A stretch of DNA of 64,000 nucleotides, from NCBI GenBank assembly GCA_031292625.1, contig JARLGU010000065.1:1-64000 (forward strand), read 5' to 3'. The stretch comes from Capsulimonadaceae bacterium (lineage in GTDB: Bacteria > Armatimonadota > Armatimonadia > Armatimonadales > Capsulimonadaceae). Shown in pieces: positions 1 to 64,000 of the stretch; position 1 is the first letter of the stretch, and each line of letters begins with the position of its first letter. Under the pieces are notes generated by a model. The model searched no databases. It was not told where the DNA came from and worked only from the letters and a program-made list of their open reading frames with translations. A program made the position numbers and the translations under genes.

Positions 1-57
1 CGAGGCCGAGGAGCCGAAGCGGGAGGAGCTTAGGAGCGCTTGGCAATGCGGCCAACA

Positions 58-113
58 GTCTCTCCGTTTCGGAGAGAAGGGGACCCCATTCCGATGGGGT
101 AGAGAGGTCTCCG
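58..113. repeat. Solo copy of a double-hairpin extragenic repeat
   Basis: This stretch holds two consecutive perfect stem-loops, CTCTCC/GGAGAG (60-76) and ACCCCAT/ATGGGGT (83-100). They are joined by GAAGGGG and followed by GAGAGGTCT. The same order (hairpin, AAGGGG-like linker, second arm, AGGTCT) recurs at 11421-11468, 11984-12032 and 32751-32793 with different stem sequences. It lies downstream of the GH71-like gene and could also serve as its terminator. The rest of bases 1-161 shows no convincing gene; a small palindrome GCTCAA-A-TTGAGC sits at 128-140. Confidence 0.5.
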
Positions 114-161
114 AACGCGCGAACCACGCTCAAATTGAGCTATATTTTCATGAGAGGCGAA

Positions 162-3056
162 CTAATCGCCCTTCCATTGCCCCTTCGCGTACAGCGCCGA
201 CACGCTCGCGCCATCCAGAGCGCAACCGATCACCTCAATCTGGTCTATCCCACCGTCGAGCAACGCGCGCTGACCGGCGACTTGCGCAATCCGGATCTCA
301 GGGCCCCAATGCGTCCGCTGGAGCACCGGCGTCCCCGTCTCACTTGACGCGGCAAGCTTTCCATTGACGTAGACGCGCAGTCGCGAGAGATCGTACACGA
401 ATGCAACGTGGTTCCAGCCCGGCGAAAGCGCGACGGCCCCGCTGGCGGAAAGCATTGTGAACCGCTGGGCAACCGTGACCTTGCCCGCCTCGAATGTCGC
501 CTTGAATGGCCCGATCGACAGAATGGACGCGCCGCCTCCACTCGTTCCGCCCGGAGTGCGAACGCGCGCGCTGACGGTAACCGCGCCGTACGGCCACGAT
601 GTCGACCGGATGCGAATCAGCGCCGGCGGACTCAGCTTCACACAACCGCCGCGCCATCCGCTCGGCAGCCACTCAAACGGCCCCTCGATCCGGCCATAGC
701 CGTACTGATGCCCGACTGCGGCGTCGTTGATCGCAACGCCTTCCCCTTCGTCGAGGGCGAGCCGGTAATACGGAATGTCTCCGACCGGCAAATCGACGCT
801 GCGAAGGTCACTGGTTCCATACGGGTTGCGCGACTCCTCGGCGGAGTCATCCACGAAATCGTCGAACGCCCCCTGAGTTTCGACCACTGGCGCCGGAATG
901 CGTTCGCCCGGTGCGACGACGCCGTTTTTCGCAGGCGCTTTCGATGCCGAATCCAGCACAACGGGAAGCGAATAGGCGACTTTGCCGCTCGCGGTCAGGG
1001 CATAGGCGTGGTAGACGCGCACCTGTTCAGCGTAAGGAGATAGCGGCACGGTGCGCTGATAAGCGCCGGAAGCCGGGAGCGGGTAGTCGATGTTCGCCTC
1101 GTTCGTTCCCGTCGTCGCAATCAACGACACTTCAACGGGCTTTCCGCCGACCTGGATCGTTCTGCGAACATTGCCCGCGAGGACGTCGGCGAGCGACGTT
1201 GCAATCGTTTGCGGCGTCCCCTTGACGTCGAGTGTCAGGACGATCTTCGTGTTGGGGCATCCGGTAATGCGGAAGACGTTCCACGATGCGCCCCAGTTTT
1301 GCTGCGAGTCGTAATCCATGCTCGCGGCCGGTCCAACAGTCCGGCAAGCGTCCATGGTCCAATACGGCGTGTACCGCTCATCGATGACGCCGCCGTCCAC
1401 AGCCAGGCGGCAGCGGGTCTTTGCACCGATGTCGATGCGCACAAATTGCCTGATCTGCCCGGCAGGCACGCCAGCAAGCGTATCATCGGCCCGGAAGCTT
1501 CCCGCGCTAAGCTGGCTCTCGGCGAGGATGAGGCGCTTGAGCGGCTCGGGGCCGTTTGCCGATGCCGACACGCTCGCCGTGCGCCCGGCTGCGGGCTTGA
1601 CCGAGAGCGCTACGGTCTCATCCGGCGCCACCCGGTCGAGGGCGATCACCATAGGCCTGAGAAAACGTACATTGTTGTAGCGAAGACGTATGGGCGCAAG
1701 GCGCAGATTCGAGTAGAGCGTCCGCATCTCGCCAGACTCGTGTCCGAATTGGCGCACCGTGACATAGGGAACCAAGACCTCGGTTTTGCCAGCAAGGGGA
1801 GTCGTGTCCATGCGCAATTCGAGGAACGGGTCATCGTTTTCGCTCCCAGTGGTCGCACGCGACGAAAGCGTGGTCACGGTGCGGCCGTTCTGATCGTCGA
1901 GCCGGAAAGAGACGACGTAGTCGCTTGAAACCGTGTTGTGCTCGGGCAAGATGTCGCACTGGAAAAATGCCTGATCGCCAAGAAGCGCCTCGGGCTGGTA
2001 AGCGACGACGAACTTGGGAGCGTCGAACGGGCTCTGGCCGTTTTCGGCAAGCTGATGGCAGTAGCGGATCATCTCGGCGTAGCCGTAAACATTGCGGCTC
2101 GATGGCATCAGCATCGTCTCGTTCATGTCGTTCCACGTAATAAACGACATCTGCTTGTAGCCAAGCCCCGTCCATAATCGCAGCCCGTCCCGTAGAGAAG
2201 TCAGGCCCTGGATCCGGCAATGGATCGCATAGAATTCACGGTTTGAGCAGTCGTATCCCGGCCAAATGTCCGGATAAAAGGTAAAGCTGTCCGCGCGCTC
2301 CTTGAGTCTCTCGTTTAGCGCCAGCGCAACGTCGGTTCGCAAATTGACGCCGAAGTCGGTTGCGCCATCCCATCCGAGCGACTTTAACCAGTCGCCATTT
2401 CCAACGTGCGGCGCTTCGAGCGCAGGCCAGGGCTTGTGTTGGGCGAGGTCGTTGCGCTCGAGCGCAAGTCGGTCGAAGCAGCTGATCGTCGGGTTGAGCA
2501 ACACTTTGACGCCGCGATCCTTAAACACCTGGCGCGCTTTCGCAAGGCCATCGCCCGCGGCCCATTTCACGCCGCCGTAGAAGAAATGGACCTGCGCGCC
2601 GTTGACGCGCGCGATGCAAGGATCATCCGCGTGCTTGACCGCGAAATCCGCGATCAAATTGGCGTTCTTGACCGGATCTGCATCCTGATCGCACCACTCC
2701 GGCGCAATGTAGAAAACCCTTCCGCTCTGCGCCTTAATCTGCTTCGCCGCTTCAAAGTACTCGTCCGGAGCGCAGCCAAGCATCTGGAAGCCGTTGATCC
2801 CAGAATCCAGCGCCGCTTCCATTGTCCGCTGCGCCTGTTTTTCAGCGTTGCCATCCTGCGTGACGAGCGGAACCACATCGGTCTCGACATGCATCACTGA
2901 GAGTGGAGCCTGCGGCATGTAGTGCGCCCAGAAGATTACCGGGACGTTGTTCTGCCCTGGTCCGGGGGCGAAGGGACACGTTTGCGCACAGACCGGAGCG
3001 CATGCAAGAGCGGCGAAGGCGGCAGCCAAAGGCGCTACAACCGTAAAGAGCTTCAT
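162..3056 (-). CDS. Secreted GH71/GH99-like glycoside hydrolase with C-terminal LamG-type domain
   Basis: The product is about 964 residues. Starting at the MKLFTVV methionine gives a clear signal peptide (hydrophobic core, then AQTCPF), so the longer upstream reading frame is rejected even though no strong ribosome site is visible. Residues of roughly 35-350 resemble the GH71/GH99-like barrel (VIFWAHYMPQAP near the start, SGINGFQML, FYIAPEWCD, SFITWNDMNETM), which cleaves alpha-linked glycans in known members. The middle looks like beta-sandwich linkers. The last 200 residues form a LamG/concanavalin-type domain (GWNHVAFVYD, RVYVNGKLAAS), likely carbohydrate binding. It is the last gene after a GntR regulator and a pseudopilin on the same strand, 40 bases from the pseudopilin. 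Exact family and substrate are inferred. Confidence 0.72.
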   Translation of the reverse strand: MKLFTVVAPLAAAFAALACAPVCAQTCPFAPGPGQNNVPVIFWAHYMPQAPLSVMHVETDVVPLVTQDGNAEKQAQRTMEAALDSGINGFQMLGCAPDEYFEAAKQIKAQSGRVFYIAPEWCDQDADPVKNANLIADFAVKHADDPCIARVNGAQVHFFYGGVKWAAGDGLAKARQVFKDRGVKVLLNPTISCFDRLALERNDLAQHKPWPALEAPHVGNGDWLKSLGWDGATDFGVNLRTDVALALNERLKERADSFTFYPDIWPGYDCSNREFYAIHCRIQGLTSLRDGLRLWTGLGYKQMSFITWNDMNETMLMPSSRNVYGYAEMIRYCHQLAENGQSPFDAPKFVVAYQPEALLGDQAFFQCDILPEHNTVSSDYVVSFRLDDQNGRTVTTLSSRATTGSENDDPFLELRMDTTPLAGKTEVLVPYVTVRQFGHESGEMRTLYSNLRLAPIRLRYNNVRFLRPMVIALDRVAPDETVALSVKPAAGRTASVSASANGPEPLKRLILAESQLSAGSFRADDTLAGVPAGQIRQFVRIDIGAKTRCRLAVDGGVIDERYTPYWTMDACRTVGPAASMDYDSQQNWGASWNVFRITGCPNTKIVLTLDVKGTPQTIATSLADVLAGNVRRTIQVGGKPVEVSLIATTGTNEANIDYPLPASGAYQRTVPLSPYAEQVRVYHAYALTASGKVAYSLPVVLDSASKAPAKNGVVAPGERIPAPVVETQGAFDDFVDDSAEESRNPYGTSDLRSVDLPVGDIPYYRLALDEGEGVAINDAAVGHQYGYGRIEGPFEWLPSGWRGGCVKLSPPALIRIRSTSWPYGAVTVSARVRTPGGTSGGGASILSIGPFKATFEAGKVTVAQRFTMLSASGAVALSPGWNHVAFVYDLSRLRVYVNGKLAASSETGTPVLQRTHWGPEIRIAQVAGQRALLDGGIDQIEVIGCALDGASVSALYAKGQWKGD

Positions 3057-3096
3057 AGGGACATATTCACTTTCGTATATGGGCTTTGTTGGACGA

Positions 3097-3906
3097 CTAG
3101 AAATCGACGGCAGTATCTCCGAAGCAGGCGTTGCCGTTAGCATAATGACGAATGAACACCTTGCCGCGACCGCCTGGGGCAAATCCGCCGGTGCAGGCGC
3201 CCGTCGTCGACGTGTTATCGCCAAGCTGATTGAGATCGCCAAGGCCCGTGGCGCTCGGATCCGGCATCTTGACCCACACCGCGTGCCCATCTGCGCAGGA
3301 TACGTTCATGCCGCCGTTGTGCCGCGTGAGACTCGCTACACGTGTTTGGTTGGTGCTCCAATTGCTTCGCAGCCAATTCCAGTCGTTCGCACATGAACCC
3401 AGGGTGTTCGTATTGCGCGAATTTTCGAAAACAACCGCGTAAAGGGCAGGCGTGTCGATCTGAGAGGAGAGAAGAGGAGCGTTCGCAATGCCATAGCAAT
3501 TGCTAGCGGTGCAAGGCGTGGACGTGTAAACGCGCACGATCTCCGTATTTACTTGATAGTCGATGTTGTAGGGCAAACCGCTGACCATAGCGCCATTGCC
3601 TGACGGACACGTGTAGCTCGGAGTGCTCTTCATGTAAACTTGGAACTGACCAAACCACTCGAATGGCCAGGCTGTGCTCGTGTACAGGTTTGCATTCGTC
3701 GGCGAGAGACCGATCGGAAACGCTTCGTCGTAATCCTGAACATATTGCATGATCGCAAGGCCGATCTGCTTTTGGTTCGCCAGACAAGCGCTCGCGCGCG
3801 CTTTTTCACGAGCACTTGCAAAAACAGGAAATAGAATAGCAGCAAGAATCGCAATAATAGCGATAACAACGAGTAACTCTATAAGAGTAAATCCATATCG
3901 TTTCAT
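3097..3906 (-). CDS. Type II secretion/type IV pseudopilin-like protein (H-X9-DG class)
   Basis: The 269-residue product starts [20 protein letters not shown], a class III prepilin signal with cleavage expected between G5 and F6 and the conserved glutamate at +5, followed by one hydrophobic helix. Near the C-terminus [13 protein letters not shown] fits the H-X9-DG motif common in such proteins of Armatimonadota and Planctomycetes. The start is set by TTGGAGAACACC just before ATG, 20 bases after the GntR gene stop. It probably assembles into, or is displayed by, a secretion pseudopilus at the cell surface. Its place between a sugar-responsive regulator and a secreted hydrolase suggests a role in polysaccharide handling, which is inference. 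Confidence 0.88.
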
Positions 3907-3926
3907 GGTGTTCTCCAAAACTTCCG

Positions 3927-5165
3927 TCAGCGACGATAGGCCGCCGGCATTTGCGTCGAGCTTCGCCGAGAAAGTTGAAAGTGCAAACAAAGCCGGCCGG
4001 CATCCGTGCGCCCTTCCGCCGCCGCAAGCAGCATTCCGCCAACTTCGCGTCCAAGCGCCTCTAGCGGCGGACGCATCGACGTCAGCCCTTCTTGACGCGA
4101 TCGCGGATGGTCGTCAAAGCCGATGATGGCGTACTCTCTTCCGGCAAGCAAACCCTTCTCTTCCGCGGCGCGCATATAGCCGAAGGCAACCCAGTCGTTC
4201 GCCGCGATAACGGCGTCGGGCACGCGACCGCCACCCTCAAAATAGCGCATAGCTTGCTCGTAAGCCGCCTGTTCATGGACGCGCAGATCTCCAACAACAC
4301 TTGTGCGCTCGACATATGTGTCGAGGCTCTTGGCGGCAATCAACGTGCTCAGCGAACACCGTTGCGCCCCCGCCAGCGCGAAAGCTTCTCGAGCTCCATC
4401 GAAGCGCTCCTCCACCCAATCGACTGAATAAGGAGACAGGAACAACGCCTCGCGGCATCCCTGCTCGATCAAGTGGCTTGCCGCTTGAAACCCCGCCGTC
4501 CGGTTGTCGTAATAGACGTGCCGCACGGGAGCCAGGATCGACCTAGACGCTACAAATACAAGGGGAACATCCGGATAGGCCGCCATGGCATCCCATACAG
4601 CCTGGTTTATGTCGAAGGTGTAGAACCCCGATACGGCAACGGCCTGGACACCCTCCTGCCGAAGCTGACCGACGGCCTCGAACAGCGTGCGAACCGGGAT
4701 CCCGGCTCGCATCAAATTGGCATAGCGGATCGACGCATTCTGGGCGTTGAGAACTTGCTCGATGTTCGTAATAATGGTGTCGTTCCAGGTGTTCGCGAAC
4801 CTCGACGCGTTTTCGCGAAGATCGAACTCGCCCACGATCCCGAGCACTAGATTCCGCATGGAACTGCCGTTCGTTCGCGCGACCGGCGCCGCCGGTTCCC
4901 TCGATCTCTCTGCGTCGTCTCCTTGAACAAACGTCCCCCGCCCCGATTCCGCGCGAAGCGTGCCGTCCGCGACAAGATTCGTGATCGCGCGCTGAAGGGT
5001 GTTCAACTCGACGTTGTAGACCTTCGCCAGTTCGCGACGTCCCGGTATCTGCTTGCCGACCGGCCATATGCCGCCGCGGATACGCGCCCGAAGATCGTCC
5101 TCGATGCGCTTGTACGCCGGTGCGGAGTACGCCCTATTCTGTTCCGCCAGCCTTCCGTTTGCCAT
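3927..5165 (-). CDS. GntR-family regulator with LacI-type ligand-binding domain
   Basis: The product has 412 residues. An N-terminal winged helix of GntR type spans about 15-80 ([47 protein letters not shown]). Residues 100-400 are a periplasmic-binding-protein-like effector domain ([24 protein letters not shown]-like segment, [11 protein letters not shown]). This AraR-like architecture senses sugars. The gene starts four bases from a palindromic operator that overlaps its own promoter (5169-5223), so autoregulation is likely. It leads an apparent operon with the pseudopilin and GH71-like genes, its probable targets. The ligand is unknown. Confidence 0.88.
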
Positions 5166-5168
5166 AAC

Positions 5169-5223
5169 GATACCGTATCAATCAGTGATACGGTATCGTA
5201 TCACTGCATCGACCGTATGTCAA
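5169..5223 (-). promoter_or_regulatory. Promoter and overlapping palindromic operator of the GntR/LacI regulator
   Basis: Reading the minus strand, TTGACA (5223-5218), a 17-base spacer and TACGAT (5200-5195) form a good sigma-70 promoter. Two interlocked palindromes overlap it: GATACCGTATC (5169-5179) is the exact inverse of GATACGGTATC (5187-5197), and GTGATACG pairs with CGTATCAC across 5185-5204. The second covers the -10 box and the predicted start of transcription, so bound protein would block polymerase. The leader to the start codon is only about 20 bases and has no clear ribosome site. Confidence 0.7.
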
Positions 5224-5256
5224 GCGGAATTCTGAAAATATTGGAGATGTTCAGAT

Positions 5257-6003
5257 TCAAAGTGGGCGTGAAAGCGCTCCCGCTCGATTGCTGATGATGC
5301 CATCCGGAGCCATCGCGATGACTTCCGCGGCGATAGCGACGTCATCGACGGTCCAGACATGGGCGTCCAGCCCGGCGGCGCGGGCGCGTTCCACTCCGTT
5401 CGCCTTGGCCAGTCCCTGCCAGCCCATCGCTAGGCCGCTTGCGCCGATGCTCAGGGCGGTCTCGACGATCTTATCCCAACGCTGGCGCGCGCCGGGGGAA
5501 TCGTTATCGACCCAGAACAGGTAGTCGGTCTTTATTCCCGGCATCGCCTTCTTGACCATCGCCAATACGCCGGGCGAAAAAGCGATCACGCGGATTTGAT
5601 CGTCGCGCAGGCCGGACGCGGCAAGCGCGCCGACAAGCGCGGAGACGGCGATGGGATAAACATCCTCGGCTTCGTCCTTGATCTCAATGAACAGACGGCC
5701 GTCATCCGGCACAATGGCAAGCGTCTCGCTCAAAAGCGGCAGCCTTTCGCCGATCCACTGCGCGCCTCGCCAGCGACCAGCGTCCAGCGCTTTTAGCGCG
5801 GCCGTCGACGTCTCGCGAATGATGCGCTTCGCGCCCGTGGTGCGCAAAGTGTCGGCGTCATGGCAGACAATCAACTCCCCATCGGCATCCAGGTGCACGT
5901 CGATTTCGACCGCGCGAATCCCGCGCTCCCAGGCCAGGTTCACCGATGCCAGCGTGTTTTCAGGCGCGTCCTCCGACTCGCCTCGATGCGCTACCCAATA
6001 CAT
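5257..6003 (-). CDS. Glycerophosphodiester phosphodiesterase
   Basis: The 248-residue protein hydrolyses glycerophosphodiesters to glycerol 3-phosphate and an alcohol. The family signature is intact: H6-R7 (AHRGE), E15-N16-T17, E33 and D35 in VEIDVHLDADGELIVCHD, and the second catalytic histidine H48. No signal peptide is seen, so it is probably cytoplasmic like UgpQ. The start follows a strong GGAGGAGGG ribosome site; the much longer upstream reading frame overlaps the divergent GH31 gene region and is not credible. It lies upstream of the GntR operon on the same strand, but that operon has its own promoter. Confidence 0.9.
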   Translation of the reverse strand: MYWVAHRGESEDAPENTLASVNLAWERGIRAVEIDVHLDADGELIVCHDADTLRTTGAKRIIRETSTAALKALDAGRWRGAQWIGERLPLLSETLAIVPDDGRLFIEIKDEAEDVYPIAVSALVGALAASGLRDDQIRVIAFSPGVLAMVKKAMPGIKTDYLFWVDNDSPGARQRWDKIVETALSIGASGLAMGWQGLAKANGVERARAAGLDAHVWTVDDVAIAAEVIAMAPDGIISNRAGALSRPL

Positions 6004-6285
6004 TGTCAAGCCCTCCTCCCGTCGAGCGCGCTTATCCGCACTCGGCAGCAGTATAAGCGCACCGGACTCGTCTGTCAATGGCGTCGCCAAGCGCTTCCAG
6101 AAGGTCAACCAGCGCGCTATCGAATCGCGGCGGACGTCCCAATTCGCTGTCCTGCGCAAATTCTCGATTTCCAACAGGCTCCTTAAGACAGGAAGCGGCG
6201 GCCACGATGGCGAACAATACTCGCAACACGCCCACTCGACGCCGGCATCGTCCGGGTCAAGCGCGGCGATCATGCAGGACCACCT

Positions 6286-9200
6286 ATGAACAAAATTTAC
6301 ACCAAGGCCATCCGGCTTGCGATTTACGCGATCGTCATCGCATGCGGAGCGGTCCAGTGCGCCAACGCGGACAACAACGGCGTTGTCACCGTTGGCAAAG
6401 CCCGATTCACGGTAATCGGCCCCAACATTATCCGGATCGAGTATTCGGACGCTGGCAAGTTCGTCGACCTGCCGTCGACGTTTGCGATTAACAGGGACGC
6501 TCGCTGGAGCGGAGCCGCCGTAGTCGCATCGGCGACACAGACGGTCATCGACACGGGAGCGATCCGGCTTGTCTACACGCCCGACGGGGCGCCGCTTAAC
6601 GCGACCAACCTGACCGCTCGGATCAAGATCGGCTCCGACAGCGCGCAATGGGTTCCCGGACAGACTGATCCCGGCAACCTTGGCGGAACGATCCGCACCC
6701 TCGACGGCGCGATTGCGGCAAAATCGCTCGGCAACGGGGCAATATCCCGAAGCGGTTGGGCGCTTATCGACGACTCGGCGTCGCCGCTCCTCGCTGAAGG
6801 TTGGGTAAAAGCGCGGCCGGATAAGACGAATATCGACTGGTACCTGCTCGGCTACGGCCATGACTATCGCGCAGCGCTCCACGCGCTCACGACGATCTCC
6901 GGCACTGTTCCGCTCCCGAGGCGCTACGCCCTTGGCGTCTGGTACTCGCGCTACTGGCCCTATTCATCGACGGAATACCGCGAGATCGTCCAGGAGTACC
7001 GCGACCACGACTTTCCGCTCGACAACATCGTTCTCGACATGGACTGGCACAAGGATGGCTGGACCGGGTGGTCGTGGAACCGCAAGCTGCTCCCCGATGC
7101 CGACGATTTGTTGAACTGGTTTCACGATCAGGGATTGCATGTAACCGTGAACCTGCATCCCGCCGATGGCGTCGCCCCGCACGAGGATCAATACGCGGCG
7201 TTCATGACCGCGCTCGGACAGGATCCGGCGTCGGGGAAGACAGTCCCCTTCGACGCCGCAAGCAAGCCATACATGGATGCGCTTACGAAAACCGTGCTCG
7301 ATCCGCTCACCAAAGAGGGGATCGACTTCTGGTGGCTGGACTGGCAGCAATACGAAAAGACACGGAGCCTGCCGGAACTGACGAACCTCTTCTGGCTTAA
7401 TACGTTGCTGTACGATCAGACCGCGTCCGGCGGGCAGCGCGGCCTCTCGTTCAGCCGCTGGGCCGGATGGGGCGATCACCGCCATCCAATCCACTTCTCC
7501 GGCGACGCCAACACCGGCTTTCCGATGCTGACGTTCGAGGTGCCGTTCACCGCAACAGCCGGCAACGTCGGCTGTTTCTTCTGGTCGCACGACATTGGCG
7601 GCCACATGGGCGGACGCAACGAGGAGTCGTACGCACGCTGGTGCCAATTCGGCGCGACAAGCCCGGTGCTCCGATCGCACTCGACTCGCTCCAAGGAGAT
7701 GGATCGGCGGCCGTGGACGTACTCAAAATGGGCGGAAGACTCGATGCGGATCAGCTTTCACCTGAGATCCGAACTGTTCCCCTATATCTACACGAGCGCC
7801 GCCGAGTCGTGCCGCGAAAGCGTCCCGCTCGACCGGCCGCTCTACTTCGATTACCCCGAGGCCGACAACGCGTACCACAACGGCCAAGAATATCTTCTCG
7901 GCGACAATCTGCTCGCCGCTCCCATCACGAAAGCTGGCGCGGGCGATGGCAAGGTTGCATCTCAGATCGTCTGGTTGCCCTCGGATTCTGCCTGGTACAA
8001 CTGGTTTACGGGAGAACGGATCGCCGGAGGATCCGAGATCCTCGCAACCGCAACAATCGACGAATCTCCGCTTTACGCGCGCGGCGGCGTCCCAATCCCG
8101 CTGCAACCTTATGCCATGCGCATGGCGTCCGCGCCATTGTCGACGCTTGTCGTCCGCTGCTATCCAGGCGAGGACGGCAAAACGGGCCGCTCGACGCTAT
8201 ATGAAGACGACGGCATCACAAACGGCTATGCGCGCGGTGAATCCGCGACGACGAACCTGAGCTATTTGCGACGCGGCAATACGGTTACCGTCACGATCGC
8301 GCCGGCCGCGGGGACTTTCACCGGTCAGCCCGTTCAGCGAGCCTACAAGATTATTCTGCCCGACACCGATCCTGGCGAAAACGCCGTTGCAGACGGCAAG
8401 CCGGTCGCGTGCCAGTATGACGCCGGCGCATTCACCAACGAAATCGATCTTCCGCCATCGTCGATCCGTCAAGCCATGACGCTCACGATTACCGCGCGTC
8501 CCGCGGGATTCGACGCGCTTGCGGTCCTTGCAAGAAACCAGCGATTGGAAGCAATCGGCGGCAAGGCGCTTGACGGAGACACGCTTGGCGACGTGCTGGA
8601 CACGCACGCGTTTCGCGATCTCGATCCGAGCAGCCGCGAGGAAGCGCTCGCCGTTTTCGGCATCGGCGTGGTCCGCCACAACGAGCAGAATTACTTGTAC
8701 GGACAAGACGAGCCGGCATACGCGTTCGTACATCCGATGACAGTCGACCATGACGAACTAACGTACACCCCGCAAGTCTCCATGATGGACCAGAACACCA
8801 AGCCCTTCACCACGACGCGGACCGGATGCTTTGAGTTCCCCGCCGGGGCAGGCACGACGCTTGTTAGCGGAACCGCCAAAGGAAAGCCGTTCTCGCTGCT
8901 TTATTCCTGGCTGCCTCTCGACAGCGACCACGATCTTGCGCGCAAGGCTCACGTAACGGTCAGCTCGACGCAAGAAGGTTACGGCGCCGCGGGGATCAAT
9001 GATGGCGTCATCGACGGCTATCCGGGAAACAAGGCGCGCGAATGGGCGAGCAACGGCGAAAAGGCCGGAGCGTGGGCCCGGCTCGAATGGGGCGCACCGG
9101 TTGAATTGAACGCCATCGCACTGTACGATCGGCCCAATACAGTCGACCAGGTCACAAGCGGAACTATCGAATTCAGCGACGGCTCGTCCCAGACCTTTGG

Positions 9201-9351
9201 CGCGCTGCCCGACGGCGGACAGATGCCGCTAATCGTCACGTTCAGCCCTCGAACCGTAAGTTGGTTTAAAGTCACGATTGGCGGCGTGAAGCCGCGTACT
9301 GAAAACGCTGGTTTCGCGGAGATCGCAGCGTATGGCCGGGCGGTCAAGTAA
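6286..9351 (+). CDS. Secreted GH31 alpha-glucosidase/alpha-xylosidase-like enzyme with F5/8C domain
   Basis: The product has 1021 residues with a signal peptide (IRLAIYAIVIACGAVQCANA). The GH31 barrel contains the expected nucleophile D352 in FWWLDWQQ and a probable acid/base D407 in HFSGDANTG, plus the upstream LDNIVLDMDWHKDGWTGWSW segment. A beta-sandwich follows the barrel. The C-terminal 140 residues resemble a discoidin F5/8C (CBM32-like) module (AREWASNGEKAGAWARLEW, IALYDRPN), likely for glycan binding. AGGACCACCT precedes the ATG. It is an exo-acting alpha-glycosidase of the periplasm or cell surface; the precise sugar cannot be told from sequence. The sodium:solute symporter downstream may take up the product. 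Confidence 0.9.
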   Translation: MNKIYTKAIRLAIYAIVIACGAVQCANADNNGVVTVGKARFTVIGPNIIRIEYSDAGKFVDLPSTFAINRDARWSGAAVVASATQTVIDTGAIRLVYTPDGAPLNATNLTARIKIGSDSAQWVPGQTDPGNLGGTIRTLDGAIAAKSLGNGAISRSGWALIDDSASPLLAEGWVKARPDKTNIDWYLLGYGHDYRAALHALTTISGTVPLPRRYALGVWYSRYWPYSSTEYREIVQEYRDHDFPLDNIVLDMDWHKDGWTGWSWNRKLLPDADDLLNWFHDQGLHVTVNLHPADGVAPHEDQYAAFMTALGQDPASGKTVPFDAASKPYMDALTKTVLDPLTKEGIDFWWLDWQQYEKTRSLPELTNLFWLNTLLYDQTASGGQRGLSFSRWAGWGDHRHPIHFSGDANTGFPMLTFEVPFTATAGNVGCFFWSHDIGGHMGGRNEESYARWCQFGATSPVLRSHSTRSKEMDRRPWTYSKWAEDSMRISFHLRSELFPYIYTSAAESCRESVPLDRPLYFDYPEADNAYHNGQEYLLGDNLLAAPITKAGAGDGKVASQIVWLPSDSAWYNWFTGERIAGGSEILATATIDESPLYARGGVPIPLQPYAMRMASAPLSTLVVRCYPGEDGKTGRSTLYEDDGITNGYARGESATTNLSYLRRGNTVTVTIAPAAGTFTGQPVQRAYKIILPDTDPGENAVADGKPVACQYDAGAFTNEIDLPPSSIRQAMTLTITARPAGFDALAVLARNQRLEAIGGKALDGDTLGDVLDTHAFRDLDPSSREEALAVFGIGVVRHNEQNYLYGQDEPAYAFVHPMTVDHDELTYTPQVSMMDQNTKPFTTTRTGCFEFPAGAGTTLVSGTAKGKPFSLLYSWLPLDSDHDLARKAHVTVSSTQEGYGAAGINDGVIDGYPGNKAREWASNGEKAGAWARLEWGAPVELNAIALYDRPNTVDQVTSGTIEFSDGSSQTFGALPDGGQMPLIVTFSPRTVSWFKVTIGGVKPRTENAGFAEIAAYGRAVK

Positions 9352-9431
9352 GGCGGTCTGAGCCTGGGAATGTGACAAAATCCTGTCGAAGACGCTCAAA
9401 TAGAGTTATCAAAGACACCTCTTCCGTTGCT

Positions 9432-9448
9432 GCCGATCGTTGATCGGC
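9432..9448 (+). promoter_or_regulatory. Perfect hairpin directly before the symporter ribosome site
   Basis: GCCGATC and GATCGGC form a 7-bp stem with a three-base loop. Two bases later comes the AAAGGA ribosome site of the symporter gene (ATG at 9463). Such placement could be an operator palindrome or an RNA hairpin tuning translation. No known regulator family is recognised. Confidence 0.35.
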
Positions 9449-9462
9449 GAAAAGGACAATAC

Positions 9463-11193
9463 ATGACAAATCTACATATGGGACAGGTCCATCTGGGACT
9501 GATAGACTATGCGTTGATGCTAATCTATTTTGTCTTCGTGATTGGCATTGGCGCCTCTCTAAAGCGCCGAGTAAAGACGAGCTCCGATTTCTTCCAATCT
9601 GGACGCTCCATTCCCGCGTGGATTACCGGCCTCGCGTTTTTATCCGCGAACCTGGGCGCGCAGGAAGTGATCGGCATGGGGGCATCGGGGGCCAAGTACG
9701 GCATCGCAACCGCTCACTTCTATTGGGTGGGCGCAATCCCCGCGATGGTCTTTGTCGGTATCTTCATGATGCCATTTTATTATGGATCGAAAGCGCGCTC
9801 GGTGCCCGAATACCTGAAGCTGCGCTACGATGAAAAGACGCGCGGATTCAACGCGTTCTCCTTCGCGATCATGACGCTCTTTTCATCCGGCATCTCGCTT
9901 TTCGCGATGGCGAAGCTGCTCGGCTTGCTGCTCGGCTGGGATTTTACATTCAGTATGCTCGTATCAGCAGGCATCGTTCTGGCGTATATTTTCCTTGGCG
10001 GCCTGACGTCTGCGATCTATAACGAAGTCCTGCAGTTCTTCCTGATCGTCTTTGGCTTCCTGCCGCTTGTCGTGATCGGCCTGACGAAGGCAGGCGGCTG
10101 GGACGGCGTTAAGCACAGCCTCGACCTGCTTGCCGTGCAGAACCATTTCCCGGCGGGCGCTTATACTCACGCATGGGCGCACATGGGCAGCGCGACCAAC
10201 CCGATGGGGGTCGACTGGTTCAGCCTGACAATGGGGCTCGGCTTCGTACTCTCGTTCGGCTACTGGTGCACGGACTTCCTGGTCGTCCAGCGCGCCATGG
10301 CCGCCAACAGCATGTCTGCTGCGCGGCGAACCCCACTGATCGCCGCGGTGCCGAAGATGCTGTTCCCTTTCCTGGTCATTCTCCCCGGCATGATCGCAAT
10401 GGCGCTCACCGCAAACGGAGCGGCAAGCGGATACTCGTTGCCGCTCGACGCAAAGGGTGGTCTCGATTACAACATGGCCGCGCCGTCGATGCTGGTCCAC
10501 TTCTTCCCGACCGGGCTGCTCGGCGTCGGCATGACCGCGCTGCTCGCATCGTTCATGTCGGGCATGGCTGGCAACGTGACGGCGTTCAACACCGTGTTCA
10601 CCGTCGATATCTATGAAAGCTATATCCGGCCAAAGCAAAGCGATCATCACTACCTGATGGTCGGTAAGTTCGCGACCGTCGGCGGCATCCTCGTTAGCAT
10701 CCTGACCGCACTGCTCGCGGCCAACTTCAACAACATCATGGACATGCTCCAGCTTGTCTTCGCATTCGTGAACGCACCGCTCTTCGCGACATTCCTGCTG
10801 GGCATGTTCTGGAAGCGGACGACCGGGCACGGCGCGTTCTTCGGCCTGCTGTCCGGCACGGTTGGCGCGGCGATCCACCACGGCCTGACGCGTCCAGCCG
10901 GCGAGTTCGAGGCAATCAAGGGCGGCTGGCTTGGGCACATCGTCCATACGTATCCGAGCGACATGGCGCAGAACTTCTGGACCGCGATCATCGCGTGGAC
11001 CACCTGCTTCGTCGTGACGATCATCATATCGAGCCTGACGAAACGCACCAAGAGCGACGAGGAGCTTACCGGATTGGTTTACTCGTTGACGCCCAAGCCC
11101 GAAGAAACCGAGAAGGTTTGGTACAAGCAGCCCGTCGTCCTCGGCATCATCGTCCTGATGGGCGCTGTTATTCTGAACGTCCTGTTCAGCTAG
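9463..11193 (+). CDS. Sodium:solute symporter (SSS family)
   Basis: The 576-residue integral membrane protein begins near MTNLHMGQVHLGLIDYALML and carries about 13 hydrophobic helices. SSS features are clear: DFFQSGRSIPAWITGLAFLSANLGAQE-type segment in the first helices and YKLRYDEKTRG-like loop (EYLKLRYDEKTRGF). It imports a solute, probably a sugar or sugar acid, with sodium. The start at 9463 follows AAAAGGAC; two in-frame upstream codons lack such a site. It follows the GH31 gene by about 110 bases and is translationally close-coupled to the small membrane gene after it. The substrate is an inference from context. Confidence 0.92.
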   Translation: MTNLHMGQVHLGLIDYALMLIYFVFVIGIGASLKRRVKTSSDFFQSGRSIPAWITGLAFLSANLGAQEVIGMGASGAKYGIATAHFYWVGAIPAMVFVGIFMMPFYYGSKARSVPEYLKLRYDEKTRGFNAFSFAIMTLFSSGISLFAMAKLLGLLLGWDFTFSMLVSAGIVLAYIFLGGLTSAIYNEVLQFFLIVFGFLPLVVIGLTKAGGWDGVKHSLDLLAVQNHFPAGAYTHAWAHMGSATNPMGVDWFSLTMGLGFVLSFGYWCTDFLVVQRAMAANSMSAARRTPLIAAVPKMLFPFLVILPGMIAMALTANGAASGYSLPLDAKGGLDYNMAAPSMLVHFFPTGLLGVGMTALLASFMSGMAGNVTAFNTVFTVDIYESYIRPKQSDHHYLMVGKFATVGGILVSILTALLAANFNNIMDMLQLVFAFVNAPLFATFLLGMFWKRTTGHGAFFGLLSGTVGAAIHHGLTRPAGEFEAIKGGWLGHIVHTYPSDMAQNFWTAIIAWTTCFVVTIIISSLTKRTKSDEELTGLVYSLTPKPEETEKVWYKQPVVLGIIVLMGAVILNVLFS

Positions 11194-11205
11194 GAGAAGG
11201 TGACT

Positions 11206-11418
11206 ATGGATCTAAGACTACCCGTCGGAGCGCTCTTCGCAATATTCGGCGCGCTGTTGACGTTGTTCGGCGCTTTCGGTCCGAAGGACATTTACGAAAA
11301 GTCGCTCGGCATCAACGTCAACCTCTACTGGGGCGCGGTGCTGCTCGTCTTCGGCCTGCTGATGGCCGGCTTCGCTCTCGCGGCAAGCAAGCGGGAAGCG
11401 CAAGCGAAGGCGGAGTAA
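11206..11418 (+). CDS. Small two-helix membrane protein linked to the symporter
   Basis: The 70-residue product has two hydrophobic helices (PVGALFAIFGALLTLFGAF and LYWGAVLLVFGLLMAGFAL) separated by a short polar loop and ends in a charged tail (SKREAQAKAE). AGGAGAAGG starts within the symporter stop codon and lies at good distance from ATG 11206; a GTG at 11200 is too close to it. The 12-base gap implies co-expression. By analogy with other small partners of secondary transporters it may stabilise or regulate the symporter. I do not recognise a named family. Confidence 0.75.
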   Translation: MDLRLPVGALFAIFGALLTLFGAFGPKDIYEKSLGINVNLYWGAVLLVFGLLMAGFALAASKREAQAKAE

Positions 11419-11420
11419 AA

Positions 11421-11468
11421 CCTACCTTCCCCTCCGGGGCCCCTTCCTTCCGCGACGGAAGGAGCCCC
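11421..11468 (+). repeat. Left inverted repeat of the DUF559 cassette
   Basis: It begins CCTACCTTCCC, runs through CCGGGGCCCCTTCC and ends in the hairpin CTTCCG-CGA-CGGAAG followed by GAGCCCC. Read in reverse complement it matches 11984-12032 at all but a few bases, mainly around the central GC-rich segment. It can double as a terminator for the small membrane gene that stops at 11418. Confidence 0.7.
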
Positions 11469-11545
11469 AGAAGGTTAATCGCCCAGCGGCTAGCAGAGAA
11501 TGGGAAGGGAAGTCCGAGTAGTTTTACGACGACGAGCTATGCGAT

Positions 11546-11935
11546 CTACGATTGGCATGCGTTCAGGATCGTTTGGGCGACGAGGTCCAGACGATCCTGA
11601 ATATCATAATTTCTGAACCGAATAACACGCAGCCCCAATGCCTCCATGATCCTATCGCGTTCGGTGTCGTAATCGATATTCGTGTCGTGAATGGGTCCAT
11701 CCACTTCGATGACAAGACGCGCCTCGTGGCAGTAGAAGTCCGCAATAAAGCCCCTGATTACGCACTGACGACGGAAGTGAAATCCACCTAGCCTACGTGC
11801 GCGCAGCACTGACCACAGCAGTCTTTCCGCGATTGTCGGCGCATCCTTCAAAGTTTTGGCGCATAACGCCTTCGCCATCGTCGGCCGCTCGCGGACAGGG
11901 CCATACTCTTCCCAATGGTTGCTCATGCATAGCAA
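11546..11935 (-). CDS. DUF559 / Vsr-like PD-(D/E)xK endonuclease domain protein
   Basis: The 129-residue product is a single DUF559 domain. Residues 34-80 hold the typical block AERLLWSVLRARRLGGFHFRRQ, then FIADFYC and RLVIEVDG, giving candidate metal-binding residues D66, E77 and D79. The C-terminal RDRIMEALGLRVIRFRNYDI is also typical. Proteins of this fold resemble very-short-patch repair endonucleases, but their biological role is mostly unproven. The start may be residue 1 or the MSN methionine three codons later; no strong ribosome site settles it. Inverted repeats flank the gene on both sides. Confidence 0.85.
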   Translation of the reverse strand: MLCMSNHWEEYGPVRERPTMAKALCAKTLKDAPTIAERLLWSVLRARRLGGFHFRRQCVIRGFIADFYCHEARLVIEVDGPIHDTNIDYDTERDRIMEALGLRVIRFRNYDIQDRLDLVAQTILNACQS

Positions 11936-11983
11936 CTCACTCGGATCGCGACAACCCGGAAAGGCTTGCGCTTGTTATTTCCG

Positions 11984-12032
11984 GGTCTCCTTCCGTCGCG
12001 GAAGGAAGGGGCCCGCGGAGCGGGAAGGTAGG
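11984..12032 (-). repeat. Right inverted repeat of the DUF559 cassette
   Basis: This is the inverse of 11421-11468, with the hairpin CCTTCCG-TCG-CGGAAGG (11989-12005), AAGGGGCCC, and GGGAAGGTAGG at the outer end. It lies about 50 bases upstream of the nuclease start and one base from the stop codon of the convergent gene. Confidence 0.7.
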
Positions 12033-12033
12033 T

Positions 12034-12366
12034 CTACCCCAACTCCACCCCCGCAAGCCGCTCGACGGCGGCCTCGAACCGGTCGAAGTCGTGGATCCAC
12101 GACTCGATCACGATGCCGTTTTCGTCGATAATGCAGAACGATGGCGTCGCACGTGCGCCATAACCGTTAGAATAGGACTCGACCGCCTCGCGCGACGGAT
12201 CGTAGAGGATCGGATAACCGATTGCGTTCTCCCGTACAGCGTCCAGGATGGCCTCTCGAACGTCGAATAAATCCCAGGCGACGACCCTGATACGTGCGCG
12301 CATTCCAATCTCGTGCAGGCGCTCGATCCGCGCCGTCACCTTCACCAAGCCGCCACCCACCCCCAC
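12034..12366 (-). pseudogene. C-terminal part of a frameshifted redoxin/TlpA-like domain
   Basis: This 110-codon frame (LVKVTARIERLHEIG, RIRVVAWDLFD, GYPILYDPSREAV, GARATPSFCIIDENG) is the second half of a thioredoxin-fold redoxin domain. Its first half sits at the end of the overlapping frame 12342-13469 (APDFDVALLDGGKLNPAKL). Joining them needs one extra base in a G-rich tract near 12350-12375. No plausible independent start with a ribosome site exists. It is either a true loss of one base or a sequencing error. Even when repaired, the usual CxxC active site is absent. Confidence 0.65.
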
Positions 12367-13469
12367 CCAAGCGCGAGCGCAACCTTCCAGCCGCGAAGCT
12401 TAGCAGGATTTAGTTTGCCTCCGTCGAGAAGCGCCACATCGAAATCCGGAGCAGGCGTCCCGGGCGCGATCAGTCCGGCATCGGGGGCCAGGCTCCAGCG
12501 TGTCCACCCATCCGGCGGCTCCCAGCGGAACGTTCCGTCGGGCATCTCGGCTATCGGAGACACATTCCGCCACTCTTCGGTGGTAGTCCATTCCATCGCC
12601 CCGGCCCACGTTTCAATCGCGCGCCTGGGAAATCGGTCCGAGCGGGCGATCCAGATACGCGTCGACCGGTGCGGCGTCTCGATCGACATCTCGATCTCGA
12701 CAATGTCGCAAATCTGGCCGTCTACGACCTCCGTGCCATATGATCGATAGGCGACAATAAGCCGGTTGCGGGGAGGTTCGCGACGAAAGAATAGGCCTGG
12801 CTCAACAGCCTGAATAAATGGCATCATCCTGAGGACCTGAGCAGTGTCGTTCAAAAACGGATACGTTGAGCCCATATCCACGTCGCGTTGATAATAGGCA
12901 TTCTCGCAGGTCCGCTGGTAGGCGTCTTCTTCCTCGCCTTCGTATTTTGGACGCTTGCCATACCAGTAACCCAGCAACCGACCATCGCTGACGACCGATG
13001 TAGCATACAGCGCGCCTGAGCTGTCGAAGGACTCCTGCCGCAGCTGGTTCGGCTTGCTGAGCCACAGTCGTGTCATGCCTGTCACAGACTCGTCGGCAAG
13101 CCAATACCGATGCTCGCTTCGTATCTCAAAGCTCAAGCTCTGCGCCGCCCGAAACGCGGCGATCATTTCACGATAGACCGCTAGCGCTTCCGGATCGCCG
13201 CCGATAGACGACTGGACGGGAGATTTCGCGATACGAAGAACATGGTTTCGAAGCCTTGGCCAACTCGCGAAGCCATAATCACGCGCGACGACAAGTTGGG
13301 CATCTGAGAGGCGCAACATGCGCGTGGGCGGGAAAGGCGTCAGGCGCAGGGCGGCTTCGACACGGCGAACGGCCTTTGCGTCGTGGATGCGAAAGGATGC
13401 GAGAAGCTCCTTCGCCTCATTCTTGAGGTGCTCGAGGTTGGGCGATGCTGGTAATCCGAGGGCCGACAT
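12342..13469 (-). CDS. Multidomain protein: N-terminal helical motif, LolA-like middle, start of redoxin domain (frameshifted)
   Basis: The 375-residue frame begins after a GGAGG ribosome site. Residues 1-75 include LSDAQLVVARDYGFASWPRL, a motif common in ankyrin-associated and regulatory proteins of soil bacteria. Residues of about 95-310 resemble an outer-membrane lipoprotein carrier-like or DUF2092-like fold (SLSFEIRSEHRYW, TRLWLSKPNQLRQES, DGQICDIVEIEM). The end enters a redoxin domain that continues in another frame at 12034-12366. No signal peptide or transmembrane segment is visible. The function is unknown; the architecture suggests a protein that once ended in a thiol-reductase-like module. 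Confidence 0.65.
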   Translation of the reverse strand: MSALGLPASPNLEHLKNEAKELLASFRIHDAKAVRRVEAALRLTPFPPTRMLRLSDAQLVVARDYGFASWPRLRNHVLRIAKSPVQSSIGGDPEALAVYREMIAAFRAAQSLSFEIRSEHRYWLADESVTGMTRLWLSKPNQLRQESFDSSGALYATSVVSDGRLLGYWYGKRPKYEGEEEDAYQRTCENAYYQRDVDMGSTYPFLNDTAQVLRMMPFIQAVEPGLFFRREPPRNRLIVAYRSYGTEVVDGQICDIVEIEMSIETPHRSTRIWIARSDRFPRRAIETWAGAMEWTTTEEWRNVSPIAEMPDGTFRWEPPDGWTRWSLAPDAGLIAPGTPAPDFDVALLDGGKLNPAKLRGWKVALALGWGWVAAW

Positions 13470-13646
13470 AACGGCCTCCTTTCTATCGCCTGGCGTCCGC
13501 GGCTCTCAGGCAGAAAGAAGGCGTTAACGACCGAAATCAGAGACAGTGGGCTAAGCCCTTCCCGCGGACCGGACGCATCTGCATCGCGCTGCAATAATCA
13601 TATCACGGGCTGCGGAAAAGCGCAAGCGAGGCTTTACGAGATTCAC

Positions 13647-14762
13647 CTACAAGAGACCCAAGATCTCCTCCGCCGCAATAGACGCGCCGTTTTCGGGAAC
13701 GAGCGCACGCGCGGCCCGCGAAAGCGACTCGCGGCACATCTTGGTCTGGAGGCTCTTTAGCTCCTCCGCCAACGGCTCAACCCCAAGCGGGCACGTGAGC
13801 CCTGCGCCGGCCTCCGCGATCGCGCGAGCGCGAGCCGGTTGATCGTCGAGGCTGCGCTCGAACGGAATGATCACCGACGGAACGCCAAAATGCATCAGCT
13901 CGGTGACCGAGTTGTACCCCGCCGCCGAGATCGCGATATCGAACGCCGGCAACAGTTCGGCGATCGGGTAGTAGCTAACGCGGCGGACGCCGGACGGGAT
14001 CACATCGCGGCTGCGCGCGAGCGGCGCTTGTGCGACGACCGGCGTCCAACCCGACTGCCGGCAAGCGTCGCACGCCACCGCGATCGCTTCCTTCAGTTCC
14101 GTGTCGCCGCCGCCGCCGAACATCACCAGAGCCCCTTTTTCGCCATCGGCCAGCCCTGCCGCGTCCCTGGCGTCCGCAACGGACTGCGCGTCGTGGCGCG
14201 TCCGGATCATGATCGGCCCGGTCCAGCGCATGCGTAGTTTCGCGGGCACGGGAATGGTGGCGTCGCCTTCATTGTGCGGAGCGAGACAGAGATCGTAGTG
14301 ACCAAGCGCCGATTGGAAGAACTGGTCCCAAACCCGGTCCTCCTTCTGAGCGCGAAAGACAAAGGCCCGGCGCATCTTCCAGCTAAGCGTAGGCAACAGT
14401 TCCTGGGATGCGCCGGCCGGGAACGTGTCCGCGACCATAATGGCTGGATTAAAGGCCGCGATCGTGTTAAACACCACAGTCTGAACCAGCTTCGTGTACG
14501 CATGCGGGCTGATCCGCGCCTCGCGCATCACCGAGCGCGACGGAATCTTGATGGCGGCGAAGCCCTCCTGAAAGATCACCGAGTCTGCCTCGCTGGTCGT
14601 CAAAAACAGGATCTGCGCTTCGGTCCGTTTGCGGCGCACCTCTCGCGCGATTGCTAGGAGACGCGTAACATGGCCCAATCCCAAACCATTGACCGCGTAA
14701 AACAACATGCGCGGAGCGCGTAGATGAGCGGGAACGCCTTCAGGGGAGTTTGACGATGCCAT
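13647..14762 (-). CDS. GT-B glycosyltransferase of the MurG/GT28-like type
   Basis: The 371-residue protein has a Rossmann N-terminal half starting MLFYAVNGLGLGHVTRLLAIA, where the GLGHVTR loop is typical of MurG-like enzymes, and a C-terminal half with AISAAGYNSVTELMHFGVPSVIIPF, the nucleotide-sugar binding region of GT28 proteins. It most resembles the COG4671-type predicted glycosyltransferases. It likely transfers a sugar from a nucleotide donor at the inner membrane face. Neighbours give no pathway. The acceptor is unknown. Confidence 0.85.
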   Translation of the reverse strand: MASSNSPEGVPAHLRAPRMLFYAVNGLGLGHVTRLLAIAREVRRKRTEAQILFLTTSEADSVIFQEGFAAIKIPSRSVMREARISPHAYTKLVQTVVFNTIAAFNPAIMVADTFPAGASQELLPTLSWKMRRAFVFRAQKEDRVWDQFFQSALGHYDLCLAPHNEGDATIPVPAKLRMRWTGPIMIRTRHDAQSVADARDAAGLADGEKGALVMFGGGGDTELKEAIAVACDACRQSGWTPVVAQAPLARSRDVIPSGVRRVSYYPIAELLPAFDIAISAAGYNSVTELMHFGVPSVIIPFERSLDDQPARARAIAEAGAGLTCPLGVEPLAEELKSLQTKMCRESLSRAARALVPENGASIAAEEILGLL

Positions 14763-14871
14763 ATCGCGAGTTTCGCCGGTGCAAAGGCGAAACCCTTCTT
14801 ATCGATCTCGTACGAACGCTAATTGACGATTGAGCGAGAGGAAAAAGGAGATTGCCCGCGCACGACGGCCC

Positions 14872-14985
14872 GTCCACCGCTCATGGAGCGCCTTATGAAA
14901 CACGATAACCGTCTCGCCGGCCTCTGGTAAAGAGCAGCGGAACGCTGCCCCTAGCCGGGTAGGCTGCCCGCGCGGCGAGCGCTCT
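14872..14985 (+). other. Candidate structured RNA or repeat with branched fold
   Basis: CTCGCCG (14913-14919) pairs perfectly with CGGCGAG (14973-14979). Inside lie three small hairpins: CTCT-GGTAA-AGAG, GCAGCG-GAA-CGCTGC (14934-14948) and AGCC-GGGTA-GGCT. The layout is cloverleaf-like but there is no T-loop, no CCA end and no canonical anticodon arm, so it is not a tRNA. It lies in the 238-base gap between a glycosyltransferase and a secreted protein, both on the minus strand. Strand and function are undetermined. Confidence 0.35.
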
Positions 14986-15000
14986 TCTCCGCCCCAAAAA

Positions 15001-15690
15001 TCACAAAAGATCGTACAAACTGATATCGTCCTCGGTGATCGCCACGGGCTGCGCCGTTGCGACGGGCGGTTTTCCGCGCAGGCCGTCCGGTCCGCGCCGA
15101 AGCGAAACGTTCAGGACGATCCGGATTGCGGTCAGAACATTGTTTTCAACCTTGCCGTCGATCTTGACGCTGACTCCGTTCACCAGATCGCTGGCATCGC
15201 CGGGCACGGTCTGGCCAACCAGCGTCCGGCTGCCTCTCACCTCGACGGTCACCGGCTTGCCGGTTCTGTCGGTCACGAGCAGGTTATCGCCCGTGGAGGC
15301 GATTGTGCCGAAGACAACGACGTCCCGTGCTCCGCGTACGCCGGGGCCGTGGCCGGGCTGCGGCAAGCCGGGCAAAATGTCGATGAGAAACGGAGAGAGC
15401 ACGTCCTCTTGAGCCAACTTGCGCCCAACGATGATCACCTGCTGGCCGGGTTGAAGGCTATTCGCCCCGAGACGCACCGTTTTCCAGATTCGCGTATCCG
15501 GCGTGATTTTGAATGCAAGGCTTCGCTCGGCGAATCGAGTCGTCAACAGCCCCGATCCCGCAGTCGCATCGACTTGCGTCACCACTCCCTCGTAGTGCTC
15601 GCCAACGAACGTAACGCTATCAGGCGCCGCGGAAAGCGATGGGATCGCCATCAGCGCCGTTAGGACTACGAGAGCAAGTAGGTACTTCAT
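15001..15690 (-). CDS. Secreted DUF5666-like beta-rich protein
   Basis: The 229-residue product starts with a signal peptide (MKYLLALVVLTALMAIPSLSAA). The rest has repeated short beta segments of the type VTQVDATAGSGLLTTRF, VVFGTIASTGDNLLVTDRTG and VSVKIDGKVENNVLTA, which look like the DUF5666 OB-like repeats of secreted proteins. AAAGGACAG sets the start at 15690. Function is unknown; it is probably periplasmic or surface exposed. The gene stands alone. Confidence 0.65.
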   Translation of the reverse strand: MKYLLALVVLTALMAIPSLSAAPDSVTFVGEHYEGVVTQVDATAGSGLLTTRFAERSLAFKITPDTRIWKTVRLGANSLQPGQQVIIVGRKLAQEDVLSPFLIDILPGLPQPGHGPGVRGARDVVVFGTIASTGDNLLVTDRTGKPVTVEVRGSRTLVGQTVPGDASDLVNGVSVKIDGKVENNVLTAIRIVLNVSLRRGPDGLRGKPPVATAQPVAITEDDISLYDLL

Positions 15691-15848
15691 CAACTGTCCT
15701 TTATAGGGGCGGTAAGTCAACAACAATGATGACGATTCTCGACAGAGAATTGTTCACCATTAGGAGTATTCCGATTCTACCCCTGGATACGTTATGCTAT
15801 CCGTCGATTGCTCCCCGCGCAGCGCGCGTGGGCGACCACGGCCGCGGA

Positions 15849-15878
15849 TTGTCAGGATGCACGCTTGTCGGGTACTAT
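15849..15878 (+). promoter_or_regulatory. Possible sigma-70 promoter of livGF
   Basis: TTGTCA (15849-15854), an 18-base spacer and TACTAT (15873-15878) lie 32 bases before the livG start. Both boxes are imperfect, so the assignment is tentative. Confidence 0.35.
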
Positions 15879-15909
15879 CCGTGCGTAAATCGAGTGTGAT
15901 CACAGGACT

Positions 15910-16683
15910 ATGCCGCTTCTTGAAGTCATCAATTGCACAAAGCGCTTCGGCGGACTAACGGCTGTCGCCGGCTTCTCGCTGAGCATGGAGCCAGGCGAGC
16001 TCGTCGGCTTGATCGGGCCCAATGGGGCGGGAAAAACCACCGCGTTCAACCTGCTGACCGGAGTTTATCCGCCGACCTCCGGCAAGATCATATTCAACGG
16101 ACATTCCATAGCAGGCCATCGTCCCTCACAGATTGCGGCCGCGGGCATCTCGCGTACCTTTCAGAACATTCGGCTTTTCAACCAGATGACCGTGCTCGAC
16201 AATGTCCGAACCGCATCACATCTCCATTTTCGCCCATCGCTCGCGGCCGCGATGCTGCAAACAGCGGGGCTTCGCCGCGCGGAAGCTGAGGTTACGGAGC
16301 AGGCTCACGCGCTTTTGGAGCGTTTTGGAGTCGACCGATACGCAGACGAGCTTGCGTGCAATCTGCCGTACGGAGAGCAGCGCCGTCTTGAAATCGCGCG
16401 GGCTCTGGCGACGCATCCAAAGTTGTTGCTGCTCGACGAGCCCGCGGCGGGCATGAATCCGCAGGAAAAGGTCGCGTTGATGGAGCAGATCCGCACGATC
16501 CTTTCCGATTTCGGTTTGACGATTCTCCTGATCGAACACGACATGCGTCTCGTGATGACCATCTGCGAGCGCATCATGGTGCTCGATCAAGGCGAGGTGA
16601 TCGCGCAAGGGACGCCGGGACAGATCCAAAAAGACCCGAAGGTCATCGAGGCCTACCTGGGCGAGTCGGAGGAAGCCGCGTGA
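15910..16683 (+). CDS. livG: Branched-chain amino acid-type ABC transporter ATP-binding protein LivG
   Basis: The 257-residue ATPase has Walker A GPNGAGKTT, the LivG-type signature LPYGEQRRLEIARAL in place of LSGGQ, Walker B LLLLDEPAAGM and the switch histidine in LLIEHDMRLV. LivG pairs with LivF as the cytoplasmic engine of high-affinity importers for leucine/isoleucine/valine, urea or other amides. Start ATG has CAGGACT before it. The livF start overlaps its stop codon. No permease or binding-protein genes are present nearby, so the membrane partners must be elsewhere and the substrate is open. Confidence 0.9.
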   Translation: MPLLEVINCTKRFGGLTAVAGFSLSMEPGELVGLIGPNGAGKTTAFNLLTGVYPPTSGKIIFNGHSIAGHRPSQIAAAGISRTFQNIRLFNQMTVLDNVRTASHLHFRPSLAAAMLQTAGLRRAEAEVTEQAHALLERFGVDRYADELACNLPYGEQRRLEIARALATHPKLLLLDEPAAGMNPQEKVALMEQIRTILSDFGLTILLIEHDMRLVMTICERIMVLDQGEVIAQGTPGQIQKDPKVIEAYLGESEEAA

Positions 16684-17393
16684 CGACCCTTTTGTCGGTC
16701 GAGAATATTCAGGTCTCGTATGGGGCGATCCAGGCGCTCAATGGCATCTCGATTACGGTCGCGGAAGGTGAAATCGTCACGCTGATCGGCGCGAACGGCG
16801 CGGGAAAGTCGACGACGCTACGGGCGATCTCCGGTCTCGTCCCGGTCTCATCCGGCCGCATTATATTCGAGGGCCGCGATATCACGAACCTGCCGCCCGA
16901 CAAGATCGTTCGCTCGGGCATCGGCCACTCCCCGGAAGGCCGGCGCGTCTTTTCCGACATGTCCGTTCGTGAGAATCTAGACATGGGCGCGTACACCCGA
17001 AAGCCCGGACCGGAGGTCCAGGAGGACCTTAACCGCGCCTTGACGCTGTTTCCGCGCCTCAAGGAGCGCCTCAATCAGAACTCCGGGACGCTCTCCGGAG
17101 GCGAACAACAAATGCTCGCAATTGCGCGAGCCCTGATGGGCCGGCCCGATGTCCTGCTTCTCGATGAGCCGTCGCTCGGCCTCGCTCCGTTCCTCGTCCG
17201 CGACATCTTCGCAATTATCCGCGATATCAACCGGCAGGGCACCACGATTCTTCTTGTCGAACAAAATGCCCACATGGCCCTGCGCGTCGCCAACCGGGCC
17301 TATGTGCTCGAGACCGGCACGATCACGCTGGAAGACGACGCCGCGGCCCTCCTGCGCAGCGAGGAAGTGCGCAAGGCGTACCTCGGCGAGTAG
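16680..17393 (+). CDS. livF: Branched-chain amino acid-type ABC transporter ATP-binding protein LivF
   Basis: The 237-residue ATPase carries Walker A GANGAGKST, signature LSGGEQQMLAIARAL and Walker B LLLDEPSLGLAP, the last being typical of LivF. The GTG start overlaps the TGA of livG by three bases (GTGA), so the two are translationally coupled. It forms the heterodimeric ATPase with LivG. An inverted repeat region (17445-17489) follows before the convergent neighbour. Confidence 0.9.
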   Translation: MTTLLSVENIQVSYGAIQALNGISITVAEGEIVTLIGANGAGKSTTLRAISGLVPVSSGRIIFEGRDITNLPPDKIVRSGIGHSPEGRRVFSDMSVRENLDMGAYTRKPGPEVQEDLNRALTLFPRLKERLNQNSGTLSGGEQQMLAIARALMGRPDVLLLDEPSLGLAPFLVRDIFAIIRDINRQGTTILLVEQNAHMALRVANRAYVLETGTITLEDDAAALLRSEEVRKAYLGE

Positions 17394-17444
17394 AAACGAT
17401 GGTGCGACGGCGTGGTAGAGTGTAGGAAAGCGGGAGCGGTAGGA

Positions 17445-17489
17445 GCCCTCCTAGGGCGGCCGTTCGGCGTGCTCAGGGCGATGAGCCCT
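17445..17489. terminator. Hairpin pair between convergent genes
   Basis: GCCCT-CCT-AGGGC (17445-17457) and AGGGC-GATGA-GCCCT (17475-17489) lie between livF and the convergent ATPase gene. No T-tract follows, so they may be extragenic palindromes rather than intrinsic terminators. Confidence 0.35.
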
Positions 17490-17578
17490 TCGAACTGCCA
17501 GGCCATTTCTGCCTGCCCGCACTTCGGAGCGTGGCTCACGCGCTTGGAACAACTTGGCAATCAACAATCGCAGCGCGC

Positions 17579-18703
17579 CTAGTTTTCGATTCCGGGGTAG
17601 CGGTTCAGCAGCATTTGCTCGAACTCATTGCCGGAATGCTCGTTGATCCGGAGGAGGATGCGAGTGCCGTGCTCGCCGGTGCATACGGCCAGCATGTCGG
17701 CCATTTCCCACATCATTTTGAAGCCCATCCCCAGAGAGACGCGCGTGGAGAAACCCTTTTCCAACGTGGCGCGCGCAAGGTCGCCATGGGCAATGCCCGA
17801 GCCGTTATCCTGAACCAGCACATATACGTCTTCGCCGTCGATGTAGAGCTCGACTTTGCCGCCAGCGCCGTGCTTAAGCGCGTTGGTTGTCGCTTCAGTC
17901 GTACACGCCTCGAAGTCGTAAAGACGACGTTCGAGAAGGTGTCTGGAGCATACGGCTTGCTTGAGCGCCGCGCGCGTTTCCGTAACGTCTCTTGGCGATA
18001 TGAGATTGCGCACCAGCAAAGGGGTTCCGTGGATCATCGATGCAAATTCGCGGTCATCGCAGACAATCAAGCGCGACCCAGTCACCGCCGCCAGCACCTC
18101 ACGGCTCGTAGAGATCCGCTTCTCTTCGCTTTCAATCAGCTTCTGATCCGCGATCCGCAAGTCTTCGTGCATTCGCTTTAGGGCATCGAGCGATAAGCGA
18201 AGGTGTCCGACGACGCCGAGGACGATCACGGCGCCAACGGTAAGTCCGCCGAAGTCGATCGTGTCGATTATATCAAGCCGCCACCCATGCGCGCTTGTGA
18301 CGCTCATAAGGATACGCGCCGCCAACAGCGTGATGATTGTCACGGCGGTAGCTCCGCGCGTGCCAAACACCGCCGCGCCAAAGGCGACGGGCACGAGCAA
18401 GTAAGTCAGCGCCAGCCGGGGTTCTTGAAATACGTGATGGACGATATCGATGGCGCCGCAGACGCCAATAAGCAGGGCGGCGGTTGCGAGGACGGCAACC
18501 GTGCGCGGCAGTGCGCTGGCCGAAAGAACCCGGGTCATGATGAGGGACGGTATATCCATTGCCGGGTAGCGTGCTGCTGGGATTTGGCGGCGCTTTCTTT
18601 GGGCCACGACAGCCATAAATGCGTGAGCACGTAGAGTACGGTTCACGAACCAGGAAACCCGATTGTTAGCGACGTCTAGTGGTGCATGCCGCTGGGCGGG
18701 CAT
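17579..18703 (-). CDS. Membrane protein with anti-sigma/RsbW-type histidine kinase ATPase domain
   Basis: The 374-residue product has four hydrophobic helices in residues of about 60-165 (including LALTYLLVPVAFGAAVFGTR, similar to the KdpD-like DUF4118 region), a coiled linker, and a C-terminal HATPase domain with N-box EATTNALKHG and G-boxes VQDNGSGIA and SLGMGFKMM. There is no dimerisation histidine of a classical sensor kinase, so it fits the GHKL anti-sigma or switch kinase type. GAGGG before the ATG at 18703 sets the start over an upstream TTG. It would bind a partner protein or sigma regulator; the signal is unknown. Confidence 0.75.
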   Translation of the reverse strand: MPAQRHAPLDVANNRVSWFVNRTLRAHAFMAVVAQRKRRQIPAARYPAMDIPSLIMTRVLSASALPRTVAVLATAALLIGVCGAIDIVHHVFQEPRLALTYLLVPVAFGAAVFGTRGATAVTIITLLAARILMSVTSAHGWRLDIIDTIDFGGLTVGAVIVLGVVGHLRLSLDALKRMHEDLRIADQKLIESEEKRISTSREVLAAVTGSRLIVCDDREFASMIHGTPLLVRNLISPRDVTETRAALKQAVCSRHLLERRLYDFEACTTEATTNALKHGAGGKVELYIDGEDVYVLVQDNGSGIAHGDLARATLEKGFSTRVSLGMGFKMMWEMADMLAVCTGEHGTRILLRINEHSGNEFEQMLLNRYPGIEN

Positions 18704-18933
18704 CTGAACCCTCTTTCCATCAAACAAATCAGCTATGGCGAAGGGATATTGGAATGGTTATATCCCAAACGCGAATCCTCTAAACACTGTTCTTCCACAG
18801 CAAATTGCAGTGTTAACATCAAATATTATCAAGCGAACACAAGTAGAAACGAATGAGCTTCCGTCCGGACTCTCTTTCCGATGCGCATTGACCGTACGCA
18901 GATAGCCAACTGCCGTCGCGCCCCCGCAATAGC

Positions 18934-18962
18934 TTGACACGTCAGTCGACAGCGAGTATGAT
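18934..18962 (+). promoter_or_regulatory. Sigma-70 promoter of the zinc-ribbon membrane protein gene
   Basis: TTGACA (18934-18939), a 17-base spacer and TATGAT (18957-18962) match the consensus very well. Transcription would start near 18969, giving a 38-base leader with GGAGAG before ATG 19007. The rest of the 303-base gap 18704-19006 separates divergent genes and has an AT-rich stretch around 18760-18840 but no gene I can support. Confidence 0.75.
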
Positions 18963-19006
18963 TACGATTGCGCGTTGGACGGAAATCTGCGTTCCGGAGA
19001 GACAAA

Positions 19007-19879
19007 ATGCATTGTCCATTTTGCCATAGTGAAATCCCGCTTGGTTCCAGAACCTGTCCGAATTGCAACAAGGCGATCCCCGCCGAGCCCGCGACGACAG
19101 CGGCGCCCGCAAACGAGCCCGCCGATCCCCAAACCACACAGCTTTACGTCGTCGCGGATCGATCCAAGCGCGTGGTCGTTTGGGTTGCGATCGCTTCCGT
19201 AATCGTCCTCCTCGTAATCGTCGCGTATAGCCTCAATCAATCGCGCGTCGCCGATCTCGCGGAGCGCGCGCCAATCGATCCGGCGGCGATTAGAACCCAT
19301 CCAAACGCCGATAACGCCCCCGCGTCAAGCGACTCAGCCGCGCAAACCTCGAGCGCCACGGCAATCTCCGGCTATATCGATTTTCTGAACGGCATCGAAA
19401 AGAGGCGCACCACGTTGCGACAATCGTTCGATGACGCCGTTCGCACCGCCGAACATACCCCCGCCGCGCCCGCGACAACGCAAGGAACCGCTCTGTCGAC
19501 CAGCGCCGCCGCGACGCCGGTGGACTTCGCGGGATACCAACAGGATTGGCAGAACGTGGTTCGCGACTTTAACTCACAGCAGATCCCGCCGGGCTGCGAA
19601 GTGTTGAGCAACAACTATTACCGCGTTCTCCAGGATTATGTCGGCCTTCTCAGCGATATCGGTCGACAGTCGTCATCTCCGGACAATGTCAGTAAGCTTC
19701 AAACGGACGGCCAAACGAAAATACAGACGGACGCCCTCACGGCGGACCAGGCGCTTCAGCAAGCGTGCTCGGCCGCACATATCGCCAAGCCGTTCACCAT
19801 TGCCTCCGAGCTGACCGCCGTGCGAACCGCGGACACGGGCGCCGCCTCCGCAACCGTCACCCAGCAAGCTCCTCAGTGA
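19007..19879 (+). CDS. Zinc-ribbon, single-pass membrane protein of unknown function
   Basis: The 290-residue product begins with a zinc ribbon (MHCPFCHSEIPLGSRTCPNC, two CxxC pairs), followed by an Ala/Pro-rich linker and one transmembrane helix near residues 60-82 (VVVWVAIASVIVLLVIVAYSL). The long extracytoplasmic part is Ser/Thr/Ala-rich with a helical core (GYIDFLNGIEKRRTTLRQSF, YYRVLQDYVGLLSDIGRQ). GGAGAG and a strong promoter fix the start. It resembles many uncharacterised zinc-ribbon membrane proteins; no enzymatic motif is seen. Confidence 0.72.
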   Translation: MHCPFCHSEIPLGSRTCPNCNKAIPAEPATTAAPANEPADPQTTQLYVVADRSKRVVVWVAIASVIVLLVIVAYSLNQSRVADLAERAPIDPAAIRTHPNADNAPASSDSAAQTSSATAISGYIDFLNGIEKRRTTLRQSFDDAVRTAEHTPAAPATTQGTALSTSAAATPVDFAGYQQDWQNVVRDFNSQQIPPGCEVLSNNYYRVLQDYVGLLSDIGRQSSSPDNVSKLQTDGQTKIQTDALTADQALQQACSAAHIAKPFTIASELTAVRTADTGAASATVTQQAPQ

Positions 19880-19975
19880 TCGCTTATCCAACGGATTGTC
19901 CGCCAGGCCGCGACAAGAACCAATAGTCGAAAGAGCGCAAAGCCTAGCCTTGCGCCCTTTTAGATGTTCAGCTGT

Positions 19976-20710
19976 CTATTTCGTGTTCTTAAGCGACGAA
20001 ACAAAATCCGCGAGATGCTGCAAGGAGCGGCTTCGCATATGCTCCGAAGGCATCGTCTCCGGATTGAGCGGATTGTACTCGCGAGGCTGAAATGCTCCCG
20101 GCCCGCCGCCGCCGTGCATTCCCTCGGGGCCGCCCATCATCTGGCCGCGACCTGCCCCGCCCGCAGGCGGAGCGCCAGGTCCGCCGGGACGCCCCCAAGC
20201 GTGGCCTCCCTCGCCAGGGCCCCCTGGACCGCCTGGCCCTCCAGGACCGCCCGGCTGCGCCCAGCCATGCCCTCCCCAGCCCGGACCGCCGCGCATCGGT
20301 TCGGTCGCCAATGCCGTTTTTTGCGCCGCGGTGAGGGGCGCAAGCAGGGCGGCGGCGACTGATTTTGCCTGAATGTCGGTCATCACCGGTTTGTTACGCC
20401 ACTTCGACAGCGTTGCAAGAACGGCTTTCGCCTGTTTCTTGTTGAGACGCGTTTTCGGGTTCTCCTGAAGCGACTCAAGGCCTCGTAGATTGCGCCTAAC
20501 TTCGTTCACGTGCTTGTGCGAGTCCATCCACTTGCGCATCTCGGGAGAGGGCCCAAACGCCCGGTCAGCTCCGCCTGGTCCCCCATGGGCAGCTTCCGCC
20601 GCCGCTTTTTGCTGAGCTGTCGGCGATTGCGCAACCGCTGCCCCGAGGACGGCGGCGCCCACGACGACCGCGATTATGGTTTGCGACTGAACAGACATGC
20701 GTTGAGCCAT
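19976..20710 (-). CDS. Secreted Gly/Pro-rich low-complexity protein
   Basis: The 244-residue product has a signal peptide (TIIAVVVGAAVLGAAVAQS), then a helical charged region of about residues 60-135 with periodic spacing (MRKWMDSHKHVNEVRRNLRG, TRLNKKQAKAVLATL). A long Gly/Pro/His-rich tract follows, containing GGPGGPGGPGGPG, and a short helical tail (MRSRSLQHLADFVSSL). AGGAG at good spacing favours ATG 20710 over 20716. The helical part recalls small periplasmic Spy/CpxP-like or Zra-like sensors, a weak resemblance. Function is unknown. Confidence 0.7.
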   Translation of the reverse strand: MAQRMSVQSQTIIAVVVGAAVLGAAVAQSPTAQQKAAAEAAHGGPGGADRAFGPSPEMRKWMDSHKHVNEVRRNLRGLESLQENPKTRLNKKQAKAVLATLSKWRNKPVMTDIQAKSVAAALLAPLTAAQKTALATEPMRGGPGWGGHGWAQPGGPGGPGGPGGPGEGGHAWGRPGGPGAPPAGGAGRGQMMGGPEGMHGGGGPGAFQPREYNPLNPETMPSEHMRSRSLQHLADFVSSLKNTK

Positions 20711-20780
20711 CAACATATCTCCTATAATATGAGCTTACCGAGCGGTCATGAATTAGTTGTGAAGCTCAATAAAACTCTTG

Positions 20781-22136
20781 CTATCCTGAATCATTGTCCG
20801 AAAGCGGCCAGAACGGCCGCGGAGACGGGGCTGGCCTCTGAAAATTGCGCAGTGCGCCTAGAAAATCCTCGCGCGTCAAGTGGCGCTCCGCTGATCCCGC
20901 GCCCGTTGAAAGGCGAACCAGCGCCTGCAGGCCGGCATCGTTTACGACCGCCTTAATGTTGGCCCCCGAGAAACCCGCCGTCAACCCAGCCAGTTCGTCG
21001 AAATCCACGTCGTCCGCCAGCTTCGCCCCGCGCGTCGTCAATCCGAACAGCGAGCGCCGGCCGATATAATCCGGCAGCGGGATCTCGATCTCTCGCGAAA
21101 GCCGTCCGCCGCGCAGAAGCGCCGGATCGAGCATATCCCGGCGGTTTGTCGCGCCAACGACAAATACGCGCCGGTTCCGCGTCAGACCATCCATCTCATG
21201 TAGAAACTGGTTGACGACTTTGTCCGAATACTGGTTGATCCCTCCGGTTCGAGCGGGAAGCAGGGCGTCGATTTCATCCAGAAACACGATCGACGGCGCG
21301 TTCGCGCGGGCCTGCGCAAACAAGCGCGCGACCTGCTTCTCGGATTCGCCCAGCCACATCGAGTTGATCTCGGCCGGGGTTGCCGCGTAAAAGTGACATC
21401 GCGCCTCGCTGGCGAGCACGCGAGCGATCGTCGTTTTGCCGGTTCCTGGCGGTCCATGCAGCAGCAGGCCTGTCGGCGGATCGATCCCAAGATCCCTGGC
21501 AAGCGAAGGGTTTTCAAGCAAGAGCTGCATTTGGCGCAGCTCGCGCTTCGTGTGCGTGGGGAGCACGACTTCGTCCCAGTTTAAGGTAAGCTGGACGCTC
21601 GACACTTGGGCGTTCGCCTCAACGTCCAGCGCCTGCGCACGCGCGGAGATCTGCACATCATCCGGCGCCAGTTCCGCGGCTCGCCACGCCTCATCCGCCG
21701 CGGCGTCGGTTTGTCCCAGGTGACGCAAAGAGTTGGCGAGCGCATAATGGGCTCCGGCAAGGCCATCGTCGAGCTTGATTGCGTTTCTCAGCTGCTCGAC
21801 CGACTTACGAAAATCTTCGCGATAGCGAACGATCCACTGCGTCTGCCCGAGCGCCCTCGATACGCTTACCGCCGCAAATCCCAAGAAGGCCCCCGCCGCA
21901 TCCGCGAGCGTTTCCGTAATCCCCGCTGCGCTGGACGTCACCGCATTGCGCCGGAGCACGCCCGGAATCGATGCCTCGGCACGTCGCTGGTACGCCAGTC
22001 CGAGCTCGTATCGCACCTCGGGAACATCCGGAAAACGTGTCGCCGCATCCTCGAACGCCCCGATGGCGGCGGACCAATCCGCACGCGCCACATACGCGAG
22101 CCCCTCCTGAAAAGCTGTATCGTCGAGATGGCTCAT
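20781..22136 (-). CDS. TPR-containing AAA+ ATPase of the classic (Cdc48/FtsH-like) clade
   Basis: The 451-residue protein has N-terminal TPR-like helices (10-55 and 115-160) and an AAA+ module: Walker A GPPGTGKTT (228-236), pore-like MWLGESEK, Walker B SIVFLDEID with D287-E288, and second region of homology ATNRRDMLDPALLRGGRLSREI with arginine fingers. It likely unfolds or remodels partner proteins selected by the TPR part. No protease domain is fused. It lies 112 bases after the kinase gene on the same strand, so it may be a phospho-regulated output of that module. The start at MSHLDD is chosen by domain fit; an upstream in-frame start at 22178 cannot be excluded. Confidence 0.85.
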   Translation of the reverse strand: MSHLDDTAFQEGLAYVARADWSAAIGAFEDAATRFPDVPEVRYELGLAYQRRAEASIPGVLRRNAVTSSAAGITETLADAAGAFLGFAAVSVSRALGQTQWIVRYREDFRKSVEQLRNAIKLDDGLAGAHYALANSLRHLGQTDAAADEAWRAAELAPDDVQISARAQALDVEANAQVSSVQLTLNWDEVVLPTHTKRELRQMQLLLENPSLARDLGIDPPTGLLLHGPPGTGKTTIARVLASEARCHFYAATPAEINSMWLGESEKQVARLFAQARANAPSIVFLDEIDALLPARTGGINQYSDKVVNQFLHEMDGLTRNRRVFVVGATNRRDMLDPALLRGGRLSREIEIPLPDYIGRRSLFGLTTRGAKLADDVDFDELAGLTAGFSGANIKAVVNDAGLQALVRLSTGAGSAERHLTREDFLGALRNFQRPAPSPRPFWPLSDNDSG

Positions 22137-22248
22137 AGGTCTTGGGCCTGCGCTATATTCCGCCCCATCCCATGCCATGAAAGGAAAGAGCCACGAAACG
22201 GAAGGGAGAATTTTGGCGATATCACCACAACTCCCACACCTTATTGTA

Positions 22249-24063
22249 TCACAGACCGGCCGATGTCAGACGTTGCCGCGCTTGTTGGGCAACCGGGTCC
22301 GTCGGCGCGAGAACGATTACGCGATTGTAGTCGCTCCGCGCGCCCGCAAGATCGTGACCATCCAACGCCGCGTCGCCTTGCGAAAGGTAAAGGTTTGCGG
22401 CGAGGCGGCGCGCATCCGCCCCCGTCTTGCCGGCCGGATCGCCCGCGATTGCCTTTTCATACTCTCGAAGCGCCTCGGCGGGGTCCGTGCAGATCTGCGC
22501 GATCTTGAAGTGGACGCTTGCGTTGTGCTCGGCGGATGCCAGGGCCTTCTTGTAGTACGTCATCGCGGCTCCAGGATCGCTTGTTGAAGCCTGATCGCCG
22601 AGCGCGATATACGCAAGCGCGAGGTTGCTTCGCGCGTTGCGGATCATTGTATCGTCTGGCGGACAGATCGCAATGGCCTTGGAATAGTCGGCTGCGGCCG
22701 ACTGAGGATCGCCTCCGTCCATTGCGGATGAGCCTGCATTGTAATATGTAATAGCCTTCGCCCGGTCGTTCGCAATCTTCGTGTTGTGAACGGTTGTCGC
22801 GATCGTGAAGACGACCATGGCGACCAGAGCAACGATTGCGCCGACGCTCAAAACGAGCGTGACTACCGGATTGTCGGCCTGCTGGACGGGCGCGTAATAG
22901 GTCGACGGCTGCGGATGGAATTTGTCGGGAGGAGCTACCGGCGCGGTTGCCTCCGTGATCTCGCTCACTGGCGGCTTAACCGGCGGAGCGACCGCTTTTT
23001 GGGGCGGCGTATCCTCAGCGACAGTGGAATCAGGCGCCGCCGCGCTTGGCGGGGGAACTGCCGGGGCCACCAGAGTTGCGTCGGGCGGCGCAGTTTCCGC
23101 AGCCGCGGCTTCGGCAGCCGCGGCAGCCGCTTCCTTGGCGGCGGTTTGAGTCGTTTTCACCGGGGCGGCATTCTCTTCCGCGGGATAACCAGCGGCGGCG
23201 AGATAGGGATATTGCGAGCCCTGGAAAGACATCTCCATACGGATATCCGCCGCCATCGCCTGCGCGTTCGGGTACCGCTGTTCGGGATCCTTGGCAAGGG
23301 CGCGTCTGAGGATGCCCGTGATCCCCGCCGGAGTTCCCTGCGGGAACGACACGGGAGAATTGACGATGGCGTAGGTAATCGTCTGAATGTTGTCTCCCGC
23401 GAAGGGCTTCTTCCCGGTAATGATCTCGTAAAGCATTACGCCCAGGGAAAAGAGGTCGGTCCGATGGTCGACATTGCGCGCCATGAGCTGTTCGGGCGAC
23501 ATGTAGGACGGGGTGCCGAAGACCTGCCCGGCGGTCGTTAGCGATGGCTCCTCCATGACGCGCGCGATGCCAAAATCGGTAAGTTTCGCGGTATGTCCGG
23601 GCGGCACGAGGTGGACGTTATCGGGTTTGACATCACGATGGACAACGCCCTGAGAGTGAGCGTACCCCAGCGCGTCGCAGAGGTCGAGCCCGATTTGCAA
23701 CGCGAGCTTGATTGGGAGCGGACCGTTGACGTTGATATAGTCGCGGAGGGATTGACCATCGAGGAACTCCATCGCGATGAAGTGCCGGTCCTTCTCCTGT
23801 CCGATCTCATAGATCGTGACGATATGGCGATGGTTGAGCGTGCCGGCAGCCTTCGCTTCCCGGTAAAACCGCTCCAGGCGCTCCCGTCGCTGCTGGCCGG
23901 GCAGGTTTGGGGGCAGGTTCAGCTCTTTGAGCGCAACACGCCGATTCATCGTGGGATCGATCGCCTCGTATACGATGTCGTTCGATCGCGCAATCTCGCG
24001 TACGATTCGGTAGCGGCCGAGCTGAGACGGTGTCGGATTATTGGAACTACTGGCCGTCGCCAC
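22249..24063 (-). CDS. Membrane Ser/Thr protein kinase with extracytoplasmic TPR region
   Basis: The 604-residue product has a PknB-type kinase domain (18-285): K46 in RVALKEL, catalytic HRDVKPDN with D144, DFG at 163-165, and SYMSPEQL. The glycine-rich loop is degenerate: IARSNDIVYEA replaces GxGxxG. An Ala/Pro-rich linker leads to one transmembrane helix near residue 410 (VTLVLSVGAIVALVAMVVFTI), then TPR-like repeats (ITYYNAGSSAMDGGDPQSAA, NASVHFKIAQICTDP). The start is GTG with AGGAGG 13 bases upstream. It phosphorylates proteins on Ser/Thr and is probably reversed by the PP2C phosphatase encoded 48 bases upstream. Confidence 0.92.
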   Translation of the reverse strand: MATASSSNNPTPSQLGRYRIVREIARSNDIVYEAIDPTMNRRVALKELNLPPNLPGQQRRERLERFYREAKAAGTLNHRHIVTIYEIGQEKDRHFIAMEFLDGQSLRDYINVNGPLPIKLALQIGLDLCDALGYAHSQGVVHRDVKPDNVHLVPPGHTAKLTDFGIARVMEEPSLTTAGQVFGTPSYMSPEQLMARNVDHRTDLFSLGVMLYEIITGKKPFAGDNIQTITYAIVNSPVSFPQGTPAGITGILRRALAKDPEQRYPNAQAMAADIRMEMSFQGSQYPYLAAAGYPAEENAAPVKTTQTAAKEAAAAAAEAAAAETAPPDATLVAPAVPPPSAAAPDSTVAEDTPPQKAVAPPVKPPVSEITEATAPVAPPDKFHPQPSTYYAPVQQADNPVVTLVLSVGAIVALVAMVVFTIATTVHNTKIANDRAKAITYYNAGSSAMDGGDPQSAAADYSKAIAICPPDDTMIRNARSNLALAYIALGDQASTSDPGAAMTYYKKALASAEHNASVHFKIAQICTDPAEALREYEKAIAGDPAGKTGADARRLAANLYLSQGDAALDGHDLAGARSDYNRVIVLAPTDPVAQQARQRLTSAGL

Positions 24064-24111
24064 GACTTGGGAGTGACCTCCTGCGATAAGTGTTCGCCGA
24101 TAAGCGGGAGC

Positions 24112-25254
24112 CTACGCGGTCCCGGATGGGTCGATGTCCGATTCGGCGTCCGGAGGCGCCGAATGAACGGCAAAAAGTGTATGGTCGGCTTCTTCCAGAA
24201 TAACGGGACGAGTGTCCGCGGACGCTGTTGCCGGAACGTCGACGACATACGGATTGATTGACGCGATTTCGACGATCACAACGGTAATGTTATCGCGCCC
24301 GCCGCGCGAGTTCGCCAGGTCCACGAGACGGTAGGCGGCCATCGACGGCCCCCGTCGGCGCGCCTGCGGCGAACCGACATATTCGGCGATCTCTTCTTCG
24401 CTGACGTGCCCGGTCAATCCATCGGAGCACATCACGAGAACGTCGCCAACGTGAACGATCTCCTCGTAGAAGTCGGCCTCAACGATCGGGCCGGTGCCGA
24501 TGGAGCGGAGAATAATATTGCGCAGCGGCGAGTTGGCGGCATCTTCCGCCGTAATCGTCCCCGCCCGCACCTGCTCGGCGACAAGCGAGTGATCGTGCGT
24601 AATCTGGCGAGCATGTTCGCCGCTGACAAGGTAAGCACGGCTGTCGCCAACGTGCGCGAGCGTTAGGCGGTCTTCGCGCAGGACGGCAACGGTAAGCGTC
24701 GTGCCCATGCCCTGCCGTTCGGGGATAAGTTGCGCCGTGTCGAACACGAGTTTGTTGGCTTCGTTGATTGCCTGTCGCAAACTATCGATAATGTGGGGAG
24801 ACGGATCGCGGAAGTAGCGCTGAATAACCGTCTTGAGGGCCAATTCCGAAGCGATCTGCCCCGCCGAATGGCCTCCCATGCCGTCGGCAACGCCGTAAAA
24901 ACGTCCCTTAACGGCGAGAAATCCGGGATCGGCGGGCTCCAGCAGGTCAAACTTATCCTCGTTGTTTTCGCGAACGACGCCAAGGTCCGTCTTGAAGCCG
25001 ACGCGCACGAGGCAATGAACCTGCGGGACGCCCTGGGCCTCGTCCATCCAAGATTGCGCGAGGTCGTCCGCATGAAGCCGGTCAGTAATGTCGCCTTTGT
25101 GCCCCTGCTGGTCACTACTCTCGTAGATGCCGGCAGCGATTCCCGAATCGCTGGGTTCATTCGATGCCGCCGGTTCTATATCATCGCCGTCGGCGCCGAG
25201 ACCCAACTGAGCGTTCCCGTCTTCCATAATGCCTTCTTCCGAACAGGCCGCCAT
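24112..25254 (-). CDS. PP2C-type Ser/Thr protein phosphatase
   Basis: The 380-residue protein contains the complete PP2C (PPM) motif series: TDLGVVRENNEDKF, YGVADGMGGHSAG, GMGTTLTVAVL, LAHVGDSRAYLV, ITHDHSLVAEQ, LVMCSDGLTGHV and RGGRDNITVVIVEI, supplying the metal-binding aspartates. A charged N-terminal extension of about 85 residues precedes the domain. No membrane segment is seen. It dephosphorylates Ser/Thr sites and is likely the partner of the adjacent kinase. The start may be 25254 or the MEDGN codon at 25227, which follows GAAGAAGG. Confidence 0.92.
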   Translation of the reverse strand: MAACSEEGIMEDGNAQLGLGADGDDIEPAASNEPSDSGIAAGIYESSDQQGHKGDITDRLHADDLAQSWMDEAQGVPQVHCLVRVGFKTDLGVVRENNEDKFDLLEPADPGFLAVKGRFYGVADGMGGHSAGQIASELALKTVIQRYFRDPSPHIIDSLRQAINEANKLVFDTAQLIPERQGMGTTLTVAVLREDRLTLAHVGDSRAYLVSGEHARQITHDHSLVAEQVRAGTITAEDAANSPLRNIILRSIGTGPIVEADFYEEIVHVGDVLVMCSDGLTGHVSEEEIAEYVGSPQARRRGPSMAAYRLVDLANSRGGRDNITVVIVEIASINPYVVDVPATASADTRPVILEEADHTLFAVHSAPPDAESDIDPSGTA

Positions 25255-25387
25255 GGCCGCCTGAGCTCACCTGTTTTCGAGCTGTCGCGAAACCCGGTGT
25301 CTTGCTAGACGTTCGTCGCGCGAACCGCAAGTTCCTGCAATCGGCGAGCGGCGTTTTAGAAGGCTGAACCGCGCCGGCGGTGTCCGG

Positions 25388-25546
25388 CTAACGATTGCGA
25401 CGCGGCGCGACTTCGCTAAAGTCGATCGGCTCCTGCGGCGTAAATTTCGACGGCATCTTCATCGTCAAACCGCGTGAGCAACCGACGCCTGCGAAGCAAT
25501 ACGCCGCTGCCAAGCCGAAGGTTTGTATTCTCGTCTGCTTGGGCAT
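25388..25546 (-). CDS. Possible 52-residue lipoprotein-like small protein
   Basis: The frame reads MPKQTRIQTFGLAAAYCFAG, then VGCSRGLTMKMPSKFTPQEP and ends in APRRNR. It has a positively charged start, a short hydrophobic stretch and a cysteine in a lipobox-like setting (AGVGC), although the -3 position is not ideal. Codons favour G or C at third positions like the neighbours. The ribosome site is weak. It lies upstream of the PP2C gene on the same strand. The rest of the 25255-25717 gap has only a hairpin at 25655-25675. Confidence 0.35.
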   Translation of the reverse strand: MPKQTRIQTFGLAAAYCFAGVGCSRGLTMKMPSKFTPQEPIDFSEVAPRRNR

Positions 25547-25654
25547 AGCTAAGTTCTCAGGAAATTACGCGGGGGATTGACCCATACGGACAAGGCGCAT
25601 CGTCCATCGCATATTTCATGGGCCTAATCCGGGTTTAATAGGTTGGTAAAGAAA

Positions 25655-25675
25655 TTGCGCGCGGCCAGCGCGCAA
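25655..25675 (+). promoter_or_regulatory. Perfect hairpin in the leader of the YhcH-like gene
   Basis: TTGCGCGC and GCGCGCAA form an 8-bp stem with loop GGCCA, 42 bases before the YhcH-like start codon. It could be an operator or an RNA hairpin; no T-run follows, so it is unlikely to be a terminator. Confidence 0.3.
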
Positions 25676-25717
25676 GGTCTGTCTGGTTCAGGCCTCGCCT
25701 GATTAAGGAGTACAACG

Positions 25718-26170
25718 ATGATACTCGGAAAAGTAGAACATGCCAACCGCTACGGCGCAATCAGCGATGGCATCGCAAAAGCGTTGCGGATCATCTCCAG
25801 CGAAGACCTTTCGGCGCGAGCGATCGGCCGTTACGAGATCGACGGCGACAATCTCGTAATGCTGGTTCAGGAATACGACACGCGCAAACGCTCCGAAGGC
25901 GTTTGGGAGGCCCATCGTAAATATATCGATCTCCAGCTCGTGTTAACCGGCGAAGAATCGATGGGACGCGCCGATATCGCGGACCTGCACTCGCGCAAAC
26001 CCTATGACGCAGCGCTCGATGTCGAGCTTTTCGATGGCGATGGCGACTATTTCCGGGTCCCGGCCGGCTCGTTTGCGATTTTCTTCCCCAACGATGCCCA
26101 CATGCCCTGCCTTGCGACCGAAGAGTCCGCCAAGGTCCGTAAGGTCGTGTTCAAGATCGCCGCGAAGTAG
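25718..26170 (+). CDS. YhcH/YjgK/YiaL (DUF386) family protein
   Basis: The 150-residue protein matches the DUF386 cupin-like family: MILGKVEHANRYGAISDGIAKAL, the EAHRKYIDLQLVLTGEE metal-site region, and the FFPNDAHMPCLA segment with a conserved histidine. Members include NanQ-like and EbgC-like proteins that act on sialic acids or on free sugars as anomerase-like enzymes. AAGGAG gives a strong start. It is cytoplasmic and stands alone before a bidirectional terminator. The sugar substrate is not evident. Confidence 0.88.
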   Translation: MILGKVEHANRYGAISDGIAKALRIISSEDLSARAIGRYEIDGDNLVMLVQEYDTRKRSEGVWEAHRKYIDLQLVLTGEESMGRADIADLHSRKPYDAALDVELFDGDGDYFRVPAGSFAIFFPNDAHMPCLATEESAKVRKVVFKIAAK

Positions 26171-26188
26171 CGAAGCGCCGCTCGATTC

Positions 26189-26237
26189 AATAACCGCCGC
26201 GCCTCCATCCATGCAGCACGGAGGCGTGACGGTTATT
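26189..26237. terminator. Bidirectional terminator after the YhcH-like gene
   Basis: AATAACCG...CGCCTCC (26189-26206) pairs with GGAGGCG...CGGTTATT (26220-26237), with A-rich start and T-rich end, so it can act on both strands. It follows the YhcH-like stop by 19 bases. The remaining part of the 26171-26523 gap holds only one doubtful small frame. Confidence 0.75.
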
Positions 26238-26388
26238 TGGACTTTGGCGCACGGACGGTCCTTAGTACGATGAGGTTCGCCTGCGCCGAGCACGATGCCT
26301 CCACGGAGCTTGCGCCCCTGATAACGCGCGACATGGTCATCGTCGAAAGAATGGCCATTTTCGTAACATCCGGCATTGAAGTAGCCAT
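26233..26388 (-). CDS. Doubtful 51-residue protein
   Basis: The frame starts MATSMPDVTKMAILSTMTMS and ends RTVRAPKSK, with the stop codon inside the bidirectional terminator. Third codon positions are fairly GC-rich. There is no clear ribosome site, membrane helix or recognisable family. It may be a small secreted or basic peptide, or chance. Confidence 0.2.
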   Translation of the reverse strand: MATSMPDVTKMAILSTMTMSRVIRGASSVEASCSAQANLIVLRTVRAPKSK

Positions 26389-26523
26389 GGCGTCATTACG
26401 GATGAGATAACACTGAGGACATCGCGAGTCAAGCGGCAATAAGTTTAACCATGCAATTCACCGTCGCGAACGGCAGCGTCTCGGCATGCTAGGCTCGGTG
26501 ATCGAGCCGCACCGTGCGCGAAC

Positions 26524-27681
26524 TCAGGACGCGCCCTGTGCCGCCCGAGGGGGAGCGGTCGTAGCGCTGACCACAAGAGACGTCTCCAAAATCATGTGCC
26601 GCGAAGGAGCGGATATGCCGGCCTGACCGGCGATGCGCTCAAGGAGACGCTCCGTTGCGATTTCGCCGATCCGTTCAAACGGAATGTGCATGGTCGTCAA
26701 CCGGCGCGGCCGCGGCGAGTATTGGTCGAGATCGTCGAATCCGCAGATGCTCATATCGTCGGGCACGCGGATCCCCTTTGCTTCCAGAGCATTGATCAAC
26801 CGGTGGGCGGTCGTGTCATTGTATACGAACAGCGCGGTCGGCGGGTTTTCCAGAGAGATGAAATAGCTTGCGGCGGCGTCAAGCTGAGTCGCGGGTGATG
26901 CGAACCAGTCGATCGCGTAAATGTAGCTCTCGTCAGCCAACAGCCCGGCGGCCTCAAGTCCGTCCCGGTACCCGGCCAATCGCTCCTGAACCGTGCTTTC
27001 ATCCAGCGGCGCCGTGACGTGACCAATCCGCGCATGCCCGAGTCCGGCCAGGTAGCCGACAGCGGTGCGCGCGCCAATGCGGTCGTCGACGCCGACGAAA
27101 TCGGTGACCGCGCCGGGAACCGTACGATCGACGCACACGACGGGGATTCCCGCCGCCGTGAGCAGCGCGATATCCCCCGCTGCCGCGCGCCCCCCCATTG
27201 CGTAGAGGATTACGCCTGCGATCCGGTCGCGAATGGCCTCGTCGATCGCGCGGCGCTGGCGGGCGATCGTATCCGCGATGGCCCGAGCGCCGGTGTCTTG
27301 TACGAGCATTCGTACGGAGGGCTCCGCGTGGCTAAGCGTGTTCTGAATGCCGCGCATCAGCGGCAACGTACATGAGTAGTAATCTTGCTGATAGATGATC
27401 ACGCCGATCGTTGCCGGCGCGACGGCGGATGGAGCCGGGCTCGGCAATGCAGCGCTTCCGATCACTGGACGGCATCCACGATGCTGGATGACAACGCCGC
27501 GTGCGATGAGCTCCGCAATCGCCTTCCGCACGACCGAACGATCGACGCCCGCCTCCTCCGCCAGCGCCCTCTGAGCGGGCAGCCATGAGCCAGGCGGATA
27601 GACCCCGCTTGCGATCCGCTCCTCGATGAGACGAACGATCCGAGCGCCGCCCGTTTGCCGATTGTTGATGTGAGGTGACAT
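26524..27681 (-). CDS. GntR-family regulator with LacI-type ligand-binding domain
   Basis: The product has 385 residues. A winged helix covers about 12-75 (ARIVRLIEERIASGVYPPGS, AQRALAEEAGVDRSVVRKAI), and residues 90-370 are a LacI-type periplasmic-binding fold (VVCVDRTVPGAVTDFVGVDD, GHARIGHVTAPLDES, ALFVYNDTTAHRLINALEA, MSICGFDDLDQYSPR). It is a sugar-responsive repressor of the same architecture as the regulator at 3927-5165. The alpha-mannosidase gene 780 bases away in the other direction is a candidate target. Ribosome site is weak. Confidence 0.87.
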   Translation of the reverse strand: MSPHINNRQTGGARIVRLIEERIASGVYPPGSWLPAQRALAEEAGVDRSVVRKAIAELIARGVVIQHRGCRPVIGSAALPSPAPSAVAPATIGVIIYQQDYYSCTLPLMRGIQNTLSHAEPSVRMLVQDTGARAIADTIARQRRAIDEAIRDRIAGVILYAMGGRAAAGDIALLTAAGIPVVCVDRTVPGAVTDFVGVDDRIGARTAVGYLAGLGHARIGHVTAPLDESTVQERLAGYRDGLEAAGLLADESYIYAIDWFASPATQLDAAASYFISLENPPTALFVYNDTTAHRLINALEAKGIRVPDDMSICGFDDLDQYSPRPRRLTTMHIPFERIGEIATERLLERIAGQAGISAPSRHMILETSLVVSATTAPPRAAQGAS

Positions 27682-27756
27682 GGTTTGCGAGATCGGGAAG
27701 AGGCCGTATGCAAATCACACGGCATCCGGTTGCTGAGAGCTTGCGCAACAGCGATC

Positions 27757-27814
27757 GCCCACGGCTTCAAACCCGTGGCTGAAACGTGCAGCAAGTCCGC
27801 TTCAGCGGACTTTT
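27757..27814. repeat. REP-like doublet of two palindromes
   Basis: CCACGG/CCGTGG (27759-27778) is followed by the perfect stem AAGTCCGCT-TC-AGCGGACTT (27793-27812). Paired palindromes of just this kind are widespread extragenic REP sequences in many phyla and are often linked to REP-associated tyrosine transposases; none is present here. The second stem with its TTTT end could also terminate transcription on the plus strand. This lies in the 27682-28460 gap with the tandem-repeat element. Confidence 0.6.
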
Positions 27815-27905
27815 CGTTCGATACAGACGCGTACTTCAGGACGTGGCGCAAGCCGCATGCATTTAGGACACATTCCTTGAGGGTGCGTAAAAATCGAAAG
27901 GTTTT

Positions 27906-28318
27906 GTAAGACGGCTCCCCGGCCGCCGTGGCCGTTTCTGATTAAAGGGACGGCACGGCAATCCTCCTGCTTCACGATGTGCGCTGGGATCGGACGCTGA
28001 CTGCAAAGGGCCGTGCGCGTGTTGACGCGGCCTTGTCAATCACCGCCGTGAACGAGGCGCGAGCAAAACCGGTCCGTGACCGGCGGACGATGGCAGCAAA
28101 GGGCCGTACGCGTGTTGACGAGGCGTTGTCAATCACCGCAGTGAACGAGGCGCGGGCGAGACCGGTCCGTGACCGGCGGACGATGGCGGCAAAGGGCCGT
28201 ACGCGTGTTGACGAGGCCTTGTCAATCACCGCCATCGACGAGGCGCGGGCAAAAAAGTGCCCCGGCGGCACGAGCCGTCCTGAATCTTTCTCGCAATACG
28301 CCAGTTTATGACACATAC
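27906..28318 (+). repeat. Dispersed element, copy with three 93-bp tandem units
   Basis: A unique left part (from TAAGACGGCT through GGGACGGCACGGCAATCC) is followed by three units starting at 28003, 28096 and 28189, with an exact 93-base period and a few substitutions between units. Each unit begins GCAAAGGGCCGT. Between units lies CCGGTC-CGT-GACCGG. The right part has GTGCC-CCGGC-GGCAC and ends near ACACATAC. The second copy (38145-38371) has the same flanks and one unit. Because 93 is divisible by three, several frames stay open, but no frame has a ribosome site or family resemblance. It lies upstream of the alpha-mannosidase gene. Confidence 0.8.
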
Positions 28319-28460
28319 TAAGGATTACACCTACCAAAAACGCCCATAACGATGTCTATCATAGCCCAAAGCGGGAGACATGTCAACTATGGGCTCAATA
28401 TCCCTTGATCTAAGGGGTATCATAGGACAATCGCCTAGAAGGTTCGAGGAAGATTGTTCT

Positions 28461-31400
28461 ATGAGTTGGCACTACACCGAGGAAAAAATAGCTCGGCAGA
28501 TCAAGGATCTTTTCAAAGCCGTCGTACGCGCATCGGTTCCACTGCCCGCCTTTCGCGTCACGCGCGCAACGGGCCCCGCCCCTGACGTCCTGCGCGAAGG
28601 GGATAGTTACAACGCCGAAGCGGAGACCGTCGCGCTCGAAACCCGTGTGGAGATCCCGTCCGGCTGGGCCGGGCAGCGCGTCTATGTCGCGCTCAAGCTG
28701 GTCAATGCAGAGAGTCTGGCGTACGTCGACGGCGTACCCACTCAGGCGATCGACCGTTACCATCACGACTTGCTGTTGACAGAATGCGCGACGGCAGGCG
28801 AAGCGCACGAGATCAAGATTGAGGCATACACGGGCCTTGTCGAAACGCGCAATGCAGAAGTCTTTCTTGGCTTGCCGACCAAGAAGTCGTCCTCAATCAA
28901 AGTCGAGCTGGATATCGCGCAACTGCAATGGATTGACAGGGACGCCGAAGGGCTGTATTTCGATCTATCCGTCGCCCTCGGGGCGCTCAAGACGTTCGAT
29001 AAGGCGAGCCGCCATTACTCGATCCTTCTTGACGCGCTCGACAAAACCGTCAACTTGCTAGACTTCCGGTACAGTCGCAACGATCCGCGCTTCTACGAAT
29101 CCGCCGTAGCCGCCGGTCGATTTTTCCACGTGAAATATCTCGACAAGTACGCCGCCGATCCGGAGTTTACGCCGGTCATGCGCGCTGTCGGCCACGCGCA
29201 TATCGATACGGCGTGGCTCTGGCCGCTTGCGCACACCCGCAAAAAGGTCGGCCGAACGTTCTCGACGCAGGTGACGCTGGGCGAGCGGTATAAGGATCTC
29301 GGCTACGTCTTCACTTGCTCGCAGCCGCAACAATATGCGTACCTAAAAGAGGATTACCCGGAGGTCTTCGAGCGCGTCAAGAACGCAATCGACAACGGAT
29401 CCTGGGAAACGGTCGGCGGCATGTGGGTCGAAGCGGACTGCAATATCGCATCCGGCGAGGCGCTTGTACGCCAGTTTCTCTACGGGCAGCGCTTCCTGAA
29501 GCGCGAGTTTGGCGACAAGGCCAAGAACGAAGTCGTCTGGCTTCCGGATGTATTTGGCTACACGGCATCCTTCCCGCAGATCATCAAAAAGGCCGGCATG
29601 AAATACTTCATGACGATTAAGATCTACTGGTCGCAGATCAACAAGCCGCTCTACCAAACATTCGACTGGGAGGGTATCGACGGAACCACGGTACTGACGC
29701 ATTTCTCGCCAGGCGGCGACTACAACGCCACTATGGAACCCGAGCAAATATCGCGTTTCTGGGGTGCGTATAACGAAAAGAAAATCACCGACACCGGGCT
29801 GTATATCTTCGGCCACGGCGACGGCGGCGGCGGCCCAACTCGAAAAATGCTCGAGAACGCTCGCCGCTTGCAGAACTTCCCCAACTCGCCGCGCATCCAG
29901 AACACGACCGCACAAGCGTTCTTCGAGGAGCTCGAAAAGCAGGTCGAGGGCAATCCCATGCTGCCGCGATGGGTGGGCGAACTCTACCTCGAACTGCACC
30001 GTGGCACCTACACGTCGCAGGGACGCAACAAGCGCGGCAACCGCCAATCGGAGATCGCTTTACAGACGGCCGAGCAACTCGCCAGCCTGGCGCTCGTGAC
30101 AACCGGCGCGTCTTATCCGCACGACGCGATCGACCGCGCCTGGGAGCTCACGCTGCTTAACCAGTTCCATGATATCATTCCGGGCTCGTCGATCCACGCG
30201 GTTTACGAGGACAGCGACAGAGATTATGCGCGCATCCTCAGCGCCGCCGGTGAAACATCGAGCTCCGCGCTTGGCGCGATCGCCGGCGCAATCGACGCCG
30301 CGCCGGGATCGGTCGTCGTCTACAACCCGCTATCATGGAAGCGAGACGATTATGCCGCATTGCCGCGCTCGCTGGGCGCTAGCGGGCAGAAAGTCACCGG
30401 CATCGACGGCGAGGCGCTCACCCTCGTCCACGCGGCAGCCACGCAGCCGCTTGGATATTCCGTGTTGGCGGGCGAACCTTCGCACTCCAGCGATGGCGAA
30501 ATCTCGGTAACGGCCGCGTCGCTCGAAAACCGCTTCTTCCGGATCGCGTTCGATGAGAACTCCGAGATCGTTTCGATATTCGACAAGAACAGCAACCGCG
30601 AAGTCGTCGACAAGTCCAGTTATTGCAAGGGCAACTCGCTGCTGATGTTCGAAGATAAGCCGATGAACTGGGACGCCTGGGATGTCGACATCTTCTACCA
30701 GGACAAGGTCTATCCGCTTACCGAGGTCGAAAGCGTTGCCGTCATCGAGAAGGGACCGTTGCGCGGAACCATCGAGGTTGTACGAAAGTTCGGTCGAGGT
30801 TCGACTATCACTCAGCGAATTAGCGTCTGGCGAGATTTGCCGCGCATCGATTTCGACACGCTGGTCGACTGGCAAGAGCGGCAGATGATGCTCAAGGCAG
30901 CGTTCCCGGTTCTCGTCCACGCATCCAGTGCGACGTACGACATTCAGTTCGGCAACGTCGTGCGCCCCACCCATTGGAACACGACCTGGGATTGGGCGCG
31001 GTTTGAAGTCTGCGCGCATAAATGGGCGGATCTCTCCGAAGGCGGCGAGGGCGGCTATGGCGTGTCGCTTTTATCCGACTGCAAATACGGCTGGGACATC
31101 AAAGGCAACGTCATGCGCCTGACGCTCCTCAAAGGCCCCGTCGCGCCGGATCCGGACGCCGATCTCGGCATGCACCGCTTCACATACAGCCTCTATCCGC
31201 ACGCCGGAGATTGGCGAGCCGCGCAAACGGTTCGCCGGGCGTACGAGTTGAACGTCCCCATCAAAGCCGCTAAAGTGACCGCCTGCGGAAACCTGCCGTC
31301 ATCGCTGTCTCTTGTTCACGCCGAGCAGGAAAACCTCGTGATCGAGACTCTCAAAAAGGCGGAAGATGAAAACGCGCTGATCGTCAGGTTCTACGAGGCC

Positions 31401-31586
31401 TATGGCCGCCGCGGAACAGGCGCGCTGAGCTTTTGCGGCGATGTCGCGTCGGCATGCGAGGTGAACTTGATGGAAGAGCACACCCCGGAAACGGTAGCGG
31501 CGCGCATCGACGTCGCCGGTCCAAACGTCTCGTTCGATTTCGCGCCGTACGAAATTAAAACGCTGAAGGTGGTGCTGAAGGCGTAG
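28461..31586 (+). CDS. GH38 alpha-mannosidase
   Basis: The 1041-residue enzyme removes alpha-linked mannose. GH38 marks are clear: zinc-site motif GHAHIDTAWLWP with H247 and D249, catalytic nucleophile D363 in VWLPDVFGY, YFMTIKIYWSQ, and the later NQFHDIIPGSS helix. The C-terminal half is the usual beta-sandwich (FFRIAFDENSEIVSIFDKNS). No signal peptide is visible, so it is probably cytoplasmic and acts on imported oligosaccharides. Start ATGAGTTGGCAC is preceded by GAGGAAG; an upstream in-frame ATG at 28380 is less likely. Likely controlled by the GntR/LacI regulator across the repeat region. Confidence 0.93.
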   Translation: MSWHYTEEKIARQIKDLFKAVVRASVPLPAFRVTRATGPAPDVLREGDSYNAEAETVALETRVEIPSGWAGQRVYVALKLVNAESLAYVDGVPTQAIDRYHHDLLLTECATAGEAHEIKIEAYTGLVETRNAEVFLGLPTKKSSSIKVELDIAQLQWIDRDAEGLYFDLSVALGALKTFDKASRHYSILLDALDKTVNLLDFRYSRNDPRFYESAVAAGRFFHVKYLDKYAADPEFTPVMRAVGHAHIDTAWLWPLAHTRKKVGRTFSTQVTLGERYKDLGYVFTCSQPQQYAYLKEDYPEVFERVKNAIDNGSWETVGGMWVEADCNIASGEALVRQFLYGQRFLKREFGDKAKNEVVWLPDVFGYTASFPQIIKKAGMKYFMTIKIYWSQINKPLYQTFDWEGIDGTTVLTHFSPGGDYNATMEPEQISRFWGAYNEKKITDTGLYIFGHGDGGGGPTRKMLENARRLQNFPNSPRIQNTTAQAFFEELEKQVEGNPMLPRWVGELYLELHRGTYTSQGRNKRGNRQSEIALQTAEQLASLALVTTGASYPHDAIDRAWELTLLNQFHDIIPGSSIHAVYEDSDRDYARILSAAGETSSSALGAIAGAIDAAPGSVVVYNPLSWKRDDYAALPRSLGASGQKVTGIDGEALTLVHAAATQPLGYSVLAGEPSHSSDGEISVTAASLENRFFRIAFDENSEIVSIFDKNSNREVVDKSSYCKGNSLLMFEDKPMNWDAWDVDIFYQDKVYPLTEVESVAVIEKGPLRGTIEVVRKFGRGSTITQRISVWRDLPRIDFDTLVDWQERQMMLKAAFPVLVHASSATYDIQFGNVVRPTHWNTTWDWARFEVCAHKWADLSEGGEGGYGVSLLSDCKYGWDIKGNVMRLTLLKGPVAPDPDADLGMHRFTYSLYPHAGDWRAAQTVRRAYELNVPIKAAKVTACGNLPSSLSLVHAEQENLVIETLKKAEDENALIVRFYEAYGRRGTGALSFCGDVASACEVNLMEEHTPETVAARIDVAGPNVSFDFAPYEIKTLKVVLKA

Positions 31587-31702
31587 ACGAGAGGGCGTCG
31601 AGACGCTTATCGTGTCCAGTGGGGTAAGTGGGCAGGCGAATAACCGTATTTCGCGGAGCCAGCCTTTTGCCTCATTCCTGAATCGCATGTCCCCATGCTT
31701 GC

Positions 31703-32707
31703 TTGGCGAAGGGTATCATAGAGCACGTGCATTTATTGTCCACGGTTTTGATATCCGCGCTTCCGTTGTTCAGCTTGGTTGGACTCGGTTACTTCGCGAA
31801 ACGTTACCGGGTCCTCCACCTTACCGACAGCGACGTGCTGAGCCGGTTCGTGATGGACATCACCCTACCGGCGTTCATCATTGACGCGCTGCTCAGCAAT
31901 AAGATCCATTCTTCTTATGCTGGGCTGCCGCTTGTCATTTGGACCGCTCAAATCGCCGTCTTCGTCCTGGCGATCGCCATTTCCAAGCTCCTCCGGTACG
32001 GCCCCAAACAAACGGGAACCACGGCGCTTGTCGCGACCTTCGCCAATACCGGTTACCTGGGCTATCCGATGACAATGGCGCTGTTCCCGACCATGATGCC
32101 CGCGACCGTTATCATGGACCAGATCGGGATGGGAACGCCGCTGTATCCAACGGCCGGGATGCTTGGGTCGATCTACGGACGCTCTACCGGGCAAACTCTC
32201 AGGCAGAGCGTCGTAAGGGTGCTTCGATCGCCGCTCTTCGTCGCGATGATCGCGGGGCTTATTATCCGGCTCATCCCATGGCCCGGACCGCCAGCGACCG
32301 GCAACTGGTCGTTACCGTACTCGGTGGCGGCTGCGGTGGCGCACGGCATCGGCGTAAGCCTGCACTATATCGCCGGAGCGACCGTTCCGGTCGTGTTGAT
32401 CTCGCTGGGCATCATTTTGCGGCCATCGGCGCTGCGCCAATGTCTGCCTCAGGTCGGCGTCATCGCGATCTTGAAGCTGGTGGTCGCCCCCATCGTCGGC
32501 TTTCTCGTCGCCCGGCACGTCCTGGGCATCCACGACCACATACTCACCGCCGTGTGCGTCCTCGAGTGCTCCCTGCCTCCATCGGCAAACGCCACGCTGC
32601 TTTCGGGACAGTACGACATGGACGGCACGTTGGGCGCTGCGGCGTTCTTCGCGCTCACTCTTGGGTCGGCGCTGACGATCCCTCTGATGCTCGCCATTCT
32701 GCACTGA
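31703..32707 (+). CDS. AEC (auxin efflux carrier-like) family transporter
   Basis: The product of up to 334 residues has about ten hydrophobic helices, with the family patterns LFSLVGLGYFAKRYRVL near the N-terminus, FANTGYLGYPMTMALFP in the middle and a final SLPPSANATLLSGQYDMD region, as in bacterial AEC carriers for organic acids such as malate. The start is uncertain: TTG at 31703 or GTG at 31727; neither has an ideal ribosome site. An intrinsic terminator follows (32777-32798). The substrate is unknown. Confidence 0.85.
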   Translation: MAKGIIEHVHLLSTVLISALPLFSLVGLGYFAKRYRVLHLTDSDVLSRFVMDITLPAFIIDALLSNKIHSSYAGLPLVIWTAQIAVFVLAIAISKLLRYGPKQTGTTALVATFANTGYLGYPMTMALFPTMMPATVIMDQIGMGTPLYPTAGMLGSIYGRSTGQTLRQSVVRVLRSPLFVAMIAGLIIRLIPWPGPPATGNWSLPYSVAAAVAHGIGVSLHYIAGATVPVVLISLGIILRPSALRQCLPQVGVIAILKLVVAPIVGFLVARHVLGIHDHILTAVCVLECSLPPSANATLLSGQYDMDGTLGAAAFFALTLGSALTIPLMLAILH

Positions 32708-32750
32708 GTGGACTTCGCCGGGAAGCTTAATTCACACTCTCGTTTCGCCC

Positions 32751-32793
32751 GATCCTTCCGTAGCGGAAGGCGGGGTCCGAGAGGTCTTCTCGG
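32751..32793. repeat. Third-locus copy of the double-hairpin repeat
   Basis: CCTTCCG-TAG-CGGAAGG (32754-32770) leads into CGGGGTCC and the hairpin CCGAGA/TCTCGG containing GAGGTCT. The order matches the repeats at 58-113 and beside the DUF559 gene, with different stem sequence. No nuclease gene is here. Confidence 0.5.
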
Positions 32794-32798
32794 TTTTT
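32777..32798 (+). terminator. Intrinsic terminator after the AEC transporter gene
   Basis: CCGAGA (32777-32782) pairs with TCTCGG (32788-32793) and TTTTT follows directly. A second, larger stem GCCTCCT/AGGAGGC (32817-32867) precedes the convergent gene. Confidence 0.75.
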
Positions 32799-32883
32799 AG
32801 AGGAGTACGAAATAGAGCCTCCTTGTAAACCGGCTTCGCGGCCGCGGCAAACGAGGCGTTAGGAGGCAAGGCGCTTTGAACGA

Positions 32884-33711
32884 TCAGCGTCCCGCGCAGT
32901 CGAGGACGTACTGCCGCGCGGCAACCAGATCCTCCATAACGGCGGCGGAGTGAGGATGCAGCAGATGCGGGATATCGGCTGCCGCATTTGTTTCGATGGC
33001 TTCGAGGATGTTGCGAAAGTCCAACGTGCCGCGACCAGGCAGCGGATGCGTCAAGCTGCTTTCGCGAATGATAAGGTCGCTAAGCGTTACGAGGCTGGCC
33101 ATTGGCGCAAGCGCCGCAATAATCCGCCCGACGATCTCCGGGTGCTTCGAGTAGAGCGTCGGAGCAATCATATAGGCGGGATCGAGGTTCAACGTGACGC
33201 GATCGGCGGCAAAATCGTCCGGCAATCGCAGCGTGGTTGCGATGTCATGCAGGATGTGCGCGTAGCACGGCTGAAGGGCGACCGTCAATGCCGGCTCGGT
33301 AAACTGGCCGAGCAGCCGTTGCAGCTCAAACACCATGGCGAAATAGGCATCTTCGCCAAGATTCAGCAGGCTCGGTTCCGTCCACTTGCGCGCATAGGTT
33401 CCGCTCCACAGGACGAGTTTCCGGCAATCTCCAAACGCATCAATATTTCGTCCTAGCGCAAGCAGGTCCGCCTCATCCTCGCTATGGACGGCTTTATCGG
33501 CCAAACGCAGAAGATTGGCGAGGCAACCGACCGCGACGACCCGGAAGGCGTGCGTTTCCGCCGCCGCCGCAACATGGCGGATAATCGATGCCGTCAGCGG
33601 GCTCCAGACAAAGTTCACCTGGCCGTGATCGAAGCCCGCTTCCCGCGCTCTGCGGAACACGACGTCGGCAAACCGGGGATTCTCGATTGTCACGACAACG
33701 CCGAGTTCCAT
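32884..33711 (-). CDS. Sugar phosphate isomerase/epimerase-like TIM-barrel protein
   Basis: The 275-residue protein resembles the AP endonuclease family 2/xylose isomerase-like barrel: FRRAREAGFDHGQVNFVWSP, RKLVLWSGTYARKW, LTVALQPCYAHILHDIATTL, VTLNLDPAYMIAP and a final HLLHPHSAAVMEDL. Candidate metal ligands are the Q/H/D residues at strand ends. The start MELGVVV fits a TATAAT box about 30 bases upstream, which rules out the longer frame starting at 33774. It probably isomerises or epimerises a sugar derivative. Confidence 0.75.
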   Translation of the reverse strand: MELGVVVTIENPRFADVVFRRAREAGFDHGQVNFVWSPLTASIIRHVAAAAETHAFRVVAVGCLANLLRLADKAVHSEDEADLLALGRNIDAFGDCRKLVLWSGTYARKWTEPSLLNLGEDAYFAMVFELQRLLGQFTEPALTVALQPCYAHILHDIATTLRLPDDFAADRVTLNLDPAYMIAPTLYSKHPEIVGRIIAALAPMASLVTLSDLIIRESSLTHPLPGRGTLDFRNILEAIETNAAADIPHLLHPHSAAVMEDLVAARQYVLDCAGR

Positions 33712-33739
33712 ACCTAACAGCCCTTCGTCAGACGTGCAC

Positions 33740-33768
33740 ATTATACCGGATAGCCCTACACACTCCAA
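33740..33768 (-). promoter_or_regulatory. Promoter of the isomerase-like gene
   Basis: On the minus strand TTGGAG (33768-33763), 17 bases and TATAAT (33745-33740) lie upstream of ATG 33711. The -10 is perfect and the -35 weak. The 326-base gap 33712-34037 shows nothing else I can support. Confidence 0.6.
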
Positions 33769-34037
33769 CCGCAACGGGGCGCGATTGTAAGACCTTCTCG
33801 TACTAACTTAGCAAAACTGCGCCCTGGATATCGCCGGTTCGCTGATTCGCGCCCGGACAGCGACCGCCGGATGCCGCCTGCCACGGTCTCTCACTGCCAG
33901 AATTGTGCCAAGGAGAGCGAACAGACCGTTAAGCGCATCAAATCCGCGAAAATCCCAGACAGCAGCCAAACGTATAGACCTATTGAACGACCACGCGGGA
34001 TCCGATACTTCATCTATCTTATGACAACGGACTTCTT

Positions 34038-35879
34038 ATGCGTGTTCCGCTGCCCCACAACGAAAAAAATAGATTGGCGATGCTTCAGAACTCAGGCATT
34101 CTGAACACGCCGTTGGATCATTCCTACGACGATCTCGTGGCTCTGGCAATCCATGTCTGCCGGATGCCAATTGCCGCGATCAGTCTGACGGATGATAGCA
34201 GGCAATGGCTAAAATCCGCGCATGGGCTGGACTTCACGGAAATGGCGCGCGCCCACTCGTTTACCGCGCACGCCATATTGGAGCAGGACCTCTTCGAGGT
34301 GCCCGATGCGCTCGCCGACCCACGATTTGCCAAACTCGATATTGTAACGAAATCGCCCTTCGCTCGCTTCTATGCCGGAGCGCCCATTCTATCGAAAGAA
34401 GGTCTTGCATACGGATCCGTCTGCGTGTTGGATACCAAGCCCGGCCAACTCACGACGGATCAGCGCGATATGCTCAAGCACATCGCCAATCAAGCGGCGT
34501 GCCAGATCGAACTTCACCGCGAGATTCGAGAACGCGAGCAGCTTCTTGCCCGTATCGACGCCAGCGAAACGCGCCTTCGCCGGGCACAGAAACTTGCCGG
34601 GGTTGGCGACTGGATGTTCGAACTCAAGACCATGACCATGAGCTGGTCGGCTCAGATGTACGAGATCTTCGGATTTAACCCCATCTACGGGCCGCCAACT
34701 CTCAACCAGATTCTGTCGCGCTATCATCGTGAAGATGTTCACGAAGCGGAAAAGGCGATGAAGCTGAGCGCGCAAACGGGCGCTCCCCTTGATTTCGACG
34801 TACGCATAGTTCTTCCAGATGGCACTCTTCGATGGATCCATGAACTGGGCCGCGTCGAGTTCAACGATGCCGGAAAACCGTACAGACTTGTCGGCGCTAC
34901 GACGGACATAACCGAACGCAAGAAAGCCGCCGAAGAGAAGGCCTGGATGGCATCGATCATCGATTCATGCAGCGACGCCGTCATCAGCGTTGACGGCAAC
35001 GGCGTAGTTGTCAGCTGGAACAAGGCCGCGGAGACTATGACCGGTTTCCTGGCCAATGAAATGATCGGCCGCTCTGCCGCCTGGCTGCTTTTGGAGCACT
35101 CTTCCGTGACCCTGCAGGACTTGATTGATCCCGTGATCAACGACGGCGAGTCATCAAAAGTTGTCGCCAAACGCCGCCGCCGCGACGGCTCGTGGTTCGA
35201 TGCATCCGCATCGGTTTCGCCGATCTGTGATTCAACCGGCTTAATTACCGGCGTCGCTGCGGTCGTCCGGGACATCACAAACATCAAGGAGGCCGAAGCG
35301 AAGCTCCAATCCTACGCCGTCCAACTTGAGCAGCAGCGTGATGCACTGTCAGCCGCGAACGAGAAACTCGAGGCGCTAGCGACCCTCGACGGCCTGACGG
35401 GCCTAAAGAACCATCGCTGTATGCAGCAGTCGCTCCAAGAGGAGTATCATCGCCATCAGCGCTATGGCGCGCCGCTCTCTATACTAATGCTAGATGTCGA
35501 CAGCTTCAAGACCTTCAACGACGCTTTTGGGCACCCGGCGGGCGACGACGTCCTTCGCGCAATCGCGGACATCTTAACCGCGGCCTGCCGGGATACGGAT
35601 ATCGTGGCGCGGTACGGCGGCGAGGAGTTCCTCGTCATCCTTCCGAATACCGAGCTCGAAGGGGCGGTTCAGCATGCGGAGCGCATCCGAGCCGAAATCG
35701 AGAACGCCGCCTGGACGAAGCGGCCAATTACGGTGAGCATCGGCGGCTGCCACGCGCATCGCCATTTATCCGCATCGTCGCTCCTTGAATGTGCGGATGA
35801 GGCGCTTTACCGCTCCAAACTGAACGGCCGGAATCGCGTGACATGCGGCTGTGAAGCCCTGCTGGATCTTGCCGCCTAA
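34038..35879 (+). CDS. GAF-PAS-PAS-GGDEF diguanylate cyclase
   Basis: The 613-residue sensor has a GAF domain (5-165; PIAAISLTDDSRQWLKSAHG), two PAS domains (about 185-295 and 300-425; GDWMFELKTMTMSW, VSWNKAAETMTGF), a short coiled coil and a GGDEF domain. The active site is GGEEF at residues 527-531. An allosteric inhibition I-site RDTD lies exactly five residues before it, so product feedback is expected. It makes c-di-GMP from two GTP. No transmembrane segment is present, so it senses a cytoplasmic signal. A c-di-GMP riboswitch lies at 59104-59201. Confidence 0.93.
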   Translation: MRVPLPHNEKNRLAMLQNSGILNTPLDHSYDDLVALAIHVCRMPIAAISLTDDSRQWLKSAHGLDFTEMARAHSFTAHAILEQDLFEVPDALADPRFAKLDIVTKSPFARFYAGAPILSKEGLAYGSVCVLDTKPGQLTTDQRDMLKHIANQAACQIELHREIREREQLLARIDASETRLRRAQKLAGVGDWMFELKTMTMSWSAQMYEIFGFNPIYGPPTLNQILSRYHREDVHEAEKAMKLSAQTGAPLDFDVRIVLPDGTLRWIHELGRVEFNDAGKPYRLVGATTDITERKKAAEEKAWMASIIDSCSDAVISVDGNGVVVSWNKAAETMTGFLANEMIGRSAAWLLLEHSSVTLQDLIDPVINDGESSKVVAKRRRRDGSWFDASASVSPICDSTGLITGVAAVVRDITNIKEAEAKLQSYAVQLEQQRDALSAANEKLEALATLDGLTGLKNHRCMQQSLQEEYHRHQRYGAPLSILMLDVDSFKTFNDAFGHPAGDDVLRAIADILTAACRDTDIVARYGGEEFLVILPNTELEGAVQHAERIRAEIENAAWTKRPITVSIGGCHAHRHLSASSLLECADEALYRSKLNGRNRVTCGCEALLDLAA

Positions 35880-35886
35880 CCGGGCG

Positions 35887-36726
35887 TCAATCGTCAAGGT
35901 TGAACTTGACGCGCACTTTCATTTGGGTTTCGACCGGTACGCCGTCTTCCATGCGCGGCGCAAATTGCCAGCGCGCAACAGTTTCCGTCGCGGCGCGATC
36001 CAAGCGGTTGTCTCCCGATGACTCGGTCACATAAATGCCCTTCACCGCCCCGCTTGCGCCAATGGCCACTCTGAGCGCGACGGTTCCCTCGACCCCATCG
36101 CGACGCGCATCTGCCGGATACTCGGGATCGCTGCGACGCACGATGCGCGCCGAGTGCGTATCGCCATGCCGCGCAGGCGGCGGCTGGACGGGCGGCGGCG
36201 GTTGCGGCGGACGTATCGTTTCCTGGACGGGCACCACGCGCTCGCTCGGCTGGGGTGCGGAAGGAGGAGCTTCGCTCGCACGCCCAGCCGCCGGCTGCAC
36301 GCTCGGAGGAGCGGCCGATGCCATTCCTTGCGACGACGCCAGGGGCTCCGTCGCAACTTGGGCAGGAGACGGGCACGCGGCAATCGCGGCGGGGGGGGAG
36401 GACATTGCCGCCGGCGCTTGGGCAGACGGGGCATATCGGGCCGGAACGAAACGCAAAGGCGCTTTAATTGGCGATGGCGACGCCGGAGGCTGCGGAGCGA
36501 CCGGTCGAACGAGAGCGGCTGGCCTTGGCGGAATGTCCGCCGGTTTCACGAGTGGCGCCGGTCGCGCGGCGGGCCGCTTGTCCGCGGTCGGCTCATCAAG
36601 CTGGACGGTATAGACAGTCTCGGCCGTCGCCGCATCATGCAGCGAAAGATGCGCAAAGCCCGCGGCAAGCGCGAAATTGACCGCCAACGAGCAGCCTATT
36701 GACTTGAGCAGCGGGCTCGCACGCAT
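35887..36726 (-). CDS. tonB: TonB energy-transducing protein
   Basis: The 279-residue product has an N-terminal membrane anchor (IGCSLAVNFALAAGFAHLSL), a long Pro/Ala-rich periplasmic spacer (about 60-190) and a C-terminal TonB domain (DPEYPADARRDGVEGTVALR, DRAATETVARWQFAP). It links ExbB/ExbD proton-motive energy to outer-membrane receptors. ATG overlaps the TGA of exbD by one base and GGAGGG precedes it. The operon lies behind a cobalamin riboswitch, so it probably serves vitamin B12 uptake. Confidence 0.92.
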   Translation of the reverse strand: MRASPLLKSIGCSLAVNFALAAGFAHLSLHDAATAETVYTVQLDEPTADKRPAARPAPLVKPADIPPRPAALVRPVAPQPPASPSPIKAPLRFVPARYAPSAQAPAAMSSPPAAIAACPSPAQVATEPLASSQGMASAAPPSVQPAAGRASEAPPSAPQPSERVVPVQETIRPPQPPPPVQPPPARHGDTHSARIVRRSDPEYPADARRDGVEGTVALRVAIGASGAVKGIYVTESSGDNRLDRAATETVARWQFAPRMEDGVPVETQMKVRVKFNLDD

Positions 36727-37166
36727 CAACGCTGCCCTCCGTCCGTCCGGTCAGCCACGCGCGTCGCGACCACCATCCGGCGAAAGCCCGCATCGCGCGA
36801 GAGAGACAAAACGCGCACGATTTTGCCATACTCGGCACGGCTGTCTCCGCGCACGTTCACCTGCACATCAACGCCGCGATCTCGAGCGAGCTGCCCGAGC
36901 TGCCGTCCAAGTTCCTGGTCGCTCATTCGCTGGCCGCCGAGAGCGAACGCGCCCTGCCGGTCAACCTCGACCACGATGTCGTTCTGCTTTGCAGCGGAAA
37001 TCGTTGCGGATGCGGCCGGAAGGATCAAGCGCAGTCCGGACGTCTTAATAAACGTCGCCGTGACCATGAAGATGACAAGTAGGACGAGGGAGACGTCGAC
37101 CAGCGGAACGACGTTGATCTCGGGCTTCAGCGAGCCATCTTCGCGTCCGCATCTCGATAGGCTCAT
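36726..37166 (-). CDS. exbD: ExbD/TolR biopolymer transport protein
   Basis: The 146-residue protein has one N-terminal helix (INVVPLVDVSLVLLVIFMVTA) carrying the conserved membrane aspartate of VDVSLVLLV that takes part in proton flow. A periplasmic domain follows (NDIVVEVDRQGAFALGGQRM, VQVNVRGDSRAEYGKIVRVL). Its start overlaps the exbB stop and its stop overlaps the tonB start. Confidence 0.93.
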   Translation of the reverse strand: MSLSRCGREDGSLKPEINVVPLVDVSLVLLVIFMVTATFIKTSGLRLILPAASATISAAKQNDIVVEVDRQGAFALGGQRMSDQELGRQLGQLARDRGVDVQVNVRGDSRAEYGKIVRVLSLSRDAGFRRMVVATRVADRTDGGQR

Positions 37167-37732
37167 TCCATGCGCTCCCTACCCGTGCGCTGGTCGGGCA
37201 ATCGAAGCGCCAGATCCTCTTCCCATGCCTCCGCGCGGCGGTTAATCGCCGCCGTCAGCAAATGGTGGGCGGCAACCGCCGGTATGGCCACCGCAAGGCC
37301 CGCCGCCGTTGCGACAAGGGCGGTCGCAATGCCGCCGGAGACCACGGCAGGACTCATGTCGTTGTGCGCCTGGATCGCCTGAAAGGCCTGGATAATGCCG
37401 ATCACTGTCCCGAGCAGGCCGACATAAGGCGCGGTCGCCCCAATCGCTCCGAGAAGCGGAAGCTGCCCCTCAAGCCGGCGCTTCTCGCGGCGCACCAGCG
37501 TATCCAAAAGCGTCGCCAGGTGTTCACGGCTCGCGCCGGGCTGCCTGTCGACCTCCGCTCGTAGGCCCGCGATTGGCGAACCAGCATCGGATTTCCCCTT
37601 GAGCAGCATCTCGTCGGCCCGCACGCTTAAGCGAAGGCAGGTCAGCCTCCCAAATATGATCGCCCAGGATGCCAGCGACGCGATGCCGAGAATAATTACG
37701 ACCGGATCCGCAAAGAGCCTGTGTTCAGTCAT
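37163..37732 (-). CDS. exbB: ExbB/TolQ/MotA proton channel family protein
   Basis: The 189-residue protein has three hydrophobic helices; the second and third include APYVGLLGTVIGIIQAFQAI and ALVATAAGLAVAIPAVAAHH, the MotA/TolQ/ExbB core. With ExbD it forms the inner-membrane proton-driven motor for TonB. GAGAAG precedes the ATG. Its leader of about 140 bases carries the expression platform of the riboswitch at 37871-38017. Confidence 0.92.
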   Translation of the reverse strand: MTEHRLFADPVVIILGIASLASWAIIFGRLTCLRLSVRADEMLLKGKSDAGSPIAGLRAEVDRQPGASREHLATLLDTLVRREKRRLEGQLPLLGAIGATAPYVGLLGTVIGIIQAFQAIQAHNDMSPAVVSGGIATALVATAAGLAVAIPAVAAHHLLTAAINRRAEAWEEDLALRLPDQRTGRERME

Positions 37733-37870
37733 CGATCAACTTCTCGATCTTCTGACGCGGTGAAACGGGTGAGGAGAGTGAGGAACGCGGAGCCTATGCG
37801 GCGAAAGCCGCGAAAAGCCCAACGGTAACCCCAAACTCGGCCCATTTCCACGCGAATGATTGCCGAATTT

Positions 37871-38017
37871 CCGTCTGGATCGGTCTCCTGGCTCTTGCGT
37901 CGACCTCCCGCCGCGCCTTCCCACGCCCTGGGGCGTCGTGGCATCTTGCGACGATCGTCGGCAATTACAGTTGCGCGACAGCGCCGGTTTCTCACCGGCT
38001 TCCCGATATCCTTACGG
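37871..38017 (-). ncRNA. Cobalamin (adenosylcobalamin-type) riboswitch
   Basis: On the minus strand the conserved B12 aptamer blocks are present in order: outer stem CCGTAAGGAT paired to ATCCAGACGG, GGGAAGCCGGTGAGAAACCG, GCGCTGTCGCGCAACTGTAA and the B12 box GAGCCAGGAGACC. It lies 139 bases before exbB-exbD-tonB. A GCGGC/GCCGC hairpin at 37799-37812 in the following stretch may be part of the expression platform. Cobalamin binding should switch off expression when the vitamin is plentiful. Confidence 0.92.
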
Positions 38018-38144
38018 TGGTTGTGTGTGAATATGGTAATGGATAGCGCGCCCGTTTGTCAAGACGCCCGCCGTAAACTACGCCGATTCAGCGATAGAGG
38101 AGGCGGAGGAGACGTAATGAATATCGGAGCATGTTTAAGAGTTG

Positions 38145-38371
38145 CTAAGACGGCTTCCATTGCCGCCTGGGCAATTTTCGAAAAAGGGACGGCACGGCAA
38201 TCCTCCTGCTTCACGATGTGCGCTGGGATCGGACGCTGACTGCAAAGGGCCGTGCGCGTGTTGACGAAGCATTGTCAATCACCGCCGTGAACGAGGCGCG
38301 GGCAAAAAAGTGCCCCGGCGGCACGAGCCGTCCTGAATCTTTCTCGCAGTACGCCAATATATTACATACAC
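38145..38371 (+). repeat. Dispersed element, copy with a single 93-bp unit
   Basis: This copy matches 27906-28318 at both flanks (GGGACGGCACGGCAATCC on the left; GTGCCCCGGCGGCACGAGCC and TCTTTCTCGCA on the right) but contains only one repeat unit. It is 186 bases shorter, which is exactly two 93-base units. It lies between the riboswitch and the end of the UROD-like gene. Confidence 0.8.
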
Positions 38372-38389
38372 TCCCAGGACACGCGGCGG

Positions 38390-39529
38390 CTAGCTCGCCG
38401 AACCGTCAAGCAGTTCCCATGCCTTGGCGACATAGTATCTGTACGCTTCCATTGTAATGCCGTTGGGGATGCGATGGTCGAGGGCGAAGACGCAGCCGCC
38501 GGAAGACAGCAGGGGCGGGATCTTGGCATTCAGCTCGCGGTCGATTGCGTCGCGGCCGTGCAGCAGGCAGTGCTTGTCGATTCCGCCGACAAATGCGAGC
38601 CTCTTGCCGTACTTTTCACGCAACGCGACGATATTCATGCCGCCGACCGGTTCGCAAGGGGATGCAACGTTTAATCCGGCATCGACCAGCAGATCGAGTA
38701 TGGACGTAATATCGCCATCGGAATCTTGAAAGAGCAGACGCCCTCCCCGGCCGTCGAGAAGCTCACGAACCTTGCGATAATAGGGGGCAACGAACTCTCG
38801 CACCTGACGCGGGCCAATGAGCGGACCGCTCTTACCCGCCATATCTTCGTGGATGGCGACCTGATCGACGACTATGTGGGATGTCGCATCGCATAGAATA
38901 TTGACGGCGAGTTTCGTGAGCGTCTCCATCATGTCGTGGACCAGCTCGGGATCCTCGTAGTACGCGATGCAGAGCGCTTCCTCGCCCATCAGGTTGCGCG
39001 GCTCGTCGAAGGCGCCGGCAAGGTTAAGAACGATCGTATGTCCGGACGCGATTTTCTCGCGCGCATCGGCTTCCCACCCAGCCCGGAACCGCTCAGGAGT
39101 GTAGGCGTACCGGTGCTTGAACGCCAACCAATCGTCCATCGTTTGAATCGGGTGATTCTCAGGAAGCGGCAGAGTCGCGGCGCCTTTCGAGAGCCTGACG
39201 GTTCGTCCATAACCGTCGCGCCCTACCAGATAGTCATCGTCTTCGCTAAGGATAGCTTCCGGAAGGGCGTCGACCAGCCCCGCGTTTACGGCGATCCCCG
39301 CGGTCTTTGGGCGGCGGTAGCGGAAGGCCGACATATCGATCTCTGCCTCGGTCGCCCCTTGCGCCCGCCACTCTTCCTTTAGGCCGAGCAGCGGACCGAA
39401 TATCTCCGTGAAGAGCGGACGATCGTTCGCCTGAAACGTCATGTACTCCAGATACTCTTCGCGGCAGATGTTTGCCGACGATCGTATGGCAAGCTGACCG
39501 TGGATCTCTCCGATGCGTTGCGATAACAT
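38390..39529 (-). CDS. Uroporphyrinogen decarboxylase-family (UROD/MtaA-like) protein
   Basis: The 379-residue protein belongs to the COG0407 barrel superfamily shared by uroporphyrinogen decarboxylase and corrinoid methyltransferases: DDWLAFKHRYAYTPERF, VVDQVAIHEDMAGKSGPLIG, LLFQDSDGDI, FVGGIDKHCLLHG and the final GGCVFALDHRIPNGITMEAY. It is unlikely to be HemE, since the N-terminal HemE signature is missing. AAAGAGGAAG sets the start at MLSQRI. Such proteins are numerous in Armatimonadota and Planctomycetes beside sugar genes; the substrate is unknown. Confidence 0.82.
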   Translation of the reverse strand: MLSQRIGEIHGQLAIRSSANICREEYLEYMTFQANDRPLFTEIFGPLLGLKEEWRAQGATEAEIDMSAFRYRRPKTAGIAVNAGLVDALPEAILSEDDDYLVGRDGYGRTVRLSKGAATLPLPENHPIQTMDDWLAFKHRYAYTPERFRAGWEADAREKIASGHTIVLNLAGAFDEPRNLMGEEALCIAYYEDPELVHDMMETLTKLAVNILCDATSHIVVDQVAIHEDMAGKSGPLIGPRQVREFVAPYYRKVRELLDGRGGRLLFQDSDGDITSILDLLVDAGLNVASPCEPVGGMNIVALREKYGKRLAFVGGIDKHCLLHGRDAIDRELNAKIPPLLSSGGCVFALDHRIPNGITMEAYRYYVAKAWELLDGSAS

Positions 39530-39611
39530 AATCTTCCTCTTTACGCCCGCGCCCCACCTATTCATATGCGCTCAAGCGGTTTCCCCGTACTGACAGTGCG
39601 TAACTGCTATT

Positions 39612-39635
39612 GGCGCCGTCCTGCCTGACGGCGCC
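39612..39635. terminator. Strong hairpin between the PhyH-like and UROD-like genes
   Basis: GGCGCCGTC and GACGGCGCC form a perfect 9-bp stem with six-base loop, 14 bases after the PhyH-like stop codon. No T-run follows on the minus strand, so it may only attenuate read-through. Confidence 0.5.
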
Positions 39636-39648
39636 TTCCCGTCCTTGC

Positions 39649-40485
39649 TCACACTCCCCGCGCCCGCGCCGCCGCGCACGATGCCGGCGCGCCGGTCTCA
39701 TCGGCGTAAAGCCTGTCGTATTCTTCGCCGCCCAGGACGCGGCTATTCGCGCCGCGAAAATGGTATTGAAGCGCGCGGCGGCGCGCCGGGGATGTATTCG
39801 GCGGCGTTTGATGCGGAAGCATGCCGTAAAAGAACATCGCGCCGCCAGCCGCAATTGGGACGGGAACAGCCTCCTCGACCGGAAGTTTCCTTGCGGCGAT
39901 TTCGCAATCCGTTCCGTGGTGATGCCCCAGTGCGCCGCGCTTGTGCCAACCAGGGATGACATACATGCATCCGTTGTCCACCGTGGCGTCGTCGAGCGCA
40001 ATCCAAACGCCGCAGACGCTATCGAGGGGCGCGACGCTGAAATAGGCGTTGTCCTGGTGCCAGGGTTTTTCGCTTCCAATAAACGGCGGCTTGACGAGCG
40101 CCATGTCCTGGAACAAGATCGGATCTGGACCGATCAGTTGCGAAACGATCTGCATCAAGCGGTGCGACGGCTCAACGAGCCGCTTGAGCGCCGGCTTGAG
40201 ATCGACGAAGCGCATAAACTTACGAACATGCAGCTCGAGCGCCTCGCGGTCATGGCACGTATCCGGGTCAAACCCTGGCTCGAACTGCAACCACAGGTCA
40301 GCGTCGTTTCGCTGCGACGGCGAAAGGGCCGCATACGCCTCGACCAATTCCGTGAGGGCCTGCCGCGACTCGCAAACCTCAGAGGGGCTGAGGACGCCCG
40401 GCAGCGCAAGATAGCCGCTTTCCCTAAAATTCGAGATGTCATTGCCGGATATTTGTCCGGCAGCATGAAATGGCTCGTTTTCCAT
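39649..40485 (-). CDS. Phytanoyl-CoA dioxygenase (PhyH)-family oxygenase
   Basis: The 278-residue protein has the iron(II)/2-oxoglutarate facial triad: H143 and D145 in PWHQDNAYF, distal H225 in MLPHQTPPN, and a 2-oxoglutarate-binding arginine in TSPARRRALQYHF. It hydroxylates a small organic substrate, unknown here. The start is MENEPF at 40485; an ATG at 40503 is also in frame. It is divergent from an AraC-type regulator and may be under its control. Confidence 0.87.
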   Translation of the reverse strand: MENEPFHAAGQISGNDISNFRESGYLALPGVLSPSEVCESRQALTELVEAYAALSPSQRNDADLWLQFEPGFDPDTCHDREALELHVRKFMRFVDLKPALKRLVEPSHRLMQIVSQLIGPDPILFQDMALVKPPFIGSEKPWHQDNAYFSVAPLDSVCGVWIALDDATVDNGCMYVIPGWHKRGALGHHHGTDCEIAARKLPVEEAVPVPIAAGGAMFFYGMLPHQTPPNTSPARRRALQYHFRGANSRVLGGEEYDRLYADETGAPASCAAARARGV

Positions 40486-40538
40486 ATGTGTATAATAGAT
40501 CATGGCTCAGGCTTTGGCCATGCATAAGTGACGCAATA

Positions 40539-41342
40539 ATGTGCACTATAGACGCATTCACGAATTTGCTGGCGGGTGATGTCTCCATACAGTTGACTGG
40601 CAGACCGACAATCCATCATTGCGCGCCGGATTGGTTCTGGAAGCCGCCGCCGCTGGTCGACTACGACCTGTGGTGCGTCCTCGCTGGCCGGGGCTGGTTC
40701 TCGTTGCCGAGCGGACTTCAACTTCTCGCCGCGGGGTCCTGCTATGTCGTACCGCCGGGCGCATCCCCACACGCGTGGCACCAGCCTGACACGCCGTTGA
40801 CGGTATTTGCCGTTCATTTCGAGGTCGAGGGAAAGTTCGTCGCGCCGAAGGGGATTGCCGGGCGCCAGGTAAGCGATGCTTCGTTTCTGCACGCGCTTGC
40901 CGAGCGCGCCGAGACTGCCTACGCATCCGAAAACCCGATTCGCCGACGCCAGGCCGAAGCGCTCATCCGGGAGATCATGCTTTTGCTGCTGGTCGAATCG
41001 CAACTTGCGGAGAATACATCCGGCGACGAGCGAGTCGGGGAGTTGCTCGCGGCGATCCGCGCGGAACCGGGGCGGCGTTGGAGCATCGACGAAATGGCAT
41101 CGAGGGCGTGCCTATCCCGGTCCCAGCTCACGCGCGTCGTTACGCAGGCGACCGGGATGCCGCCGATGGAGTTCGTCATCCGCGAGCGCCTCGACCGTGC
41201 GCGACGGATGCTGATCGAGACGCGTAAAACAATCACCGAAATCGCCAGCACGCTGGGCTACGAAGACGTCCACTACCTCAGCCGCCAGTTCAAGGCGCGC
41301 TACGGCCACGGCCCGCGCGCGTACCGTGAACGGGCGATGTAA
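40539..41342 (+). CDS. AraC-family transcriptional regulator
   Basis: The 267-residue protein has an N-terminal cupin-like sensing domain (LWCVLAGRGWFSLPSGLQLL, SCYVVPPGASPHAWHQPD) and a C-terminal double helix-turn-helix (SIDEMASRACLSRSQLTRVV; ARRMLIETRKTITEIASTLG; YEDVHYLSRQFKARYG), the AraC signature. A TATAAT box at 40491-40496 favours the ATG at 40539 over the frame start at 40470. It likely senses a sugar or related metabolite and acts on the divergent PhyH-like gene and possibly the UROD-like gene. Confidence 0.88.
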   Translation: MCTIDAFTNLLAGDVSIQLTGRPTIHHCAPDWFWKPPPLVDYDLWCVLAGRGWFSLPSGLQLLAAGSCYVVPPGASPHAWHQPDTPLTVFAVHFEVEGKFVAPKGIAGRQVSDASFLHALAERAETAYASENPIRRRQAEALIREIMLLLLVESQLAENTSGDERVGELLAAIRAEPGRRWSIDEMASRACLSRSQLTRVVTQATGMPPMEFVIRERLDRARRMLIETRKTITEIASTLGYEDVHYLSRQFKARYGHGPRAYRERAM

Positions 41343-41407
41343 GCGCGTCGGGGATGGCGCACACGAAAGGCGTACCGGAAGCATCGGCGCGCCTTTTGCG
41401 TACGATC

Positions 41408-43420
41408 TTAGGGCAAGGGAAGTTGCGGCGCCATCACCTTGAAAACGCTCGCGAGGATCGCCCAGAGGGCGGCGCTGCCGAACTCGCCAATGATCAGGCC
41501 AAGGAAGAAGGGCATGAACTGGCGATACGCTTTTCCGCTGCCGTATCGGAGGACAAACGTCTTAGTGATCCAGACCAGCAGAACCGGGAACCAGATCACG
41601 ATCATCGTCCAGGTCGGCGCTAGGGCGTAGCCAATCGGGTTAAGCGGGAAGCCAACGAACATCGAGCGCAACTTGGACAGCGCGAGGACGACGACAAAGC
41701 CGACCGCGAACCACGCGGGAGCCGATGGGAAGGGCTTTTGCGCATGGCGGAGCGTGGCGTCCGCATCGTCGAACGCCCAGCCGGCATTAGCGACGCCGTA
41801 GTTATAGAGCGCCGTCGCCCCATGAGCATACGAAAGCTGCAGGTGCGTCGCGACGCCGACAATGAACGCTACGACCACCGCGAGTCCGATCGGCAGTATG
41901 AGATTTCGACGACGCATTTTAACGCCGCCAGCCATCTGCTGAACATCCATGAACAGCGCCAAGAAGAGGCCGCGCATATCGCGGAAGAACGTCGCGTTGA
42001 GCAGCGAAAGCGCGACCACATTGCCGCCGCCCAAGCTCGCCTTGGAGACAAACATGCCGACGACATCGCCCGGCCTGAACGACGTCTCGGTCATCAGGAA
42101 GCCGGCCTCGGCGACGCCGCGCGTGAGAACCAGCGACGTGACGAAGAGGTAAATTAGCCAAACTGCGGCGGCGAACCAGAGGCTCATGCCCGCCCATATG
42201 CTCCACGCCACGATCCCCGCATAGCACGCGAGCAAGCCCCAGAGCGCGATCCGCCGAGGCATCATTTCAACCTTATCCTCTTCCGAAATGCGGAAGCGGA
42301 ACGCATCCTGAAGCGTCTTAATGTAGACGTGCCGTCCGGCGTACATGAAGATCATGGCCAGTGCAACGTAAGCGCCAGCCGCCTGGAAGCCCAGATAAGC
42401 CCGCGTCGGATACGAGAGCATCATCACCGGCTCAAGGTTCCACGCCCGGGCGATCACATCGCCGATGCGCGTCAATATGAAGAAGAACCACAGACTGAAC
42501 AGCAGATCCGTGGGCAGCAGATAGGCGAACCCGATTGCGGCAAAGGAAAGGTAAATCGATGTGCCCTGGATCTGATCCCAGGGCGGCATGTTCAAGGGTT
42601 GCTGAATATTCTCAAACTGCAGCGGGATTTGCGGAATGCTCGGAACTGCCTGATGCAAACCGTTGATGCCATAGATAGCGAACGGGATCGCGATGCCCAG
42701 CCAGGTCAACTGGTTTTTGAAGAGCGCCGTCGCCGCATTGTCGTCGAATATCTGAAGCGGAAGAATGGTTAACGGAAACGAGAGACGCTCCACGTCGGTC
42801 CACTGCCTGCGCAACAACGTGCTCAGACACAAGAACGCGACGACAACCAGCGCAAACAAGATGAACCACGATGCACACGGAACGAGCCATGCATCCCAGG
42901 GCAACTTATCCGCGCCAAGGCCGTTGAAATAGTCCGATGACGCCGCTTGATTGGCGGGACCGCGCGGATCGCCGACCACGAGCGCCGGGTTCAGGTGCGG
43001 GAAGATCAACGCCCGGTAGTAGTTGGTTGGCGACGAATAGCTGTTGACGTAGGCGACCGCAGGCAGCATTTTCTCTAAAAGGCCGCGCGTGCAGACGAAG
43101 ACGCCAACAAACATCATCACGTACATGATCAGAAGGTCCGCGGCATTCATCCATTTTAGGAGCCCAACTTTGCGTCCTAAGCGGGTTACCGCGTAAACGA
43201 TGAAGAACGCCCCGACCGCGCCGGATGCAAATTGCAGCACACCGGTTTGCATCTGCTTGACGACTAGATCGACGTAGAGGGAGACATACGAAACAGCCAC
43301 GACAAGAAATAGGCCGATCACAATGGATCGTTTGTGCAGGCGGGTCTCGAGAGGTTCTCCAGGGCTGCTCGTCGATGTCTGGCCGCTGGAAAAAGCGTCG
43401 TGTTTGGTCAATGGCTGCAT
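41408..43420 (-). CDS. DUF6785/DUF6784-like polytopic membrane protein (OPT-related)
   Basis: The 670-residue protein has about 14-16 hydrophobic helices and matches the DUF6785-type proteins that resemble oligopeptide transporters: WTDVERLSFPLTILPLQIFD, LNMPPWDQIQGTSIYLSFAA, YIKTLQDAFRFRISEEDKVE and GFPLNPIGYALAPTWTMIVI. These are frequent in Armatimonadota and Planctomycetes. A promoter whose -10 lies at 43469-43474 excludes the longer frame start at 43483; AGGAGG is present but 17 bases from the ATG. The substrate is unknown. Confidence 0.8.
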   Translation of the reverse strand: MQPLTKHDAFSSGQTSTSSPGEPLETRLHKRSIVIGLFLVVAVSYVSLYVDLVVKQMQTGVLQFASGAVGAFFIVYAVTRLGRKVGLLKWMNAADLLIMYVMMFVGVFVCTRGLLEKMLPAVAYVNSYSSPTNYYRALIFPHLNPALVVGDPRGPANQAASSDYFNGLGADKLPWDAWLVPCASWFILFALVVVAFLCLSTLLRRQWTDVERLSFPLTILPLQIFDDNAATALFKNQLTWLGIAIPFAIYGINGLHQAVPSIPQIPLQFENIQQPLNMPPWDQIQGTSIYLSFAAIGFAYLLPTDLLFSLWFFFILTRIGDVIARAWNLEPVMMLSYPTRAYLGFQAAGAYVALAMIFMYAGRHVYIKTLQDAFRFRISEEDKVEMMPRRIALWGLLACYAGIVAWSIWAGMSLWFAAAVWLIYLFVTSLVLTRGVAEAGFLMTETSFRPGDVVGMFVSKASLGGGNVVALSLLNATFFRDMRGLFLALFMDVQQMAGGVKMRRRNLILPIGLAVVVAFIVGVATHLQLSYAHGATALYNYGVANAGWAFDDADATLRHAQKPFPSAPAWFAVGFVVVLALSKLRSMFVGFPLNPIGYALAPTWTMIVIWFPVLLVWITKTFVLRYGSGKAYRQFMPFFLGLIIGEFGSAALWAILASVFKVMAPQLPLP

Positions 43421-43468
43421 GGTGTAAGCTTCGTGGGCCTCCTGAGGAGTGATGGGCGCTGCCGGTCT

Positions 43469-43497
43469 ATTATACACGGTCAATAGCGAGATTTAAA
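43469..43497 (-). promoter_or_regulatory. Promoter of the DUF6785-like gene
   Basis: On the minus strand TTTAAA (43497-43492), a 17-base spacer and TATAAT (43474-43469) form a good promoter. Transcription would start near 43462, inside the longer reading frame, so the real start codon must be downstream (43420). Confidence 0.6.
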
Positions 43498-43582
43498 TGA
43501 CCGCGCCCGAAACGGGGCATGCCGCGCGCCTTGATGCGGCTCCAAACCCACGCATGTGCAATATCACGGACCGGGATCGGCG

Positions 43583-45628
43583 TTAACCCATTCTGACGGC
43601 GCCATGCAGAGCGGCCCCGCGCCTAATGGCGCCGCCCTTCGCATGGATCGGCTCCGGCAGCGTAATCAGAACGAGCGTCGCATCGTCGTCGAGATCGGTG
43701 GTCCCGATCAGGCCGGTCGCGGCCGACCATATGCGCTCCGCGGTTTCGTTGATGTTGACGTGTTCGTGCATGCAATCCTGCACGCACTTATAAAAGAGGT
43801 CTGCTCCCAAGATTCTTCCGGTCATGCGCGACCGCGCCTCGACCAGACCATCGGTGAACATAGCCATTGTGTCACCAGGACCAATTGCCGTTTTCTGATC
43901 GACGCACAAATCCGCGACATCCACGCCGACCACGCTTCCAGTCGAATCGAGGAATTCCAGGGCAAGATCGTCGCCGCGATATATTGCGGGCGGTTCGTGC
44001 CCCGCGGACGCATAGACTAGGCCGCCTGTTGACGGAGTCAGGATTCCGAAGAAAAGCGTGACGAGCGTCTGAATGTCGAATTGATGCAACAGGGCATAGT
44101 TCACACGATTGATCGTCGCCGCTGGAGATGTCTCGATCAGAGCATAGGCCCGAAGCAGGTTTCTCACCAGGGACGTATGCGCGGCCGCCTCCACGCCATG
44201 CCCGGTCACGTCTCCGATGACCAGCGCAATCCGGTCGCCTTCGAGCGGAAAGACCTCGACGAAATCGCCGCCCACGCCTCTATCGGCGGCTGGACGATAA
44301 ATGAAGCATGTCTCAACGCCCGCAAGCCGGACCGGCAAAGAGGGAACGAGGCTGCGCTGCAGAGTGCGGTTAACCCTCTGCTCGCGTTCGAGAGCTGCCT
44401 CGACCGCGAAGCGCGAGTTCTGTTCGGCAGTGGTATCCTCCAGCACGACGCCGACAGCGTGGATCGCGCCCGACGGATCACGAATCGGAAAAGCGGAACT
44501 GCGAACATGGATCTCGGATCTAAGCGTCTTCGCGGGACGAAGCGTTATATTGCGGCCGACAAACTCTTCGCCGTTGAACGCTCCTTCGAGTACGGCAATA
44601 TTGTCCGCGGTCAGCGCTGGATACACGGTTTTCAGGTCCTGGCCCGTCAGTTCCTCGACGGTCATGTTGCATAGATCCGCCAAGTATCGATTGCAGCGCG
44701 TCACCCGGTAGTCCCGTTCGATGATGATAATGCCAATCGGCGCATTCTCAAAAACAAATCGGATCGTTGCCGACTGCTCGGCGATCATTCGACGGAGTTG
44801 CGCCTCTTCGATCACATTTGACATCTGATCCGAAACCGAGGCCAGTAAAGACATTTCGCCCTTGGACCACCGCCTCGGACGGCGGCAGTCGTGGACCGAA
44901 ATAAGTCCGGCCACGCGACCGTTCACGAAGATCTTAGTGAACATCCCTGCGTACAAATTATAATGATTTAGCAGAAAACCGGGGATGGCAGGGTTCAGCC
45001 GCGTATCGTTGACAACTTTCAGCTGCCCTTCCCAATCGATTGAGTTTACAACATCCTCTCGAGTGGCCGGCAAATCCACGCCAACCATCGTGGCGATGTT
45101 CGGAGCCAGCCATTCGTAGATACGCACGGGACCAGGTTCCCCGCGTTCGTTCTCGAACGGAACAACGTGAACGCGGTCAACATCGAGAGTTCTGCCAATG
45201 GCTTCGCAGACGGCAGTGGATATGTCGGCCCAGTCGATAGAATAGCGCGTGTTGCCGAAGAGATAAGCAAGCGCTTCAGCCTGTTTCCGCGCGGCGTCTT
45301 GCTCCTGGCTGGTCTGAGCATGGCGGGCGCAAAATAGCCCCACCGCGAGCTTGGCGGCGACGTCGAAGAGGATATGCGGCCCCTTGGGCGCGATGTGCAG
45401 CGGGAGATTAAGAGCGTAGCTCGTGCAGTCGAGCCCGATGACAAGGGCTAGAATCGCGTAGCACCAGGTATAGCTTTGCGCGTAGACGGCAAGGAGCAAC
45501 GGGACAAAGTAGAGGAGGTCGAGGCCGACATCCTTATGGAGAACTCGATCCGTCGCAAAGATGGCCACGGCCAGAAGAATGGCCGCAATGAGAGGAATGT
45601 ACTTTTCACGCCGTCCGCGTCGCTGCAA
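43583..45628 (-). CDS. Membrane GAF-PAS SpoIIE-type PP2C phosphatase
   Basis: The 681-residue protein has an N-terminal membrane region of about four helices (IPLIAAILLAVAIFATDRVL, LLYFVPLLLAVYAQSYTW), a GAF domain (about 125-295), a PAS domain (305-420; NAPIGIIIIERDYRVTRCN) and a SpoIIE/RsbU phosphatase domain (450-660) with GVGGDFVEVFPL, VIGDVTGHGVEAA, AGHEPPAIY and MFTDGLVEAR. Such phosphatases act on anti-anti-sigma factors in partner-switching stress circuits. No partner is adjacent; the RsbW-like ATPase at 17579-18703 is a possible, distant one. Confidence 0.92.
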   Translation of the reverse strand: MQRRGRREKYIPLIAAILLAVAIFATDRVLHKDVGLDLLYFVPLLLAVYAQSYTWCYAILALVIGLDCTSYALNLPLHIAPKGPHILFDVAAKLAVGLFCARHAQTSQEQDAARKQAEALAYLFGNTRYSIDWADISTAVCEAIGRTLDVDRVHVVPFENERGEPGPVRIYEWLAPNIATMVGVDLPATREDVVNSIDWEGQLKVVNDTRLNPAIPGFLLNHYNLYAGMFTKIFVNGRVAGLISVHDCRRPRRWSKGEMSLLASVSDQMSNVIEEAQLRRMIAEQSATIRFVFENAPIGIIIIERDYRVTRCNRYLADLCNMTVEELTGQDLKTVYPALTADNIAVLEGAFNGEEFVGRNITLRPAKTLRSEIHVRSSAFPIRDPSGAIHAVGVVLEDTTAEQNSRFAVEAALEREQRVNRTLQRSLVPSLPVRLAGVETCFIYRPAADRGVGGDFVEVFPLEGDRIALVIGDVTGHGVEAAAHTSLVRNLLRAYALIETSPAATINRVNYALLHQFDIQTLVTLFFGILTPSTGGLVYASAGHEPPAIYRGDDLALEFLDSTGSVVGVDVADLCVDQKTAIGPGDTMAMFTDGLVEARSRMTGRILGADLFYKCVQDCMHEHVNINETAERIWSAATGLIGTTDLDDDATLVLITLPEPIHAKGGAIRRGAALHGAVRMG

Positions 45629-45832
45629 CTGCCCCGCCCCCTCGCAAAAGTTACATCAGTCCGATTCACCACACCACGTCGCGCCACAATTTGATTGGCA
45701 ACCACCGTCCGCGCCGAGTCTAACCGCGTGAGCGAGCGTTTTTCTAGTTGGAGCTGCTATCTTGGATTTTCGGCGATTTTGACCATAATCTAGATGCTGC
45801 GCAGCAGAGTTTCCGTCGAACATTTCCTGCCG

Positions 45833-46780
45833 CTAGCTGCCGATTTCTTCCAAGAACCGCTCGGCGCCGATCGCCGCCATGCAGCCGGAGCCCGCCGCGG
45901 TAATCGCCTGCCTGTACACCGTGTCCTGGACATCGCCGGCCGCGAAAACGCCTGGAACGCTTGTCGCAGGCGTACCGGGCTCGGTCACGATGTAGCCGTT
46001 CTCATCGGTGATTAGCTGGCCCTTGAACAGAGCCGTGTTGGGCTCATGCCCAATCGCGATAAAAAGACCGTCCGTCGCGAGATGATGCTCGCTCCCCGTA
46101 TGAAGATGCCTTAACGTAACGCCCGTCACCTTCCCGGCAGCGGGATCATGCACCTTCGCGATCACCGAGTCCCACACCAGCCGGATCTTCTCGTTCTCGA
46201 AGGCGCGCTTTTGCATAATCGCCGACGCACGCAGATGGTCGCGTCGATGAACTACGGTCACGGAGCGCGCGAGCCGGGATAGATAATTTGCCTCTTCGAT
46301 CGCCGTATCGCCCCCGCCGACCACGACGACATCCTTACCGCGGAAGAAGAACCCATCGCATGTCGCGCAGGCCGATACGCCCTTGCCGTAAAGCGCGGTT
46401 TCCTCCGGCAAGCCCAGCCACTTCGCGCTCGCGCCGGTTGCGATAATCACCGTTTGCCCCACGTATTCGCCGCCTGAGTCGGTTACCGCCGTAAACGGAC
46501 GCTCGCGCACGGTCGCCTTCACGACATTCTCCGAGACGAATTCCGCCCCGACCCGCACCGCCTGCTCACGCATCGCGATCATTAAGTCCGGCCCCATAAT
46601 GCCATTCGGAAAGCCGGGATAGTTCTCGACATCGCTGGTAATCATGAGCTGCCCGCCCGGAAGGTTGGGCGGACCGCCTTCGATCACGATGGGGGCGAGG
46701 TTGGCCCGCGCCGCGTAGATTGCGGCCGTCAATCCGGCTGGACCGGAACCGATAATTAAAACTTTGGTTTCGCTGGGCAT
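45833..46780 (-). CDS. trxB: Thioredoxin reductase
   Basis: The 315-residue flavoenzyme has the FAD motif GSGPAGLTAA, the redox pair C138-C141 in ACATCDGFF, the NADPH motif VVGGGDTAIEEA and the final FAD motif GVFAAGDVQD. It reduces thioredoxin with NADPH in the cytoplasm. GAGAGG lies ahead of the ATG. The gene is monocistronic and divergent from the next gene. The 204-base gap to the SpoIIE-type gene shows nothing supportable. Confidence 0.97.
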   Translation of the reverse strand: MPSETKVLIIGSGPAGLTAAIYAARANLAPIVIEGGPPNLPGGQLMITSDVENYPGFPNGIMGPDLMIAMREQAVRVGAEFVSENVVKATVRERPFTAVTDSGGEYVGQTVIIATGASAKWLGLPEETALYGKGVSACATCDGFFFRGKDVVVVGGGDTAIEEANYLSRLARSVTVVHRRDHLRASAIMQKRAFENEKIRLVWDSVIAKVHDPAAGKVTGVTLRHLHTGSEHHLATDGLFIAIGHEPNTALFKGQLITDENGYIVTEPGTPATSVPGVFAAGDVQDTVYRQAITAAGSGCMAAIGAERFLEEIGS

Positions 46781-46962
46781 ATCTGCGTCCTCTCAGGTTT
46801 GGTTATTTTACCCGACGAATATGAAGAGAGTTTGAAGATCGCATATTGTATACGCTCGACGCATGGCCGAAAGAGCGTTCTTCGAGCGTTTGAGCCGCGA
46901 CGCTCGCTATTCATTTCCAGCAACGCCACTCTCGCAACCTTAGTGGTACAATACGCCATCCT

Positions 46963-47436
46963 ATGATCTCGCGCCGCAACAAGCTTCAGCTCTCGCTGTT
47001 CGGGCCAAGTGACGGCGCTCCGGCCACACGCTCTTGGACAATCGTATCCTACACGATTGACGGGCAGGGGCTACCGGCGGCCGAAGCAATCCGCCCGATC
47101 GTGAAGGCGCTCTCGCAAGCACTCGATAACGTCGGCGCGCGCCGCGATCCGAAGATGCGCGACAGCTCGTTCGATCTGTATTCATGCCACGACGCCAGCC
47201 GGTACCTGCTTGCCGTCCCCGAAGACCTTCATCCGGCCGTAGCGGGAATGGTCGAACGCAAGCTGCTCGAAGTGCGCGGTTTCGATGGTCTGCGCCGCGG
47301 CGTCCCTGATCTTGGCCGCGAATACCGGCCCGCGGGATTTTACGAAGCAGGAGCAGTGTGGGTGTTGGCGACGCCGGCGGATGCGCTCAAGCGGGCTCGT
47401 ACGGCAGCGGGCAACCAGCTGGCGTTCGACTATTAG
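46963..47436 (+). CDS. Conserved-looking hypothetical protein
   Basis: The 157-residue product begins MISRRNKLQLSLFGPSDG. It has mixed alpha/beta character (RSWTIVSYTIDGQGLPAAEA, MVERKLLEVRGFDGLRRG) and no signal peptide, membrane helix or motif I can name. A TACAAT box ends 10 bases before the ATG, so its transcript would be almost leaderless, and there is no ribosome site. The next gene starts 23 bases after its stop. Codon use matches neighbouring real genes. Confidence 0.6.
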   Translation: MISRRNKLQLSLFGPSDGAPATRSWTIVSYTIDGQGLPAAEAIRPIVKALSQALDNVGARRDPKMRDSSFDLYSCHDASRYLLAVPEDLHPAVAGMVERKLLEVRGFDGLRRGVPDLGREYRPAGFYEAGAVWVLATPADALKRARTAAGNQLAFDY

Positions 47437-47459
47437 GCCTCCCCCGGCGGACAACGGAT

Positions 47460-49226
47460 ATGAACGACGAAGCATCCCAAACGCCCAACCAAGATTTCGC
47501 GGCCGGCGCTGGCGCAACTAGGAAACGCCAGCGGGGCCATCGGCTTCCGGCGCTTGTGCTGCTTGCGATCACCGCGCTCGTTTATGGCGCGGCGATCACA
47601 TACAAGTTCGTCACGTGGGACGACGGCATTCACGTCTTCAAGAACCCGTATTTTCATCCACTGACCTGGTCAAATGTTGCCCATTTCTGGCTCGCGCCGT
47701 ACGAAAAGCTCTACATCCCCCTCAGCTACACCGTTTACGCGGCCCTGGTGGTCATCGCAAACCACTTTCCCACTCCCTTTGACCAGGGTACGGATGCGAC
47801 AATCGACGCGCACGTCTTTCACATCGCTTCCGTAGGCGTTCATCTTCTTAACACCTTTCTCGTGTTTTTGATCGCCAAGCGTCTCACGAGGCGCGCCCTG
47901 CCTGCCGCGGTCGGGACGCTAATCTTCGCGATCCATCCGATGCAGGTGGAATCGGTCGCCTGGGTGTCCGAGTTGCGGGGCCTGCTCGCTGCCCTGTTTT
48001 GCCTCATTGCGATGCTGATTTACGTCCGCCTCGGCGACGAGGCAGGCAATAGCTCCGTCCGCCTCTCAAAATGCTGGATTCGTTGCGGCGCGCTGATGGT
48101 TCTCGCGCTCCTTTGCAAACCATCGGTGCTCATCCTACCAATTGCGCTTTTGACGATCGGCTGCTTGTTTCAGAAGCGCCCGCTTCTCGTCTGTGCACGC
48201 GAAACGCTGCCCCTGCTGGCGCTCAGCCTGCCTTTTCTCGTGATAACGCACGCGGCGCAACCCGTCCTCGCGCAGGTCTCCGTACCGTGGCTGGAACGTC
48301 CATTGATTGCCGCGGATGCCCTTGCGTTTTATATCACGAAGCTTTTCGCGCCGTTTCGGCTGTGCATCGACTACTCGCGCCGACCACACGATGTCCTTGG
48401 GCACTGGTGGGGCTACGTGACCTGGATCTTGCCAGTTGCCGTCGCTTGGACGGCTTGGCGCTTTCGCGACAAGGCCCCGTATCTCTTAGCGGGGGCTGCG
48501 CTGTTCGCAGTCGTCCTACTGCCCGAGCTCGGCCTCGTTCCCTTCACGTACCAAAATTATTCCACCGTGGCCGACCGGTACGCCTACCTTGCCCTGCTCG
48601 GCCCCGCGTTCGCCTTGTCGATTCTGGTCGCGCGCCTCGACGCGACCACGCTTTGGAACGCCGCCATTGCGCTGACGGCCGTGCTCGGCCTGCTTGCCGT
48701 CCACCAATCCGGCGTATGGCGCAACAGTTTGGACCTGAACGCTGCCTGCCTGGCGGTGAACCCAAACAGCGCGGCATGCCACGCAAACTACGGCGATGCG
48801 CTTTACCGCTGCGGACGATACGCGCAGGCTCGCGACGAGTTTCTGGAGTCTATCAAAGCCAACCCCGATTTTGAGTACCTTTACACCGATCTCGGCGACG
48901 TCTACCTTGCGCTCCATAGCTACGACGACGCGGTAAACTGCTACACATACGCCGCATTTCGCAATCCGGACAACCCCGTGCAGCACGACAAGCTGGCAAG
49001 AGCGCTGCTCGCCGCCAAACGCTACGACGAGGCGATTCATGAGTTCACGACCACGATCAGCCTCAGTCCGCATTCCAAGTCCGCGTTCATCGGCCTCGGA
49101 GACGCATGCGCGGGCGCGCAACGCTGGCCGGACGCCGTACTCGCCTATCGAGGCGCTATCTTCATGGGGGACACGGGCGCGCAAACGCAACGTAAGCTAA
49201 AGCACGCCATCGAGGCGGCGAAATAG
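47460..49226 (+). CDS. GT-C-like membrane protein with C-terminal TPR repeats (TMTC-like), first of tandem pair
   Basis: The 588-residue protein has about ten hydrophobic helices in residues 20-430 and TPR repeats at 440-588 (CHANYGDALYRCGRYAQARD, LYTDLGDVYLALHSYDDAVN). The first extracytoplasmic loop contains FVTWDDGIHVFKNPY, with the acidic pair typical of GT-C glycosyltransferases such as PMT/TMTC O-mannosyltransferases. A role in lipid-linked sugar transfer to proteins or glycans is possible. The next gene is a close paralogue in the same order of domains. Confidence 0.78.
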   Translation: MNDEASQTPNQDFAAGAGATRKRQRGHRLPALVLLAITALVYGAAITYKFVTWDDGIHVFKNPYFHPLTWSNVAHFWLAPYEKLYIPLSYTVYAALVVIANHFPTPFDQGTDATIDAHVFHIASVGVHLLNTFLVFLIAKRLTRRALPAAVGTLIFAIHPMQVESVAWVSELRGLLAALFCLIAMLIYVRLGDEAGNSSVRLSKCWIRCGALMVLALLCKPSVLILPIALLTIGCLFQKRPLLVCARETLPLLALSLPFLVITHAAQPVLAQVSVPWLERPLIAADALAFYITKLFAPFRLCIDYSRRPHDVLGHWWGYVTWILPVAVAWTAWRFRDKAPYLLAGAALFAVVLLPELGLVPFTYQNYSTVADRYAYLALLGPAFALSILVARLDATTLWNAAIALTAVLGLLAVHQSGVWRNSLDLNAACLAVNPNSAACHANYGDALYRCGRYAQARDEFLESIKANPDFEYLYTDLGDVYLALHSYDDAVNCYTYAAFRNPDNPVQHDKLARALLAAKRYDEAIHEFTTTISLSPHSKSAFIGLGDACAGAQRWPDAVLAYRGAIFMGDTGAQTQRKLKHAIEAAK

Positions 49227-49301
49227 CGGAGCCAGACAGGAGACCACCGCCGGACGTAACGGCAACTGGGTTTCCATGCCAGCCAAATGTTACATCGAAC
49301 A

Positions 49302-51179
49302 ATGACCGACAACGCCAGATCCAGTGAACCGCAAGAACGCCGTCCAGTCAGCCCGCGCGAAAAGGCGCTGCTGGCCTTCTGCGCTGTCGCGCTGGTCACG
49401 GCCGCCGTGTTCGCGTCGTCGTTATCACACGATTTCGTGACATGGGACGACAACTTGCACGTTTACAAGAATCCCTGGCTGTCCCCCGTAACTATCGCGC
49501 ACGTCGCGCATTTCTGGCGACACTCGTATGGCGATCTGTACATTCCGGTCAGCTACACGCTCTTCAGCGGGTTGGCAGCCATCGCGTCCTGTTCGCGTCC
49601 CGATCCAACGATAACGGATACTGGCGCGCTCTTCGATCCGCACGTTTTCCACGCCGCCGATTTAGCCTTGCATGTCGCTAGCACGCTCATCGTTTTCGCG
49701 CTGCTGCGGCGTCTCGTACGAAACGCGCTGCCGGCCGCATGCGGAGCATTGCTCTTCGCGATCCATCCATTGCAGGTAGAGAGCGTCGCCTGGGTCGCGG
49801 AAACGCGCGGCGTGCTGGCAGGATTGTTTTGCGTGATCGCCGCATGGCTGTACGTAGCCAGGATCGAAGCCTTGCGCGAGACGGGAAGGATGCGGTTGGA
49901 CATCTTCTCGTGGGCCGGATTGGTCGTTCTAACGGTCCTGGCGCTTCTGAGCAAGCCATCCGCCGTCATGATCCCGGCGCTGCTCTTTGCGATCGCATAC
50001 GGCCTGCGGCTGCGCTCAGCGCGGGACGCCGCAATCGATGTCGCTCCGCTGCTCTTGGCGGCGCTGCCAATCGTCGTTCTGACACACAGCGTACAGCACC
50101 CCGCGGCGTTTTCGATCACTCCTCCGCTCGCGCGCCCCCTCGTCGCCGGCGACGCTCTTGCGTTCTACCTCGCCAAGCTTGTCGCCCCCATCGGCCTGAT
50201 CCCAGACTATGCAAGAACGCCTCACGCCGTGCTGGGACATTGGTGGGGATACGTAACATGGCTCGCGCCCGCTTTCGCGGCGGCCGCCGCTTACCGATTC
50301 CGAAACAACGCCCGCTACCTCGCGGCGGGGCTGGGCACCTTCGCCGCCGCGCTTCTGCCTGTTCTTGGGCTTGTGCCATTCGGCTATCAGGCATACTCGA
50401 CGGTCGCGGACCGGTACGCCTATTTGGCGCTGCTCGGCCCTGCCGTCGCGCTCGCTTATGCACTTGCAGCATATCCATCGAAACCCGCATTTGCGGCGAC
50501 CGGCATCGTATTGGCGATTCTCTGCGTCCTGAACGTCCAGCAGACGGCGCGGTGGGCAAACAGCCGGACGCTCTACGCGTACACGATCGGCGTCAACCCG
50601 AACACTGCGCCGATCCAGCACAATGCGGGCGAGTTGCTCATGCGCGATAACCCGCTCGCGGCCGAACCCTACTTCCGCGCCGCGATCCGCGCGAACCCGC
50701 TTTTTCCGAATGAGCACATCAATCTCGGCAGCGTTCTTGAAGAGAGCGGCCGGCCGCGCGAAGCGCTCGAACAGTTCGTTTACGCGGCCCGCCTCGACAA
50801 TAGCGATCCGAGCATACCGTACGACATCGGCAACACCTTGATGGTCATGGGAGAGTACGCCAAGGCAATCCAGGCCTACGACAACGCAATCAAGCTGAAG
50901 CCGTCGCACGCGGGAGCGCTCAACAACGAAGGCCGCGCATACCTCGCGCTTGGGGAATACGCTCTCGCCGCGCTGCGCTTCCAGCAAGCCGCCCGCGTCA
51001 GACCCGCAGAGCCAGGCTTCCACATCAACGCCGCCCTCGCGCTGGCACGCTGCGGCCGAAAGGCCGATGCGCTCATCGAGATCAAGGAAGCGCTGCGCAT
51101 CGACCCGGATAACGCGTTGGCGCAAAACGCGCTCAACGATATTCGGACGAACGCAGGGCCGATCAGGCCGAAAAATTAA
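49302..51179 (+). CDS. GT-C-like membrane protein with C-terminal TPR repeats (TMTC-like), second of tandem pair
   Basis: The 625-residue protein mirrors its upstream neighbour: FVTWDDNLHVYKNPWLSPV in the first loop, FAIHPLQVESVAWVAETRGV, GYQAYSTVADRYAYLALLGP, then four or more TPR units (EPYFRAAIRANPLFPNEHIN, YDIGNTLMVMGEYAKAIQAY, ALNNEGRAYLALGEYALAAL). The shared segments show a tandem duplication followed by divergence. The start at MTDNARSS is preferred over a TTG 15 bases earlier; no strong ribosome site is seen. Catalytic function is inferred. Confidence 0.8.
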   Translation: MTDNARSSEPQERRPVSPREKALLAFCAVALVTAAVFASSLSHDFVTWDDNLHVYKNPWLSPVTIAHVAHFWRHSYGDLYIPVSYTLFSGLAAIASCSRPDPTITDTGALFDPHVFHAADLALHVASTLIVFALLRRLVRNALPAACGALLFAIHPLQVESVAWVAETRGVLAGLFCVIAAWLYVARIEALRETGRMRLDIFSWAGLVVLTVLALLSKPSAVMIPALLFAIAYGLRLRSARDAAIDVAPLLLAALPIVVLTHSVQHPAAFSITPPLARPLVAGDALAFYLAKLVAPIGLIPDYARTPHAVLGHWWGYVTWLAPAFAAAAAYRFRNNARYLAAGLGTFAAALLPVLGLVPFGYQAYSTVADRYAYLALLGPAVALAYALAAYPSKPAFAATGIVLAILCVLNVQQTARWANSRTLYAYTIGVNPNTAPIQHNAGELLMRDNPLAAEPYFRAAIRANPLFPNEHINLGSVLEESGRPREALEQFVYAARLDNSDPSIPYDIGNTLMVMGEYAKAIQAYDNAIKLKPSHAGALNNEGRAYLALGEYALAALRFQQAARVRPAEPGFHINAALALARCGRKADALIEIKEALRIDPDNALAQNALNDIRTNAGPIRPKN

Positions 51180-51223
51180 AGCCTCAAGGAAATTGGCTTC
51201 GCGAGATGGAGGGACGCTGCCTT

Positions 51224-51781
51224 TTAGCTCAGCATTTCGAGCGCCTTCCGGTGCAGGGCGAAAGCAACCGGATCGTGGAGCGCAAAAACGATCCGGCGCA
51301 ACAGGGTTTGCGGATGCTCGCGCAGGTAATCGACGACGGCGCGGAGGGCAACGAATGCCGCCTTGTCCATTGGGTAGCCGTAGACGCCGGTGCTGATCGC
51401 CGGGAACGCGACCGACTCAGCGGCAAGCTGCTCGGCGACGGCGAGCGACGAGCGATAAGCGGATCGCAAGAGCGGTTCAGCCTTATGCGGACCGAGAAAG
51501 TACACCGGTCCGACCGTATGGATCACGTAGCGAGCAGGCATTTGCCCGCCGCTCGTCGCAACGGCCTCGCCCGTCGGCAGGTTGCCGCGCTCCGCGACGA
51601 TCTTCCGGCATTCATCGGCCAGCGCCGGCCCCGCAGCCCGGTGGATCGCGCCGTCCACTCCGCCGCCGCCCGCAAGCTCCGTATTCGCGGCGTTGACAAC
51701 CGCATCCACCTCAAGGCGCGTGATATCGCCCAAAATGAGCTCGATCGCGGTGTTGCCGATCGTCAAGGTTGGCGTTTGCAT
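51224..51781 (-). CDS. Macro-domain O-acetyl-ADP-ribose deacetylase-like protein
   Basis: The 185-residue protein is one macro domain of the YmdB/MacroD type: VVNAANTELAGGGGVDGAIH with N30, N33 and D43, PTGEAVATSGGQMPARYVIH and the phosphate-binding FPAISTGVYGYP. It hydrolyses O-acetyl-ADP-ribose or removes ADP-ribose from acidic residues. Cytoplasmic. It is convergent with the TPR gene and only 15 bases from the EamA-like gene, likely in one transcript. Confidence 0.93.
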   Translation of the reverse strand: MQTPTLTIGNTAIELILGDITRLEVDAVVNAANTELAGGGGVDGAIHRAAGPALADECRKIVAERGNLPTGEAVATSGGQMPARYVIHTVGPVYFLGPHKAEPLLRSAYRSSLAVAEQLAAESVAFPAISTGVYGYPMDKAAFVALRAVVDYLREHPQTLLRRIVFALHDPVAFALHRKALEMLS

Positions 51782-51796
51782 GAGGCCTCCTTCGAC

Positions 51797-52270
51797 TTAC
51801 CCAGAGCGTGGCCCGGATCGTCCCGAAAACCAATGTCCAACCGTCTGCTGTACCTCGGGAAGCGTCAGCAGTACGCCCGCAACGATTAGGACGATGGCCG
51901 CCGCGGTTATCCCATTTACCTTTTCGCGCAAGACCACGACTCCCAGTACCACGGCGATCACGAAACTGAGCTTGTCAATAGGAGCGACACGCGAAATCGG
52001 TCCCATTTTGAGCGCCGCAAAGTAGAACAGCCACGAGAGCCCGGTGGCAAGCCCTGAAAGAACCAGAAAAAGCCAGCTCCTGGGACCGATCTCGCGTATC
52101 CCGGGAAGCTCGCCGCGAAAGGACACAATGCCTGCGGCAAACACCAAAACGACCCCAGTCCGAATGAGCGTCGCGAGGTTCGAGGGGATCCCTTCCACGC
52201 CCAGCTTCGCAAGCAGCGCGGTAATTCCCGCAAAGAGGGCCGAAAAAAGGGCGCAAGCGACCCAGCCCAT
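51797..52270 (-). CDS. Short EamA/DMT-type membrane transporter
   Basis: The 157-residue protein has five hydrophobic helices, one EamA unit (GWVACALFSALFAGITALLA, WLFYFAALKMGPISRVAPID, IVLIVAGVLLTLPEV). It is half the length of a usual DMT exporter, so it should work as a dimer. AAAGGA sets the start at MGWVA; the longer frame begins with non-membrane sequence and is not favoured. It is close to the macro-domain gene. The substrate is unknown. Confidence 0.85.
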   Translation of the reverse strand: MGWVACALFSALFAGITALLAKLGVEGIPSNLATLIRTGVVLVFAAGIVSFRGELPGIREIGPRSWLFLVLSGLATGLSWLFYFAALKMGPISRVAPIDKLSFVIAVVLGVVVLREKVNGITAAAIVLIVAGVLLTLPEVQQTVGHWFSGRSGPRSG

Positions 52271-52511
52271 GATGAATTCCTTTAAGGGCCTGCGAATGAG
52301 GCCCGATGACAGAATAAGTGATGGATTTAAATGCGCCGAAGAACCCGAAGATCCCTCTCGACAGGACATAATTCGGCAAAGTTGCCGAAGCGGCTACTCA
52401 AAGCTTGACTGCGGCGCGACCCGGTCTTGTTCGACGGCGGCAGTCGTTCCCGTTGATCCGGTCAACCGGACGGGCTCTAACCGGACAAACAACAAAGCTA
52501 AAACGTTGCAA

Positions 52512-53072
52512 TCAGCGCGCCGCCGCATCGCCGCGCAACGATTCCAGCGCGCGTTGGACGATCAAAGTCTCGTCGTCGCCCTGCGGCGCATCGTCGGCGG
52601 ACGCGTTCGTGTACCGGAGAATGCCGTTTCGACCGGCCACGAAGACGCGAGGACAGGGCGCGACGTTATAGCGATTTGTAGTAGCCATCAGCGGGTCGGG
52701 GATCAGCACCAAGCCGCTCCCGCCAAGACCCGTTTGGCGGGCAAACAAGCGAGCGGCGGCCTCATCCCCCGCAAAAACAACGACGGTTAATGGCGGTAGC
52801 GCGGCGCCCCCACCCTGCCGAATGATCGAATCAACGACGCCCCGGTTCCGAAGCGCTTGCCATTGGCGCGCACAAATGTGACAAGGCTCGCATCCACAGA
52901 AAAAAAAGATCGCAGCGCTCCGGCCGTACGCGTTTGCCAATCGCCATTTCCCATGGCCGTTCAAGTCCAGCCCGGCGAATTCGGGCAGCTTCCGCCCCAC
53001 AACGGGGCCGGAAGCGGGCGCCGCGAACACGGGCACGCAAAGCAGCGCGAAAACAAGCGCGAAAAGCCTCAC
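52512..53072 (-). CDS. Secreted redoxin/AhpC-TSA-like protein
   Basis: The 186-residue product has a signal peptide (LFALVFALLCVPVFAAP) and a thioredoxin-like domain. The active-site loop FFFCGCEPCHICARQW has C-x-x-C (CEPC) plus nearby cysteines, and the later RYNVAPCPRVFVAGRNGIL holds the cis-proline-like turn. It may be a periplasmic thiol oxidoreductase. Its ATG overlaps the stop of the DUF1573 gene (ATGA), so they are translationally coupled. Confidence 0.82.
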   Translation of the reverse strand: MRLFALVFALLCVPVFAAPASGPVVGRKLPEFAGLDLNGHGKWRLANAYGRSAAIFFFCGCEPCHICARQWQALRNRGVVDSIIRQGGGAALPPLTVVVFAGDEAAARLFARQTGLGGSGLVLIPDPLMATTNRYNVAPCPRVFVAGRNGILRYTNASADDAPQGDDETLIVQRALESLRGDAAAR

Positions 53073-54304
53073 GGCGCGCCTCCAACATCCAGCTTCGTCA
53101 CCGTCGCGCTCACTGGTATCGCAAAACGCACGCCGGAACGGGTCGTGACTAGCACGTGGCTGGAAAACGACCCGGCAGGGACGTCCGCCGTCAGTCCGAT
53201 GCTCAGAATGACTTGACGCCGCCCGCCCGATGCCCGCCTATTTGCGGCCGTGCAGACAATGTACGGCGATCCCGTTTCAAAGCTAAGCCCCGAAATATCG
53301 ATCGAGCTTCCGGTAAGCCGGACCTCGACAGGCGACGTTTGCCCCGCCCTGACGAGACCAAAAACCGCTTCCGTGGGCATCGCCTGAACGTCCGCGACAA
53401 TCTCCGCGGTCACGGGGATATACGATGGCGAGTAGTCGCGGTTCTTGTCGCCAACGTCGTCATCCGACAGCAGCGTCAGCGTCGCGTTCACCTGTCCCAG
53501 CCTTGGCAGCTCGGCGATACTGACGTCGAACTCGCGATGCCCGGCAGAGGCTGTCGAGGGGTCCACGGGACGAACGATGACATTGGCATCGTCCGATAGT
53601 ATGCGGAAAGGAATGCTCGCGACCCGCGCATCAAGATCCACGGCAATGCGGCGGCTGGCGATCTGTCCGGCGGTCAGTTCTCCGAACGCGATGGAACCGA
53701 CGCTAAATTGCGCCGGACCAATGCTCGTCCCCGTTAGCGAGACAAACAAATCTCCGGCGTCGCTATGAACATACACCCCTTTGCGAACCTCGCCTGGCGG
53801 AAGCCGGGAGGCGTCGACGGTCGCAAGCAGCGTGGCGTACGCACCTGGAACAAGCGCAAAGGGCAGCGGGAGTTCCGCTCCTTCGCTCGCGGGCGCTGCT
53901 GTCAGCATTGCGGATGTGCAACCGCAAGACGTCGTGACGTTCTCGATATGGATAGGTCGCGAGCTGATATTGCGCAGCGTAATCGGAAACGACGCGGTCG
54001 GCAGATCGATTACCTTGAGGGTACCGAAGGTGTACTCATAGTTGCCTGGAGCAATGCGAGTGACACGGTTCCCGCCCACAACAACCAGCGCATCGTCCGT
54101 CCACAGCCGGTGCGGCAACGGTGGCTGATGCTTTGCGGCGGCCATTGGCCGGTTCGCGGTTGGCTTTGCGACCAGGGCGGCTTGCCTGATATTGCGCTTT
54201 GCGTGCTTGCGGACATGCGCTACCGCGTTCCCTTGCGGCAAGAAGAGAACGGCGCAGGACAGAGCGGCGAGCAAGCGCACTGAGAAAAGACGAAACGACT
54301 CCAT
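53069..54304 (-). CDS. Secreted DUF1573-family protein
   Basis: The 411-residue product has a signal peptide (LFSVRLLAALSCAVLFLPQG). The first Ig-like domain carries the DUF1573 hallmark IENVTTSCGCTSAMLT, and further Ig-like beta-sandwich domains follow (VSLTGTSIGPAQFSVGSIAF, ILSIGLTADVPAGSFSSHVL). DUF1573 proteins are periplasmic or surface proteins of unclear function, often near thiol redox proteins as here. The start at MESFRLF is set by the signal peptide; no good ribosome site is seen. Confidence 0.83.
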   Translation of the reverse strand: MESFRLFSVRLLAALSCAVLFLPQGNAVAHVRKHAKRNIRQAALVAKPTANRPMAAAKHQPPLPHRLWTDDALVVVGGNRVTRIAPGNYEYTFGTLKVIDLPTASFPITLRNISSRPIHIENVTTSCGCTSAMLTAAPASEGAELPLPFALVPGAYATLLATVDASRLPPGEVRKGVYVHSDAGDLFVSLTGTSIGPAQFSVGSIAFGELTAGQIASRRIAVDLDARVASIPFRILSDDANVIVRPVDPSTASAGHREFDVSIAELPRLGQVNATLTLLSDDDVGDKNRDYSPSYIPVTAEIVADVQAMPTEAVFGLVRAGQTSPVEVRLTGSSIDISGLSFETGSPYIVCTAANRRASGGRRQVILSIGLTADVPAGSFSSHVLVTTRSGVRFAIPVSATVTKLDVGGAP

Positions 54305-54453
54305 TGAATCTATTATTACACTGCGCGCTGGGAAATCGCCAACGTATGTGCGATGCAAACGCCGCAATTGAAATGGGGCCTGCTCCTTGAAACTGCGCCA
54401 ATACCGCACTCCGCGGAGCGTGAGGTAAACTTTAGCCGACAAGGAGATATGAC

Positions 54454-54969
54454 ATGATCGATCAGCCAATAGTTGGCATCATTATGGGGAGCGACTCGGA
54501 CCTGCCGGTCATGAGAGCAGCCCTCGACGTCTGCCGCGAGTTCGGCGTCCCGTGCGAAGTCGCGATTATTTCGGCCCACCGAACGCCGGATCGCGCCTTG
54601 GATTATGCGAAGACCGCCGCGGAGCGCGGGCTCAAGACAATTATCGCGGGCGCTGGCGGCGCAGCGCACCTTCCTGGAGTGATCGCCGCGCTGACGTCGC
54701 TGCCGGTCATCGGCGTGCCGGTGTCCCTAAAGCAGCTCGACGGCCTCGATTCCCTGCTTTCCATCGTCCAGATGCCCAAGGGCATTCCCGTCGCAACCGT
54801 CGGCATTGGCAATGCAGGGAATGCGGGGCTGCTCGCCGTTCGCATCCTGGGCGCGTCGGATCCCGAACTTCGCAAGAAGATCGATCTCTACCGAGACAAT
54901 TTGCGGGCGTCGGTCGAGAAGAAGCAGAGCCGCCTCGAAGAGGTCGGCGTCGACAATTACGTCCCGTAA
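54454..54969 (+). CDS. purE: N5-carboxyaminoimidazole ribonucleotide mutase
   Basis: The 171-residue enzyme converts N5-CAIR to CAIR in de novo purine synthesis. Class I PurE motifs are intact: [23 protein letters not shown] with catalytic H42, [11 protein letters not shown] and [25 protein letters not shown] lies before the ATG. purK is not adjacent; a TPR protein gene follows after 15 bases. Confidence 0.97.
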
Positions 54970-54984
54970 CTCCGGAAGGCGGTC

Positions 54985-56226
54985 ATGATGGTCTCACCGA
55001 TTCGCCTCGTGTTCGTCCCCTGGGGCGCGGACAGCTTCGGCGATGATCTGTGGCTCTTCGAGAACGGTCTGATCCTCGTAATCGAGACGATGATCGACGC
55101 GCTGGAGCCGCGCGGCAGCAACGTCTACGCCGATCTGTACGATCAGCTCAGCGGTCAGACCATCCGCACCGCCCCCGTGCGTCCGCTCGGCGAGCCTCAG
55201 CTCGAGGTGCTGGGCACGCGCGCTCCAAAAGGCACGAACGCCATCGTCGACGGTGTTTTTACGGTCGAACGCGCGGGCGACGGAAGCCTTCGCCGAATCG
55301 AAGCGGCTCTGCGCCTCGTCCTCCTGCCTTCGCTGCGCGTAGAAACGCCGGATGCGTTCGTTTACGACCAGTTTTCATCCGCATCCGGCGCGATACTGCC
55401 CATAACCTCGTCCGAGTCCTTTCACGCCCTTGCGTTAGCCATGGCGCGAGTCCTGCTCGGCGAACTAGGCGCCGCGCTTCCGTCCGGCCTGACGCCAGCG
55501 GGCTTGATGCTGACCTCCCATTGGGAAGCGTTCCTGCACTTTATCAAGGCAAAGCGGCTGGCGCGCACGGCCGAAGAGAAAATCGGCTATTACCGGCAGG
55601 CTGTCGCGTTGGCCCCAGACTTCTTTTGGGCGCAATTTAACCTCGGTCAGATGCTCAAGCAGCAGGACGACTTTGTGTCCGCACGCAGGGCCTTTCTTGC
55701 CGCAAGCCACGGCGCTGGCGACGATCCGGCTATTCAAAGCGATGCGCTTTTCGAACTTGGGCTATGCTCGATCCACCTCGGCGACACGAAGACGGCGCGC
55801 GCCTTCTGGGACGATGCGCTGAGTCATGCGCCGCAAAACCCAAACCTCCTCGTGAATATCGCGGGAACGTACGAACAAGAGGAGGATTGGCTTCACGCGA
55901 TCGACTTGCACGAGCACGCCCTGGCGATCTCACCCGGTCACCACAAAGCGCTGGTCAGTCTCGCCCGGCTGCGAACGATGACGGGGCAGGTCGGCGCGGC
56001 GATCCCGCTGTATCATCGCGCGCTCGCAATCGAGCCCAACGACCCGCTGCGCGAAGCGATCCTCGGCGGATGCTACCTGTCGACGGGCGATGCGGAGAAC
56101 GCGCGCTTGCATCTCTCGCGCGCCGCACAGCTGGATCCTCCGCGCGAAGCCCCAATCGCGCCTGGCGAGCCAACGTCGCCAGGCGATTATGCGCGCACCG
56201 AGCTTGCGAAACTTGGCGAGCCGTAG
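54985..56226 (+). CDS. Cytoplasmic TPR protein
   Basis: The 413-residue protein has an N-terminal alpha/beta part (RLVFVPWGADSFGDDLWLFE) of about 180 residues that I do not recognise, then TPR repeats over 195-385 (FWAQFNLGQMLKQQDDFVSA, FELGLCSIHLGDTKTARAFW, LLVNIAGTYEQEEDWLHAID, AILGGCYLSTGDAENARLHL). No signal peptide or membrane helix. Tight spacing after purE suggests co-transcription, but a purine-related role cannot be claimed. Confidence 0.8.
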   Translation: MMVSPIRLVFVPWGADSFGDDLWLFENGLILVIETMIDALEPRGSNVYADLYDQLSGQTIRTAPVRPLGEPQLEVLGTRAPKGTNAIVDGVFTVERAGDGSLRRIEAALRLVLLPSLRVETPDAFVYDQFSSASGAILPITSSESFHALALAMARVLLGELGAALPSGLTPAGLMLTSHWEAFLHFIKAKRLARTAEEKIGYYRQAVALAPDFFWAQFNLGQMLKQQDDFVSARRAFLAASHGAGDDPAIQSDALFELGLCSIHLGDTKTARAFWDDALSHAPQNPNLLVNIAGTYEQEEDWLHAIDLHEHALAISPGHHKALVSLARLRTMTGQVGAAIPLYHRALAIEPNDPLREAILGGCYLSTGDAENARLHLSRAAQLDPPREAPIAPGEPTSPGDYARTELAKLGEP

Positions 56227-56264
56227 TCGCGATGGACGGCAGAATTGCCGCCGCGTCGCCCGCT

Positions 56265-57170
56265 CTATTCCTCGTCGGCCATTGGCGGCTCCTGATGGCG
56301 CGCGCAAACAGCCGCAAATTCCGCGCCAAGCATCAAGATAATCGTCGAGTAATAGATCCACAAAACCAGCAGGATCACATCCGCAAGCCCGCCATAAACG
56401 CCATGATTTGGGCGAAGCAAGAACGCCGCGAGCCCCTTCTTTGCAATTTCGAACATCAGGCTCGCGACCACTCCGCCTGCAAGCGCCGGCTTCCATCGGG
56501 TCGTCGCGGCAGGAAGCGTCTTGTAGACGATGGAGAACAGGGCTACGTTAAGCAAGACGGCGACGGCCTCCGCAACGATGCTCAGTGCCGCCGCCCCCTG
56601 ACTTTCTCTCCCGAAAAGCGGAAGCCAGCCGCTTAGGACGGCTTGAGCCGCGCCGGTGAGGAGGACCGAGAGAAAAAGGAGCGCGCCGTTGATGCAGAGA
56701 AGCGACAATGCAACCAGCCGGACTCGCAACCAGCTTCGCGTTTCGAGCACCTCGAATGAGACGTTCATTGCGACCGAACCGACGACATAAACCTGCATCG
56801 CCGACCAAACCAGAATGAGCAGGCCAATCCAAAAGGCTGGCGTGCTGCTGGCGGCCAGGGCGTCGATTCCGTGCACGACGGGCGGCGTAATGACATCGTT
56901 TGCGGCTGTTCTGGCGTCTCCGGAAGGAACAAACCTCGCGATCAGCGTATGCACCTGCGCAACCGCGACGCCGCGGTTCACCGTAAAGCCCAGCACGGCA
57001 ACGGCCAGCAGACTGGCAGGCGGGAGCGAAAGGATGAGAAAGAATGCCACCCCGGCCGCCGTAATCGATCCATTGTTCTTGCCGAAACGCCTGATCGCTT
57101 CGATGGGATATTTTAGCCACGGCCGCGACGCCGCGGCTTTGATCTCGTCCCTCATAACGCCCACATGCAC
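56265..57170 (-). CDS. YihY/BrkB-family inner membrane protein
   Basis: The 301-residue protein has six or so hydrophobic helices and the YihY/UPF0761 pattern: IRRFGKNNGSITAAGVAFFL, IYKTLPAATTRWKPALAGGV-like segment near residue 205 and the final LILLVLWIYYSTIILMLGAE-like helix (ADVILLVLWIYYSTIILML). Older annotation as ribonuclease BN is not supported. GGAG just before the ATG supports start 57170. Function in the envelope is unknown. Confidence 0.9.
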   Translation of the reverse strand: MHVGVMRDEIKAAASRPWLKYPIEAIRRFGKNNGSITAAGVAFFLILSLPPASLLAVAVLGFTVNRGVAVAQVHTLIARFVPSGDARTAANDVITPPVVHGIDALAASSTPAFWIGLLILVWSAMQVYVVGSVAMNVSFEVLETRSWLRVRLVALSLLCINGALLFLSVLLTGAAQAVLSGWLPLFGRESQGAAALSIVAEAVAVLLNVALFSIVYKTLPAATTRWKPALAGGVVASLMFEIAKKGLAAFLLRPNHGVYGGLADVILLVLWIYYSTIILMLGAEFAAVCARHQEPPMADEE

Positions 57171-57309
57171 TCCGGTTCGCTATTCACACCATCCCATATA
57201 CCATTCGGACATCAAGTTCTGATGTGAGGTCGACGGCCCTTTCAAAACAAAAATCATTTATCTTCTTGGATTGTGGAGGATAATTGTACAAAATCGCCAA
57301 CATGAGATC

Positions 57310-58158
57310 ATGCCGAGAATTACTGTCTTTTGCATGCTGCTCGTCTGTGCGACCATCTGCATGACCCAGTCATTTCGGGCCGGCGCCGAGCCTACGGGCG
57401 CGGACGGCATGAGCCCCACAGGAATCGTAACGGCATCGGACCGCCTTCCGCAGGACGTCGGCCAGTTGCTTTCAAGAATCCGGGAGGCCGGCTCGCAGCG
57501 CGACATGGACGGGCTTTACTCCCTTGCGGCATTCGCGCAAACCCCTCGGTACGATGACGATTCCGCCGTCAGTCTCATGAAAGCGCTCTGCGAGCAACTT
57601 ACCCAGGCAATTCCCGACCCCGCGCTCGAACGTCGTCGCGGCCAGCTGCTGGAGCAATGCGCTCAGTGGGCTCTCGCGACGCATTTGTCGATGCCCCTTG
57701 CCGACCAGGCCTATTTCATGTCCCGTCCGTTGCTGTCCGATACGCAGGTTACCGGAGATGCGTGGGTCTTGCGCCGGAAATCGCGTACGGATGCGTGGTT
57801 TACGCTCTGGCGCAAGCTCGACGCGCAAGAAGGGGCGCGCGGATACGCCAATGACGATCAGAGCGCGGCATCCAGCCGAGTCGCCTCCAGCCGTAGCGAT
57901 ATATACCCTCATATCACTCCAGGGCTCGAGAAAGATAGCCACAGCAGGCAAGACTCCAACGCCCTTCACCTCGCGAGCGTCCGCCGCTACTACACAAACG
58001 CCGCCGAGGCGTTCCTGATCTCCGCCTATTCACGCCCGCCGTACGATGTTGACGATCTTCGCCGGCGCCTGAACTCTCCTTTGGTCAGCGACGAGTTACG
58101 CTGGCGAATTCTGGGTAAGGTACTCTATAATATGAGCATCGCCCAATCGAAGAGCTAA
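57310..58158 (+). CDS. Secreted protein of unknown function
   Basis: The 282-residue product has an N-terminal hydrophobic signal (ITVFCMLLVCATICMTQSF) and a mostly helical body (DVGQLLSRIREAGSQRDMDG, LEQCAQWALATHLSMPLADQ, VDDLRRRLNSPLVSDELRWR). No catalytic motif or lipobox is apparent. The start at MPRITVF places the signal peptide at the very N-terminus; GAGATC is a weak ribosome site. It is divergent from the YihY-like gene. No family is recognised. Confidence 0.65.
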   Translation: MPRITVFCMLLVCATICMTQSFRAGAEPTGADGMSPTGIVTASDRLPQDVGQLLSRIREAGSQRDMDGLYSLAAFAQTPRYDDDSAVSLMKALCEQLTQAIPDPALERRRGQLLEQCAQWALATHLSMPLADQAYFMSRPLLSDTQVTGDAWVLRRKSRTDAWFTLWRKLDAQEGARGYANDDQSAASSRVASSRSDIYPHITPGLEKDSHSRQDSNALHLASVRRYYTNAAEAFLISAYSRPPYDVDDLRRRLNSPLVSDELRWRILGKVLYNMSIAQSKS

Positions 58159-58245
58159 AGGCGAGCGTTCAGGATGTCCTTTTGCAGAGCGTCAGGCGGA
58201 GTTTCGCCTGACGCACACGCGGGACAAGCTAAAATTCGTGAAGAA

Positions 58246-58863
58246 ATGTTAAAGCGCACCGGCCACATCAGTCCGTTTGGGCAGGCGCTCGATGGTCTCC
58301 TCAACGAGCACGACCTGCGAGAACCGCTTCGCCCGCATACGGCGCGGGTCATTTGGGACGAAGTCGTCGGCCCGGAGATTGCGGCGGCGAGCGGTGCGAG
58401 CGCGGTTCGCGGCGGCGTCTTGTTCGTCACCGTCCGGTCGGCTGTGTGGGCGAACGAGCTTGCCTTTTACAAGAAAGACATCCTCGACCGGCTGAACGAC
58501 CGTCTTGGCGGCAAGGTTATTTCGGATATCCATTTCAAGGTGAGCGGCCGGACGCCTCCGGCGTTAAAGACATCCCCCACCCTCCCCGATCGGCCGGACG
58601 ATGAAGCGCTTCGCGATATCAAGGCGTCGGGACCGCTGGCGGACGCTGCCCGGAGGCGCACTGGCGTGGGCGATCCCAACGTCGACGAAACGCTCGACCA
58701 CGTGCTCTGCAAGGCGGCCAAAGCCCAAACATGGAAGCGCGAGCATGGTTGGATCCCCTGCCGGTCCTGCGGAACCCTTTTCGACCCGGCAGAAAGCGCA
58801 CCGGGAACGACCGACTGCCTCTATTGCCTCACGCTGCGCCACGGGCGGATGTTGGGTTCTTGA
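58246..58863 (+). CDS. DciA-like (DUF721) protein with C-terminal zinc ribbon
   Basis: The 205-residue product has a DUF721 domain in the first 105 residues (VIWDEVVGPEIAAASGASAV, VLFVTVRSAVWANELAFYKK, RLNDRLGGKVISDIHFKV), the core of the replicative helicase loader DciA. Unusually the C-terminus adds PCRSCGTLFDPAE and DCLYCL, two CxxC pairs of a zinc ribbon. The start at MLKRTGH is chosen by domain fit. Position near parAB and recA agrees with a chromosome replication role, possibly close to the origin. Confidence 0.8.
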   Translation: MLKRTGHISPFGQALDGLLNEHDLREPLRPHTARVIWDEVVGPEIAAASGASAVRGGVLFVTVRSAVWANELAFYKKDILDRLNDRLGGKVISDIHFKVSGRTPPALKTSPTLPDRPDDEALRDIKASGPLADAARRRTGVGDPNVDETLDHVLCKAAKAQTWKREHGWIPCRSCGTLFDPAESAPGTTDCLYCLTLRHGRMLGS

Positions 58864-59103
58864 GCGCCGCGAGGCTCAAAATCTCGCCATCCGTTTCGGC
58901 CCGCATAGCGGACAGCTGATTCTTAAATTCGAGAAATTGTGTGATAATCTTGGTGGGACATGGTAAGTCGAATCGCGTCATGGGCAATCCTTACGAGTTT
59001 CTTTGACTTACTCCCTAAAGATTTTGGGTCAGGTATCCATAATATAGGTTGGAAGTTCTCTGGAAGCCAGAATCTTCGCTTAGGCTCGGGGTTATCCCCA
59101 GCC

Positions 59104-59201
59104 GTTTAAGGGCAAACCTGCGGAAACGCAGGGACGCAAAGCCTACGGGTCTACGGTGATCTCGCAATACGAGGCGCTATGATAGCCAGGCCGCCGCTAA
59201 A
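59104..59201 (+). ncRNA. Class I cyclic-di-GMP riboswitch (GEMM-I)
   Basis: The aptamer core is near-canonical: GGGCAAACC, tetraloop stem TGCGGAAACGCA, GGGACGCAAAGCC, ACGGGTCT, and the 3' part ATGATAGCCAGGCCGCC. TTTA (59105-59108) and TAAA (59198-59201) can close the outer stem. A separate GGCT-C-GGGG/CCCC-AGCC hairpin lies just upstream (59083-59103). The flgM-like gene starts 58 bases downstream. Ligand is c-di-GMP by family; the direction of control is not determined. The rest of the 396-base gap 58864-59259 shows no gene. Confidence 0.92.
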
Positions 59202-59259
59202 TACCCGCGTTAAGGGTGTTCCATGAGACATAGTATAAGATCGTAAGGAGCACTCTATT

Positions 59260-59568
59260 ATGAGAATTACAGGGGAACAGTCGAACGCCGCATCGCGCAT
59301 CAACTCCGTAAGCGGAGCGCATGCGCCAGCCGCGGCCCAATCCGGTGCGGATGAGTCGCCGATGAGTTCGGCGGCAACTGCAACGTTTTCGGCACGGGCT
59401 CAGGAAATTTCGCGGGCTAAGGCTGCTGTAAACGCTGCTCCGGATACCCGTGATGACCTGGTCAGTTCCATCAAGGATCGCGTCGATGCCGGAACGTACA
59501 ATCCGAGCAGTGATGACATCGCGGAAATGATGCTGCGACGCCACGCTGCGGACAACATGGGCGGTTAG
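59260..59568 (+). CDS. flgM: FlgM-like anti-sigma-28 factor
   Basis: The 102-residue protein starts MRITGEQSNAASRINSVSG, similar to FlgM N-termini, has a disordered Ala/Ser-rich middle, and ends with the FlgM C-terminal motif DDLVSSIKDRVDAGTYNPSS then DDIAEMMLRRHA, the sigma-28-binding helices. It would hold back the flagellar sigma factor until export. AAGGAG precedes the ATG. The c-di-GMP riboswitch in its leader links it to the motile-sessile switch. Two hairpins with T-runs follow. Confidence 0.82.
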   Translation: MRITGEQSNAASRINSVSGAHAPAAAQSGADESPMSSAATATFSARAQEISRAKAAVNAAPDTRDDLVSSIKDRVDAGTYNPSSDDIAEMMLRRHAADNMGG

Positions 59569-59581
59569 CGGCACGTTCAGG

Positions 59582-59607
59582 GCGGCAAGCCGCGCACGTT
59601 TTTTTGC
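59582..59607 (+). terminator. First terminator-like hairpin after flgM
   Basis: CGGC-AA-GCCG with flanking G-C is followed by CGCACG and seven T. The stem is short but the T-run is good. Confidence 0.5.
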
Positions 59608-59609
59608 GC

Positions 59610-59647
59610 AAAGCACTACGGTCACGTCAGACCGTGGTGCTTTGTTA
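59610..59647 (+). terminator. Strong intrinsic terminator after flgM
   Basis: AAAGCAC-T-ACGGTC pairs with GACCGT-G-GTGCTTT around a six-base loop and is followed by GTTATT. It separates the flgM unit from parA. Confidence 0.8.
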
Positions 59648-59780
59648 TTATGCAACCCTAATGCAAACATGTGTTCGTTTTCTTGGCAACGCATCTATCC
59701 CCCTACCCCATTTTCCGCGCCAAACTGTTCATTTCGTCTCTCTCTTGCCGCATTGACCGAATTGTTGGTAAACTGTTGGA

Positions 59781-60569
59781 ATGGCGACGAAGCGTGAAGC
59801 CCGGATATTGGCGGTGGTCAATCAAAAGGGCGGTGTTGGAAAAACGACAACGGCGGTCAATTTGTGCGCTTACCTAGCGCAAGCCGGCAAGCGAGTCTTG
59901 CTGGTCGACTGCGATCCTCAAAGCAATGCGACAAGCGGCGTCGGGCTAGACAAGGCGGCAGTCACGACAGGTCTCTACGATGTTCTCGTTGAGAATGTCC
60001 CGTTCGCGGACATCATCGTCAAGGACGTCGCGGACATCAAGGGTTTTGATCTCGCGCCGTCAACGATCGACCTGTCGGGTGCGGAGATGGTGCTGTACAC
60101 GGAGCAGAACTTTGCCCGAGAATCGGTGCTTGCCCGTGCGATGAAGGATGTTCGCGGCACGTACGACTACATTTTCATCGACGCGCCTCCTTCGCTCGGT
60201 CTGATCACGATCAATATATTGACCGCATCGAGCGGCCTGATCATTCCCATTCAGTGCGAATACTACGCGCTGGAGGGTATCAGTCAACTGCTAAGCGTCG
60301 TCGAGCGCATCCAGGAGCGTCTGAACACGGCGCTTTCGATCGACATGGTGGTGCTGACGATGCAGGACTACCGGACAAACCTTTCGCAGCAGGTCATCAG
60401 CGATGTTCGCGATTACTTTGGCGACAAGGTTGCGCGCACGCTCATTCCTCGCAACGTACGCCTGAGCGAAGCGCCAAGTTACGGACAGCCGATCAGTCTC
60501 TACGATGCAAAATCGAAGGGCGCCGCGGCTTACGCACAGCTTGCGAAGGAGGTCATCGAAAAGCTATGA
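59781..60569 (+). CDS. parA: Chromosome-partitioning ATPase ParA/Soj
   Basis: The 262-residue protein has the deviant Walker A NQKGGVGKTTTAVNL, VLLVDCDPQSNAT, YIFIDAPPSLGLITIN and the C-terminal VIPRNVRLSEAPSYGQPI-like block (LIPRNVRLSEAPSYGQPISL), all typical of chromosomal Soj/ParA. It forms ATP-dependent gradients on the nucleoid to move ParB-bound origins. The stop overlaps the parB start (ATGA). Confidence 0.97.
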   Translation: MATKREARILAVVNQKGGVGKTTTAVNLCAYLAQAGKRVLLVDCDPQSNATSGVGLDKAAVTTGLYDVLVENVPFADIIVKDVADIKGFDLAPSTIDLSGAEMVLYTEQNFARESVLARAMKDVRGTYDYIFIDAPPSLGLITINILTASSGLIIPIQCEYYALEGISQLLSVVERIQERLNTALSIDMVVLTMQDYRTNLSQQVISDVRDYFGDKVARTLIPRNVRLSEAPSYGQPISLYDAKSKGAAAYAQLAKEVIEKL

Positions 60570-61477
60570 CAAACGAGAAAGCTCCAAAGCGCGGTCTGGG
60601 CCGCGGCCTATCGCATCTCATCCCGGGCGCCGCCGTACCGGTGGACGCTGCGGCATTGCCGGAGGCGGCGGCGAACACGGAGGAGGGTATGCGGATGATC
60701 CCTCTGACCAAGATCGCGCTCAATCCCTACCAGCCTCGCGAGTCCTTCGCGCCCGACGAGTTGGCGGACCTTACGGAGTCGATCAAGGAGCACGGCGTGC
60801 TGCAACCGATCGTCGTCCGGCCCAAGCGGCCCGGCGCATGGGAGCTGGTCGCAGGCGAGCGTCGCTTCCGCGCGGCAACGGCGGCTGGATTGAAGGACAT
60901 TCCGGCGGTTGTCAAAGATCTGGATGATCGTTCGGCTCTTGCGCTCGCGGTCATTGAAAACATTCAGCGCGAAAACTTGAACGCAATTGAAGCAGCGCGC
61001 GCGTACAAGCGGCTACAAGACGAGTTTGGTCTCAACCAATCCCAGGTCGCGCGCGAAGTAGGCAAACCGCAGCCCACCGTTGCAAACGCGCTTCGCCTCT
61101 TGCAGCTCCCCGAGCCGGTTGTCGCAAGCGTCGCATCCGGCGAGATCACGGAGGGCCACGGCAAGGCCATATTGGCAATCGACGACGACGAAAGTCGCGT
61201 AAGGCTCTGGCGCGAAGTCGTGGACAAGAAGCTTAACGTGCGGGAAACCGAACGTCGCGCATCCGCAATCCGGAACGCGCCGCGCGAAATTATTCCACGT
61301 GGAATAACCAACAACGAGGAAACGCTGCACATCGAGGCCCTCGAAGAAGACCTCAGCCTTGTCCTTGGCGCGAAAACTCGCATCCGAATGACCAAACCAA
61401 ACCGCGGCGTCGTTGAAGTCGCCTTCTACGAGCGCGAGGAGCTCGACGCCATTATCGACCGCCTTCTCCGCCGATAG
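60566..61477 (+). CDS. parB: Chromosome-partitioning protein ParB (Noc/Spo0J family)
   Basis: The 303-residue CTPase/DNA-binding protein has the N-terminal ParA-activating peptide KRGLGRGLSHLI, the ParB N-domain with Box motif VAGERRFRA, a helix-turn-helix (LNQSQVAREVGKPQPTVANA) and a C-terminal dimerisation region. ATGA overlap with parA gives the start. One parS-like palindrome lies inside the gene and a second covers its stop codon. Confidence 0.97.
   Translation: MTNEKAPKRGLGRGLSHLIPGAAVPVDAAALPEAAANTEEGMRMIPLTKIALNPYQPRESFAPDELADLTESIKEHGVLQPIVVRPKRPGAWELVAGERRFRAATAAGLKDIPAVVKDLDDRSALALAVIENIQRENLNAIEAARAYKRLQDEFGLNQSQVAREVGKPQPTVANALRLLQLPEPVVASVASGEITEGHGKAILAIDDDESRVRLWREVVDKKLNVRETERRASAIRNAPREIIPRGITNNEETLHIEALEEDLSLVLGAKTRIRMTKPNRGVVEVAFYEREELDAIIDRLLRR
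61290..61307. promoter_or_regulatory. parS: parS-like palindrome inside parB
   Basis: The 18-bp perfect palindrome TTATTCCACGTGGAATAA contains the TTCCACGTGGAA core that fits the bacterial parS consensus. It encodes an IIPRGIT segment of ParB. ParB is expected to load here. Confidence 0.85.
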
Positions 61478-61499
61478 TTATTCCACGTGGAATAACTAT
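61474..61499. promoter_or_regulatory. parS: parS-like palindrome overlapping the parB stop codon
   Basis: A 26-bp perfect palindrome with the same TTATTCCACGTGGAATAA core extends four bases further on each side than the site inside parB and includes the TAG stop of parB. The two sites are 184 bases apart. Confidence 0.88.
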
Positions 61500-61556
61500 T
61501 CCGGCTCAAAGCGGCCGTCATGCTTATCACAATGACTATCAAGGACGTGTTCTGCC

Positions 61557-62816
61557 ATGATTGCTGAAACTCTCTCCGTCGGAACCGAGCTTCTCCTCGG
61601 CCAAATCACCGACACAAACGCCGTCTACCTTGCGAAGACCCTCTCTTCGATCGGAATCGGAATCTACTATCGCACAACGGTCGGCGACAACGAAACCAGG
61701 CTCCGCCAAACACTCAAAACCGCACTCGAGCGCTCCGACGTCATCATTACCATCGGAGGCCTCGGGCCTACCATGGACGATATTACGAAAGAGGTCGTCT
61801 GCGACACGATGGGCGCGACGCTCGTCGAAGAACCCGATGTGCGCGCCAAGCTCGAAGCCCTGATGGTCTCACGAGGAATCGCTCCGACGAACAGCTTCTA
61901 TAAGCAAGCACTCGTCCCAGCCGCCGCCGATGGACAGCCGGTCCCCAATCCCAACGGAACCGCGCCAGGCGTCATCGTCGAAAAGAATGGGAAGATCGCC
62001 ATTTGCCTCCCTGGACCGCCCAATGAGTTTATCCCGATGGTCGAGCAAACCGTCGTCCCGTTTCTCTCTAGCCGCAATTCCGGTCAAACCGCCGTCATAA
62101 AATCCAAAACGCTCCGAATCATCGGCATCGGCGAAAGCCGGGTCGAGGAAATGGTCCACGACCTCCTGCTCAGCGACAATCCTACCGTCGCGCCCTACGC
62201 CAAACTTGGCGAGTGTCATCTGCGAATCACCGCGCGCGCCGAAACCGGCGAAAAGGCGGACGCACTCATTGCCCCGCGAGAGGCCGCCCTGCGCGCGCGC
62301 CTCGGCGATGCCGTCTACGGAGTCGACGACGAAGCCCTCGAACACTCCGTCGTCGAGCTTCTCAAGAAGCACAAACTGACCATCGCCACTGCGGAATCTT
62401 GCACAGGAGGGCTGCTCGCTAGACGAATTACGTCGATCGCCGGCGCATCCAACGTATTCCGCACCGGCATCGTGTCCTACTCAAACGACGCCAAGCAAAG
62501 CCTCCTGGATGTTCAAGCCGACACCCTCAAAAAGTTCGGCGCAGTCGCCGCTGAAACCGCGCGCGAGATGGCCACCGGCGTTCGCGAACTGGATGCCGCC
62601 GATATCGGAGTCGCGGTCACCGGGATCGCGGGCCCCGACGGAGGAACGCCCGAAAAGCCAGTCGGTCTCGTCTACATCTGCGTCGTTTCCGGTGATGACG
62701 AACCGCGCGTCGAGCGATTTCTCTACCCCGGAAGCCGCACCGACATCACGCAAAGAGCCTCCCAAAATGCGCTTGCCCTGGTTCGAAATATTGTACTAAA
62801 GGCCGCCATTAGATAG
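61557..62816 (+). CDS. cinA: CinA-family nicotinamide-nucleotide amidase
   Basis: The 419-residue protein has the N-terminal MoaB/MogA-like COG1058 domain (SVGTELLLGQITDTNAVYLA; TIGGLGPTMDDITKE) and the C-terminal PncC-type NMN deamidase domain (TIATAESCTGGLLARRITSI; GVAVTGIAGPDGGTPEKPVG). It recycles NMN and detoxifies ADP-ribose. Length is normal. AAGGA is 11 bases from the ATG. It precedes thpR and recA, a conserved arrangement in many bacteria. Confidence 0.96.
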   Translation: MIAETLSVGTELLLGQITDTNAVYLAKTLSSIGIGIYYRTTVGDNETRLRQTLKTALERSDVIITIGGLGPTMDDITKEVVCDTMGATLVEEPDVRAKLEALMVSRGIAPTNSFYKQALVPAAADGQPVPNPNGTAPGVIVEKNGKIAICLPGPPNEFIPMVEQTVVPFLSSRNSGQTAVIKSKTLRIIGIGESRVEEMVHDLLLSDNPTVAPYAKLGECHLRITARAETGEKADALIAPREAALRARLGDAVYGVDDEALEHSVVELLKKHKLTIATAESCTGGLLARRITSIAGASNVFRTGIVSYSNDAKQSLLDVQADTLKKFGAVAAETAREMATGVRELDAADIGVAVTGIAGPDGGTPEKPVGLVYICVVSGDDEPRVERFLYPGSRTDITQRASQNALALVRNIVLKAAIR

Positions 62817-62946
62817 CAACAAGGCATAATATCTAAGAAACATAATCTCGCCAAGCGACTCGATTCCGGATTTCCAAACAAGCGATGAGTACGTGTTTTG
62901 AAGCAATAAATCAACCGAGTGATCTGCAACAGAGTACACGGCGAAC

Positions 62947-63540
62947 ATGAACACCTTCTTCGCAATCGAACTTAACCAGGACGCCAGGATCTCCGTCGCA
63001 GCGGCCTCTCGTGACTGGGCGGCCGCCGCGGGACGACGTCCAGACCTTCGCTGGGCGGCACCGGAAGACTATCATGTCACGCTCAAGTTCCTTGGAGATC
63101 AAGAACTGGGCAGCCTCGGTCCGCTCATACAGGCAGCGACGGCCATCGCAGGGAAAACCAGACCTTTCCCGGTCTCGTCAGCGCCAGCGGGCGCGTTCCC
63201 GGCACTCTCCAGTCCCGTTGTCCTCTGGGCAGGCGTCGGTAACAGCCCGAATCTATCGACCCTTTCCAGGCGCCTCGACCGCCAGGCGGCGCTCGCCGGG
63301 ATCCGTCCCGACGGCCGGCGCTACGAACCACACATTACCCTTGCAAGGCTAAAGGGAGCTCCTGTACCGGCCCCGCCCAACGGCCCGCACTTTAGCCCAT
63401 TCGTCGTAAATCGCTTCGTATTAATGCAGACCATACCACGGGGATCCGTACGATCGGAAACCAATTCAAGGTATACTATCGTACAGACGTTCCCATTTTG
63501 TAAAGCGGCGCCGGCGGCGCGTGTGAAGAGAGAGGATTAG
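62947..63540 (+). CDS. thpR: RNA 2',3'-cyclic phosphodiesterase (2'-5' RNA ligase family)
   Basis: The 197-residue protein has the paired HxT motifs of the 2H phosphoesterase superfamily: H43-V-T45 in DYHVTLKFLG and H129-I-T131 in EPHITLARL. It opens 2',3'-cyclic phosphates on RNA ends. The stop lies three bases before the recA start, so the two are co-transcribed. No strong ribosome site is visible. Confidence 0.93.
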   Translation: MNTFFAIELNQDARISVAAASRDWAAAAGRRPDLRWAAPEDYHVTLKFLGDQELGSLGPLIQAATAIAGKTRPFPVSSAPAGAFPALSSPVVLWAGVGNSPNLSTLSRRLDRQAALAGIRPDGRRYEPHITLARLKGAPVPAPPNGPHFSPFVVNRFVLMQTIPRGSVRSETNSRYTIVQTFPFCKAAPAARVKRED

Positions 63541-63543
63541 AAA

Positions 63544-64000
63544 GTGGATAAAGAAAAAGCACTGGATTTGGCGCTCAGCCAGATTGAGAAGCAGTTCGGC
63601 AAAGGCTCAATCATGCGCCTGGGACAAACCCCGCGCATGTCGGTCGAGTCAATATCGACCGGCTCCCTTGCGCTCGACATTGCGTTGGGAGTAGGCGGCA
63701 TTCCAAAGGCCAGAATTACCGAGATCCACGGCGCGGAGTCCTCGGGTAAGACGACCATCGCCTATCACATTATTGCCGAGGCCCAAAAGAAGGGCGGCAT
63801 CGCCGCGTTTATCGACGCCGAGCACTCCGTCGATCCCGAATACGCGCGCAACCTTGGCGTCGATATCGACGCGCTTCTCATCTCACAGCCGGCAACCGGC
63901 GAAGAAGCCCTGGAAATCATGGACGCGCTCATCCGCTCGGGCGCTGTCGATGTCGTCGTGCTCGACTCGGTTGCCGCCCTCGTGCCCAAATCCGAGATCG
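63544..64000 (+). CDS. recA: RecA recombinase, 5' part (cut by window end)
   Basis: About 152 codons are present. Start is GTG with GAGAGAGG upstream, overlapping the end of thpR. The N-terminal helix ([20 protein letters not shown]), Walker [10 protein letters not shown] (63-71), the [20 protein letters not shown] block and Walker [19 protein letters not shown] are typical of RecA. Walker A has Ala where Pro is usual in GPESSGKTT. The gene continues beyond the window. Confidence 0.97.

Follow-up and report, generated by a model that had tools for sequence, protein, structure and literature searches.

We found that the window, by which we mean the whole stretch of 64,000 nucleotides of Capsulimonadaceae DNA that was analyzed, contains a small nuclease gene between two inverted repeats, together making up 612 bp (11421-12032; Table 1). 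The first-pass annotation had described a 129-residue DUF559 gene between near-identical inverted repeats that abut the stop codons of two convergent genes. Our analysis confirmed this, with repeats of about 51-53 nt. The inverted repeat aligns as two blocks, 11420-11431 with 12022-12033 (12 nt, 100%) and 11437-11472 with 11979-12014 (36 nt, 94%). That is, there is one repeat of about 51-53 nt on each side, with the two blocks offset by a 2-nt difference in length. The left arm begins 1-2 nt past the TAA that ends at 11418, and the right arm ends 0-1 nt short of the stop codon of the convergent ORF.

Table 1. Features of the nuclease locus and its immediate neighbors (positions in the window).
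Feature	Position	Strand	Remarks
DUF559 (PF04480) PD-(D/E)XK nuclease gene	11546..11935	-	129 aa, TTG start as listed
Left repeat arm	11421..11471	+	covariance model, 65.3 bits; head outward
Parts of left arm			head CCTACCTTCCC, hairpin 1, CCCC, hairpin 2 (TTCCG-CGA-CGGAA)
Right repeat arm, inverted copy of left	11980..12032	-	covariance model, 72.5 bits; head outward
Left neighbor ORF, downstream of SSF (sodium:solute) symporter gene	11200..11418	+	72 aa; context, outside the element
Right neighbor ORF, redoxin-like, convergent	12034..12366	-	context, outside the element

Each arm in the window is made of two hairpins. From the outside in, there is a head (ACCTACCTTCCC), hairpin 1 (CCCGCTCCGCGGG), the sequence CCCC, and hairpin 2. 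Hairpin 1 is small and variable and hairpin 2 (CTTCCG-CGA-CGGAAG) is strong. A 21-nt core of the repeat was present without mismatch at both arm positions and did not occur in any of 100 shuffles, excluding a chance origin of the match between the arms. The folding z of the arms was about -3. Across 20 copies of the repeat in the genome, 97.8% of stem cells pair, and hairpin 1 had double changes from G-C to A-U. No family in Rfam matched the repeat.

We also noticed that a single DUF2092-redoxin protein seems to be divided between the ORFs 12342-13469 and 12034-12366, with a frameshift close to a C-rich run (about 12350) separating the halves. The split could be an assembly error or indicate a pseudogene.

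The window protein matched PF04480 with 113.4 bits (E 6e-33; the Pfam gathering score is 20.6). Only DUF559 and MTES_1575 nuclease models matched it; there was no match to the HUH Y1 transposase family (PF01797). Residues R55, D66, E77, D79, H83, D90 and R93 were invariant in an alignment of 23 flanked DUF559 members, including that of the window, and this set of conserved residues is what a nuclease core would be expected to have. The best structural match of the AF2 model (pLDDT 87.6) was 3HRL, from a DUF559 protein of Neisseria gonorrhoeae, followed by the catalytic domain of the homing endonuclease I-Bth0305I (PDB 3R3P; Foldseek E 8e-5, TM 0.75 over the target; profile match E 4e-4). PvuRts1I and Vsr were weaker matches. 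VsrA of Caulobacter, also a DUF559 protein, is reported to trigger a DNA damage response in cells lacking a cytosine methyltransferase (PMC12907096), which suggests that DUF559 proteins act on DNA in cells. The gonococcal DUF559 gene that is apparently the source of 3HRL (NGO0050; NZ_CP119142.1, about 49.6 kb) lies between two repeats of about 100 nt that are direct rather than inverted, each containing a hairpin of the CCCTCTCCC type.

Distribution of the repeats

We searched for the repeat in the window's own genome (5.8 Mb in 65 contigs) with a covariance model. There were 48 matches, the two arms and 46 others, and the same model had none or one match in each of 30 relatives. The first-pass annotation had called for such a genome-wide search. 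The repeats were dispersed and genome-specific, but most of the other copies are a sister variant with CTCCCG..CGGGAG, found as singlets and in arrays, and in that genome only the two arms have the exact form of hairpin 2 (TTCCG..CGGAA). Contigs C48, C8, C17 and C31 together hold about half of the copies, and prophage genes (terminase, portal, primase, tail) adjoin the copies on C48 and C17. No inverted repeats were found near the four other DUF559 genes of this genome. Because the exact variant is confined to the cassette and the other four DUF559 genes are unflanked, the window's genome alone does not make a sufficient case.

Two further features of the sister repeat were apparent. It is present by the dozens between prophage-like genes (terminase, portal, primase; G000:C48:85000-108681 and further loci), and on C48 its orientation is the same throughout. 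It is also often located just upstream of a gene, where the end of its hairpin, GGGAGGAG, could act as a ribosome-binding site.

We scanned 101 genomes, the window's own and relatives, and found about 100 places with DUF559. An inverted repeat was scored as present at a local alignment score of at least 20. Flanks were counted from the DUF559 domain, because in sphingomonad loci the right arm falls inside the matched reading frame. Controls were intervals shifted by 1100 nt within the same loci.

Inverted repeats flanked 36 of 62 DUF559 loci from the window's phylum, compared to none of 118 shifted controls (Fisher 2e-21). Among alphaproteobacterial loci, mostly from sphingomonads and gathered for these with a single sphingomonad protein as query, with a Brevundimonas genome and an unplaced MAG also included, the repeats flanked 52 of 63, compared to none of 125 controls (Fisher 7e-36); these genomes are not phylogenetically independent. 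The two groups of controls together had no positives (0/243), and one of 159 neighboring ORFs had inverted-repeat flanks. The counts were nearly unchanged for score thresholds from 15 to 25. The first-pass annotation had asked if repeat pairs flank DUF559 genes more often than chance, and these counts indicate that they do. It had also named two outcomes that would speak against its proposal: repeats with no link to DUF559, and conserved synteny of the nuclease without repeats in all relatives. We saw neither.

DUF559 genes fused to other sequences were flanked in none of eight cases, a contrast to solo genes that is weaker when flanks are counted from the domain, and three DUF559 domains within long open frames (L094, L124, L125) also carry arms. 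Loci of the same design were present in a plasmid collection, from Sinorhizobium, Azospirillum lipoferum, Sphingomonas and Deinococcus. No inverted repeats were found at the E. coli DUF559 loci or at two loci from Azospirillum brasilense. At 52 distinct sites the sequences of the arms differ and the design is nearly always one, in which a C-rich strand carries a head plus one or two hairpins. The heads were CCTAACCCC, CCCACCCC, CCTACC, or GGTGGAGGGG when read from the other side.

In S. meliloti Ak57, pSymB (3810-4540) has a DUF559 gene with REPIN-like doublets (CCCCTCACCCTAACCCTCTCCCCGC...) on both sides, the right one interrupted beside an IS element. A query containing these doublets had matches at 440 places in 139 Rhizobiaceae-type replicons. 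Elsewhere, one genome (G061) has three related DUF559 genes (L083, L084 and L132; relative BLOSUM scores 0.76-0.88), possibly a recent spread within that genome.

Matched nucleases and repeats, and the sites they occupy

Repeat class followed the DUF559 tree. Using one representative per genomic site (18 alphaproteobacterial sites, five repeat classes), there were 5 changes of class on the tree, where the minimum is 4 and 500 shuffles gave a mean of 9.4 and a lowest value of 6, a result limited by our having written the rules for repeat class after the arms had been seen. Paralogous nucleases of one genome usually bear different repeat classes. Arm polarity (head outward or hairpin outward) tracked the tree loosely, with 11 changes compared to 15.9 after shuffling. 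Similarity of proteins and of arms, compared by distance, was weakly correlated (rho 0.26); this was above all 500 permutations and is confounded by phylum.

The number of repeats was also linked to the nuclease. The TCCTCCCCGNNNCGGGGAGGGGGACC subtype had 11-58 copies in the 11 genomes whose nuclease bears that arm and 0-8 copies in the seven genomes without it (exact p 3e-5; treating the seven most closely related genomes as one gives 1.3e-3).

We examined inverted pairs of class A repeats within 2 kb of each other in the six alphaproteobacterial genomes with complete class A lists. The pairs had only two sizes: 19 were 96-138 nt and six were 416-460 nt. All six larger pairs enclose DUF559. 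The 19 small pairs are REPIN-like doublets without a gene.

G002 is a complete genome from the window's family. There, the arm from one DUF559 cassette is found 69 times (34 without mismatch), often as inverted doublets of ~151 bp (GCAAACCCACCC...GGGTGGGTTTGC). The same arm had 14 copies in a genus-mate and none in eight other relatives. No target-site duplication was evident at the G002 doublets inspected. The flanks at the doublet junctions were complementary to each other (at least 4 nt) in 9 of 20 copies, compared to 8% of crossed pairs. We considered that the doublets might be internal deletions of the cassette and rejected this; the interiors of the G002 doublets align with it no better than shuffles do, and only the arms are common.

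Many of the G002 doublets (L312-L330) are centered in another inverted repeat that is specific to the copy, for example CCCTCCCGTG|CACGGGAGGG in L327. These doublets may have inserted into the tips of hairpins.

DUF559 cassettes were located inside conserved operons, and one such location provided a comparison of occupied and unoccupied sites. At the pntAa-pntAb junction of sphingomonads, 11 loci were filled and four were empty. In the sister species Sphingomonas BT553 and Leaf339, there are 460 bp and 61 bp, respectively, between pntAa and pntAb, with flanks that are 93% and 96% identical. The cassette at this site begins directly after the pntAa stop codon. Orthologous sites without the cassette, for which the first-pass annotation had proposed to look, do exist in sister species. 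The 61-bp spacer of the empty site is unrelated to the ends of the cassette, so the older state and a clean target cannot be read there. BT553 has 20 copies of the cognate repeat subtype and its sister Leaf339 has one.

In the pnt operon (L192, L219-L225), the right arm has GGGGAGGA at its end, a few nucleotides before the start codon of pntAb. Given this placement, the inserted repeat may supply the Shine-Dalgarno sequence of pntAb.

Interpretation and alternatives

The architecture and its recurrence were computed directly, as were the cognate match of repeat class to nuclease clade, the presence of two size classes, the link to copy number, and the filled and empty sites. We read the 612 bp, with a probability of about 0.7, as a single copy of a minimal nuclease-REP element. 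In such an element, a solo DUF559 nuclease is bounded by hairpin repeats that it would recognize and whose spread it would drive. The gene-less repeats, either inverted doublets of 100-150 bp or single units, are best read as non-autonomous, REPIN-like relatives of this element.

The nuclease would recognize its cognate repeat when folded, as a hairpin or cruciform, and would nick or cut it. Host repair or recombination would then copy the repeat, or the whole cassette, to a new or an allelic site. Spread of this kind would be homing-like or of a copy type, and would depend on repair. No covalent intermediate arises when a PD-(D/E)XK enzyme hydrolyzes DNA, and such an enzyme lacks strand-transfer chemistry. 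For this reason, we prefer a repair-dependent, homing-like route over true transposition. The first-pass annotation had suggested that the nuclease and its hairpins are a self-contained system comparable to that of the REP-associated tyrosine transposases (RAYTs). That proposal is supported by the excess of flanked DUF559 genes, the dispersed and genome-specific repeats, the distribution of repeat class on the nuclease tree, and the filled and empty junctions; the cutting and movement we infer. There is perhaps an even chance that, in at least the Alphaproteobacteria and the window's phylum, a solo PD-(D/E)XK nuclease itself mobilizes cognate hairpins and REPIN-like doublets, and that a share of the bacterial hairpin repeats that have no known transposase are its products.

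The main rival reading treats DUF559 as a free-standing parasite of the homing type, which cuts pre-existing repeats and becomes inserted between them, while some other process made the repeats and spread them. The match in fold and sequence to the homing endonuclease I-Bth0305I would be expected of such a parasite, which would also produce the pairing of nuclease clade with repeat class. We consider it unlikely. Where the cognate nuclease is absent, a genome has few repeats of its subtype or none, as in Leaf339 compared to BT553, and a second source of repeats, independent of the nuclease, is not needed. The scarcity of repeats in the sister that lacks the nuclease speaks against the parasite, although the direction of cause is not settled.

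It is also possible, with much lower probability, that a RAYT moves these repeats as ordinary REPs and that DUF559 is a frequent passenger. RAYTs are present in most of these genomes, and they served as a positive control for our method: 26 of 38 had inverted-repeat flanks, compared to 0 of 146 controls. However, the repeats that flank RAYTs are different in kind from those that flank DUF559 in the same genomes, and on this ground we rejected RAYT as the mover of the latter. The window's genome has one RAYT, with flanks unrelated to the DUF559-flanking repeats. In addition, repeat class tracks the DUF559 tree, and the six cassette-sized class A pairs contain no cargo other than DUF559. The RAYT of the window's genome (L140, G000:C45:3590-4550) lies between two near-identical copies (about 180 nt) of the 3' end of an upstream gene, which gives the impression of an insertion that duplicated the end of that gene.

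The least probable alternative is an ordinary Vsr-like repair or defense nuclease beside hairpins that are merely terminators or insulators: DUF559 is Vsr-like by sequence and fold, and both a solitary cytosine methyltransferase and DNA damage have been linked to Caulobacter VsrA (PMC12907096). Against this, the window hairpins have no T-runs. Such hairpins also occur in 10-100 dispersed copies apart from DUF559 and form REPIN-like doublets, their class co-varies with the nuclease, and PADLOC matches were weak, covering part of the profile (E 1e-3 and 2e-5).

Relation to known systems

We found no paper linking DUF559 to repeats in the open-access literature. An arrangement of an enzyme with its cognate REP is already known in kind; the enzyme family and the class of repeat are new to it. 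Bacteria have REP-like hairpin repeats in abundance and, to our knowledge, the HUH-type RAYT is their only known enzymatic partner. For at least one superfamily of repeats, no dedicated transposase has been reported (PMC3733652). If our reading is correct, some of these orphan repeats would be accounted for by a second enzyme family, unrelated to RAYT and paired with repeats of its own. It would also give a role to DUF559, a common domain of unknown function, and would open the question of how a hydrolytic nuclease spreads DNA without strand-transfer chemistry. The solved structure from the family (3HRL) puts a biochemical test within reach.

The closest parallel is RAYT/REPtron (PMC3116915, PMC3733652, PMC8266576). 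Both have a single small enzyme gene between inverted hairpin repeats, the repeats are genome-specific, and enzyme and repeat co-vary. RAYT systems also have gene-less inverted doublets and singlets that are dispersed; their counterparts were seen here in G002 and the alphaproteobacterial genomes, and in the window's genome only the sister variant is dispersed, as singlets and arrays. The relation of REPINs to RAYT genes has been described in Pseudomonas (PMC3116915), and that of doublet to cassette here is the same with a different enzyme. In contrast to RAYT, an HUH tyrosine transposase, the DUF559 enzyme is a PD-(D/E)XK nuclease. Its repeats are two-hairpin units, rich in C and with a pyrimidine head, and differ in kind from those beside the RAYTs of the same genomes.

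The nuclease itself resembles other enzymes. It shares its fold and a profile match with EDxHD/Vsr-like homing endonucleases (I-Bth0305I, 3R3P). In contrast to these, no intron or intein was seen at the DUF559 loci; the gene lies between inverted hairpins that have many gene-less relatives. Vsr endonuclease and Caulobacter VsrA have the domain family and fold in common with the window nuclease, and VsrA has been studied as a mismatch-repair-type enzyme (PMC12907096).

Among known repeats, the CGTC-tagged REPs of Alphaproteobacteria, reported without a dedicated transposase (PMC3733652), are likewise REP-like palindromes from that group. The published CGTC units have stems of 8-9 bp that start with A-T pairs, and a CGTC tag (PMC3733652). 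The repeats described here differ from that published description in having C-rich stems and no CGTC tag.
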